Assembly: GCA_011170325.1 (NCBI GenBank)
Contig: DUEX01000016.1
Coordinates: 1 to 49,699, forward strand
Length of the DNA: 49,699 nucleotides
DNA from: Dehalococcoidia bacterium
Lineage (GTDB): Bacteria; Chloroflexota; Dehalococcoidia; GIF9; UBA5629
Direction of reading: 5' to 3'
Shown: in pieces, positions 1 through 49,699 of the stretch
Numbering within the stretch: the first letter of the stretch is position 1
Layout of the letters: each line of letters opens with the position of its first letter
Position numbers and translations under genes: made by a program
Notes under the pieces: model-generated
Seen by the model: only the letters and a program-made list of their open reading frames with translations
The model's database searches: none
Told to the model about the DNA's origin: nothing

Positions 1-2
1 AC

Positions 3-443
3 CCCAGGCTTAGGTCGAAGACGCTTTTTGCCACCCATTATCATGAGTTGGTAGAGCTGGCTAGTTTCTTACCTCGAGTCAAGAACTTCAATGTAGCGGT
101 GACTGAAGAAGGGGGCAAAGTCATTTTCCTGCGCAAGGTTGTCCCCGGTGGTGCTGATAAAAGCTATGGCATTCACGTGGCTCAGCTGGCAGGTCTGCCC
201 ATGTCAGTGGTGCATCGGGCTCAGGAGGTTCTGGCCGGGCTGGAAAGCAGCCATCCTCGCCGAAAGCAGTATAAGGCCGCCCGGTCTAAGAAGGCATTAG
301 CTCAGCAGCTTCCCCTCTTTGGCGACAAGTCGCCGCTGGTTGACGAAATCAGCCAGCTCGACATCGATTCCATGTCCCCCCTTGAGGCCATTAGCAAACT
401 CTATGAATTGAGGCAGAAAGCAAAAGAAACCGGTTTACGATGA
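3..443 (+). CDS. mutS: DNA mismatch repair protein MutS, C-terminal part (5' truncated by window edge)
   Basis: Frame open from position 3: ...RLRSKTLFATHYHELVELASFLPRVKNFNVAVTEEGG...GGADKSYGIHVAQLAGLP, a canonical MutS C-terminal motif. Confidence 0.95.
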   Translation, partial: PRLRSKTLFATHYHELVELASFLPRVKNFNVAVTEEGGKVIFLRKVVPGGADKSYGIHVAQLAGLPMSVVHRAQEVLAGLESSHPRRKQYKAARSKKALAQQLPLFGDKSPLVDEISQLDIDSMSPLEAISKLYELRQKAKETGLR

Positions 444-503
444 CATGAGGTCGTTTAGCCGTGCCTCTATATGGTAGATTTGAAGTAGGGAGGTAAATAT
501 GTA

Positions 504-692
504 ATGAGAAATTTCTTAGATAAAATATTGATGGGTTTCGCAGTATTGACAGTTATAATTCTGGGAGTTGTCCAATTTGTTGACTTTCAATTGTTCGAAA
601 AGCTAGCGCAGCAAGCCATTATCGGAGCCATTTGGTTTGGCTTATTTGTTGTGGTGATCAGGTCTTTTTCACAAATGTTCAGACAAAAATAG
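504..692 (+). CDS. small membrane protein, hypothetical (62 aa)
   Basis: ORF with two hydrophobic segments and an upstream purine-rich RBS-like sequence (ggaggtaaat). Confidence 0.45.
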   Translation: MRNFLDKILMGFAVLTVIILGVVQFVDFQLFEKLAQQAIIGAIWFGLFVVVIRSFSQMFRQK

Positions 693-779
693 AGGGCAAC
701 ACGTTTTGGACTGACCTGTAGGGTGGTGCATATCGAAGTATAGCACCCTCTAGAGTGAGTTTTAGATGAGGAAGAGGTT

Positions 780-935
780 ATGAGTGTCTATTGGCGAGAT
801 GTATTCATTGTTTTATTTGTGTTAATAGTCATAATCCTGGTGAACATTAATTTTGATTTGAATCTATGGTTGCGTATTCTCTCGGCAGTCGTATTTTTAG
901 TGGTAGCTTATTCACTTTGTAGCAGGAAAAAGTAG
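780..935 (+). CDS. small membrane protein, hypothetical (51 aa)
   Basis: ATG at 780, TAG at 933..935; MSVYWRDVFIVLFVLIVIILVNINFDLNLWLRILSAVVFLVVAYSLCSRKK; below the ORF-track size cutoff. Preceded by gaggaagaggtt. Confidence 0.4.
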   Translation: MSVYWRDVFIVLFVLIVIILVNINFDLNLWLRILSAVVFLVVAYSLCSRKK

Positions 936-1138
936 AGAGGCAAACCATGGAAAGCTTGCCTCCTGCTGAGGTAGGGGAGGATTGCTTGGCTTCGGCTCGC
1001 AATGACAATTAATAAGGTGTTGGCTTGAAGTGCCAGATGGAGTTCTTTGCAAAGTGCCCAGTTTTTCAGGTATCATTTTACTTGGGTAGAACGTTTCTGT
1101 TTTGCGACATGGTGTAACAGAACCAGTAGGGAGGTGAC

Positions 1139-1921
1139 TTGAAAGTGGAACTGCAAAGAATTAACGAAGCTTTGGATTCCTATATTCGGCCTCAGACGTT
1201 TCCTGTAGCCGTTAAGATGGTCGGTTCAGCGAACGAGATTCCGGAGAAAGCCAGGGTGCCGAAGCGAGATTTGGGAGTGACCATGCCGGTATGCCAGGGC
1301 ATAGCTCTGGCCCGGCGTTACGGCTGGCTGATGGCGATGGGCGAGGAGGATATGCTTTGTCCGCTCGGTGCGCTTACATTGGGTTTCGTTCCAGCTAAAG
1401 CTAAATTTCTTGATGGCAGTTTTAATGTCCCTTTCTGGGTAAAGAATCAAGAGGTAAGAGCTAAAATCAACCGAAATCTGCCGCGGCTTGAGCAAGGAAA
1501 GTATAGTCATCTTATAGCAGCGCATCTCCATCGGGCCGATTTTGAACCTCAGGTTATTGTAGTCTATGGTAATCCAGCCCAGATATCGAGATTGATACAG
1601 AGTGCTGTTTACGGAACCGGCGAGCCCGTCGCTTCCATGAGCGCAGGCGGCTTTGCCTGCGGTGGAGAGGTCACTCAAACAATCCTGACTGACCAGTGCC
1701 AGTTAATCGTAGCTGGTGGCGGTGACCGGGCCCTTGCTTTAACCCAAGACCACGAAATGAGTTTTGCTATGCCTATGAGCAAAGCGGAGGCGCTGATCGA
1801 GGGACTTGAAGGAACCCATAAGGCTGGCTTGAGGTATCCGACGCTTTCTTTCCTCACGTATCAGGCACAGTTTCCTCAAGGATTTGGCGAGCTTATGGAC
1901 TATCTGAGGCAGGGTGACTAG
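1139..1921 (+). CDS. DUF169 (COG2043-like) family protein
   Basis: 260-aa ORF with PVAVKMV...CQGIALARRYGW and a SMSAGGFACGGE region typical of DUF169 proteins; TTG start after ggaggtgact. Confidence 0.75.
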   Translation: MKVELQRINEALDSYIRPQTFPVAVKMVGSANEIPEKARVPKRDLGVTMPVCQGIALARRYGWLMAMGEEDMLCPLGALTLGFVPAKAKFLDGSFNVPFWVKNQEVRAKINRNLPRLEQGKYSHLIAAHLHRADFEPQVIVVYGNPAQISRLIQSAVYGTGEPVASMSAGGFACGGEVTQTILTDQCQLIVAGGGDRALALTQDHEMSFAMPMSKAEALIEGLEGTHKAGLRYPTLSFLTYQAQFPQGFGELMDYLRQGD

Positions 1922-1962
1922 GCTAGAGCTATCGGGCAAAAAGTGCTATAGTTTCCTCATTC

Positions 1963-3168
1963 ATGACTTCCGGGTTTAAGACTGTTGCCTCTGGCACCAT
2001 TACCTCTCCGCAAGGCTTTCTGGCAGGAGCAGTTAAAGCTGGTATAAAGAGCCAGAAGGGGCTTGATTTAGGCGTTCTTTATTCCGAGGTGCCCTGTGCA
2101 GCTGCTGGTGTGTTTACTGCCAATGCAATTAAGGCAGCTCCAGTAATTTTGTCCCAAAGGCATTTACATGGTAGAAGTGCCCGGGCGATTGTAGTTAATT
2201 CAGGCTGTGCCAATGCTTGTACTGGTGACTCTGGGGTGGCCGATGCTGAGGAGATGGCAAGTTTGGTGGCTGAGAAGCTGGGGCTATCGCTGGAAGATGT
2301 TCTGGTTGCCAGTACCGGTGTGATTGGCGTGTCGTTGCCTATGGAACGGGTTCGAGCTAGTATTCCTCAGATTAGGATTACCAGGGACGGTGGACATGAG
2401 TTAGCCGCGGCGATGATGACTACGGATACTTTCGCCAAGGAGATAGCTGTATTTGTCGGAGCGGAGCCAGGTGGGTTTACCATCGGCGGTGTAGCCAAAG
2501 GAGCTGGCATGATACATCCCAATATGGCTACCATGCTCTGTTTCTTGGCTACCGATGCGGCTGTAGATGCTGATTTCCTGCAGTTGGCATTACAAGAAGC
2601 CGTGGATGCTTCTTCTAATATGATTACTATCGATGGTGATACTAGCCCCAGCGATATGGCGGTGATTTTGGCTAATGGCCTAGCCGGGAATGAAGTCATT
2701 AATGATAGCAACGGTGGAGCCTTTCACAAGGCTTTAGGTGAAGTTTGTCTTTATCTGGCCAAGTGTATTGCCCGAGATGGTGAAGGAGCGACTAAGCTTA
2801 TTGAGGTTACTATAGATGGAGCTCTCATGGAAACTGAGGCTCGCTTGGCAGCTCGTACCATAGCTGGCTCTCCATTGGTTAAGGCAGCCATACATGGTAG
2901 TGACCCTAACTGGGGACGGATTGTGGCGGCACTTGGTCGGAGTGGAGCACAAGTAATTGAGACAAAGTTAGACCTTTATTTGAATAATGTCTGTGTTATG
3001 AGGCAAGGCAATCCCGTGCCTTTTGATAAAAAGAAATTAAGGATTAGTCTGGCTGGTAAGGAAGTGTTCTTGAGATTGCATCTTAACCTTGGTGAAGATA
3101 GGGCTACTGCCTGGGGGTGTGACCTGTCTGAAGAATATGTTACTATTAATAGCGCTTATACGACTTAG
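1963..3168 (+). CDS. argJ: bifunctional glutamate N-acetyltransferase / amino-acid N-acetyltransferase ArgJ
   Basis: [55 protein letters not shown] motifs. Confidence 0.95.
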
Positions 3169-3237
3169 TTGGGACATTAAGCTCAAAACAGAACTGATAA
3201 GTGACCTTTCATAAACTATATATATTTAATGTAAGAG

Positions 3238-4014
3238 ATGAAAACTATTGTCATTAAGATTGGTGGTAGCACTCTGGGCAACAGTGACACCACAGTTGAG
3301 GATTTAGTGATGCTCCAGAAGAGAGGCATACCGATGGTGGTAGTTCACGGCGGTGCTCAAACGGTGTCTGACTGGCTTGGTCGACTGGGCATCTCTACTA
3401 GCTTTATTAGAGGTTTAAGGGTAACCGATTTAGAGAGTTTGAGGGTGGTTACAGCGATACTGGCCGGGCTGGTTAATAAGGAGTTGGTATCAGCCATCTG
3501 GCGTTTGGGAGGCAAGGCCATAGGTTTAAGCGGTGCTGATGGTGGTTTGATTCAGGCGAGGAATAAAACTCCCGATTTGGGGTATACGGGTGAAGAATTA
3601 GAAATTGATGCGGCTTTGTTGGATATATTGCTAAAGACAGGCTATATTCCAGTGGTGGCGCCGATAAGCCTTAGTTTATCGGAGAAGCTGCGCCAGGATA
3701 CGAATTTACTCAATGTTAACGGGGATACTGCTGCTGGTGAAATAGCTGCAGCTTTGAATGCGGAGAAGCTTATTTTCCTTACCGATGTGCCCGGTCTTTA
3801 TGACAGCTCCAAAAACTTGGTTCATAGGCTGAGCCTAGATGATGCCAAGGCACTGGTTGCCTCCGGTACAGCTTCAGGTGGTATGGCTACGAAGATCGAT
3901 GCTTGCCTTAGAGCCTTGACCAAGGTGAGGCTAAGCCGAATTATTGATGGTAGGATACCTCATGCCTTGATTGATGAGATTGAGGGCGAGGGAAATGGGA
4001 CAACAATTGCTTAG
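3238..4014 (+). CDS. argB: acetylglutamate kinase
   Basis: IKIGGST, VVHGGAQ, NVNGDTAAGEIAAALNAEKLIFLTDVPGL motifs. Confidence 0.93.
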   Translation: MKTIVIKIGGSTLGNSDTTVEDLVMLQKRGIPMVVVHGGAQTVSDWLGRLGISTSFIRGLRVTDLESLRVVTAILAGLVNKELVSAIWRLGGKAIGLSGADGGLIQARNKTPDLGYTGEELEIDAALLDILLKTGYIPVVAPISLSLSEKLRQDTNLLNVNGDTAAGEIAAALNAEKLIFLTDVPGLYDSSKNLVHRLSLDDAKALVASGTASGGMATKIDACLRALTKVRLSRIIDGRIPHALIDEIEGEGNGTTIA

Positions 4015-4018
4015 CAAG

Positions 4019-5203
4019 ATGGAGAATTGGCAGGAACTTGAACAAAAGCTGTTTATGAGGACGGCGAAGCGGTTACCGGTAACATTGGTTCGTGGTCAAG
4101 GAGCCAGGGTTTGGGATGCCGAAGGCAAAGAATATCTCGATTTTGTTGGCGGTTGGGCAGTGAATAGTTTGGGACATTGCCATCCGGTAATAGTCAGGGC
4201 ATTGACGGAACAGGCTCAGCTTCTCATTCAGGCGTCAAATCAATTTTATACTGTTCCTCAAGTACAACTAGCTGAGCTGCTAGTTGCCAAAAGCTGTCTT
4301 GACAGGGTCTTTTTTTGTAACAGCGGCGCCGAGGCTAATGAAGGGGCAGTGAAACTAGCCCGAAGATATGGCAAACTTCATCTTGGTGGGGCTTATGAGA
4401 TAATCACCGCCCGTGAGTCCTTTCATGGCCGGACTTTAGCTATGGTGGCGGCTACAGGTCAAGATAAGTTTCAAGAACCTTATATTCCTTTGCCAAATGG
4501 CTTTGTTAATGTAAATTACAATGATATTGAGACAATTAAAGCGGCGACTAGCACTCAGACTTGTGCTGTAATGGTGGAGCCTATTCAGGGTGAGGGTGGG
4601 GTCAATGTGCCGGACGATAACTATCTTAAGAAGATACGGGCTTGGTGTAATGAGAAGGGCATTCTTTTGGTTCTTGATGAGATTCAGACTGGTATTGGCC
4701 GAACTGGAACGCTGTTCGCCTATGAACAATTTGGTGTTGAGCCAGATATAATGGCTCTGGCTAAGGGATTAGGCAGCGGCGTGCCTATCGGGGCTCTTTT
4801 GGCTGAGGAGCGGGCTTCAGTTTTTGCTCCCGGTGAGCATGGCTCTACTTTTGGTGGTAACCCCTTGGTTTGTATGACTAGTCTGGCGGCTCTGAAATTC
4901 ATTATCGATAATGAAATACCAGAAAAGGTTAGACAGGTGGGGCAGTATTTTGTGGGTGGTTTGGAAAAGCTGAAGGCAAGGTTCGAATTTATCGCTGAAG
5001 TAAGAGGTCGCGGGCTGTTATTAGCTCTGGGCTTTACTAGTGATATAGCTGAGGAGCTGGTACTGGCTTGCCTGGAGAAGGGCTTGCTGGTTAATCAGGT
5101 GAAGCCCAATGCTTTGCGGTTCATGCCACCGCTTATTATCACTGAGAGAGATGTCGACGAAGCACTGGGCATCTTGGGAGAAGTTTTCAGTCGGAGGTTA
5201 TAG
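4019..5203 (+). CDS. argD: acetylornithine/LysW-type aminotransferase
   Basis: FCNSGAEANEGAVKLARRYG, VLDEIQTGIGRTG, HGSTFGGNPL; the ATG at 4019 is a more plausible start than the ORF-track 3971, which lies inside argB. Confidence 0.93.
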   Translation: MENWQELEQKLFMRTAKRLPVTLVRGQGARVWDAEGKEYLDFVGGWAVNSLGHCHPVIVRALTEQAQLLIQASNQFYTVPQVQLAELLVAKSCLDRVFFCNSGAEANEGAVKLARRYGKLHLGGAYEIITARESFHGRTLAMVAATGQDKFQEPYIPLPNGFVNVNYNDIETIKAATSTQTCAVMVEPIQGEGGVNVPDDNYLKKIRAWCNEKGILLVLDEIQTGIGRTGTLFAYEQFGVEPDIMALAKGLGSGVPIGALLAEERASVFAPGEHGSTFGGNPLVCMTSLAALKFIIDNEIPEKVRQVGQYFVGGLEKLKARFEFIAEVRGRGLLLALGFTSDIAEELVLACLEKGLLVNQVKPNALRFMPPLIITERDVDEALGILGEVFSRRL

Positions 5204-5205
5204 GA

Positions 5206-6447
5206 ATGTCAGATAAGGTGGTACTGGCTTATAGCGGTGGTTTAGATACTTCAGTAGCTATAAAATGGTTGGCTGATAAATATGATATGGAGGTTATCGC
5301 TCTTACCGCAGATATAGGTGGCGTTGGTGATCTCCCAGCAATTCAACAGAAAGCGCTGAAAGTGGGAGCAGTCAAGGCACTAACACTGGATACCAAAGAA
5401 CTTTTTGTTGATTCCTTCGTCTTCCCAGCTCTTCAAGCTGATGCCCTTTATGAGGGGCAGTATCCTTTGGCTACAGCCCTCGGCCGTCCTCTTATGGCTA
5501 AGCTACTGGTGGATGCAGCCAGGAGCGAAGGAGCTATTGCCGTAGCCCATGGCTCTACAGGCAAAGGTAATGACCAGGTTCGTTTCGATGTAAGTATTGT
5601 TGCTCTAGCTCCAGAGCTCAGGATTGTAGCACCAGCACGTGAGTGGGGTATGACCCGAGAAGAGACAATCGCCTATGCTGAGGGGCATGGTATTCCGGTG
5701 CCAATTACAGCTGCTAGCCCTTATTCTATAGATGAGAATCTCTGGGGGAGGAGTATAGAGTGTGGGGTTCTGGAGGACCCATGGGCTGAGCCTCCGGAGG
5801 AGATTTTTGCCTGGACGAAATCTCCTGCAACAACTCCTGATGTACCTGACTATGCAGAGATTGGTTTTGAAAAAGGAATCCCAATTAGCCTTGATGGTAA
5901 GAAATTGGATGGTGTTGCCCTTATTCAGCAGCTTAATGAGCTAGCTGGTAAGCACGGTGTAGGTAGAATTGACCATGTAGAAAGTAGGTTGGTGGGAATA
6001 AAATCGAGAGAGATTTATGAAGCCCCAGCAGCTACGGTGCTGCTTAAAGCCCATCAGGCTCTAGAAGCTATGACTTTGTCTCGGCATCAACTCCGCTTCA
6101 AGGAGAAAGTAGCTAGTGAATATGCTGACATTATTTATAATGGGCTGTGGTTTACCGCATTGCGTCAGGATTTAGCTGCCTATGTGGAGAGCTCCCAAAG
6201 GCATGTTGTCGGGACAGTAAAAGTCAAGCTTTTTAAAGGGAATTGTTCGGTAGTTGGTAGAAAATCCCCCGCCTCTCTTTACGACTATAGCCTAGCTACT
6301 TATGACAAAGGTGACGTCTTTGACCAGCAGGCCTCCCCTGGTTTCATTCACATCTGGGGGTTGCCAGTAAAAATCCAGGCACGGGTGCAAGGTAGCGGCA
6401 ATCGGGATATGAATAAGAAGAAGCCGAAGGACGAACTTGATACTTAA
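5206..6447 (+). CDS. argG: argininosuccinate synthase
   Basis: VVLAYSGGLDTSVAIKWL, HGSTGKGNDQVRF, SPYSIDENLWGRSIE motifs. Confidence 0.97.
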   Translation: MSDKVVLAYSGGLDTSVAIKWLADKYDMEVIALTADIGGVGDLPAIQQKALKVGAVKALTLDTKELFVDSFVFPALQADALYEGQYPLATALGRPLMAKLLVDAARSEGAIAVAHGSTGKGNDQVRFDVSIVALAPELRIVAPAREWGMTREETIAYAEGHGIPVPITAASPYSIDENLWGRSIECGVLEDPWAEPPEEIFAWTKSPATTPDVPDYAEIGFEKGIPISLDGKKLDGVALIQQLNELAGKHGVGRIDHVESRLVGIKSREIYEAPAATVLLKAHQALEAMTLSRHQLRFKEKVASEYADIIYNGLWFTALRQDLAAYVESSQRHVVGTVKVKLFKGNCSVVGRKSPASLYDYSLATYDKGDVFDQQASPGFIHIWGLPVKIQARVQGSGNRDMNKKKPKDELDT

Positions 6448-6506
6448 GAGACAGTAAGCAATGTAGCTATTTCGTTTGTAGGCTGGTGGGTTGAAGGATT
6501 GTAGTT

Positions 6507-7913
6507 ATGAGCGACAAAAGAGGAGAACGCTTGCGTAGCCGATTTAGTAAGGGAATCAATAAGTTAGCCGGGCAATATGTTGCTTCCATTTCCTTTGACT
6601 GGCGATTGTACCGGCAGGATATTGCCGGAAGTATTGCTCATGCTCAGATGCTGGCTAAACAAGGCATAATATCAGAAAGAGATGCTGAGCTCATCACCTC
6701 AGGCCTTGTCTCTATTCGTGATGAGATTGAGCAAGGGAAACTTGAGTTCAAGTCCGAGCTTGAGGACATACACATGAATATCGAAAATAGGCTATTTGAA
6801 AAAATAGGTGACGTGGCAGGCAAACTGCATACCGCTCGTTCCAGAAACGACCAGGTAGCTTTAGACCTGCGCCTTTTTGTGAAGGAAGCGATCTCAGAAG
6901 CTGTTAGCAAACTAAGAAAATTTCAACGGGTTCTGTTGGATGTTGCTGAAGGTAATAGAAATGTTGTTATGCCTGGATATACCCATCTCCAGCCGGCTCA
7001 GCCAATTCTTTTTGCCCATCATCTTCTGGCTTATTTTGAAATGTTCCAGCGGGATATAGAAAGATTTCAAGATTGTTTGAAACGCGTTGATGTCTTGCCA
7101 CTAGGCAGTGGAGCCTTAGCTGGAGTAGCTTATCCTATTGACCGTGATTTTGTAGCTAGGAGGCTGGGCTTCAGTCAGGTGAGCACCAATAGCCTTGATG
7201 CTGTTTCTGACCGTGATTTTGTGGTTGAATATGAGGCGGCTGCTGCTGTAACTATGATGCATTTGTCTCGGCTGGCGGAGGAGACAGTCCTGTGGTCTTC
7301 AGCCGAGTTTGATTTTGTGGAGATTGACGAAGCATATGCTACCAGCAGTAGTATTATGCCACAAAAGAAAAATCCGGATGTGGCAGAATTGACTAGAGGC
7401 AAAACAGGCAGGGTCTATGGTCACCTCATGAGCCTTTTGACTGTGATGAAAGGTTTACCCTTGGCTTATAATCGGGATATGCAAGAAGACAAGGAAGGGC
7501 TTGTGGATACTGTAGATACGCTCCTTTCCAGTTTAGAGGTGTTTGCTGGGCTGGTAAGGACGGTGAAAGTCAATGCTGCCCGAATACGTGATGTTACGGC
7601 AGGCAGTTATATCTTGGCTACCGACCTGGCTGACTACTTGGTAAAAAGGGGATTGCCTTTCCGCCAAGCGCATAATGTTGTAGGTAAGCTGGTGCAATAC
7701 GCTATTAGTAAAGGTAAGGGCTTTGAGGAGCTAAGCTTGGAGGAATATCGCAATTCCTCGCCTCTCTTTACTGAGGATGTATATGCTATTACTGTGGAAG
7801 CCTCAATTGCGGCTCGGAATGCTATCGGTGGTACTGCTCCGGAGCAGGTGGCAGTAGCCTTAACCCGGGCCAGAGAAATCGTTGGAGTAGAAGATGAAAA
7901 GCAAGCGGATTAA
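6507..7913 (+). CDS. argH: argininosuccinate lyase
   Basis: HTARSRNDQVALDLRL, GYTHLQPAQP, SSSIMPQKKNPDVAEL motifs. Confidence 0.97.
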   Translation: MSDKRGERLRSRFSKGINKLAGQYVASISFDWRLYRQDIAGSIAHAQMLAKQGIISERDAELITSGLVSIRDEIEQGKLEFKSELEDIHMNIENRLFEKIGDVAGKLHTARSRNDQVALDLRLFVKEAISEAVSKLRKFQRVLLDVAEGNRNVVMPGYTHLQPAQPILFAHHLLAYFEMFQRDIERFQDCLKRVDVLPLGSGALAGVAYPIDRDFVARRLGFSQVSTNSLDAVSDRDFVVEYEAAAAVTMMHLSRLAEETVLWSSAEFDFVEIDEAYATSSSIMPQKKNPDVAELTRGKTGRVYGHLMSLLTVMKGLPLAYNRDMQEDKEGLVDTVDTLLSSLEVFAGLVRTVKVNAARIRDVTAGSYILATDLADYLVKRGLPFRQAHNVVGKLVQYAISKGKGFEELSLEEYRNSSPLFTEDVYAITVEASIAARNAIGGTAPEQVAVALTRAREIVGVEDEKQAD

Positions 7914-8571
7914 ACTAGCGCCGTCAGTTCTTTCTGCTGACTTCAGCCGTCTTGGCGAGCAAGTCGCTGAGGTGACCAAAGCTGGTGCTGACTATATTCA
8001 TGTCGATGTCATGGATGGGCATTTCGTACCTAATATCAGTATCGGGGCTCCAGTGGTGGCATCTCTTCGTTCTTGGACTAATCTGCCTCTAGATGTGCAC
8101 TTGATGATTGAGCGACCAGAGGTCCATATTTCGCAGTTTGCTGAGGCTGGAGCCGATATTATCACGGTTCATGTTGAGGTTTGCCAGCATCTTCACCGCT
8201 TGGTTGAGGCAATAAAGGGGTTGGGGGTTAAGGCAGGGGTATCATTGAATCCAGCCACTCCACTGGGTTCATTGGACGAGATTCTGCCTCTCCTTGATTT
8301 GGTATTGGTCATGACTGTCAATCCTGGATTTGGTGGTCAAGCCTTCATAGAAAGTATGGTAGATAAAATAAGTCGGCTGCGAGAGATGCTGGATGATAGG
8401 CAAGCCAAGGCGGAGTTAGAGGTTGATGGTGGTATCACTGCTAGTGTAGCTCCAAGAGTAGCTCAAGCTGGAGCTGAGGTTCTAGTTGCTGGAGCTGCAA
8501 TTTTTAACTCTAAGCAGAGTGCTGGTGAAGCATTACATGAGATGAGGAGAGCGCTTGATTTAGCGGGCTAG
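7894..8571 (+). CDS. rpe: ribulose-phosphate 3-epimerase
   Basis: APSVLSADFSRLGEQ, HVDVMDGHFVPNISIG, VNPGFGGQAFI motifs. Confidence 0.95.
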   Translation: MKSKRIKLAPSVLSADFSRLGEQVAEVTKAGADYIHVDVMDGHFVPNISIGAPVVASLRSWTNLPLDVHLMIERPEVHISQFAEAGADIITVHVEVCQHLHRLVEAIKGLGVKAGVSLNPATPLGSLDEILPLLDLVLVMTVNPGFGGQAFIESMVDKISRLREMLDDRQAKAELEVDGGITASVAPRVAQAGAEVLVAGAAIFNSKQSAGEALHEMRRALDLAG

Positions 8572-8748
8572 TTTGTGTTGGCTACGTAGGCAACGGGTAC
8601 ACAAATTAAGCCGTTTGGGTTTGCCATTGACGATAATCATGGCTGGCTGAATATTGGGCAGCCAACGGCGCCTAGTATACTGCTTAGAATGGCTTACCTG
8701 ATTACCATATTGAACTGTTTTTCCACAGAGATCGCATTTCCTAGCCAA
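8560..8748 (-). CDS. rpmB: 50S ribosomal protein L28
   Basis: MARKCDLCGKTVQYGNQVSHSKQYTRRRWLPNIQ...CTRCLRS; Cys-rich L28. Confidence 0.95.
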   Translation of the reverse strand: MARKCDLCGKTVQYGNQVSHSKQYTRRRWLPNIQPAMIIVNGKPKRLNLCTRCLRSQHKLAR

Positions 8749-8834
8749 GTTTCTTAGACTCCTTCGCCATAAACTAAATTTGACAAAAGTAGTAAAATAA
8801 TACCACGTTTGCTAAATTAAGCAAAGGGGTGGAG

Positions 8835-10472
8835 ATGAAACAAGTCTTTTCTTGTAGCGGTCAAGAATTGCTAGATATGATGGCTGTTGGTAGTAGCTGG
8901 TTGGAGAAGAGTGCTCCGGATATCAATGCTATAAATGTTTTTCCAGTGCCTGATGGTGACACCGGGACTAACATGCTTCTTACCATGCGCTCAGTTATGG
9001 AAGAAGCTGACCGAGCTTCAGACGATAGTGTCTCAGCGGTGGCTAAAGCGATGGCTTACGGTGCTTTGATGGGGGCTCGAGGAAATTCAGGGGTAATTTT
9101 GTCTCAAATTTTTCGTGGCTTGGCTAAGGGGCTTGAGGGGAAAGAATCCTTTGATGGAAAAGATTGGGCAGAGGCATTGGTTCAAGCGTCACATGCTGCC
9201 TATCAGGGATTATCTCAACCTGTAGAGGGTACTATCCTGACAGTGATTCGGGATGTGTCTACGTCTGCTGAAGCGGCTGCTCAAGCTAATCCCGCGGATT
9301 TAACTTGTGTAGCTGAAGCTGCAGTGGAGGCAGCTAAAAATTCGGTGGCTAGAACTCCTCTTTTGCTACCTGTGTTGCGTGAGGCCGGGGTGGTAGATGC
9401 TGGAGGACAAGGTTTGTACGTATTACTGGAGGGAGCCCTTCATTACTTGAGGGGAGAGACGGAGGAGATGCAATACCGGAAACCACAGATGGTTACTGCT
9501 GATTTGCCTCTGAGTTCTAAAGCAGCTCAGCTTGTGGCTGAGCCAGAGGAGCCTTATGGTTATTGCACCAATTTCTTGGTCGAAGGCCAGAAACTTAATC
9601 CAGACAAAATTAGACACAGGTTAGAAGGGAAGGGACAATCTCTTATTGTTACTGGTGATGATACCAATGTTCGGGTTCATATCCATACTTATGACCCCGG
9701 TGCCATCCTCAAATACGTCATTTCCTTAGGCACCTTGCATCAGATACAAATTCAGAATATGGATGACCAACATGTGGGCTTTGTAGAGATGCAGCAAGAG
9801 AGGCTGCCAACGGCGGACATAGCTGTAGTAGCCGTAGCCTCTGGGAGCGGGCTGAGGGAAGTTTTCCAGAGCCTGGGAGTCGCAGCCGTGGTTCCCGGTG
9901 GACAAACAATGAATCCCAGCGTTCGGGAAGTGCTCCAGACAGTGGAATCGGTGCCATCTCAGAAAGTTATTCTGCTGCCCAATAATAAGAATATCATCCT
10001 TACCGCTTCTCAAGTCCAGCCGCTAACAGATAAAGAAGTAGTTGTGGTACCAACTAAAACTATTCCTCAGGGGATAGCTGCCCTCCTTTCCTTCAGCTAC
10101 GAAGGAGCTTTGGAAGAGGCTGCTCAGGCTATGGAGGAAGCTATAGCCACGGTGAAAACTGTGGAAGTCACTAAGGCAGTGCGTAGTACTCAGATAAAAG
10201 GCTTGAAGGTAAGGAAAGGGCAGGCTATTGGCATTGTCGATGATGAGGATTTGGTAGCTGCTGGTGATAGCATTACCGATGTTCTCTTTGAAGCTCTTGA
10301 TAAAGTAGGCATTGAATCGGTTGAGGTGGTGACTCTATATTATGGTGCTGATGTTGAGGCGGCTCAGGCAGAGGAGATAATTCAGGAAATCGGCAATAAG
10401 TATCCTGAAAAGCAAGTGGAGCTAATTCGCGGTGGTCAACCTCACTATAACTATATAGTTTCCTTGGAATGA
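8835..10472 (+). CDS. DAK2 domain / DhaL-like fatty acid kinase catalytic subunit (FakA-like)
   Basis: NVFPVPDGDTGTNMLLTM, GARGNSGVILSQIFRG; followed by a DegV-family gene. ATG at 8835 (GTG at 8829 possible). Confidence 0.88.
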   Translation: MKQVFSCSGQELLDMMAVGSSWLEKSAPDINAINVFPVPDGDTGTNMLLTMRSVMEEADRASDDSVSAVAKAMAYGALMGARGNSGVILSQIFRGLAKGLEGKESFDGKDWAEALVQASHAAYQGLSQPVEGTILTVIRDVSTSAEAAAQANPADLTCVAEAAVEAAKNSVARTPLLLPVLREAGVVDAGGQGLYVLLEGALHYLRGETEEMQYRKPQMVTADLPLSSKAAQLVAEPEEPYGYCTNFLVEGQKLNPDKIRHRLEGKGQSLIVTGDDTNVRVHIHTYDPGAILKYVISLGTLHQIQIQNMDDQHVGFVEMQQERLPTADIAVVAVASGSGLREVFQSLGVAAVVPGGQTMNPSVREVLQTVESVPSQKVILLPNNKNIILTASQVQPLTDKEVVVVPTKTIPQGIAALLSFSYEGALEEAAQAMEEAIATVKTVEVTKAVRSTQIKGLKVRKGQAIGIVDDEDLVAAGDSITDVLFEALDKVGIESVEVVTLYYGADVEAAQAEEIIQEIGNKYPEKQVELIRGGQPHYNYIVSLE

Positions 10473-10493
10473 TGATTTTGGAGGTGCTCTGTT

Positions 10494-11330
10494 ATGGTTA
10501 AGATTGTGACTGATAGTCTTTCGGACATTCCCGACCAGTTGGCCCAAGAGCTAGGGATTAGTATAGTGCCCTTGAATGTGCACTTCGGCACTGAAACTTA
10601 TCGTGATAGAGTCGACATAAGCACAGACGAGTTTTATCGGAAGCTGCAAACGAGCGAGGTCTTTCCGACTACTTCAGCACCACCACCTGGTGTCTTCGTC
10701 GAGCTTTTCACCAAATTGGCTAAGGAAACAGATGAAATCCTAGCCATTATGACATCTAGCAAAATCAGTGCTATTTGTGAAAGTGCCCTTCAAGGTAAAG
10801 ATATGGTTGATGCGCGTTGCCACATTGCGGTGATTGATTCGTTGCAGATATTAGCTGGTCAAATGTTTGTAGTTATTGTGGCGGCTAAAGCAGCCCGAGA
10901 GGGAGCCAATTTGGAGCAGATAAGCGATATGGTAAGGAAGGCTATCCCCAAGGCTCACGTTCGTGGGGCTCTTGCCACACTGGAGTATCTGAAGAGGGGA
11001 GGACGCATTGGGAAAGCGCAGGCTTTCTTAGGCAGTTTACTAAAAGTGACGCCTATTCTGGGCTTCATAGATGGTGAAGCTCATCCCATTGCTAGGGTCC
11101 GTAGCTGGGCTCAAGGCACGGATTTTCTAGTGAATTTTGTCAAGGGGTTCCCCAAAATAGAAGAGCTGGCTATCGAAGATGCTACTACTCCTGATGAGGC
11201 AGAAATACTGGCCGAGCGGCTCAGCGACATATTCCCGAAAGAGCGTATGCATCGAACTAAGTTCAGTCCAGTACTAGGTGCTCATCTTGGTCCTGGCGCT
11301 TTAATAGTATCCGTTCTTGAAGGTGAATAA
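10494..11330 (+). CDS. DegV family (fatty-acid-binding, FakB-like) protein
   Basis: VKIVTDSLSDIP, SEVFPTTSAPPPGVFVE, LKRGGRIGKAQAFLGSLLKVTPIL motifs. Confidence 0.9.
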   Translation: MVKIVTDSLSDIPDQLAQELGISIVPLNVHFGTETYRDRVDISTDEFYRKLQTSEVFPTTSAPPPGVFVELFTKLAKETDEILAIMTSSKISAICESALQGKDMVDARCHIAVIDSLQILAGQMFVVIVAAKAAREGANLEQISDMVRKAIPKAHVRGALATLEYLKRGGRIGKAQAFLGSLLKVTPILGFIDGEAHPIARVRSWAQGTDFLVNFVKGFPKIEELAIEDATTPDEAEILAERLSDIFPKERMHRTKFSPVLGAHLGPGALIVSVLEGE

Positions 11331-11422
11331 TGGGGTAGAGGTTGTAACTGATTCTATAGCGCCAGTCTCGAGGTGCAGAGTTACATAGTCCTTTGAGATT
11401 GAAGCTATCGAAACTATAGTCA

Positions 11423-13897
11423 ATGGCAACTTCCACAGTGATAGATGTCGAGCCGCTACGTACTATTCTCGAATTGGAATGCCAGAGAAATTACGCTGAT
11501 GTTGCCGTAATTGGTGGGCTGGATAAATACCTTCGTAATTGGGCAAGGCAAACTAGAGACAAGATAAGTTCCCCCAAACTCCTAGCCCATTTCAATGAAC
11601 TCCAATTGGCTGAGCCTAAGTATGCTGCTTGGGATGAGGAGAAACGCAAGGCATGGGTAAGGAATCTCCTTGATTGGTTGGTTGAGGTAGAGGGGGCAAC
11701 AGAAACAGTGTCAACAATTAGGAGCCGTGCTTCCTCTGTGGTAGCCGGTCGTCCATCTATTGCTTCCGGAGCTCGTTCCTCAAGCAGTGAAGGGGGATTG
11801 GACGCGCCAGTAACTGTTGCTAGGGGTGTTACAGCGAATTTGGCTGCCAAACTAGCCAAGCTGGGAGTAAAGACAGTTCGTGATTTACTTTATTTCTTTC
11901 CCAGACGTCACCTTGATTATAGCCAGAGAAAACTTATTGCTGAGCTTGAAGTGGATGAAGAACAAACCATTTTAGCTATGGTGTGGGAGGCTCGAATAGT
12001 TAAGCTGGGTAATCAACGGGGTACCGAAGCTATTGTTGGTGATGAGACGGGGAATGTAAGGGCGGTTTGGTTTAATCAACCTTACCTAGCTAAGAGGTTT
12101 CCTACCAATGCTGAGCTAGTGCTCAGCGGCAAGGTGGCTGAATTCAAAGGGCAAAAGGTCTTCGAATCGCCGGAGTGGGAGCTAGTTGAGGATAAAGAAT
12201 TGATTCATACCGGTCGTCTTGTGCCTGTTTACCCTTTAACTCGGGGCTTATATCCTCGTCAGGTGAGAAATCTGGTAAAGAAGGTTATCGACGATTGGGT
12301 ATGGCAAGTAATGGATTTCTTACCCTTGGAAACAAAGAGTCGGTGCCAGCTCTTAGATTTACCTGAGGCAATTGTCCAAGCTCATTACCCGGATAGTCAT
12401 TTGATGAAGGCTGAAGCCAGAAAGCGTCTAGCTTTTGATGAGCTTTTCCTTATTCAGTTGGGCGTGTTCAGTAAGAAACGAGATTGGCAGGAGGGTCAGC
12501 AGGGTAACGCTTTCAATATAAATAGGGAAAGCATCGATGATTTTCTCAATTGCTTACCTTTTACATTGACTCATGCTCAACAGCGAGTGCTCAGTGAAAT
12601 TTTGGCTGACCTGGAACAGTCAAGGCCTATGTCGCGCCTTCTTCAAGGCGAGGTAGGCAGTGGCAAGACTGTAGTAGCCACGGCAGCTTTATTGGCGGCT
12701 GTTAACAGTGGCTATCAAGGAGCGCTTATGGCGCCAACGGAGATACTAGCTGAACAACACTTTCATAATATCTGCCAGCTTCTGTCTAGAGTAAGTAATA
12801 AAAAAGATGAGCAAGTCAATATTTGCTGCTATGACGGGCTTTTTTCTCGTCCGGTGACTCTTGCTCTACTGATCGGGAGTCTGAGCGAGAAAGAGAAGGA
12901 AGCTCTACATCAACGGATTCAAGAAGGCGAGATAGACGTTGTTATCGGTACTCACGCTCTTATTCAGAAGGGGGTGGAATTTTGTAAACTTGGGCTGGCA
13001 GTGATAGATGAGCAGCATCGTTTTGGGGTTTTGCAGCGCTCAGCATTGCGTCAGAAAGGGTTCAATCCTCACATACTGGTGATGACAGCTACTCCCATCC
13101 CACGGAGTATGGCGCTAACCCTTTATGGCGATTTAGACCTTTCAGTTATAGATGAAATGCCTCCGGGGAGACAGGTGATAAAGACGCGGTGGCTTGAGCC
13201 TGAGTATAGAGACAGGGCTTATGGTTTTCTCCGTCGGCAAATTGCTGCTGGACAGCAAGCTTTCATAATTTGTCCTCTTATTGAGGAATCAGAAAGCATT
13301 GAAGCTAAGGCAGCGGTAGCTGAGTATGAACGACTATCTAAGGAGGTTTTCCCTGATTTAAGATTAGGCTTACTTCACGGGCGAATGCCAGCTACTAATA
13401 AAGAGGAAACAATGCAAAGCTTCCGGGCTGGCAAGCTTGATATTTTGGTATCTACGCCTGTAGTAGAGGTGGGTATTGATGTGCCCAATGCTACGGTTAT
13501 GCTGGTGGAAGCGGCTGACCGTTTCGGCCTATCCCAGCTACATCAATTTCGAGGGCGAGTAGGTCGGGGTGAAAAGCAGAGTTATTGTCTGCTTCTAGCT
13601 GAGCGACCTTCGCCTGAAGGAAGGGAACGATTGAAATCGATAGAGGAAATTCAAGACGGTTTTGCTTTAGCCGAAAAAGACTTAGAGCTGCGAGGACCAG
13701 GGGAATTCTTTGGTACTCGCCAGAGCGGTTTACCAGACCTTCGTATGGCTAGGTTATCCGATGTCCCGCTTTTGGAGTTAGCTCGAGACCAATCAATAGC
13801 TCTTTTTCACAGTGATTCTAGTCTCAAGATGCCTGAGCATCATCTCTTGGCTCAGGAGCTGGCCCGGGTATGGCAAACTGGTGGTGAATGGAGCTGA
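11423..13897 (+). CDS. recG: ATP-dependent DNA helicase RecG
   Basis: [76 protein letters not shown]. Confidence 0.96.
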
Positions 13898-13901
13898 TTT
13901 G

Positions 13902-15563
13902 ATGGTACTCAAGCAGAAGCTGGCTAAAGCTTTAGAGCAGGCAGCGACACAGGCTCAGCAACAAGGGGCACTTGCTTTCACCACATTGCCCGAGGTGATT
14001 GTAGAGTACCCACAGAATCCTGAGCATGGTGATTATGCTTCAAGTCTTCCCTTGAGATTGGCTCGGGCAATAAATATGGTGCCTCTAACAATCGCTAACA
14101 AAATTGTTGAACTTATGCCTCCTTTGTCTGAGGTTGCCAAAGTAGTTGCTGCCCCTCCGGGTTTTATCAATTTTACCCTTAGCCCCGATTGGCTAACAAG
14201 GCAGATAGAGGCTATCTTAAGTGCTGGCGATTCTTACGGCAGTATTGACTTAGATGGTGGTAAGTCTGTTCAGATTGAATTTGTTAGCATTAATCCCACC
14301 GGACCTCTTCATGTTGGACATGGTCGTGGTGCTGTCTTAGGTAGCACTTTGGCTAATGTACTTAGCGCTGCTGGCTATGCTGTAGACAAAGAATATTACA
14401 TTAATGATGTTGGTAGCCAGTTAGATGCCTTCGGTCGCTCTCTTTACACGCGTTATCAACAATGCCTAGGCGTAGATGCTGAAATGCTTAATGATGGCTA
14501 TTTCGGTAGTTATGTGATTGACTTAGCTAAGGAAATCCTTGGCAGTCAAGGTGACCGGTTTCTGACATTGCCTGAAGAAACTGCTATTCAGGAACTGCGA
14601 GAAATTGGGGTTGAAAAAATCATGGATGGAATTAGACGGGACCTCGAACTATTAGGGGTTGATTTCGATGTTTGGTTTAGCGAGCGAAGCCTGTATCAAG
14701 GTGGACAATATGAAAAAGCTATGAAGTTGCTGAGAGATGGTGGTTGCATAGTAGAGAGGGAGAATGCTACTTGGTTTGCATCTTCTGCTTTAGGTGAGGA
14801 TAAAGATAATGTACTGGTACGCAGTGATGGTTCGCCTACTTACTTTGCTTCTGACATTGCCTATCACTTTAACAAGTTTTTGGAGCGGCAGTTCGATCTG
14901 GTGGTCGATATTTGGGGAGCTGACCACCAGGGACATGTTTCTCGCATGAAAGCTGCAGTCGGTGCTCTGGGAGCAAATCCAGAGCAGCTCAGAGTGATAA
15001 TTTGCCAGCTAGTTACTCTGCGTCGTGGTGGGGAGATAATCCGAGTATCCAAGCGCAGCGGTGATATCATCACCTTGAGAGAGCTAATTGAGGAGGTTGG
15101 CTCAGATGCTTGTCGCTTCTTCTTTTTATCTCGTTCGGCTGAGAGCCAGATGGACTTTGATTTGGAGCTAGCTAGAAGGCAATCAGTGGATAACCCGGTT
15201 TATTACGTTCAATATGCTCATGCCCGCATTGCTAGCATCCTCCGGTTAGCTGAAGAGAGAGGAATCGATTATAGCCAAGGCGATGTTTCCTTGCTTACCG
15301 CCGAGCCGGAGTTGACCTTGATACGACGGATGATTTTGTTGCCAGAAATAGTAGAAACAGTGGCTAACTCTTTAGAGCCTCATCAGTTGCCTTACTATGC
15401 TCAAGACTTAGCCACTGTGTTCCACAGCTTTTACAAGCAGTGCCGGGTCATTTCCAAAGATCAGCCACTAACCTGGGCTCGGCTTAAACTAGTTAGAGCA
15501 GCCAAAATCGTTCTGGCTAGGACTCTACATCTTATGGGTATGACAGCACCTGAAAGTATGTAA
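13902..15563 (+). CDS. argS: arginyl-tRNA synthetase
   Basis: [37 protein letters not shown]; internal ATG at 13902 chosen over 13812. Confidence 0.95.
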
Positions 15564-15642
15564 ATAGCCGTTTCTGGCCTTTCTACTCTGGCTACTATTG
15601 GATTGTAGCTAGCAGTACTTTATGCTAAACTTCGGTGGAAAT

Positions 15643-16629
15643 ATGAAGCAGCGCGTTTTCTCTGGTGCTCGGCCTACGGGTAAACAGCATATTGGTAATT
15701 ATCTAGGGGCTATTCAGAACTATGTTGCTCTTCAAGAAGAGTATGATTGTATCTATTGTATAGTAGATGTCCATGCTTTGACGAGCCTAGAGAGCACGGA
15801 TAGGCTTCAGGAGGATATCAATGAAATGATGCTTGACTGGTTAGCTGCCGGTCTTGACCCGCAAAAAAGTATCCTCTTTGTTCAATCCCATGTCCCTGAA
15901 GTCATGGAGCTTCATACTTTGCTTAGTATGGTTACACCCTTAGGCTGGCTGTTACGGGTGCCTACTTTCAAAGAAAAGGCACGAATGCAGCCGCAAAATG
16001 TCAACTATGGGCTGGTAGGCTATCCGGTGCTGATGACCGCAGATATTGTGCTGTATAAGGCAGAGGTGGTGCCGGTAGGCGAAGACCAGCTTCCTCACCT
16101 TGAGCTGGCACGGGAAATAGCCCGCCGCTTCAACTCTATGTTTGCTCCCACTTTTCCTGAGCCTCAAGCCAAGCTTACTTCTTTTCCTTTGGTGCTAGGG
16201 TTGGATGGCGTACAAAAGATGGGTAAGAGCTACAACAATTACATTGAGCTGGCAGCTACTTCTGAGGAGACATTGGAGCGGGTGATGACCGCAGTCACTG
16301 ACCCGGCCCGACAATACCGCTCTGACCCAGGTCACCCTGAGATATGCAATGTCTTTAGCCTTCAGCATTTTTTTAATATTAATCGTGTGGAAGAGATTGC
16401 TGCTGAGTGTCGCTCGGCAGGCATTGGCTGTGTTGACTGCAAGAAATTGCTGGCTCGGGGGATTAATTCGGCTCTCGAGCCCTTTCGTGAGAGGCGGATT
16501 GCACTGGAAGCCAAACATCAGCTGGTAGTTGAAGTCCTTTCTGATGGAGCTCGCCGGGCTCAGGTTATCGCCAAGGAGACCTTGGCAGAGGTTAAAGAAA
16601 GGATGGGGCTTCTTCAGCGGGCTGTTTGA
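15643..16629 (+). CDS. trpS: tryptophanyl-tRNA synthetase
   Basis: VFSGARPTGKQHIGNYLGA, DGVQKMGKSYNN motifs. Confidence 0.95.
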   Translation: MKQRVFSGARPTGKQHIGNYLGAIQNYVALQEEYDCIYCIVDVHALTSLESTDRLQEDINEMMLDWLAAGLDPQKSILFVQSHVPEVMELHTLLSMVTPLGWLLRVPTFKEKARMQPQNVNYGLVGYPVLMTADIVLYKAEVVPVGEDQLPHLELAREIARRFNSMFAPTFPEPQAKLTSFPLVLGLDGVQKMGKSYNNYIELAATSEETLERVMTAVTDPARQYRSDPGHPEICNVFSLQHFFNINRVEEIAAECRSAGIGCVDCKKLLARGINSALEPFRERRIALEAKHQLVVEVLSDGARRAQVIAKETLAEVKERMGLLQRAV

Positions 16630-16639
16630 AAACCTGACT

Positions 16640-17431
16640 ATGAATGACTTACCCTTAGCGCAGAGTGGTAGGAGTGCCCTTGAAGTAGCTACTCAAGCAG
16701 CTGAAGAAGCCGGTGAGATTCTCCTGGCTCATTTTTGCTCTAAAAAAGAGATAAAGTACAAGGGTAAGAGCAATTTAGTTACTGAAGCCGATATCTTGTC
16801 TGAGAAGACCATATTAGAATTTCTAGAAAGTGAATATCCTGATTGCAATATCCTCTCTGAGGAGTCAAACTCCTCTGCTCCGACTACTGGTTATACTTGG
16901 ATAGTTGACCCATTGGATGGCACCAATAATTATGTCTATGGCGTTCCTTTCTTCTGTATAAATATTGCTTTAGCCAAAGATGAGGATGTCCTGCTAGGTA
17001 TAACTCATGACCCGGTAAGAGAGGAGCTTTTTCGAGCTGAGAAAGGGAAAGGGGCTTACCTTAATGACTCAGCGATTCAGGTTTCCAAAGAGGGTTCACT
17101 TGGGACCTCTTTGGTAGGCCTTGACCTTGGCTATAGTGCTGAGCAAAGCAAGAAGATGCTTGACATAGCTACTAGGTTGTGGAGTCAGGTACATTGTCTG
17201 AGAGTCATGGGGTCAGCATCTTTAAGCTTGGCTTATGTTGCCTGCGGGCGGGTTAGCCTCTATCTTCATCGCTATCTTTACCCTTGGGACATTGCTAGCG
17301 GGCTTTTACTGATTAGAGAAGCCGGCGGCAAAGTCACTGATTGGCAACGGAAGCCAGCAAGCTGTCAAACTAAGGAAATCATTGCTTCAAATGATAGGCT
17401 TCACCAGGAGTTTATGGCATACTTGGGTTAG
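16640..17431 (+). CDS. inositol monophosphatase family protein
   Basis: WIVDPLDGTNNYVYGVPFFCINIAL and YPWDIASGLLLIREAGG motifs; ATG at 16640 after the trpS stop. Confidence 0.9.
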   Translation: MNDLPLAQSGRSALEVATQAAEEAGEILLAHFCSKKEIKYKGKSNLVTEADILSEKTILEFLESEYPDCNILSEESNSSAPTTGYTWIVDPLDGTNNYVYGVPFFCINIALAKDEDVLLGITHDPVREELFRAEKGKGAYLNDSAIQVSKEGSLGTSLVGLDLGYSAEQSKKMLDIATRLWSQVHCLRVMGSASLSLAYVACGRVSLYLHRYLYPWDIASGLLLIREAGGKVTDWQRKPASCQTKEIIASNDRLHQEFMAYLG

Positions 17432-17483
17432 ACGCGAGGGCACAAAGTAAAACTGAAAAAAAGGAGGAAAAAACGAGGCTGAG

Positions 17484-19010
17484 ATGCTGTTTGGCGATAT
17501 CCTTAGACAAAATGCGATGAAGTTTCCCAATAAGACGGCTCTGATTTGTGGGGATGACAGGGTCAGCTATTTGGAACTTAATAGCCAGGTGAACCGTCTG
17601 GCAAATACGCTGCTAGCCACTGGCATGAAAAAAGGGGATAGGGTAGCTGTCGTAGCTGATAATTGCATCCAGTATGTGGAGGCATATTATGCTGTAGCTA
17701 AGGGTGGCATGATAATTGTACCGATCAATACAACTCTTGATAGTAGTGGAGTATCCTATCTTATAAATGACACCGGGGCGGGTACAGTCATCTTTGGTGA
17801 GAACTATTCCGATACTATTAATTCCATATACCCTGGGTTGAAAACAGTTAACAATTATATTGCTATTGGCAACGCAGCGAAGGCGGAAAGTTATGAAGAA
17901 TTGGTCTCCAGGTATTCGCCGGACGAGCCTGAGGTAGCAATTGATGAGGATGACACCATTGGTATTTGGTACACCAGTGGTACTACTGGTTGGCCTAAAG
18001 GAGTGGCAGTGAGCCATAAGAGTCTGATTTCAGAGATAGTGAATATGATGCTTAACGGTTACCCCATAAATCGGAATGATGTTAATTTGGCTATATTGCC
18101 TTTGTCCCACCTAGGCGGTCAGTACCTTATGAAGAATCATTTCTACATAGGTGGCACTAGTGTTCTATTGGAAACGCTGGAGCCTAAACTGATTCTGGAG
18201 ACTATCGAGAGAGAAAAGGTGACTACTAGCCTTTTTACACCCGCGGTCGTATTTGCCATAACCGATTATTCGGATGTTAATAGATATGACGTTAGTAGCA
18301 TGCGGATAATAATGTATGCCGGTGCACCGTTGCCTGAAGGAGCACAAAGTAGGATGAACGAGATTTTTGGCGATATACTTATGCAATGTTACGGTGCTAG
18401 TGAGGTGCCAGTGATTATGATGCCTCCGCTACTGGAGGGGCCGTGGGAAAAGGTTAAGAGACCAGGTTCTTGTGGCAAAGAGATTACCGGCATCGAGGTA
18501 AGGCTGGTTAACGAGGAGGGTGATGATGTTGCCCAAGGGGAAATTGGAGAATTGTTGGTCAGAGGTGACAATATGATGAAGGGCTATTGGAATATGCCTG
18601 AGGAGACAGCGAAGGTGCTGGAGGGTGGTTATTTTCATACTGGTGACCTGGCAACGAAGGATGACGAAGGCTATTACTATGTTGTGGGCAGGAAGGAGGA
18701 TACAATCATTACTGGTGGCAAGCCAGTGTATTCGGCGGAGGTAGAAAGCTTGATGTCCTTACATCCGTCAATCTCCGAAGTAGCTGTGATAGATGTGCCT
18801 GATGTAAGGCTAGGCAAGCTAGTGAAGGCGGTTGTGGTTTCAAAAGTGGGGGAGAAGGCCAGTGAACAGGACATAATTGAATGGTGTGCCAGTCGGCTTG
18901 AAGCTTATAAAGTGCCAAAGTCGGTAGATATTGTTGACAGCTTACCAAGGACAGCTATAGGCAAGATACTTAAGAGAGCATTGAGAGATAGGTATAGCAA
19001 AGGTGAATAA
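17484..19010 (+). CDS. AMP-dependent acyl-CoA synthetase/ligase
   Basis: IWYTSGTTGWPKGVAVSHKSL, YHTGD-like YFHTGDLATKDDEGYYYVVGRKEDTIITGG, PRTAIGKILKRALRD. Confidence 0.93.
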   Translation: MLFGDILRQNAMKFPNKTALICGDDRVSYLELNSQVNRLANTLLATGMKKGDRVAVVADNCIQYVEAYYAVAKGGMIIVPINTTLDSSGVSYLINDTGAGTVIFGENYSDTINSIYPGLKTVNNYIAIGNAAKAESYEELVSRYSPDEPEVAIDEDDTIGIWYTSGTTGWPKGVAVSHKSLISEIVNMMLNGYPINRNDVNLAILPLSHLGGQYLMKNHFYIGGTSVLLETLEPKLILETIEREKVTTSLFTPAVVFAITDYSDVNRYDVSSMRIIMYAGAPLPEGAQSRMNEIFGDILMQCYGASEVPVIMMPPLLEGPWEKVKRPGSCGKEITGIEVRLVNEEGDDVAQGEIGELLVRGDNMMKGYWNMPEETAKVLEGGYFHTGDLATKDDEGYYYVVGRKEDTIITGGKPVYSAEVESLMSLHPSISEVAVIDVPDVRLGKLVKAVVVSKVGEKASEQDIIEWCASRLEAYKVPKSVDIVDSLPRTAIGKILKRALRDRYSKGE

Positions 19011-19019
19011 GCAGGCTTT

Positions 19020-20222
19020 TTAATGTTGAAAGCGATGCCTCTCGATGAACCTGCCCATCCTTTTTAGAGCCTCTTCAATTTCCGGCAGGGAAGTTGCATA
19101 GCAGCAACGGACATAACCTTCACCGTAGTGACCGAAAGCGGAGCCGGGAACTACAGCTACTTTTTCTTCTATTAAGAGCTTCTCAGCAAATTCTTCTGAA
19201 GTCATGCCGGTAATCTTTATAGATGGGAAGGCGTAGAAAGCGCCCTTAGGCTCAAAACAAGATAAGCCGATATCCCTTAGCCCCTTGACCATGACGCGGC
19301 GTCGGCAGTCGTATTCTCTTACCATTGCCTCCACCTCGCTATCGCCTTTCTTCAAAGCTTCAAGGGCTGCCATCTGCCCCATTATCGGGGCACATAATAT
19401 AGTATATTGATGAATCTTGGTCATGGCTTCGACGATTTCCCGCTTGGCAGCTGCGTAGCCAACTCGCCATCCGGTCATGGCATAGGCTTTGGAGAATCCG
19501 TTTAGCAAAATAGTATGCTCCTTCATCCGCGGTAGACTGGCGAGGCAAGTATGCTCCACACCGTAAACCAGCTGCCCGTAGACCTCGTCAGAGATTACTA
19601 AGAGGTTATGCTGCTGTGCCAGTTGGGCGATTTGAATCAGCTCTTCTTTTGGCATAACTGCCCCGGTAGGGTTTGCTGGATAACCTATTAGAATGGCCTT
19701 GGTTCGTTCTGTGATTCTGGGCTCAATGTCTTGAGCCTTGATTTCGAAGCTGTTTTCCTCTGTTGTAGGTATGGAGATGGCTATGCCTCCGGCTAGAGTA
19801 GTACATGATGGGTAAGCAACGTAGCAAGGGTCGGGCATAATGACTTCATCGCCAGGATCAAGTATAGCTCTCAAGGCAAGGTCAAGCCCTTCACTGACAC
19901 CAACAGTGATAAGGAGCTCACTATCAGGGTCGTAGCTTAGACCATAACAAGACTCGAGGTATTTTGCCAATTCTTGTCTGAGCTGAGGTAGTCCATAGTT
20001 GGAGGTATACATAGTGTAGCCCTTTTCCAAAGAGTAAATAGCAGCTTCCCTAATATGGTATGGGGTGATGAAATCAGGTTCTCCTACCCCAAGGGAAATG
20101 ACCCCTTCCATTGAGGAGAGCAAATCAAAGAATTTTCTGATGCCCGAAGGTGAGACATTGCTCACTTTTTGAGATATGTGTTTGCGAGGAATCTTAATGT
20201 GACTTGAGCCAGTTTTGGGCAC
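19020..20222 (-). CDS. class I/II PLP-dependent aminotransferase
   Basis: YPANPTGAVMPKEEL, LLNGFSKAYAMTGWRVGYAA motifs. Confidence 0.92.
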   Translation of the reverse strand: MPKTGSSHIKIPRKHISQKVSNVSPSGIRKFFDLLSSMEGVISLGVGEPDFITPYHIREAAIYSLEKGYTMYTSNYGLPQLRQELAKYLESCYGLSYDPDSELLITVGVSEGLDLALRAILDPGDEVIMPDPCYVAYPSCTTLAGGIAISIPTTEENSFEIKAQDIEPRITERTKAILIGYPANPTGAVMPKEELIQIAQLAQQHNLLVISDEVYGQLVYGVEHTCLASLPRMKEHTILLNGFSKAYAMTGWRVGYAAAKREIVEAMTKIHQYTILCAPIMGQMAALEALKKGDSEVEAMVREYDCRRRVMVKGLRDIGLSCFEPKGAFYAFPSIKITGMTSEEFAEKLLIEEKVAVVPGSAFGHYGEGYVRCCYATSLPEIEEALKRMGRFIERHRFQH

Positions 20223-20260
20223 AGAGACCTCCTACCTGTAAAGCATAGAATGGAATCCAA

Positions 20261-20740
20261 TTAGGGGGTTACCGGCAACCGCTTGATCTCCTCCCCACCC
20301 TCAAGGATTTCACCGTCCTCTTTGTACTTCTTCAGGATGAAATGGGTAACGGTGCCCTGCACTGTATCCAACGGAGCCAGCTTCTCCGAGACAAAGACAG
20401 CAATATCTTGCATAGTTTTACCGGCTACTAATATAGCTAAATCATAGGTGCCTGAGGCTAGATAGACAGAACGGGCTTGAGGGAAGCGATAGATACGCTC
20501 AGCTATGGCATCAAAACCTACATCTCGTTGAGGAACAACCTTAACTTCGACTAAAGCCCACACTTGCTCTTCGCCTAATTTAGCCCAGTCGATGACAGTT
20601 TTATATTTCAAGATGGCTCTGTCCTTTTCAGCCTTTTTGATTGTCTTTTCCACCTCAGCAGCTGAGATACCAGTCATGGTAGAAATCTGCTTGGGCGTTA
20701 GCCGAGCATCTTTCTCAAGAGCTTCAAAAATCTGTTTCAT
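20261..20740 (-). CDS. Lrp/AsnC family transcriptional regulator
   Basis: N-terminal HTH (DARLTPKQISTMTGISAAEVEKTIKKAEKD) plus RAM-like C-terminal domain; adjacent to an aminotransferase. Confidence 0.88.
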   Translation of the reverse strand: MKQIFEALEKDARLTPKQISTMTGISAAEVEKTIKKAEKDRAILKYKTVIDWAKLGEEQVWALVEVKVVPQRDVGFDAIAERIYRFPQARSVYLASGTYDLAILVAGKTMQDIAVFVSEKLAPLDTVQGTVTHFILKKYKEDGEILEGGEEIKRLPVTP

Positions 20741-20757
20741 GTTCCCTCCTCAATTCA

Positions 20758-20979
20758 CTAACAGGCAAGCCACCATTGGTCTTGAGTCTCATTATAGCAG
20801 AGCTCGAAAAGCTTCTCATCCTCAGTGGTGACCCTGAAAAATCTTTTGCCCGGCTGCTGCCATTCCTTTTCTATCCGAGAAATCTTGTACTCTTTGTCCA
20901 GCCATAGAAAAGCTTCCGGTCGTTGAGCGTAGGTATAACCTGAATAGCATCTTACTTGAAGCAATTGTTGCTCAGTCAT
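20758..20979 (-). CDS. DUF6504-like small protein
   Basis: YSGYTYAQRPEAFLWLDKEYKISRIEKEWQQPGKRFFRVTTEDEKLFELCYNETQDQWWL. Confidence 0.65.
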   Translation of the reverse strand: MTEQQLLQVRCYSGYTYAQRPEAFLWLDKEYKISRIEKEWQQPGKRFFRVTTEDEKLFELCYNETQDQWWLAC

Positions 20980-20989
20980 TCCTCACGTC

Positions 20990-22447
20990 TTAAATTGGTG
21001 GTTTTCTCTTGTGCCAATCAGTGGCTTGCTCATAGGCAAAGGCGATGTGAAGCACCGTTTCCTCGCCAAAAGGCTTACCTATGACCTGCATACCTGTAGG
21101 TAAACCATTGGCGAAGCCAGCAGGGATAGAGATAGCTGGGATGCCGGCGATATTTACGGGTAAAGTGCAGACATCGCTCAAATACATTTGCAGAGGGTCA
21201 TCCACCTTTTCACCAAGCTTGAAGGCTGCCGTAGGTGATGTCGGGGTAACCAGAGCATCATATTTCTCGAAGGCCTGGTCAAATTCTTGCCTTATCAAAG
21301 TGCGAACCTTCTGGGCTTTGAGATAGTAGGCATCATAATAACCAGCGGATAAGGCATAAGTTCCCAGCATGATTCGCCTTTTGACCTCGGCTCCAAAGCC
21401 AAATTGTTTTGTTTTTTCCATAGCCTCCCACATATTATCGGCATGTTGATAGGAGAAGCCATATTTTACTCCATCATAGCGAGCTAAGTTTGCCGAAGCC
21501 TCAGAGGGTGCCAGAATATAATATGCAGCTAAAGCGTATTTAGTATGGGGCAGAGAAACCTCCCAATCTATCTCAGCACCCAACTCCTCTAGCCTCTTTA
21601 TCGCTGTCTGCAGATTCGCTTTCACCTCTTCTTGTATCCCATCAAAATACTCTTGTGGAATGCCGAGGCGCAGGTCTTTGAGGTCGGGAATCAATGCCTT
21701 GGTATAATCAGGCACAGGATAAGGAATGGAAGTAGAATCTCGCTGGTCGTGCCCGGCGATGGTCCTCATTACTAAGGCGCAGTCGGTGACATCCTTAGTT
21801 ATGGGCCCGATTTGGTCCAGTGAGCTGGCGAAAGCGACCAAGCCAAAACGGCTTACTCTGCCATAGGTTGGCTTTAAGCCAACTACATTACAGAATCCGG
21901 CAGGTTGACGGATGCTGCCTCCAGTGTCGGAGCCAAGAGTGTAGACAGCTTCATCAGTAGCCACAGCAACGGCTGAACCACCACTGCTGCCGCCGGGGAC
22001 GCGGTCTAAGTCCCAGGGATTCTCTGTTGGGAAAAAGGCGGAGTTTTCTGTTGATGACCCCATGGCAAATTCATCCATGTTAGTCTTTCCCAAAATCACT
22101 GTCTTACGGGCCTTCAGTTTGTCTATGACTGTTGCATCGTAGGGGGGAGTAAAGTTCTCCAGCATTTTTGATGAGCAAGTAGTCCGCATACCCTTGGTAC
22201 ACATGATGTCTTTAATCAAGGCAGGTATGCCAGTTAGAGGCTCGATTTTGCCGCCACTTATGGCCTTGTCTGCTTCTTCGGCTTGTTCTAAAGCTGCGTC
22301 CTCATTAATGGTAACACAGGCATGGACCTTGTCTTCGACCTCAGCCAAACGCCTTAAACTGGCTTTGGTCAACTCGACCGAGGATATTTTTCCTTCTTTC
22401 AGAAGCTGGTGAGCCTGGCTGATAGTTAGTCGATGGAGTTCATCCAT
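20990..22447 (-). CDS. gatA: Asp-tRNA(Asn)/Glu-tRNA(Gln) amidotransferase subunit A
   Basis: [44 protein letters not shown]; start at [11 protein letters not shown]. Confidence 0.95.
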
Positions 22448-22449
22448 AT

Positions 22450-22737
22450 TTATTCCAGAACTGCTCGTACTTTGAAGCAATTGTCGTCCCGCTGGGGCGC
22501 GTTAGCCAGAACATCTTCTACTGGATAGGATGCCTTTGCCTCATCTGGTCTGAATACATTTTGAAGACCGCTAGATTTGGCTGTAGGCAGGAGAGTGCTG
22601 GTGTCTGCTTGTTTGAGTATCTCGAAGTTTTCGATGATGTCAGATAGCTGGAGTCTGAACTTCTCGATTTCAGTTTCGCTTAATCCTAGCCTGGCTAAGA
22701 GAGCGATATGTCGTACTTCTTCGCGGCTTAGTCTCAT
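22450..22737 (-). CDS. gatC: Asp-tRNA(Asn)/Glu-tRNA(Gln) amidotransferase subunit C
   Basis: [39 protein letters not shown]...LRPD-like FRPDEAKAS. Confidence 0.93.
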
Positions 22738-22926
22738 TTTGCCTTAATCTGGGTAATGATATGGAAGCGTTTGACTTAGGATAACAATTGCATGGAACAT
22801 TATAGCATAAAGAGCTAATCGAAGTGGGCATGTTTTATCAGCTTGGCAGACGAGGACCTTAATGGTTGGACCGATACCTTTTATGAAATTTTCCAAAAAA
22901 ATCGCCAAAATTCTCGGCTAAATGTC

Positions 22927-22956
22927 TTGACAAAGTAGTGTATGGCCTTGTATTAT
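22927..22956 (+). promoter_or_regulatory. putative sigma70-type promoter upstream of the liv-type operon
   Basis: TTGACA (22927..22932), 18-nt spacer, TATTAT (22951..22956). Confidence 0.5.
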
Positions 22957-23029
22957 AGGTGACTAGTTTGGGGGTGGCAGGGGGTGATCTTAGCTCTTAA
23001 CCGAGCAGAAAGGGGGAGCCTATAGGGAT

Positions 23030-23914
23030 ATGGAGCAGTTCTTAACTTTTCTCATACCTGGCATATTTGTTGGAATGGTATATGCCCTCATAGCAATGGG
23101 CTTCGTCACTATCTACAGAACTACTGGTGTTTTGAATCTGGCTCAAGGTGAGATCTTCTTGATTGCAGGCTATTTTATGCTCTTTCTGGTTGGTGGCATA
23201 GGCCTCTCCTTCTGGCTGGCAATTCCGGTGATGCTTGGTATGCTGGCGCTTGTGGGGGTGATAACGGAACGGATAGCTTTGCGTCCCTTGGTAGGTCAAC
23301 CTATCATGGGGATAATCCTGATGACGCTGGGGATTGGCGCTTTTCTCAGAGGGGTGATGACACTGTTTTGGACTGACCTGGTAAGGCCGGTGCCGTCAGT
23401 TTTTCCACTTGAAGGGGTGCCTGTATTGGGAGTCATGATATCTCAGGCCTATTTGTGGTTTGGTGTAATAGCGCTGGTCGTGTTTATAGGCTTGTGGCTG
23501 TTCTTTAATCGGACTAGGATGGGCCTTCTGATGAAGGCGGCAGCCGATGCTACTCTGTTAGCTCAGAGTTGTGGAGTCAGTGTAAACACTGTCACCCGGA
23601 TGTCTTGGATTATATCTTGCATAACGGTTGGTCTTGGTGGCTACATGCTTACTACTATTACTGGGGCCCAGCCGTTGATGGGTGCCTTGGGGCTGAGGTC
23701 TCTGGCCGTGGTATTGGCTGGAGGCATGGAATCCATTGGTGGAGTCATGCTGATGGGGCCTGTGGTAGGTGCCGCAGAATTTATATTCGCTGGTTACTTT
23801 GACCCATTTGTTGGTGGTGCGCTGAAGGAAGTAATAGCATTCGTACTCTTGATCTTCTTTCTTTTGATTCGTCCCCAGGGTCTCTTTGGCTGGAGAATAA
23901 TAGAGAGGTTGTAG
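23030..23914 (+). CDS. livH: branched-chain amino acid-type ABC transporter permease (LivH-like)
   Basis: GLVYALIAMGFVTIYRTTGVLNLAQGEIFLIAGYF-type N-terminus and LAGGMESIGGVMLMGPVVGAAE. Confidence 0.93.
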   Translation: MEQFLTFLIPGIFVGMVYALIAMGFVTIYRTTGVLNLAQGEIFLIAGYFMLFLVGGIGLSFWLAIPVMLGMLALVGVITERIALRPLVGQPIMGIILMTLGIGAFLRGVMTLFWTDLVRPVPSVFPLEGVPVLGVMISQAYLWFGVIALVVFIGLWLFFNRTRMGLLMKAAADATLLAQSCGVSVNTVTRMSWIISCITVGLGGYMLTTITGAQPLMGALGLRSLAVVLAGGMESIGGVMLMGPVVGAAEFIFAGYFDPFVGGALKEVIAFVLLIFFLLIRPQGLFGWRIIERL

Positions 23915-23918
23915 AAAA

Positions 23919-24971
23919 ATGCGTTGGCCAAGTGGAACATACAGTTACAAATATGATGAAGATATGGCTATCTTTCGAACTAAAACCCAGTGGGGTTTGT
24001 TGATAGCTTTCTTGATTTTGATGGCCTTAGTCCCGTATCTTGTTGCTCCTGATTTAGTTACAATAGTTCTTATCATGCTTATCTGGATTGTTGCAACTCA
24101 GGGCTTGCAGCTTCTCTTAGGGTATACTGGTCAAATCTCGGTCTGTCAATCGGCTATTATGGGTGTTGGGGCCTTTACCACAGGTATTTTGTGTTCCAAG
24201 TTTGCGATTATGTCGTATTGGGCAGCTCTCCCCTTTGCCGGAATTATGGCTGGTTTAGTCGGCATGCTTTTCGGTTGGCCTTCCTTTAAAGTTAAGGGTC
24301 TCTATCTGGCATTGGTCACAATAGGAGCGCAGTTAATCATTATATACGCTATCGTCCATATGCCCGACCTAACCGGTGGAGTAGTGGGTATTGTCATCCC
24401 CGCACCTAGAATCGGCCCCATCGATTTCGGAACGACAGAGTGGTATTACCTTGGCTTGGTGATGGCAGTGTTGGCGACCTTTATTGTCAAGAATATTGCC
24501 AGGACCAGAGCCGGCAGGGCATTTGTTGCTGTAAGGGACAATGACATAGCTGCCGAGGTCATGGGTATTAACATTTTCGCTTACAAAATGCTGTCCTTTT
24601 TCATCGGCTGTTTTCTTGGTGGCGTTGCTGGTTGGCTTTTTGTGGGGTACATAGGTTTTGCGCAGGTTGACCATTATACTCTGGACGAGTCGGTATGGAT
24701 TTTAGGTATGGTGGTTGTTGGGGGAGCGGGTAGTTCTCTGGGGACGATTTTCGGCGTTGTCTTTATTCAAGCCATTCGCGAACTAGCCACCTGGGGAGGA
24801 CCTATCATAGCTGATGCGATTCCATCTCTCGGCATTGGTTTCAGCATGGCCCTGCCACTGCTATCGCTAGGGTTTGCCTATGCTGTCTTTCTGATTTTCG
24901 AGCCCAGGGGGCTGGCGCATAGGTGGGAGATTATTAAGAGGTCGTATCGGCTTTGGCCTTATTCCCGATAA
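23919..24971 (+). CDS. livM: branched-chain amino acid-type ABC transporter permease (LivM-like)
   Basis: LLGYTGQISVCQSAIMGVGAF, VAVRDNDIAAEVMGINIFAYKMLSF, VVVGGAGSSLGTIFG motifs. Confidence 0.93.
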   Translation: MRWPSGTYSYKYDEDMAIFRTKTQWGLLIAFLILMALVPYLVAPDLVTIVLIMLIWIVATQGLQLLLGYTGQISVCQSAIMGVGAFTTGILCSKFAIMSYWAALPFAGIMAGLVGMLFGWPSFKVKGLYLALVTIGAQLIIIYAIVHMPDLTGGVVGIVIPAPRIGPIDFGTTEWYYLGLVMAVLATFIVKNIARTRAGRAFVAVRDNDIAAEVMGINIFAYKMLSFFIGCFLGGVAGWLFVGYIGFAQVDHYTLDESVWILGMVVVGGAGSSLGTIFGVVFIQAIRELATWGGPIIADAIPSLGIGFSMALPLLSLGFAYAVFLIFEPRGLAHRWEIIKRSYRLWPYSR

Positions 24972-24992
24972 GCAGGGCTAAGAAGTTTTATA

Positions 24993-25022
24993 TTGACAAA
25001 AATTGACAATCGTGTTTATAAT
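24993..25022 (+). promoter_or_regulatory. putative sigma70-type promoter upstream of lipoprotein/substrate-binding genes
   Basis: TTGACA (24993..24998), 18-nt spacer, TATAAT (25017..25022); a second TTGACA at 25003..25008. Confidence 0.55.
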
Positions 25023-25204
25023 TGTAAATGGGGGGTGTTTTCAGGGTAAGGGGAGGCTTGGGGATTGTTGACTGAAGTTAAAGCCGGGAAAGAATAGAAT
25101 AGATTGGGGGTGGGAATTACTGGCAGGAGAAAAATCAAATTTGGATTCAAATCTGAGGCGAAATCGAATAGCTCTTTAATGAGAAGTCAGAAGGAGGTGA
25201 GTCG

Positions 25205-25834
25205 ATGAAGACAAAAGTTTTAGTTGCCGTGATTATGGTGGTGATGGTGATCAGTGGTGGAGCATTGGCTGGTTGTGCTGCGGCACCAGCACCAGGAGCG
25301 GCGGCGGAGGCGGCAATCCAGCCCCTGGAAGTTAGCATAGCGGCTGTGGATGTTTTTTTCAGCGGGACGGAAAGCATTAGCTTGTTCCCGGTGTTCAGCG
25401 TGTACAATCCCAACGACTACCCTGTCACCGTCAAGAAGATGACATCTGAGGTATTGGTTGATGGTTGGTGGGCTGGCAGTCGGGACCTTGATTTGAACGC
25501 GGCTGTTCCGGCTAAGGGCGAGTCAATGGTTGTAGTGGGTGCTGATGTGATGGTTCCAGGTTGGCTAGCAGGATGGGGGCTTACCGCGGACAAGGGGTTA
25601 GGCTTGGCTGAATGTCAGGCAGCGCTAGTGCCGACGTGGAAGAGCTTAAACGGTGGGCTATTCAGTGCTGGGCTGAAGGAGACTTGGGATGCAGCAGCCT
25701 ACAAGGCGCCTATGTTTGTTGTAAAAGGAAAGGTAGACCTGAGGAGCCCAGGAGGTCAGGACCTACCTCAGGACTATACGGCTACTTGGGAGTTACCACC
25801 TGAGTTTTCGCCGGGACAAAGAACAGCACAATAG
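25205..25834 (+). CDS. LEA14/WHy-like lipoprotein of unknown function
   Basis: Signal peptide with lipobox LAGC; FSVYNPNDYPVTVKKMTSEVLVDG resembles LEA-2/WHy domains; RBS aaggaggtgag. Confidence 0.6.
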   Translation: MKTKVLVAVIMVVMVISGGALAGCAAAPAPGAAAEAAIQPLEVSIAAVDVFFSGTESISLFPVFSVYNPNDYPVTVKKMTSEVLVDGWWAGSRDLDLNAAVPAKGESMVVVGADVMVPGWLAGWGLTADKGLGLAECQAALVPTWKSLNGGLFSAGLKETWDAAAYKAPMFVVKGKVDLRSPGGQDLPQDYTATWELPPEFSPGQRTAQ

Positions 25835-25868
25835 AAAACAATAGAAAACAATAGAAAACAATAGAAAA
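25831..25868 (+). repeat. tandem decamer repeat (ATAGAAAACA)x3 plus partial fourth
   Basis: atagaaaaca atagaaaaca atagaaaaca atagaaaa, overlapping the stop codon of the preceding CDS. Confidence 0.9.
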
Positions 25869-26018
25869 GAGATTTAATAGAGACTTTGTCTGCGATGATT
25901 GGCAATCCCGAAATCTAGAGAGATAAGAGTGAAGCAGCAGAGAGGGGGTGGGATATGAGATAAAGAGTTCGATTTTGGGGATGGAAAGTTAAGTAATCTT
26001 TAAGTAAGGAGGTGACTA

Positions 26019-27323
26019 ATGAGAGGTCGGTACAAGTTTGGTGTAGTCGGTTTGGCGGTAGCGGCTGTGCTTGCGTTGGTGGTAGCTTGTGCCCCGGCAG
26101 CTGCGCCTCCACCGGGAGCGGCAGTACCAGAAGAAGTAGAGATGATTCCCATCGGGCTGAATATGGGATTAACCGGGGCAGTAGCGTCGTGTACTTATCC
26201 CCAGAGTCTGGCAGGGCTGGACTATTTTCAAGCTATCAACGATGCCGGTGGATTTGAATACACGGGTCCTGATGGTAAGGTCCACAAAGCCAAGTGGGAT
26301 ATAATGTGGGCAGATAACGCCTTCTCAGTGGCTAAGTCGATAAGCATCGTTAACCGATTCTACGAGAAAGGCGCTCGCGTCTTCATCGTTGCCTGAGGGT
26401 GTCAGGTTGAACCCCTCGCGGGAACGGGGGTAAGACTGGATATCGCAACGATTAGTCATACTACAACTCCGGCGTACTATGATTATTCGCCTTTGCTTAA
26501 TTTCTTGGCACCACAGGCTGACGTTGATGTTGCAGCGGCGCTGTGTGACTGGATTATGAAGGATGATTGGAAAGAGAGTCGGGCACCTAGGGCCGCCTTC
26601 GTAGCATATGAAGCAGCCACGTCAAGGCATTCAGACCACCCTTTGCTTTTCCAGGCGGCCAAAGAGAAAGGGGTGGAGTGGACACCTCACGTCTTTTATC
26701 CATTCACAGCCACGGATTATTCCATGGAGGTCAGGAAACTGATTGACGACCAGAAGTGCGACTACGTTTATATGCGCGGTCCGCCGGCTAACAATGGGAT
26801 GCTTCTGAAGGATGCTGCCAGGCTTGGGCTTAAGGATAAAGCCAAGTGGGTTCTCTGTAATTTTAGTTTAGAGCCATGCGTGGGGGAGATAGCTGGTCTT
26901 GATGTTATACCTGGTACCCTGGGGTCATGCGCCCATGGCACCGTGGAGACCAATGACGCTGCTCCCGCGGTAGCAGAGATCAAGGCGCTTCATGACAAGT
27001 ACCATCCCGACATCCCGTTTGCTAACATGTATCTGTGGGGAAATCGAATGGCGGTGACAGCCGATGCGGTGATAATGACAACTCTGGAGAGGGTTGGCCT
27101 GGAGGGTCTTACCGGTACTGAATTCGCCGAGTCGATGTGGGATGTAAAGGACCTGGATTTCAACGGGAATGGTATGCCGTTAACGATGGAGCAAGGGAAT
27201 ATTGCCGTAGACCACTATATTCAGGTAGTGGAGTGGGGTACGGATGGCCTACCACATATCATCAGTGATTATACTAGGTGTCCTTGGTTGATCGGCAATC
27301 CCGAGGTTAATTGGCGGAAGTAG
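26019..27323 (+). CDS. livK: Liv-type ABC transporter substrate-binding lipoprotein with in-frame TGA; candidate selenoprotein (Sec at residue 126)
   Basis: Lipobox VVAC; 26019..26396 and the ORF at 26493..27323 are in the same frame, and the only stop between them is TGA at 26394..26396: ...NRFYEKGARVFIVA[TGA]GCQVEPLAGTGVRLDIATISHTTTPAYYDYSPLLNFLAPQ... Full-length product 434 aa. Confidence 0.75.
26402..26439 (+). promoter_or_regulatory. candidate bacterial SECIS (bSECIS) hairpin
   Basis: Upper stem ACCCCU/GGGGGU (26411..26416 with 26426..26431), extra G418-C425 pair with bulged C417, apical loop CGGGAA (26419..26424), lower stem UCAG/CUGG (26402..26405 with 26436..26439); 22 nt between the UGA and the loop. 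Confidence 0.55.
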
Positions 27324-27446
27324 TCCAAAAGGTATAGACAGGAGAGTTGAGGAAGTTAGCTGTAGAGAGGTAGCTTAACCGGCTGCTTCTCTATGGCTAC
27401 GGAAGTGGCGGGGTGTTATCAACAATGGGAGGAGCGTGGTTTAGAT

Positions 27447-29456
27447 ATGGGTAAAATAGAAATAGACTTAAAACATGTGGATACAAGTCTAGACCTTAAC
27501 GAATTTAAAGAGGATATTTGTCCTGATTTAGACCTGAACGAGAACAACACATTGCCCAAAGTTATGCGGGCTCGGGTTCGGCAATGGGGCGGTGAGAAAA
27601 TATGGATGACTCACAAGGATTTCGGTATTTGGCAACCTTATACCTGGAAAGATTGTTATGAGCGTATAGAGTTGGTTCACCTTGGCTTGGTGAGCTTGGG
27701 GCTTGAACCCGGGGATGTGGTTGGTATTATTGGAGATAATGACCCGCGTTGGTTCTGGGCAGAGTTTGCTGTTCAGGTGGGGCGGGGTATAGTCGCAGGC
27801 ATGTATACCGACTACCATTATGCCGAGGTGAAGTATGTCTTGGGCTTTAGCAAAGCCACGTTCGCTTTCGCCAAAGACCAGGAAATGGTAGATAAGATAG
27901 TACATGAAAAGGACAACTTGCCTAACTTGAAGAAGTGCATTTATTGGGAATCCAAGGGATTGTGGTTCTATGAACAGCCGTGGCTGATGAGCTATGATGA
28001 GCTGGAAGACCTGGGCAGGGAATATAAGAAGAGCCACCCCACCCTTTTCGACGAGAATATTGATAAGGGGCAGCCTGATGAACCGGCGGTGATAATGCTG
28101 AGTTCGGGCACTACCCGGATGACCGAGGACGGAGTTCCCAGGTCGCAGATGGGGCAGATGACGCACCGTGCTGTGATGGCAAATTTGATAGGAATTTTTA
28201 AGTTAGACGCTTGGTATCCGACCGATAGATGGCTTTCCTACCTGTCACCTGCCTGGGGCGAACAGTATTTCGGTCTCACCGGTGGTCTTCTATCAGGTTT
28301 GGAGGTAGATTTCCCCGAGGAGCCGGAAACAATTAATAATGATATCAGGGAGATAGGCCCTCAAGCCTTGTTATTCCCAGCTAGGCTCTGGGAGGCTAGA
28401 ATCGCGGAGGTGTTCAGTCGTTTAAAGGATTCCAGTCGATTTAAGAGATTTTTCTATAACCGTTTTCTGCCACTAGGCTATAAGATGGCAGATTACGTAA
28501 TGACGGGAAAGAAAGCGCCGCTGTGGCTATCGATATTAAACAAGATCGGATATTGGCTAGTGTTTAGACCGTTAAGAGACCAAATGGGGTTACTACATCT
28601 TAGGCATGGATACAATGCGGGTGCTACTTTGGGTCCGGAGTCACTTCGTTGGCTCCACGCCCTTGGCATACCCGTGAAGCAGCTTTACGGCACCACTGAG
28701 GCTGGGATTCATTGTATTCACCCGGATGGTGACATAGATTATGAAACCGTGGGGAAGGTTCTCAAGCCCGAATGGATAACGGTCAGTAAAGAAGGGGAGA
28801 TTTTGATGCGTGGCCCTATCCTAGGCTGTGGTTATCTTAATGACCTTGGAGCCTGGGAGAAGGTGTTTGATGAGGAAGGCTGGTATCATACAGGAGATGC
28901 CGGTCACATAAACGAAAACGGGCATCTTATATTTTACGACCGGATGAAGGACATGGTGACGATGCCTACGGGGAGAAAATTTTCTCCTCAGTACGTTGAG
29001 TCTCGGCTTAAGTTTAGTGAGTTCATAACGGATTGTATTGTATTGGGGGGGGAAGATAAGGCCTTCGTGTCAGCAATAGTAACTGTGGATTATGCAAATG
29101 CCGGTGACTGGGCAGAAAAGCATCGTGTCCCCTATACAACTTATCCTGACCTGTCTCAGAAGTCTCAAATCTATGACCTTGTCAAAGAAGAGGTGGAGCG
29201 AGTCAATCTATATCTTGCTGACGACATAAAGATAAAGAAATTCGCTAATCTCCATAAGGAATTCGATGCCGATGATGCTGAGCTTACCCGTTCGGGGAAA
29301 ATAAGGCGAAAGTTCTTCGAAGAGCGTTATGCCGAGCTTATTGCCACTATCTACTCCGATGCGGAGAAGTATGAGACGGAGGCACCGGTAAAGTACAGAG
29401 ATGGTAGGACAGGGAAGATAAGAACATCTGTTACCATCAAGACCGTGATAGAATAA
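27447..29456 (+). CDS. long-chain-type AMP-binding acyl-CoA synthetase
   Basis: VIMLSSGTTRMTEDGVPRSQMGQMTHRAVM, YHTGDAGHINENGHLIFYDRMKDMV; start at ATG 27447 preceded by GGGAGGAG (27393 also possible). Confidence 0.9.
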   Translation: MGKIEIDLKHVDTSLDLNEFKEDICPDLDLNENNTLPKVMRARVRQWGGEKIWMTHKDFGIWQPYTWKDCYERIELVHLGLVSLGLEPGDVVGIIGDNDPRWFWAEFAVQVGRGIVAGMYTDYHYAEVKYVLGFSKATFAFAKDQEMVDKIVHEKDNLPNLKKCIYWESKGLWFYEQPWLMSYDELEDLGREYKKSHPTLFDENIDKGQPDEPAVIMLSSGTTRMTEDGVPRSQMGQMTHRAVMANLIGIFKLDAWYPTDRWLSYLSPAWGEQYFGLTGGLLSGLEVDFPEEPETINNDIREIGPQALLFPARLWEARIAEVFSRLKDSSRFKRFFYNRFLPLGYKMADYVMTGKKAPLWLSILNKIGYWLVFRPLRDQMGLLHLRHGYNAGATLGPESLRWLHALGIPVKQLYGTTEAGIHCIHPDGDIDYETVGKVLKPEWITVSKEGEILMRGPILGCGYLNDLGAWEKVFDEEGWYHTGDAGHINENGHLIFYDRMKDMVTMPTGRKFSPQYVESRLKFSEFITDCIVLGGEDKAFVSAIVTVDYANAGDWAEKHRVPYTTYPDLSQKSQIYDLVKEEVERVNLYLADDIKIKKFANLHKEFDADDAELTRSGKIRRKFFEERYAELIATIYSDAEKYETEAPVKYRDGRTGKIRTSVTIKTVIE

Positions 29457-29479
29457 GCAGAGTGGTAGGAGGATAAGCT

Positions 29480-30337
29480 ATGCCTATTATCGATTGGACT
29501 AGAATTCCTTTGTTCCAAGGGAGACAGAAAGTCGAAAGCGACAGTGCCATACTGAGGGTCGAAGACCTTTACCTTCGTTTTGGTGCACTTGAAGCTGTGA
29601 AGGATGTTAGCTTTGAAGTCAAGGGGAACGAAATCTTATCCATTATCGGACCCAATGGAGCCGGGAAAACCTGCGTTCTCAATTGCATAAACGGGTTTTA
29701 TCGCCCGCAGCGAGGTAGAATCTATTTCAAAGATAAAGAAATCACAAAGCTTCCTTCTCATCGGATCGCTCCTTTAGGTATCTCTAGAACTTTTCAGAAT
29801 CTTGCCCTTTACACTGGGCTGACGGCTTTAGACAACCTGATGGCAGGAAGACACCCACATCCTGCAATGAGTAAAGAGGGTGTTATCAGTGGGGCGTTTT
29901 ATTTTGGCAGAGCACACAGAATAGAAATTGAGAATCGAGAGGTGATTGAGTACATAATCGACCTGTTAGAAATGGAAGAAATAAGAGGCAAAGTAGTGCA
30001 TTCTCTTTCTTATGGACAACGGAAGAAGGTGGAGCTGGGCAGAGCCTTAGCTTTAGAGCCTGAACTCCTTCTACTCGATGAGGTTATGGCGGGGATGAAT
30101 CTGGACGAAAAGGATGATATGGCTCGTTATGTTATCGATGTTCACGAGCTCTGGGGTATCCCTGTGGTCCTGGTGGAGCATGACATGGGGGTTGTTATGG
30201 ACCTGTCTGATAGGGTGATTGTGATGGATTGGGGAACTAAAATTGCCGAGGACGTTCCAGAAGTGGTCAAGAAGGACCCCAGGGTCATTAGTGCCTACTT
30301 GGGTACCGCCGAGGCTGCAGAGAGGAGGATTACATAG
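29480..30337 (+). CDS. livG: Liv-type ABC transporter ATP-binding protein (LivG-like)
   Basis: GPNGAGKTCVLNCINGFYRPQRG, SYGQRKKVELGRALALEPELLLLDEVMAGMN. Confidence 0.94.
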   Translation: MPIIDWTRIPLFQGRQKVESDSAILRVEDLYLRFGALEAVKDVSFEVKGNEILSIIGPNGAGKTCVLNCINGFYRPQRGRIYFKDKEITKLPSHRIAPLGISRTFQNLALYTGLTALDNLMAGRHPHPAMSKEGVISGAFYFGRAHRIEIENREVIEYIIDLLEMEEIRGKVVHSLSYGQRKKVELGRALALEPELLLLDEVMAGMNLDEKDDMARYVIDVHELWGIPVVLVEHDMGVVMDLSDRVIVMDWGTKIAEDVPEVVKKDPRVISAYLGTAEAAERRIT

Positions 30338-30386
30338 AAAATAGGTGAAGGCGTTAGGATAGCAGATTGTAGAGGGAGGCGTTTTT

Positions 30387-31178
30387 ATGCTGAAGGTAGA
30401 TAATATTGAAGTCCTGTATCAGGGTAGTATTTTGGTGCTAAGGGGTGTCTCTTTGGAGGTTCCCGATGGGCAGATTATTACTATACTGGGGGCCAATGGT
30501 GCTGGGAAGACTACCACGCTTAGGGCCATATCTGGGTTACTTAAACCAGAGGAGGGGGAGGTGAGCGATGGTAGCATTGAATTTGATGGGCAGAGAGTAG
30601 AGAATAGCAGCCCCGAGTTTACCGTTAAATTGGGCATTGTTCAGGTGATGGAAGGGCGGAGATCGTTTGAGCACCTTACCGTGGAGGAAAACTTATTGGT
30701 AGGGTCTGCTCTTCGCAAGGACATGAGCGGAATCAAAAGCGATTTAGAGATGGTTTATGGGTATTTTCCCAGACTTAAGGAACTTCGCCGTAACGTTATT
30801 GGCTGGTGCTCGGGAGGGGAGCAACAGATGACAGTGATAGGTCGCGGCATGATGTCGCATCCGAAACTCATGCTGCTCGACGAGCCTTCTCTGGGACTTA
30901 GCCCAACGTTGGTTCTACAGATATTCGATATAGTGAGGAAGATTAATACGGAGATGAAGATAGGTATGTTGCTGGTGGAGCAGAATGCTTTAGCTGCCCT
31001 GAATATGGCTGAGTATGGCTATGTCATGGAAAATGGCAGAGTGGTACTTGATGGACCTTCTCCCAAACTGATAGACAATGAGGATGTAAAGGAATTCTAT
31101 CTGGGGCTAACCGAGATAGGCAAGCGAAGTTATCGAGATGCCAAACATTACAAACGAAGGAAAAGGTGGTTGGCTTAG
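30387..31178 (+). CDS. livF: Liv-type ABC transporter ATP-binding protein (LivF-like)
   Basis: GANGAGKTTTLRAISGLLKPEEG, CSGGEQQMTVIGRGMMSHPKLMLLDEPSLGLSP. Confidence 0.94.
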   Translation: MLKVDNIEVLYQGSILVLRGVSLEVPDGQIITILGANGAGKTTTLRAISGLLKPEEGEVSDGSIEFDGQRVENSSPEFTVKLGIVQVMEGRRSFEHLTVEENLLVGSALRKDMSGIKSDLEMVYGYFPRLKELRRNVIGWCSGGEQQMTVIGRGMMSHPKLMLLDEPSLGLSPTLVLQIFDIVRKINTEMKIGMLLVEQNALAALNMAEYGYVMENGRVVLDGPSPKLIDNEDVKEFYLGLTEIGKRSYRDAKHYKRRKRWLA

Positions 31179-31254
31179 GGTTTGTATATTTGGCTGGCTA
31201 ACATTGTTTTGATAAGTTAGCAAAGTTTTGTTTTCAAAAGGCGTTGGCAGAATG

Positions 31255-31285
31255 CGTAGCTACACTTCTTCAAGTTGTAGCTACG
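31255..31285 (+). terminator. strong hairpin, possible terminator/processing site between livF and enoyl-CoA hydratase gene
   Basis: CGTAGCTACA CTT CTTC AAG T TGTAGCTACG: 13-bp stem with one bulge, followed by TTTGTT. Confidence 0.5.
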
Positions 31286-31362
31286 TTTGTTATGGGGGTT
31301 TTAATTGTTTGAATTAAGGAATCTCCCCCTCACCTAAATAATAATTTATCAAAGGAGGAGCC

Positions 31363-32115
31363 ATGTCAGTAGTAATTTACCAAAGGGAGGGCAAAGTAGC
31401 CTACATTACTTTAAACCGCCCCGAGCGCCTTAATGCTCTGAATCGCGAGACGTGCATAGAGATGGCAGCAGCCTGGCAGAAGTTCAAGGATGATGAGGCA
31501 TGGGTGGCGATTTTGACTGGGGCAGGCGAACGGGCCTTCTGTGCTGGCTTCGATGTTTCAGGTGGTGCAGCATCTTCAGAGGATGCTCGCTATGCTCTGG
31601 GTGCAACTCCTACTGCTCGTGACATATGGAAGCCAGTTATTGCCGCGGTACACGGCTATTGCCTGGGGGGTGGTTTCCTGCTTGCACAGGAGTGCGATGT
31701 GAGGGTTGCTAGTGAGGAAGCTCAGTTCGGGTTGCCGGAGCCCAAGTTGGGTCTGGCAACTGCGTTTAGTTCGTGGTTCCATCGCTATCTTCCGGCTGGA
31801 CCAGCGTTAGAGCTTTTACTTTGGGGCGACCCTATAACAGCCTCTCGAGCCTATGAACTTGGGTTCGTGAACAAAGTAGTGCCCCGAGCCCAGTTGATGG
31901 AAGTAGCCAAGGAAATGGCGGACAGAGTCTGTACCGTTGGTCCTATTGCAGTGAGGAGAATGAAAGAGTTATTCTATGCAGGAAGGGAGCTCACCAGGGA
32001 GCAAGGCATAGAGTTGATGTCACGCTATTTTGATGAAGTAGCCAATTTGGCAGATACGACCGAGGGGATTCAGGCTTTCTTGGAGAAGAGAAAGCCCAAG
32101 TTTGAAGGGAGGTAA
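31363..32115 (+). CDS. enoyl-CoA hydratase/isomerase family protein
   Basis: RPERLNALNRE, GAGERAFCAGFDVSG, AAVHGYCLGGGFLLAQECDVRVASEEAQFGLPEPKLGL. Confidence 0.93.
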   Translation: MSVVIYQREGKVAYITLNRPERLNALNRETCIEMAAAWQKFKDDEAWVAILTGAGERAFCAGFDVSGGAASSEDARYALGATPTARDIWKPVIAAVHGYCLGGGFLLAQECDVRVASEEAQFGLPEPKLGLATAFSSWFHRYLPAGPALELLLWGDPITASRAYELGFVNKVVPRAQLMEVAKEMADRVCTVGPIAVRRMKELFYAGRELTREQGIELMSRYFDEVANLADTTEGIQAFLEKRKPKFEGR

Positions 32116-32264
32116 CCTTAAGCGAGGTTTGGGGCACATCGTTGGTGGCTTTGGGAGGGGCTTTTCCGTGTCAGCTTCTGAATATACCACCGAGATTCTC
32201 TCACAGGTAAACAACCTCTTGGTGCGTGAGTTAAGTTAGGCTTCGTATGTGTGCCCCATCTTTT

Positions 32265-32356
32265 GGGAGTGGATGAGCTCCGGTGGGCTCCACGGACTTC
32301 AAATCCGCTGGTGGGCATTTTTAATGTCCATAGTGGTTCGACTCCCTCCACTCCCG
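32265..32356 (+). tRNA. selC: tRNA-Sec (anticodon UCA)
   Basis: 8-bp acceptor GGGAGTGG/CCACTCCC, 6-bp D stem GAGCTC/GGGCTC with 4-nt loop, anticodon loop CTTCAAA (TCA at 32299..32301), long variable arm GGGCATT/AATGTCC, TTCGACT T-loop, discriminator G; no encoded CCA. Confidence 0.93.
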
Positions 32357-32487
32357 CTTTCAAGAATCTACTTTAATTCTAAAGGGAGCCGAACACGATT
32401 TAGGTAGCTAGTTGCTATATTGGTATTAGGTCTGTTGATTCAATCAAACTCGCTTTGGTTATGTGTTAGGTGACTTAGTTGGCTACG

Positions 32488-33900
32488 TTAGCTAATGGTG
32501 TCAGCTTCTTTAGTTTGGTCAAGATGAGTGGATGGGAAGAGCAGTCGTAATGCCTGGGTGACACTTTCTTCCTCTTCGGGAAGCACGCATCGTGGATCGA
32601 GAATCAAGGAATTCTTTTCTACGCGCCCTATAATAGGTGGACGATGTTGCCTCAGTTTTCTGGCTAGGTCGTGAACCTTAGCCTCTGCCTTCAGCTTAAT
32701 AACCACGAGCCTAGTGGGCAGGGAGCTTGCGGGTAGGCTGCCTCCGCCAACTACGGATTCACCAGGAATTATAAGAGCCGGGCTCCCAAGTAACTGTAAC
32801 CATCTCTCAGCCCGTCTTTCTATCTCTGTCAATGGCATGGCAATTAGGCGAAGCACGGGAATTTTATCCAGGGCTTCGCCTTTAAGATAGTGGAGCAATG
32901 TAGCAACGAGGCCAGCAAGCCTCACCTTGTCAATGCGAGCTGCCCTTGCCAAAGGATGTCTCTTTAGCTTGTCAATAAGCTCTTGTTTACCCACGATTAT
33001 GCCTGCCTGCGGTCCACCTAGAAGCTTATCGCCGGAGAAAAAGACTAATGCAGCGCCGGCGGAGACGCTATCCTGAACTCGGGGTTCAGGCTCAAGACCA
33101 AATTTGGTGGTATCAATAAAGCATCCGCTTCCTAGGTCATCGAGCACTGGGAGATTATGTCGTTGTCCAAGCTCAACTAGCTCCTCGAGGGTAACACCCT
33201 GGGTAAATCCGATTATTTTGAAATTACTTGAGTGAACCCGAAGTAACGCCTTTGTTCTGGGGGTAATCGCTTGCTCATAGTCAGTGAGGTAGGTGCAATT
33301 AGTTGTTCCGACTTCTACGAGCTTGGCACCGCTTTGGCGCAGCACCTCAGGAATTCGAAAACCTCCGCCGATCTCTATTGCTTGTCCTCGGGAGACTATA
33401 ACCTCTTTCCCTCTGGCTAAAGCACTGAGGGCAAGTAATACTCCGGAGGCATTATTATTAACTACCAGAGCAGCCTTGGCACCGGTTAACTGGCAAAGGA
33501 GGTGTTCGATGTGAACTTGGCGGGAACCCCTCCGGCCTCTATCAAGGTCAAACTCCAGATTGCTGTAGCAATTAGAGACTTGATTCATGGCCTCTATTGT
33601 CTCAAGACTGAGAGGGGCTCTTCCAAGATTAGTATGAAGTATGACGCCAGTGGCATTTACTACTGGTTGCAGAGGCGAGCTTTCCAAAGCACGGGTTTCA
33701 CTCTCAATCGAGTCTACTATTTCCTCAAGGGACGGAGGTGATTCGCCCTGGCTTATAGAGCGACGAATTTCTTCCAGTCGCTGGTGGATCAGGTCCAGAA
33801 CCAACTCACGGGGAAAAACCTGGCAAAGCTTTTTAATGTGCTCTTCAGAGAGCAGCTTATCCACACTGGGAAGTTGACGGAATTTGGTCTCTAGGTTCAT
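32488..33900 (-). CDS. selA: L-seryl-tRNA(Sec) selenium transferase
   Basis: NATGVILHTNLGRAPLS, DDLGSGCFIDT, SGDKLLGGPQAGIIVGK motifs. Confidence 0.96.
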   Translation of the reverse strand: MNLETKFRQLPSVDKLLSEEHIKKLCQVFPRELVLDLIHQRLEEIRRSISQGESPPSLEEIVDSIESETRALESSPLQPVVNATGVILHTNLGRAPLSLETIEAMNQVSNCYSNLEFDLDRGRRGSRQVHIEHLLCQLTGAKAALVVNNNASGVLLALSALARGKEVIVSRGQAIEIGGGFRIPEVLRQSGAKLVEVGTTNCTYLTDYEQAITPRTKALLRVHSSNFKIIGFTQGVTLEELVELGQRHNLPVLDDLGSGCFIDTTKFGLEPEPRVQDSVSAGAALVFFSGDKLLGGPQAGIIVGKQELIDKLKRHPLARAARIDKVRLAGLVATLLHYLKGEALDKIPVLRLIAMPLTEIERRAERWLQLLGSPALIIPGESVVGGGSLPASSLPTRLVVIKLKAEAKVHDLARKLRQHRPPIIGRVEKNSLILDPRCVLPEEEESVTQALRLLFPSTHLDQTKEADTIS

Positions 33901-35759
33901 CGTCTCAATACTCGTTCATTGCCAACTCGGCGGGTTATTTTCTGCTCATCGAGATATTCCATGAGGGCTACGGCGTGTCTGCGACTGGTTTGGAACAGGT
34001 CGCGAGCTTCAGCTACGGTTATCTTCCCCCGCGATTCTATGTGCTTGACAACCTGCTTTAACATTTCCTCATAGGCAGGGGCGCTAAAGATAATCCCATC
34101 GCCTGCCTTAACCATTTTTCGCTCCTCGATAAGCAAGTTGAGGAGATCGGGCTCGAGAGGCAAAGTGGTGGGTGGTGAATATGGATTTTGAGCCAAGGCC
34201 TTGAGGAAAACATCAACCTTGACCTGCTGCTCAGGGGAGAGTCTGATACTATGCGAGGGAAGTCTTACCGCTGTCTTGTCATCAACCAAGACACGTTCGT
34301 CAACGAGTTTTTGCAATATATTATCAAACTGCGAGGGCGGTATTTTGAGTTGACTTTTGAGTTCTTCCTTAGGCATCCCCCGACGCAATGGAAACCGGCG
34401 ATGGTAGTTTTGGGTTAATCTCTCCGCCTCCTTTGTCAGGTGTTCCCAGTGGCTATAGGGAAAGAGGAGCTGGTGTAAGCCCTCATGACCAACCGCAATT
34501 ACTTGGGCCTTGCTAACTAGACTTCTCAGCGCTTGCTTAGCTTCAGCCTCAGAAAGATGAGATTGAAGTATTACCTTCTCAAATTCTGACGGCGGACTAG
34601 CTTCCAATGCGGCAAGGAGGAGATCCTCTGAAGTGCCTTCGGCTCTGGACTTCAAACTCTGTATGATGGTGCGTTGAAAACGACGATGTCGCTTGGGGCA
34701 AGTGTCAACGATTTCACCACCACCTAGAGTTCCCTTTTGGGAAGAGCGAATAACAAAGAGGTCACCCTTGGCTACAGCTACTGGACGGACTAGATTCACT
34801 TGAGCCCAGCCGGTTTCACCGGGGTCAAGCCTCTCTCTGTCTAAGAGACGAATCCTGCCTGCTACTTCATGAGAGCCGGTGTGGAAGGTAACAGACATGT
34901 TATGCTTGATGGAGCAGGGAAGAGTGGAGATTGCTCGGAGTTTAGCGTCAAGAAGGTAGGTTGGTTTAAGCCATCCTGGGGTAGTTATTACCATTCCTCG
35001 TTCAATCTCCTCAAGAGTGACCTTGGTCAGATTGGCAGCCACACGACTACCCGGCAGCGCAGTATCAATCTTCTGCTTGTGCATCTCCAAACCACGGATA
35101 GAAGTCCTCAGCCCAGGTGGCAAGATCTCCACATTCTGCCCTATGTTAAGTTTACCGTCAATTAAGGTACCGGTCACCACGGTGCCGAAACCCTTTGTGG
35201 TGAAGACGCGGTCAATATGTAGTCTCGCCTTGCCGATGTCTTCCCTCGGCGTGGTAGAGTCCAAGAGATGGTCGATGGTGGAGATTAAGCTAGGCAGCCC
35301 CTCACCAGTTATCGCTGAAACAGCGACAATCGGAGCATCATTTAGGGTAGTCCCTTTCACCAACTCCTTAGCTTCCGAGATTACTAGCTCCAGCCACTCC
35401 TTATCAACAAGGTCTTTCTTGGCAATGACCATAATGCCCGTTTTGATATTAAGAAGGTCAAGGATAGCTAAATGTTCTCTGCTTTGTGGCATTACCCCCT
35501 CGTTAGCGGCGATGACGAATAGAACTAGGTCAATGCCTCCAGCTCCAGCTAGCATGTTTTTAACAAACCTCTCATGACCAGGCACATCAATGATGCTAAC
35601 CTGCCGTCCGCTGGGAAGTTTGAGCCAAGCAAATCCCAGGTCAACGGTCATCTCACGTCTTTTCTCCTCTGGCAGCCGATCAGGATCAATGCCGGTGAGA
35701 GCGTAAACTAAAGCTGACTTGCCATGATCTACGTGGCCTGCGGTACCTAGAATATACAT
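33897..35759 (-). CDS. selB: selenocysteine-specific translation elongation factor SelB
   Basis: GTAGHVDHGKSALVYALTGIDPDRLPEEKRREMTVDLGFAW, DVPGHERFVKNMLAGAGGIDLVLFVIAANEGVMPQSREHLAIL, plus C-terminal winged-helix repeats; ATGA overlap with selA. Confidence 0.96.
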   Translation of the reverse strand: MYILGTAGHVDHGKSALVYALTGIDPDRLPEEKRREMTVDLGFAWLKLPSGRQVSIIDVPGHERFVKNMLAGAGGIDLVLFVIAANEGVMPQSREHLAILDLLNIKTGIMVIAKKDLVDKEWLELVISEAKELVKGTTLNDAPIVAVSAITGEGLPSLISTIDHLLDSTTPREDIGKARLHIDRVFTTKGFGTVVTGTLIDGKLNIGQNVEILPPGLRTSIRGLEMHKQKIDTALPGSRVAANLTKVTLEEIERGMVITTPGWLKPTYLLDAKLRAISTLPCSIKHNMSVTFHTGSHEVAGRIRLLDRERLDPGETGWAQVNLVRPVAVAKGDLFVIRSSQKGTLGGGEIVDTCPKRHRRFQRTIIQSLKSRAEGTSEDLLLAALEASPPSEFEKVILQSHLSEAEAKQALRSLVSKAQVIAVGHEGLHQLLFPYSHWEHLTKEAERLTQNYHRRFPLRRGMPKEELKSQLKIPPSQFDNILQKLVDERVLVDDKTAVRLPSHSIRLSPEQQVKVDVFLKALAQNPYSPPTTLPLEPDLLNLLIEERKMVKAGDGIIFSAPAYEEMLKQVVKHIESRGKITVAEARDLFQTSRRHAVALMEYLDEQKITRRVGNERVLRR

Positions 35760-36325
35760 CTTAATATCTGCCTATATTACCCTGATTTTCTCCTTAGGGG
35801 CTACCATTGCCTCCCCGATAATCGCGCGTCTATGTCTGCTTCAACCAGCCTCTCGAGCAGGAGTCTTGGCTTTCCCTTGGGCAAAGAGAAGGGCAGCCCA
35901 CGCGGATGCAACCTCATTTTGGACAAATCCCCTGCTCGATTTTGCCCTCGCATTTCTATTTGGCAAATTAAATTCTGCTTGCGCGTATTATACTGTAGCA
36001 CGGGGTTTTAGTCTACTAAAGTGGCCTGAGGGCATGGAGACAGCTTACTCTATGTGCTCAGATGATAAAGCCGATTAGGGCTATGATAAAGGAGAGGCTT
36101 ACCGGGCCTCAGCTTGTCTATATCTAGTAATGAGGCCAATTATGCTGTTAGATAAATCAAATGACCGATTTTCAAGCAACCTCGTTCTATTCCGTCTTCT
36201 AGTCTAAATACAAAGAGGCAGCTTTCCATAGCTGTGGGGATTTTAGTCGCTGATTTCGGGCGACTCTTATCTTCTTGCTTATATTTTAGGTGGGGGGTTA
36301 TAATATAAGCCACGAGGTGAAGGGG

Positions 36326-36753
36326 TGAGGATCGTTCTTTACACGGGCAAGAGAGGAGTTGGTAAGACCAGCGTAGCTGCAGCTACAGCGCTGAACGAAA
36401 TATTATCCTGCCTTATAGTTTGAGGGAGCTGCCAGTTGCAGAGGTAAGATTTGATAAAACCAAGCTGACAATCAAATTTAAGCAGGATCGGGAACAGCAA
36501 ACGAATAGTCCTAGGAGGTGAACAGACGGGTGAAAGAATTTTGGAAGTAGAGCATCAACCTGGGGAGGAGCTTGCAGTTCGGTTTAGGTTGCCAAGATTT
36601 GGAGCTACGTCTAAGCCAGCTCGGGAACACCTATTGGCGGCCTGTAAGGAGATGTTGTTAAGCTTGCGCAGTCTAGTCGATGCGGCTATCGAGCAGGTTG
36701 ATGAAGACGGAAAGAAAAAGGAAAAAACTAGAACTAGAATTGAGGTTGAATAA
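36326..36753 (+). pseudogene. decayed ArsA-like anion-transporting ATPase locus (Walker A start, C-terminal piece) plus small downstream ORF
   Basis: RIVLYTGKRGVGKTSVAAATALNEILSCLIV* then, in another frame, YSLRELPVAEVRFDKTKLTIKFKQDREQQTNSPRR*; downstream 71-codon ORF 36541..36753 (EVEHQPGEELAVRFRLPRFGATSKP...). Confidence 0.45.
36541..36753 (+). CDS. small hypothetical protein (70 aa), abuts the downstream EF-G-like gene
   Basis: ORF ending TAA at 36751..36753 immediately followed by GTG of the next gene. Confidence 0.45.
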   Translation: MEVEHQPGEELAVRFRLPRFGATSKPAREHLLAACKEMLLSLRSLVDAAIEQVDEDGKKKEKTRTRIEVE

Positions 36754-38808
36754 GTGCACCATTATGGATCAGAGAAAATTCGTAACGTTGTTTTGACGTC
36801 TCATTCAGGCGCTGGTAAGACCTCACTAGCTGAGGCGATACTTCTTGATTCAAGAGCAATTAGCCGCTTAGGCAGTGTTGATGACGGCACAACCACTTCA
36901 GATTACGACCCTGATGAGATTAAACGTAAGATCAGTATTAATTTATCTTTGCTCCCGTGCCAATGGAGAGAATCTAAGCTGAACTTCATTGATACTCCAG
37001 GTTATCCTGACTTCGTAGCTGAGGTTAAATCAGGGTTGCGTGTTAGCGAAGGTGCCATTATTGTGGTTTGTGCTGCTTCTGGGGTGGAAGTGGGTACTGA
37101 GCAAGTGTGGGAATATGCTACTGAGTCAAAACTCCCTTGCCTTATTTTTGTCAATAAAATGGACCGCGAGAATGCCAACTTCTTCGATACGTTGGAAGAC
37201 ATTCGAAATAAACTAGGGGCAAAATGCTTACCCATTCAATTACCCATAGGCTCCCAGAAAGATTTCCAAGGACTAGTAGATTTGGTAACGAGGAAAGGTT
37301 ATGTCGGCGCATCATTGCAGGAAGTCGAAATTCCCTCGTCCCTTTTGAGTAAGGTTGATTCTTACCGAGATAAGCTTATTGAGGCAGTAGTAGAAATCGA
37401 TGACCAACTTATTGCTAAGTATCTAGATGGGGAGGAGATAAGCGAAGAGGAAATTCACCGAGGTATAAAACAAGCAACGATGCTTGGTAAAGTCGTGCCG
37501 ATTTTACTTGGTTCTGCTTTAAGCAATACTGGCATTACTCTTCTTCTGGATGCTATTCATGATTATCTACCCTCACCTAGGGAGAAAGGTGGGTTGACAG
37601 CTATCAATACTTCGACTGGAGCTGAAGAGGCAGTGGAACCAGTTTCTGAATCATCTTTGTCTGCTTTGGTCTTTAAGACTAATATCGATCCTTACGTGGG
37701 CAAGCTTAGTTATTTTCGAGTCTATTCAGGGACTATTTCTGGCAATTCACAAGTATGGAATGTTAACAAGGGCGCGATTGAGCGAATAGGTCAGCTTTTT
37801 ATCTTGTGTGGCAAAACACAGGATCCGGTTCCGCAACTCAGTGCTGGGGATATCGGCGCTGTAGCCAAACTAGCCTCGACCGCTACAGGGGATGCTCTTA
37901 GTTCGCGTGACCATCCGTTGAAGCTCATCCCTGTCGAATTCCCCCAGCCAGTGTTAAATATGGCAGTCCATCCTAGATCAAAAGCCGATCTGGACAAAAT
38001 GAGCACGGCATTACCAAAAATCTGCGAAGAGGACTTAACCCTAAAAGTGCAACGAGAGCCGGATATTGGTGAAATGCTACTTTGCGGAATGGGGGGGACG
38101 CATCTTGAGGTTGCATCCGAGAGATTGTCACGCAAGTTTGGTGTGGAGGTGAATCTGGAGCTGCCTAAAGTTCCCTATAAGGAGACCATTACCATGCCAG
38201 TCAAGGCAGAGTATAAGCATAAGAAGCAAACGGGTGGTCATGGTCAGTTCGGTCACGTCTTCTTGGAGTTGGAGCCTTTACCAAGAGGGAGTGGTTTTGA
38301 ATTTACTGAGAAAGTAGTTGGTGGAGCAATACCCAAGAATTATATTCCAGCTGTGGAAAAGGGGGTTAATGAAGCTAGGCTTGAGGGAGTTTTAGCTGGA
38401 TATCCTGCAGTTGACATGAGGGTAAAGCTTTATGATGGAAGCTATCACTCTGTGGATTCATCAGATATATCTTTTAAGATTGCTGGGGCACAGGCTTTGA
38501 AGAAAGGGCTATCACAAGGGCAACCTGTTTTGCTTGAGCCGGTTGTGAACTTGACAATTACTGTGCCTGAAGTTTTTACTGGTGACATAATCGGCGATCT
38601 TAATGCCAAACGGGCGCATGTATTGGGGATGACACCAGGAAATGGGACTAATGTCATTCAAACGCAAGCACCATTGGCAGAGGTACTGCGTTATGCTATT
38701 GACTTAAGGTCAATGACCCAGGGGCGTGGTACTTTTACTACCGAATTCAGCCATTATGAAGAGGTGCCAGCACCTATTGCTCAGAAAATTATAACCCAGC
38801 GGGGTTAG
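36754..38808 (+). CDS. elongation factor G paralogue (EF-G2/FusA2-like)
   Basis: SHSGAGKTSLAEAILLD Walker A variant, FIDTPGYPDFVAEV, FVNKMDRENANFFDTL, KQTGGHGQFGHVFLELEPLP. Confidence 0.9.
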   Translation: MHHYGSEKIRNVVLTSHSGAGKTSLAEAILLDSRAISRLGSVDDGTTTSDYDPDEIKRKISINLSLLPCQWRESKLNFIDTPGYPDFVAEVKSGLRVSEGAIIVVCAASGVEVGTEQVWEYATESKLPCLIFVNKMDRENANFFDTLEDIRNKLGAKCLPIQLPIGSQKDFQGLVDLVTRKGYVGASLQEVEIPSSLLSKVDSYRDKLIEAVVEIDDQLIAKYLDGEEISEEEIHRGIKQATMLGKVVPILLGSALSNTGITLLLDAIHDYLPSPREKGGLTAINTSTGAEEAVEPVSESSLSALVFKTNIDPYVGKLSYFRVYSGTISGNSQVWNVNKGAIERIGQLFILCGKTQDPVPQLSAGDIGAVAKLASTATGDALSSRDHPLKLIPVEFPQPVLNMAVHPRSKADLDKMSTALPKICEEDLTLKVQREPDIGEMLLCGMGGTHLEVASERLSRKFGVEVNLELPKVPYKETITMPVKAEYKHKKQTGGHGQFGHVFLELEPLPRGSGFEFTEKVVGGAIPKNYIPAVEKGVNEARLEGVLAGYPAVDMRVKLYDGSYHSVDSSDISFKIAGAQALKKGLSQGQPVLLEPVVNLTITVPEVFTGDIIGDLNAKRAHVLGMTPGNGTNVIQTQAPLAEVLRYAIDLRSMTQGRGTFTTEFSHYEEVPAPIAQKIITQRG

Positions 38809-38830
38809 TTACTAAGGATGGCTTAGCTTC

Positions 38831-39829
38831 TCAACCAGCTAAAAGCTTCTTAACCTCTTCGGTGAAGGCTGGCAGAACCTGTTTCCAATCACCTACCACT
38901 CCAAAGCGAGCTTCCTTGAATATATTTGCCTCGGCGTCTCGGTTAATAGCTATTATGTTTTTGGAGCTGGAGCACCCGGCTAAATGCTGGCTAGCACCAG
39001 AAATAGCTACAGCGATATAAAGTTCTGGTGTGACGATTTTGCCGGTAAGCCCAACTTGTATTGTGTCTGGTACCCAGCCATTGTCACAAGGCGGTCTGGA
39101 AGCCCCTACTGCTCCCTTCAATATTTTAGCTAGTTCTTCTAGTTGCTTGAAACCTTCAGCACTACCTATGCCCCTTCCTCCGGTTACTATTACCTCAGCA
39201 TCTTCGAGCTTTATTCCAGCTATCTCTTCTTTGACTGTTTCTATTACTTTTGTTCTTATCTTTGCTGGGTCTAGGTCAACCTTGATAGGCACAATTTCTC
39301 CCTTTCTTGATTCATCAGGTTCCAAGGGTGACATTGCTTTCTGTCTGACCGTTATCATCTGGGGAAAGGATTCTGCAGTAAAGATAGCCCGGGCGTTACC
39401 ACCATAAACAGGTCGAGTCTGCTGAAGCAACTTTGTATCGGGGTCAATATTTAGTTCAAGGCAGTCCATAGATAAGCTAACGCCTAATCTAAAGGCTAAT
39501 CTGGGTGCTAAATCACGTCCTATAGCTGTCTGTCCAAGGAGCAAGATCTGTGGCGAGACATCTTTAATTACCTTTTCCATTACCGCAATATAGGAATCTG
39601 TTTGATATTCCTTAAGCAGCGGGTCATCAGCAGTGTATACTTTATCAGCCCCGGAAGCTATAGCCTTTTGAGGAATTTCGCCTAATTGGTTACCGATTAG
39701 TATGCAGAGCAAGCCCTCTTTTAGTTCATCAGCAAGTCGTCGACCACACCCCAGAAGTTCAGTTGTGATTGAACTTAACTTTCCTTCCACCGTCTCCCCA
39801 CAAACCATTACACCTTTGAATTCAGCCAT
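38831..39829 (-). CDS. etfA: electron transfer flavoprotein subunit alpha
   Basis: LLGQTAIGRDLAPRLAFRLGVSLSMDC, VTGGRGIGSAEGFKQLEELAKILKGAVGASRPPCDNGWVPDTIQVGLTGKIVTPELYIAVAISGASQHLAG. Confidence 0.95.
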   Translation of the reverse strand: MAEFKGVMVCGETVEGKLSSITTELLGCGRRLADELKEGLLCILIGNQLGEIPQKAIASGADKVYTADDPLLKEYQTDSYIAVMEKVIKDVSPQILLLGQTAIGRDLAPRLAFRLGVSLSMDCLELNIDPDTKLLQQTRPVYGGNARAIFTAESFPQMITVRQKAMSPLEPDESRKGEIVPIKVDLDPAKIRTKVIETVKEEIAGIKLEDAEVIVTGGRGIGSAEGFKQLEELAKILKGAVGASRPPCDNGWVPDTIQVGLTGKIVTPELYIAVAISGASQHLAGCSSSKNIIAINRDAEANIFKEARFGVVGDWKQVLPAFTEEVKKLLAG

Positions 39830-39855
39830 GATAACCTCCTGTAGTTGGTTTATGT

Positions 39856-40656
39856 TTAGATTATTTTTGCCTCTCTGAGTTTTGTAGCCAAGTTAGTGCC
39901 GGCTTCTGCTGGGGTTTCTGCCTCTATAATTTCGCATTTGCCCTCTCGAACTGGCTGGAAGAGTTTAAAGAGCTTAGAACGCCGACCAGGAGCGCCAATC
40001 TGCGATGGGTCAACTCCGATGTCACTTGGCTTCCAGATAATCGGTTGTTTTTTAGCCGCTGCCATAATTCCTTTAAGGGTGGCATACCGAGCTTCACCCA
40101 GTTCGTTACTGACCGTGATTAAGGCAGGTAGTGTTACCTCGATGACTTGATAACCGTCGGCAATGACTCGCTCTACTCTGGCCTTGCCATCAACGGCTTC
40201 TACTTTCTTAGCCACAGTCACACTGGGGATTCCCAACAGCTCAGCGATGCCTGAGCCAACCTGCCCAGCATCCCAATCAGCTGCTTGCCGGCCGCAGAAA
40301 ATAAGGTCAAATTCTCCTATTTTCTTGATTGCTGTAGCCAAGGCATAGGCAGTAGACCAGCTATCGCCACCTTCAAAAGCTTCATCTTCTAGCAAAATAA
40401 GTTCATCAGCACCCATGGATAGTGGTTTCTTGACCACATCACGAAGCAGGTTGTTACCTAAGCTTAAGACTGTAATTTTACCACCTTGGTTGTCTTTAAT
40501 TCGGAGTGCTGCCTCCACAGCTTGTTCATCAAAGGGGCTAATAACGGGAGGTACGCCTGGCGGTGGAACTACCTTATTGTTGGCAGGATCGATCTTGAAA
40601 CTGGCTGGTGGTGCTTCGGGATCAAGTACTTGTTTACAGCAAACTATCATATTCAT
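39856..40656 (-). CDS. etfB: electron transfer flavoprotein subunit beta
   Basis: MNMIVCCKQVLDPEAPP, SPFDEQAVEAALRIKD, CGRQAADWDAGQVGSGIAELLGIPSVT. Confidence 0.95.
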   Translation of the reverse strand: MNMIVCCKQVLDPEAPPASFKIDPANNKVVPPPGVPPVISPFDEQAVEAALRIKDNQGGKITVLSLGNNLLRDVVKKPLSMGADELILLEDEAFEGGDSWSTAYALATAIKKIGEFDLIFCGRQAADWDAGQVGSGIAELLGIPSVTVAKKVEAVDGKARVERVIADGYQVIEVTLPALITVSNELGEARYATLKGIMAAAKKQPIIWKPSDIGVDPSQIGAPGRRSKLFKLFQPVREGKCEIIEAETPAEAGTNLATKLREAKII

Positions 40657-40748
40657 GCTGCTTTCCCTCCTTTCAAAGAATTTTGGCTACTGGACTTAAC
40701 CAAGTAGATACTTTAAGATAAATCTTGCTTTTTGTCAATGTGAAATCT

Positions 40749-41615
40749 TTAGAAGTCGATTTTGACTACTCTCTTTATGCCACTCAAATCTGGGATCAGT
40801 TCGAACCTGGCTTTCGGCAGGCAGTGGTTTATTAGTGAAACCATCGCCTTTCCTTGGTTTTGTCCTATTTCTAATAGAAGGCACCCTCGAGAGTGAATTT
40901 TCTCTTCGGCTTGCTCCAAGAGTTGCTGTATCAGGTCCAAACCGTTTCGACCACCATCTATGGCTACTATTGGCTCAAAATTGGTTATCTCTGGGCTTAA
41001 ATCTGCTAATTCTGAACTTTTGATGTAAGCCAGGTTGGCTACTATTAAGTCAACGGGCTCAGGCACTGGTTCTAGTAGGTTACCTTGGATGAAAGTTATT
41101 TGCTCCATGACATTGTGATACTCACAATTCAATCGGGCGACTTCAAGAGCTGAAGGTGAGATGTCTGTGGCATAGACCTTGATTTGGGGTAGGTTTAGGG
41201 CGAGACTGATGGCAATAGCTCCGCAGCCAGTACCAACATCAGCTATAAGGAATGGCTTTTTTAAAGAAGACAGGCAATTAGTGCGGTTCTTAGCAAATTC
41301 AAAGGACTTTTCTACAAGAAGTTCTGTCTCTGGTCGAGGAATTAGAACACGGGGGTCAACGTAAAAATCGACTCCGTAGAATTCTTTATGTTTTACAATA
41401 TAGGCTGTGGGTTCTTGGCAAAGGCGACGCTCAATCAATTGCTGTAAACTCTCGATTTTTTCTTGGCTTAAGGTTCGTTCTGGCTGTGTATATAGCTGGG
41501 CTGGCGATAGCTTCAGTATATGCCCCAATAGGATTCTGGCCTCTAAATGACTATCCTCTATACCGTGGAGATTAAAAACACGAGCAGTCTGTTGAAGTAC
41601 TCGCTCTAAAGTCAT
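40749..41615 (-). CDS. prmC: peptide chain release factor N5-glutamine methyltransferase
   Basis: VLIPRPETELLVE, DVGTGCGAIAISLAL; NPPY-equivalent appears as NLAYI; adjacent to prfA. Confidence 0.9.
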   Translation of the reverse strand: MTLERVLQQTARVFNLHGIEDSHLEARILLGHILKLSPAQLYTQPERTLSQEKIESLQQLIERRLCQEPTAYIVKHKEFYGVDFYVDPRVLIPRPETELLVEKSFEFAKNRTNCLSSLKKPFLIADVGTGCGAIAISLALNLPQIKVYATDISPSALEVARLNCEYHNVMEQITFIQGNLLEPVPEPVDLIVANLAYIKSSELADLSPEITNFEPIVAIDGGRNGLDLIQQLLEQAEEKIHSRGCLLLEIGQNQGKAMVSLINHCLPKARFELIPDLSGIKRVVKIDF

Positions 41616-42685
41616 GGCTGACTTTCTTGCAGTCGTTTGGCTCGTTCACTGGTAGCTAGAGCTTCGATGAGTTCATCAAGTTCACCATCCAGAATGCGTG
41701 GCAGATTATGGAGAGTTAAGTTGACGCGATGGTCAGTGATGCGGTCTTGAGGGAAGTTGTAGGTGCGGATTTTTTCAGCACGCTCGCCGCTACCTATTTG
41801 AGAGCGGCGTTTCTCGGTCATCTCTTCAAGTTGCCTACGTTGTTCTCTGTCAAAGAGGCGAGCTCGAAGCACTGCCATAGCTTTTGTCCTGTTTCTTAAT
41901 TGAGAGCGCTCGTCCTGACAAGTTGTCACTATACCAGTAGGTAAATGGGTAATGCGGACTGCAGTAGTCACTTTATTCACATTTTGTCCACCAGCTCCAC
42001 GGCTGCGAAAAAAATCCACTTTGAGGTCATCGGGGTTAATAGATACCTCTATCTCTTCAGCTTCAGGAAGAACAGCCACGGTGGCTGTTGAGGTATGAAT
42101 TCGTCCTGAAGCTTCGGTGATAGGCACTCGCTGCACTCGGTGTACACCACGCTCATATTTCAGTCGGCTGAAGGCACCTTTGCCTTTAACCTCAAAAACG
42201 ATTTCCCTGAAGCCGCCAATGTCAGTCTGGTTGCAATCGATGATTTCTACTTGCCAACGCTTATTTTGAGCATACCGACTATACATGCGGAAAAGCTCAG
42301 CAGCGAAGAGGGTTGCTTCTTCACCACCAGCACCAGCCCTAATCTCTATAATAGCATCTTTAGCTTCGTTAGAGTCTTTGGGTAATAAGGATAGCCTTAA
42401 CTCTTGGAGAATACTATCTTGGCGTTGTTTTAAATCATTCATTTCTTCTTTGGCTAGAAGTGCCATGTCTGGCTCAAGTCCGTCATCATCGAGCATAGCT
42501 TGAGTTTCCTGTATCATTTTGGAAGTTGCTTTATATTGACGATACTTGACCACGATGTCTTCGAGACTGGCCTGCTCCTGAGCTAGTGATTGCAAGCGTG
42601 CTGGATCGGTAGATAGCTCTGGTTGGGCTATCAGTTGACTCAATTCCTTATAGCGCCTTTCTATTGATTCTAATCTATCAAGCAT
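41612..42685 (-). CDS. prfA: peptide chain release factor 1
   Basis: EIRAGAGGEEATLFAAELFRMY, RSRGAGGQNVNKVTTAVRITHLPTG motifs. Confidence 0.96.
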   Translation of the reverse strand: MLDRLESIERRYKELSQLIAQPELSTDPARLQSLAQEQASLEDIVVKYRQYKATSKMIQETQAMLDDDGLEPDMALLAKEEMNDLKQRQDSILQELRLSLLPKDSNEAKDAIIEIRAGAGGEEATLFAAELFRMYSRYAQNKRWQVEIIDCNQTDIGGFREIVFEVKGKGAFSRLKYERGVHRVQRVPITEASGRIHTSTATVAVLPEAEEIEVSINPDDLKVDFFRSRGAGGQNVNKVTTAVRITHLPTGIVTTCQDERSQLRNRTKAMAVLRARLFDREQRRQLEEMTEKRRSQIGSGERAEKIRTYNFPQDRITDHRVNLTLHNLPRILDGELDELIEALATSERAKRLQESQP

Positions 42686-42772
42686 CGCTTTATCCTTCGA
42701 ATTATATCACAGCTTCAAAAAGGTGCTCAAATCTGAGGCGGTGAAGCGAAGAATCTGTTGAGTATTTGTGGT

Positions 42773-44515
42773 TTAACCTTTGGTTAATTTTGAAATCGCC
42801 TTGGTATATGCCTTGACAATATCATAACGACGCAGCATGCCAACAAGTCGAGAGGAGTCTTTTCTGTCGACCACGGGTATTCGTCCTACTTCGCTGCTTC
42901 CCAATCTGTGAACTACATCATGTAATGATTCATCAGGGTAAGCTGTGATTAGATTTGTAGTAGCTATATCAGCTACAGTAAGCTGTTGGCTGCTACTGCT
43001 CATGTTGGCTTCTACATCAGCCAAAGTAACCATACCTTTAAGATTACCTCTCATATCAACTACGGGGAAGCCGTGGTGCTTGCTTTCACTAAACTTGTTT
43101 ATTACTTGGGCAAGGGTCATCTTGGGAGAAATTGTAGGGAAATCACGCGTCATGACCTCCTCAACGCTCACCCTCTCTAGTAAATCTACTTCCTCCTGTG
43201 GGTGGAAGGGAATCCCCCGGCGTTTTAGCTTTAGAGTATATATGCCTTCTGAGCTAAGCCTATGAGCTATCAAGGTGCTGACAACCACTGCTAACATTAA
43301 CGGTAGTATGATGGCGTAATCCCTGGTCATCTCAAATAGGATAATGATGGCTGTAATTGGTGCTCGGGCAGCAGCTGAGAAAACTGCTGCCGTACCAACT
43401 AAGGCATAGGCTCCTGAAGGAGCAACAACGCCAGGCAGGAGGCGGTTAGCTATATCGCCGAAAATCCCTCCAAACATTGCTCCCATAAAAAGGCTTGGGG
43501 CGAAAATACCTCCGCTACCGCCGCTCCCCAGTGTAAAGGAAGTAGCTAGTATTTTTAGTAGCAATAATGCTACTAGGGTAATCAGTCCAATTTTTCCTAG
43601 CAGGACTTGTTCTACTCCATCATAGCCAACGCCGAAAAGGTAAGGATTGTAGAATCCGATCAAGCCGATAGCAATACCACCTAACGCTGGCTTCAGATAC
43701 CCAGGTATTCTTATGGCATCAAAAATATCCTCAGTCTTATATAGCGAGCGTATGAAAACTACAGCAATCAATGCACAAGCAGCGCCAAGTATGAAATAGA
43801 GCACGAGTTCCCAGTAGCTATTTAAGGTGTAATCAGGGACGCTAAAGGATTGGAGGTTACCGAGAAAGGCATGGGCGATGACGCTAGCTATTACTGAGCC
43901 GATAACTACAAAACCGAAATGGCGAGTGAAAATCCTGCCTAAGATTACTTCATGGGCGAAAAATACTCCGGCAATAGGTGCATTAAAAGTGGCTGAGATG
44001 CCACCGGCTGCACCACAAGCGACTAAGGTTTTTATCCACTCTTGAGACAGATGGAGGCGTTGTCCTAATGTTGAACCAATGGTTGAGCCAATTTGTACAA
44101 TGGGTCCCTCTCTGCCTACTGAACCACCACTGCCGATGCATATCGATGAGGCTAGTGCCTTAACCGCAGCTACTCGACCTCGAATACGCCCGCCTTTGAT
44201 GGCTACCGCTTCCATCACTTCAGGGACGCCATGCCCCTTGGTTTCTTTGGCACCAGTGAAATGGATCAGAAGCCCTACGATAATCCCGCCAAGTATAGGC
44301 ACTAAAATAACATAATGCTGTCCTAAGAAGCTTAAGACATGGGCGCCGCTGCCAAAGAAAAGCTCGTGAAAGAAGTTAATTAGCCACCTGAAGGCAACAG
44401 CACCTAGCCCGGCAGCAACTCCGATTGTGATAGCTAGGGTGGTACCAAAAGCAAACTCTGAGCCACGGAAACGTTGAATAAGAGAATCTAGCCAGTGGGC
44501 TTTAGGTATACTCAT
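42773..44515 (-). CDS. ClC-family chloride channel/transporter with C-terminal CBS domain pair
   Basis: GSGGSVGREGPIVQIGSTIGS, GSGGSGGIFAPSLFMGAMFGG; C-terminal VEEVMTRDFPTISPKMTLAQVINKF...VVDMRGNLKGMVTLAD. Confidence 0.94.
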   Translation of the reverse strand: MSIPKAHWLDSLIQRFRGSEFAFGTTLAITIGVAAGLGAVAFRWLINFFHELFFGSGAHVLSFLGQHYVILVPILGGIIVGLLIHFTGAKETKGHGVPEVMEAVAIKGGRIRGRVAAVKALASSICIGSGGSVGREGPIVQIGSTIGSTLGQRLHLSQEWIKTLVACGAAGGISATFNAPIAGVFFAHEVILGRIFTRHFGFVVIGSVIASVIAHAFLGNLQSFSVPDYTLNSYWELVLYFILGAACALIAVVFIRSLYKTEDIFDAIRIPGYLKPALGGIAIGLIGFYNPYLFGVGYDGVEQVLLGKIGLITLVALLLLKILATSFTLGSGGSGGIFAPSLFMGAMFGGIFGDIANRLLPGVVAPSGAYALVGTAAVFSAAARAPITAIIILFEMTRDYAIILPLMLAVVVSTLIAHRLSSEGIYTLKLKRRGIPFHPQEEVDLLERVSVEEVMTRDFPTISPKMTLAQVINKFSESKHHGFPVVDMRGNLKGMVTLADVEANMSSSSQQLTVADIATTNLITAYPDESLHDVVHRLGSSEVGRIPVVDRKDSSRLVGMLRRYDIVKAYTKAISKLTKG

Positions 44516-44659
44516 CAGTAATTATGATGAAGCTATCCATGGGCTGAGGAAATCTTTTTGCGGGCTTTTTTGCCTCGTTTATTTTAGCAGGAGACATTAA
44601 AGAAGGCAACGATATGTAACTGACCGTATCACATCATGACTGTCTATGAGGGCTGCTTC

Positions 44660-46291
44660 TCACGGGTTTGGCCTATTTACCCGCCAAGTCAGTATTCCGA
44701 ATATTAGCACAGCTATGAATAGCACCGGAATAATTGAAGATAGAATCAGAACCTGACTAGACATCGAAATTACTTCAAATTTCCAAACTGCTGACCACGG
44801 ACTCTCATTACCAACGTCATCTACAGCTTTTATCCTCCAACTATAGCTACCTGAAGTTAAAATGTCCTCTTCAGATAGAGTATAGTCTGGACTAACCAAA
44901 CCTTCTCTAGCTAAAACAGGTGAGGAGAAGTCATTAGCACGGGCAACCTGCAAAATATAGCTTATACCATTGGAGTCAGCAACCTCTGACCAATCAAAGG
45001 TGGCCAAAGCTGGCCATAAACCCTCTTGCTTTGAACCTCTGAGGTAGTCAACAATTCGGATTAGATATTTAGCAGTTCCAAGTACCACATCGCCAACTGA
45101 ATCAAAAATCTCCAGCTTAGCCCCTTGCTCAGGGGATAATAACTGTGGTGCTGAGGGTGGGGTTTTCTCTGTGATAAAGATAGCTTGGGCAGAGTTACCA
45201 TCACTACCTGTAGCAGTTATTGTATGCTCTTTGCCTTTGCTTTGCGGAACTTCTAAAATGGCACTGAAGGTGCCTGTATCATCGGTGGTAGCTGCTGTAT
45301 CCAGTGTCATTGTATCGAAAGTGAAAGTTATTGCCTCATCCTTAGCAAAACCTGTCCCGGTGATGGTTACCTGAGTGCCTTTGCTGCCTGAGGCAGGCTG
45401 CGGCTCTATTTGTGGAATTACCTCGAAATCAGTGCTAGGCACAACCCCTTTTGGGGTAAAACTGCTGCCGAAAACACCGATTGTATGGTATCCTTGAGTG
45501 CTGGCTGGAATGTCTAAAGTGGTACTCCAGCTACCATCAGCCTCAGCTACTATATTACATTTGATTATTTCGCCGTCGTAAGTTATGGTGATGCCGTCTT
45601 CGCCAATCCGAAAACCAAATCCATTGATTGTGATTTCCGTGCCCACCGAGCCAGAAACTGGCTCCACCTTTGCCAATGGAGATACGATAAACATAACTTC
45701 AGCAACCTCAGCAGCATCTGTCACACTACTGAAAGCGCCGATAAAATGTTCACCTTTGGTTGTATCTGTAATATCAAGATTAGTGCTCCATTTGCCAAGC
45801 TTATCAGCAGCAATGGAGGAACCAACCAGAACATTACCATCCCAAGTTATTTTAATGTCCTTCTCGTAAGTAGCAAAACCGTTCCCAATGATTACAATGT
45901 TTGTCCATGCTCGGCCAATGCGTGGGCGAACTTCTATCTGCGGAAGCACAGTGAAGGTAACGGATGCTGTACTGCTAGCCCAATGACTATCATCGTTAAC
46001 TCGAATGATGTGGTCACCCTTGCAGGCGTGAGGAACATTCAGATTGTAGGTTAGCTTACCTGTTTCAGAGATGGGCACATCTGTAACCACGACTTGGCCA
46101 TCCCAATAAATAGTAGCCAGGTGACCAGCAAAGCCCTCACCGCTGATCAATACAGATGTACCTACGGTGCTTGAGGCAGGATTCAAGGTGATGCTGGTAG
46201 CATGAACTGGGGCAGGTGGAAATACCAGAAGTATCAACGGAAGGAGGATAGTGACTAAAGCTAAGGCTACAAATAAATCTTTGATACGCAT
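44660..46291 (-). CDS. secreted/membrane-anchored protein with multiple IPT/TIG-like Ig repeats and a FN3-like domain
   Basis: N-terminal signal peptide, four repeats of the type ...GSxGTxVTIxGxGFxxxE..ITxTxDG..., then SYSWRIKAVDDVGNESPWSAVWKFEV and C-terminal TM segment ILSSIIPVLFIAVLIFGILTWRV. Confidence 0.75.
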   Translation of the reverse strand: MRIKDLFVALALVTILLPLILLVFPPAPVHATSITLNPASSTVGTSVLISGEGFAGHLATIYWDGQVVVTDVPISETGKLTYNLNVPHACKGDHIIRVNDDSHWASSTASVTFTVLPQIEVRPRIGRAWTNIVIIGNGFATYEKDIKITWDGNVLVGSSIAADKLGKWSTNLDITDTTKGEHFIGAFSSVTDAAEVAEVMFIVSPLAKVEPVSGSVGTEITINGFGFRIGEDGITITYDGEIIKCNIVAEADGSWSTTLDIPASTQGYHTIGVFGSSFTPKGVVPSTDFEVIPQIEPQPASGSKGTQVTITGTGFAKDEAITFTFDTMTLDTAATTDDTGTFSAILEVPQSKGKEHTITATGSDGNSAQAIFITEKTPPSAPQLLSPEQGAKLEIFDSVGDVVLGTAKYLIRIVDYLRGSKQEGLWPALATFDWSEVADSNGISYILQVARANDFSSPVLAREGLVSPDYTLSEEDILTSGSYSWRIKAVDDVGNESPWSAVWKFEVISMSSQVLILSSIIPVLFIAVLIFGILTWRVNRPNP

Positions 46292-46671
46292 CGATTTTGT
46301 CCTCCTCTCGTCTTAAAAACAAAGTTGAAGCTAAACAACCTCATTGAAAATAGACCTAGCAACTTCTCAATAATTAGTTATTAATAATCTCTGACATACT
46401 AGTGTTGAGTCTTTAGCTTATATTACTTGGGCTAGAAAATCAACAAATAGCGTAAAGAGGGGCATTATAAGCAGCTTACCATTGGCTAGTTGATGCTGCA
46501 TAGGTTGCAGATGAAAAGGCCCCAGCCTCTATATCAAAACTTGAGTTCGTCTTGCCTTTTGACCTCGGATGTGGAGAACTGCCGCCTAGCGATAGCTTGC
46601 TTATGTTAAACAGATAAGGGAGTCGGCTTGACACGATGAATGTTATATTGATAGACTTTCATAGGTAAAAG

Positions 46672-46688
46672 CTGCTTAAGCAGTTTTT
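46672..46688 (+). terminator. perfect palindrome CTGCTTAAGCAG followed by T-run (terminator-like)
   Basis: gCTGCTTAAGCAGTTTTTgg just upstream of tRNA-Asp. Confidence 0.4.
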
Positions 46689-46705
46689 GGGCCCCTCATG
46701 AGTAT

Positions 46706-46782
46706 GGCCCCGTGGTGTAGCGGACTAACATGCCACCCTGTCACGGTGGAGATCGTGGGTTCGAATCCCATCGGGGTCGCCA
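46706..46782 (+). tRNA. tRNA-Asp (anticodon GUC), CCA encoded
   Basis: Acceptor GGCCCCG/CGGGGTC, anticodon stem CCACC/GGTGG with loop CTGTCAC, T-arm GTGGGTTCGAATCCCAT, discriminator G plus CCA. Confidence 0.95.
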
Positions 46783-46965
46783 AGTTATACATTGTTGGAT
46801 AGAGATAGGCTCCCTTTGCTTCAATACCAGGAGGGCAAAGCGAAGAGCGATCTTTGTGCCGGTTTTTAACTTTAAAGGTGATAACCTTTTGCTTTGGCTC
46901 TAATCTACACTTTTGTATAAAGCATGATTAACTCGATTTGTACGAAGCCATGGGCTTTGCTTTCT

Positions 46966-47535
46966 CTATCCAGAGCTCTTGCATTGTTGTTGGTGCCGCT
47001 CGTAGGATTCCTTTATAACCTTAATGGCTGACTCGCGGTCTTCCCAGCCACCGATTCTGGTTTTCTTTGTCTCAAGCTCTTTGTATACAGCAAAAAAGTT
47101 CTCTATCTCTTTGAGCAGGTGTGGTGGGATGTCTGACAGGCGTTCAATGTAATTCCAGTTTGGATCTGCAACAGGCACACAAAGGATTTTCTCATCTGGG
47201 CCTTTCTCATCCCACATCCTGAATAGTCCCACGGGCTTTGCCTCGATAATACAGCCGGGGAAAGTAGGTTCCCAAACCAATACTAGGGCGTCAAGGGCAT
47301 CTTCGTCTTCACCCAAAGTGTCAAGAATAAAGCCGTAATCACTGGGATAATGAACAGACGAAAAGAGCATTCGATCCAACTTCAGAGTCTTCTTTTCTTT
47401 ATCGTATTCATACTTATTTCGGCTGCCTTTGGGTATTTCGATCATGACTGTGACAACCATTTCTTCTGTCTCCTCTGCCAATTTAATACTCCCTTTTACT
47501 GCTTTTGCCATGGCTGTCGTAATATATTGTATCAC
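46966..47535 (-). CDS. ppa: inorganic pyrophosphatase (class I)
   Basis: IEIPKGSRNKYEYDKEKKTLKLDRMLFSSVHYPSDYGFILDTLGEDEDALDALVLV; internal start probable (VTVMIEIPKGS... with short N-terminal extension). Confidence 0.94.
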   Translation of the reverse strand: MIQYITTAMAKAVKGSIKLAEETEEMVVTVMIEIPKGSRNKYEYDKEKKTLKLDRMLFSSVHYPSDYGFILDTLGEDEDALDALVLVWEPTFPGCIIEAKPVGLFRMWDEKGPDEKILCVPVADPNWNYIERLSDIPPHLLKEIENFFAVYKELETKKTRIGGWEDRESAIKVIKESYERHQQQCKSSG

Positions 47536-47631
47536 CTATTACAATTACAACTTTGTGCTTCTCCCATAACTTGCATTGCCAAGACAAAAATTTACACAGG
47601 CTCAATATTTTTCTCCGTTGTGTAATTTTGG

Positions 47632-47657
47632 GGGTTCGAATCCCATCGGGGTCGCCA
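47632..47657 (+). repeat. 26-bp exact direct repeat of the tRNA-Asp 3' end (att-like)
   Basis: GGGTTCGAATCCCATCGGGGTCGCCA identical to 46757..46782. Confidence 0.9.
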
Positions 47658-47670
47658 GTTTTCTTGTTGC

Positions 47671-47716
47671 ACAATCTGGCTTACCATTAACACTTTAGAC
47701 CAGATTGTTACTTTTT
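47671..47716 (+). terminator. 9-bp inverted repeat followed by T-rich tract
   Basis: ACAATCTGG (47671..47679) ... CCAGATTGT (47700..47708) then TACTTTTT. Confidence 0.5.
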
Positions 47717-47825
47717 CTTCCAAAAGCCGAATCGGTTCCTAAAAGCTTCTTGTGCCAATCCGTAGGCGTTTGTCTACAGTGCCTCTTTCTCTAGTGTTGT
47801 CACTACATTCCGCACGGACAAGAAT

Positions 47826-49109
47826 TCATTTCCACCTCTCGTCTACGAATTTCTTATGGGGCTCAGGCAGCGTCCCTTCAGGCACGAAATTTATGTCATC
47901 TACAGTGAGTCGGAATACCTCCTTGCATCTCTTCCTAATGGTATTGGATAATGTCTGTTGATCAACTGATTGCTTGGCTTCGAGTTTAAGACCTATTGTG
48001 TCCTTATGACCGCTCAAACTGAGCACCATCTGATACTTTGAGACCTCAGCAAACGTGGACATAGCCTCATCAAGCTCTCTGGCATGGATGAACATTCCCT
48101 TCGCCCTGACATGGTCTCCGATCATACCTGTAATAGCAGTCAATCTAGGTGTTGTTCTGCCACAAGGGCAAGGTTCATGCGTATATGAGGACAAATCACC
48201 TGTGGCAAAACGGATTAGGGGGTAAATCTTGTTGAGGAGAGTCACTACCACCTCGCCTTCTTCGAGGGGGGAGCATTGTTTTCCTGTGTCTGGATTGACT
48301 ATCTCTATTATGGCATCCTCATCATTGTAGTGCATGCCATTTTTCTCAGTACATTCGTAAGCTAGCATCCCTACATCTGCCGTCCCGTACATCTGAGAGA
48401 TCTCAATGCCATAGTCCTTCTCGAAGATTCCCCTCAACATTTGAATATGCCTCTCGCCAGTACCTAAAGCCCACCTGAGGCTGAAATCGCGGCGGAAATT
48501 ATAACCCATTTCCTCCGCTTTCTTTATAATACTCATTAGAAAGCTAGGAAAGCCAAAGTATCCTGTAACCTTTAGATCATGCATTATCTGAACTTGAAGT
48601 TCGGTTTGCCCTACACCAGCTGGAATGACTGTAACGCCCAACAGGTCTAAGGCATCTGTTATTAGTAGACCAAATGGAACCATATGGTAGCTTCCCGTAT
48701 TTATTACTATATCGCCAGGTTCGGCAAATCCTGCTGCTTTGAAGTGCCGAGCAAAGGCACTAGAACGGTCTAATTCGCCAACATCATAGATAGGGCCAGG
48801 AGAAATATAAACTCTACTTAGTTTGTTTATAGGAACAGTCAAAAACCCCCCAAAAGGTGGATTCGCCCGCTGCAAACGTACAAGCTCATCCTTTGTTGTT
48901 ACTGGGACCTTCTCAAGATCTTGAATACTGTGGATTTCACTGGGAGGAACACCGGCTTTATCAAATTTATCCTTCACCGGAGGCACATTTTTGTAGGCAT
49001 ATTCGACTATGTCTGCTAATCTTTGGTCAAGCCATTTTTCCCTCTCCTCCTTGGGCATCCTTTCTTTCGATTCATCATAAATGAAGCTTTCTTTTCCTCG
49101 TAGTGCCAT
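47826..49109 (-). CDS. phenylacetate-CoA ligase family protein
   Basis: YKNVPPVKDKFDKAGV, QDLEKVPVTTKDELV, YGTADVGMLAYEC, YPLIRFATGDLSSYTHEPCPCGRTTPRL motifs. Confidence 0.92.
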   Translation of the reverse strand: MALRGKESFIYDESKERMPKEEREKWLDQRLADIVEYAYKNVPPVKDKFDKAGVPPSEIHSIQDLEKVPVTTKDELVRLQRANPPFGGFLTVPINKLSRVYISPGPIYDVGELDRSSAFARHFKAAGFAEPGDIVINTGSYHMVPFGLLITDALDLLGVTVIPAGVGQTELQVQIMHDLKVTGYFGFPSFLMSIIKKAEEMGYNFRRDFSLRWALGTGERHIQMLRGIFEKDYGIEISQMYGTADVGMLAYECTEKNGMHYNDEDAIIEIVNPDTGKQCSPLEEGEVVVTLLNKIYPLIRFATGDLSSYTHEPCPCGRTTPRLTAITGMIGDHVRAKGMFIHARELDEAMSTFAEVSKYQMVLSLSGHKDTIGLKLEAKQSVDQQTLSNTIRKRCKEVFRLTVDDINFVPEGTLPEPHKKFVDERWK

Positions 49110-49621
49110 GTCTCCTCCTTTATAAAAATTCCTTGGACTCCTTTCTAACCCAGAGTGGGCTATAACCGTAGCACCAGTGGAATTACCTTTTCAGACAATA
49201 GCCCTCACTGATACAGGAAAGAGCCATGTCAGCAATTTTAGCCTAACTAGTTAGGATAGTAAAGCTTAATGACCCCAGCTGAAGGAAAGAACCTGGAGGC
49301 GGCTTCCATACTCTTTCTGGGAAGGTGGGACTGTATTCTGAGCTCACGGAGTAATACGAGTACGACCCCTTGCCTCACTCAGATCCGTACGACGCGGAGT
49401 CGTCTTTAACTGTCTTCTCACTTTACCCTCTGACTGCATGCATTCCAAGTGCATGATAGTCTCTGTTGCGATAGCGCGCTTGTACAGGGGGTGGGAACTA
49501 CTCCCAGACTAGGCCCAGGAACAGCCCAAGTTATTTGGTATGAAATCTCACAAGCGTTGTGAGGCTCTTATTGTTGCAATGATGAGATGCGCTTTTTATA
49601 ATTTATGAAGGAGGGAACAAG

Positions 49622-49699
49622 ATGGAATGGAAAACTAGGGTAACTCAGATGTTGGGTTGTGAGTATCCCATTTTGCAGGGAGCTCTAAGCGGCCTAGCA
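49622..49699 (+). CDS. nitronate monooxygenase / 2-nitropropane dioxygenase-like protein, 5' end only
   Basis: MEWKTRVTQMLGCEYPILQGALSGLA..., RBS gaaggaggga; runs off the window. Confidence 0.75.
   Translation, partial: MEWKTRVTQMLGCEYPILQGALSGLA

Follow-up and report, generated by a model that had tools for sequence, protein, structure and literature searches.

A candidate selenocysteine codon in the gene of a Liv-type substrate-binding lipoprotein from a Dehalococcoidia bacterium

An in-frame TGA codon (26394-26396, plus strand) lies within the gene of a Liv/HAAT-type substrate-binding lipoprotein (PF13458; 26019-27323, plus strand) in the window analyzed here, a 49,699-nucleotide stretch of DNA from an uncultured, anaerobic Dehalococcoidia bacterium, and this codon is probably decoded as selenocysteine (Sec), which would make the gene a selenoprotein gene. 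The proposed mechanism is that SelB loaded with Sec-tRNA-Sec would bind the stem-loop situated directly 3' of the UGA at 26394, that the codon would then be read as residue 126, and that the outcome would be a full-length lipid-anchored binding protein serving the adjacent LivHMGF ABC importer. The frame is open on both sides of the TGA, the genome encodes a complete Sec machinery, and the hairpin that follows the codon agrees with the bacterial SECIS model more closely than what follows almost all of the window's other TGAs; from these features we infer the insertion of Sec at residue 126. The evidence for UGA recoding in this binding protein comes from one genome, where probable Sec decoding is the best single explanation of the codon, ahead of an assembly error, a recent nonsense mutation and a read-through that involves no Sec.

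Anatomy of the gene and its operon

The reading frame starts at ATG 26019, is preceded by a Shine-Dalgarno-like sequence (AAGGAGGTG, 26006-26014, plus strand), passes through the TGA and continues for 308 open codons 3' of it up to TAG 27321-27323, with no other stop codon in between. The joined product has 434 residues and begins with a signal peptide followed by a lipobox cysteine (Cys24, codon 26088-26090), the latter being a cysteine in 35 of the 48 aligned rows. Residue 126 is embedded in the segment FIVA-U-GCQVEPLAGTGVR, where the proposed Sec and Cys128 (codon 26400-26402) form a U-G-C motif. A first-pass annotation, made from the sequence alone, had described a single in-frame TGA with same-frame continuation to 27323 and a lipobox-bearing product of 434 residues reading FIVA-U-GCQVEPLAGTG, and each of these points is borne out on translation. 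It also raised the possibility that the U and the C of this motif might pair as a selenylsulfide. The PF13458 match extends over residues 43-409 of the joined protein and spans the TGA (65.6 bits against a gathering cut-off of 31.7 bits, E 8.5e-18), so that sequence homologous to the relatives in this family is found on both sides of the codon. A division into two separate genes was discarded: the second half has neither a ribosome-binding site nor a signal peptide, and its earliest start, TTG 26493, lacks a Shine-Dalgarno-like sequence. Standard annotation nevertheless cuts 26019-27323 into two pieces, with the consequence that the gene is lost. Among the TGA-joined frames of the window this is the only real gene; the others are shadow frames or apparently non-coding, and those at 36339-36761 and 908-1225, minus strand, fall mostly outside known genes and look non-coding.

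The gene belongs to an operon-like series on the plus strand that comprises a LivH-like permease (23030-23914, PF02653), a LivM-like permease (23919-24971, PF02653), a small LEA_2-like lipoprotein (25205-25834; PF03168, 23.3 bits, below the 25.4-bit cut-off), the binding protein, an acyl-CoA-synthetase-like AMP-binding enzyme (27393-29456, PF00501), a LivG-like ATPase (29480-30337) and a LivF-like ATPase (30387-31178, ABC_tran, named by its position and family). The TGA-bearing gene encodes the sole binding protein of this importer operon, whose remaining genes are intact.

Selenocysteine machinery and the hairpin after the TGA

Three of the genes for Sec synthesis and insertion are located 5-9 kb downstream of the binding-protein gene, as had been claimed from the window: those for tRNA-Sec (anticodon UCA; 32264-32357, plus strand; RF01852, 65.6 bits), SelA (32488-33900, minus strand; PF03841, 470 bits) and SelB, which carries SelB winged-helix domains (33897-35759, minus strand; PF09106, PF09107). 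The fourth, selD, which the first-pass annotation had proposed to look for elsewhere in the genome, is present on a different contig and is itself a Sec-UGA gene, whose active-site sequence (...VSGAG-U-ACKIG...) includes an in-frame TGA; the same holds for nearly all selD genes of the positive genomes in the class sample. With tRNA-Sec, SelA, SelB and SelD all encoded, the Sec set is complete and the decoding of UGA as Sec is possible in this cell. At the same time, TGA is the ordinary stop codon of 8 of the 30 listed genes in the window (28 distinct, two being entered twice); with UGA in regular use as a stop in this genome, its recoding, if it occurs, has to be confined to particular sites.

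Several other features of the genome were recorded. No internal stop is found in formate dehydrogenase-like genes among the listed matches of this genome, nor in its FlpD/MvhD; the full Sec machinery is kept, yet the listed formate dehydrogenase-like matches contain no internal stop, and selD is the known Sec client. Upstream of selD there is a second short TusA-like start (L040:1389-1490, MATEVDAQGL...), which appears truncated and is preceded by an intact TusA/YedF-like gene. Beside selB and upstream of an EF-G-like gene lies the relic of an ArsA-like anion-transporting ATPase (36325-36753, plus strand), which consists of an intact-looking N-terminus (PF02374, 25.9 bits, 24 residues), stops and a possible C-terminal remnant.

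A SECIS element directly after the TGA had been suggested as a check of the Sec interpretation, and a strong hairpin does occupy the right place (26398-26444, plus strand; -22.0 kcal/mol on folding). Its upper part can be written as ACCCC-(U)-CG-[CGGGAA]-CG-GGGGU, that is, an upper stem of 7 bp with a bulged U (26416) two pairs below a 6-nt apical loop (26419-26424) that contains GGG and starts at a distance of 22 nt from the TGA. According to the published model, a bacterial SECIS has a loop of 3-9 nt with a G in its first two bases, a spacing of 16-37 nt, a stem of 4-16 bp and an MFE of -7.5 or lower (PMC13188914), all of which apply to this hairpin. The bare model is permissive, as 288 of the 1865 TGAs (15%) present in the window, both strands counted, satisfy it, and the weight therefore rests on the strength of the hairpin and on its z-score. 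By MFE it ranks fourth among the 1865 TGAs and by energy first among the 418 codon positions of its own gene; its shuffle z is about -2.9, and only nine of the 1865 TGAs combine agreement with the model and an equal or lower z. A bulged U together with a G-containing loop likewise follows nine of the 1865 TGAs, the one at 26394 being the most stable. Moreover, the CGGGAA loop resembles the CGGGA or CGGGT present in the equivalent loop of selD from this genome (CGGGA) and several related ones. Codon choice contributes less: a synonymous-codon test at the hairpin gives p of about 0.015, yet control blocks elsewhere in the gene go down to z -3.1, and since they score as low as the site, the test was set aside as evidence. 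No other six-codon run in the genes of the window is as rare as codons 132-137, an observation that counts weakly for the same reason. Given the weakness of the codon-choice test, the chance agreement of a TGA with such a hairpin is put at roughly 0.2-0.5%, and not lower.

Homologues at the site and competing explanations

The search for closer homologues took in 100 relatives, 393 genomes from the class and 400 from the phylum, the order around the best hit, genome contigs (scanned twice), viral contigs and plasmids, and none of these sources yielded a homologue of the binding protein closer than about 30% identity. The closest ones (G170 and G156), at about that level, have Ala at the site of residue 126. 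Across the 47 genomic relatives this site is occupied by Ser (15), Ala (11), Thr (5), Gly (5), Met (4), Leu (3) and others, while Cys, a stop or TGA is found there in none of the 47; the sole aligned Cys is Cys78 of a distant relative, E. coli LivJ. The first-pass annotation had looked to Cys or TGA at this position for support and regarded other residues as contrary evidence, so the Ser, Ala, Thr, Gly and Met encountered instead tell in part against it. For almost every selenoprotein, homologues with Cys are known (PMC13188914). The missing Cys or Sec homologues constitute the main weakness of the Sec interpretation; they are compatible with it, but they make an erroneous base in the assembly and a recent nonsense mutation live alternatives. 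The PF13458 matches listed for 40 relatives are all free of internal stops, which indicates that a stray stop is an uncommon event in this family. A parallel search with the neighboring synthetase reached identities of at most 47% and did not point to any closer orthologue of the binding protein. Of the 84 synthetase homologues listed, three are interrupted by a stop, a TGA in one case and a TAG in two; these single-stop genes (G116:C5:35836-37740, G397:C24:8466-10355 and G186:C7:2962-4860) come from related MAGs and are probably errors or pseudogenes.

An error deserves consideration, either as a wrong base in the assembly or as a strain polymorphism collapsed into a MAG, in which case the true codon would be a sense codon, Ser- or Ala-like, in an ordinary binding protein. 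The assembly is fragmented (135 contigs, 92% complete) and probably a MAG, the synthetase homologues attest that MAGs of this kind contain occasional stray stops, and the relatives mostly carry Ser or Ala at the site. Against this, a stray TGA would have to be followed by chance by a hairpin of a strength and form that only about 0.2-0.5% of TGAs possess, and would in addition have to lie both in the ligand loop and two residues from a Cys, all within a Sec-decoding genome; an error is accordingly regarded as unlikely, even if it is the most plausible of the alternatives. Slightly less plausible still is a recent true nonsense mutation that has left a young pseudogene, or a gene for nothing but a 125-residue truncated lipoprotein. 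The role of UGA as an ordinary stop in this genome agrees with such a lesion, and the ArsA-like relic 9 kb away bears witness to gene decay nearby, but the 1305 bases of the gene contain no second lesion, the importer operon is otherwise intact and has no other binding protein, and the hairpin would be left unexplained.

The residue inserted at a UGA cannot be told from the anatomy of the gene alone, and a selenium-free route, in which leaky or near-cognate decoding inserts Trp or some other amino acid and the hairpin promotes the read-through, would lead to the same joined product. This reading is judged very improbable in view of the dedicated Sec machinery encoded 5-9 kb downstream, of the SECIS-like spacing and loop of the hairpin and of the fact that Trp occupies the site in no aligned homologue. 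The selenoprotein interpretation of the first-pass annotation gains from selD, from the SECIS-like hairpin and from the predicted fold, and loses from the constant absence of Cys or TGA at the site in genomic homologues.

Residue 126 and comparison with known systems

The structure of the joined protein was modeled with AlphaFold from a 48-sequence alignment (the protein itself and its 47 relatives), Sec being represented as Cys, and reached a pLDDT of 89.9 and a pTM of 0.85, against a pLDDT of only 56 with a 3-sequence alignment. According to this model, the read-through product is one intact two-lobed periplasmic binding fold, and the nearest solved folds retrieved by Foldseek are Liv-type binding proteins and their relatives (best E 4.6e-21, to 3eaf). 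Residue 126 is placed between a strand (121-124) and a helix (127-140), in accordance with the earlier assignment of the UGA to the ligand loop after a beta strand; the corresponding strand-helix loop of LivJ bears ligand-contacting serines. A profile alignment pairs residue 126 with Cys78 of E. coli LivJ, in a register made uncertain by an adjacent insertion; it also pairs Cys58 with LivJ Tyr18 and places Cys280 beside LivJ Glu226. In LivJ, Cys78 is linked by a disulfide to Cys53; since the joined protein has Phe102 at the position aligned with Cys53, it does not retain this bridge. Taken with the secondary structure, the alignment suggests that several cysteines may face the cleft. Past residue 40 the joined protein contains nine Cys/Sec residues; the median of the aligned rows is four, and two other rows also have nine.

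Two further proposals build on this arrangement. Tentatively, the protein may found a new selenoprotein family as the first Sec-containing Liv/HAAT receptor, in which a Ser/Ala loop position would have become Sec without a Cys intermediate and a selenol/thiol-lined cleft (Sec126 and Cys128, with Cys58 and Cys280 aligned to positions in the pocket) would receive a soft or redox-sensitive ligand. A little more doubtful is the idea that Sec126 and Cys128 at the edge of the cleft would act as a redox switch or as a soft-ligand contact, the substrate, probably a carboxylate, being subsequently activated by the acyl-CoA synthetase of the operon; such a redox or soft-ligand function is the likeliest one for the Sec, although confidence in it is low.

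Selenocysteine has been encountered chiefly in redox enzymes, and the first-pass annotation had considered a Sec residue in a solute receptor unusual and was aware of no well-characterized example. Precedents do exist in SaoB, SaoX and BtuF, all of which were listed as Sec-containing binding proteins in a 2026 review, but these are predicted cases and belong to other families (PMC13188914). SaoB (NF040727) and SaoX (NF040735) are likewise ABC substrate-binding proteins with a predicted Sec (PMC13188914); their Sec motifs are CUxxT and UxP, as opposed to UGC in the joined protein, which matches no NCBIfam model, these two included, even at E <= 10. The selenoprotein form of the cobalamin-binding BtuF is another substrate-binding protein for which Sec is predicted (PMC13188914), but its domain model (cd01144, not PF13458) and its motif (CxxU) are different. 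The UGC motif itself is common to the Prx-like and TlpA-like selenoproteins (PMC2398784, PMC13188914), which are thioredoxin-fold enzymes unrelated to the joined protein in fold and sequence. Neither PF13458 nor the term 'branched-chain' is mentioned in the 2026 review (PMC13188914). Sec in a solute receptor is hence not new as an idea, whereas for the Liv/HAAT family no earlier case was found and the present one, if real, would be the first found. It would extend the use of selenium to receptors for nutrients that form a very common class, with Sec at the ligand loop, and it would mean that Sec arose at a non-Cys position of the family, a situation that selenoprotein searches based on Cys pairs miss by design. 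With the Liv/HAAT-type proteins (PF13458; E. coli LivJ, PDB 1z15; T. thermophilus 3lkb) the joined protein has in common the fold, the family, the lipoprotein or periplasmic character and the LivHMGF operon, and it differs from them in the in-frame UGA at the ligand loop.
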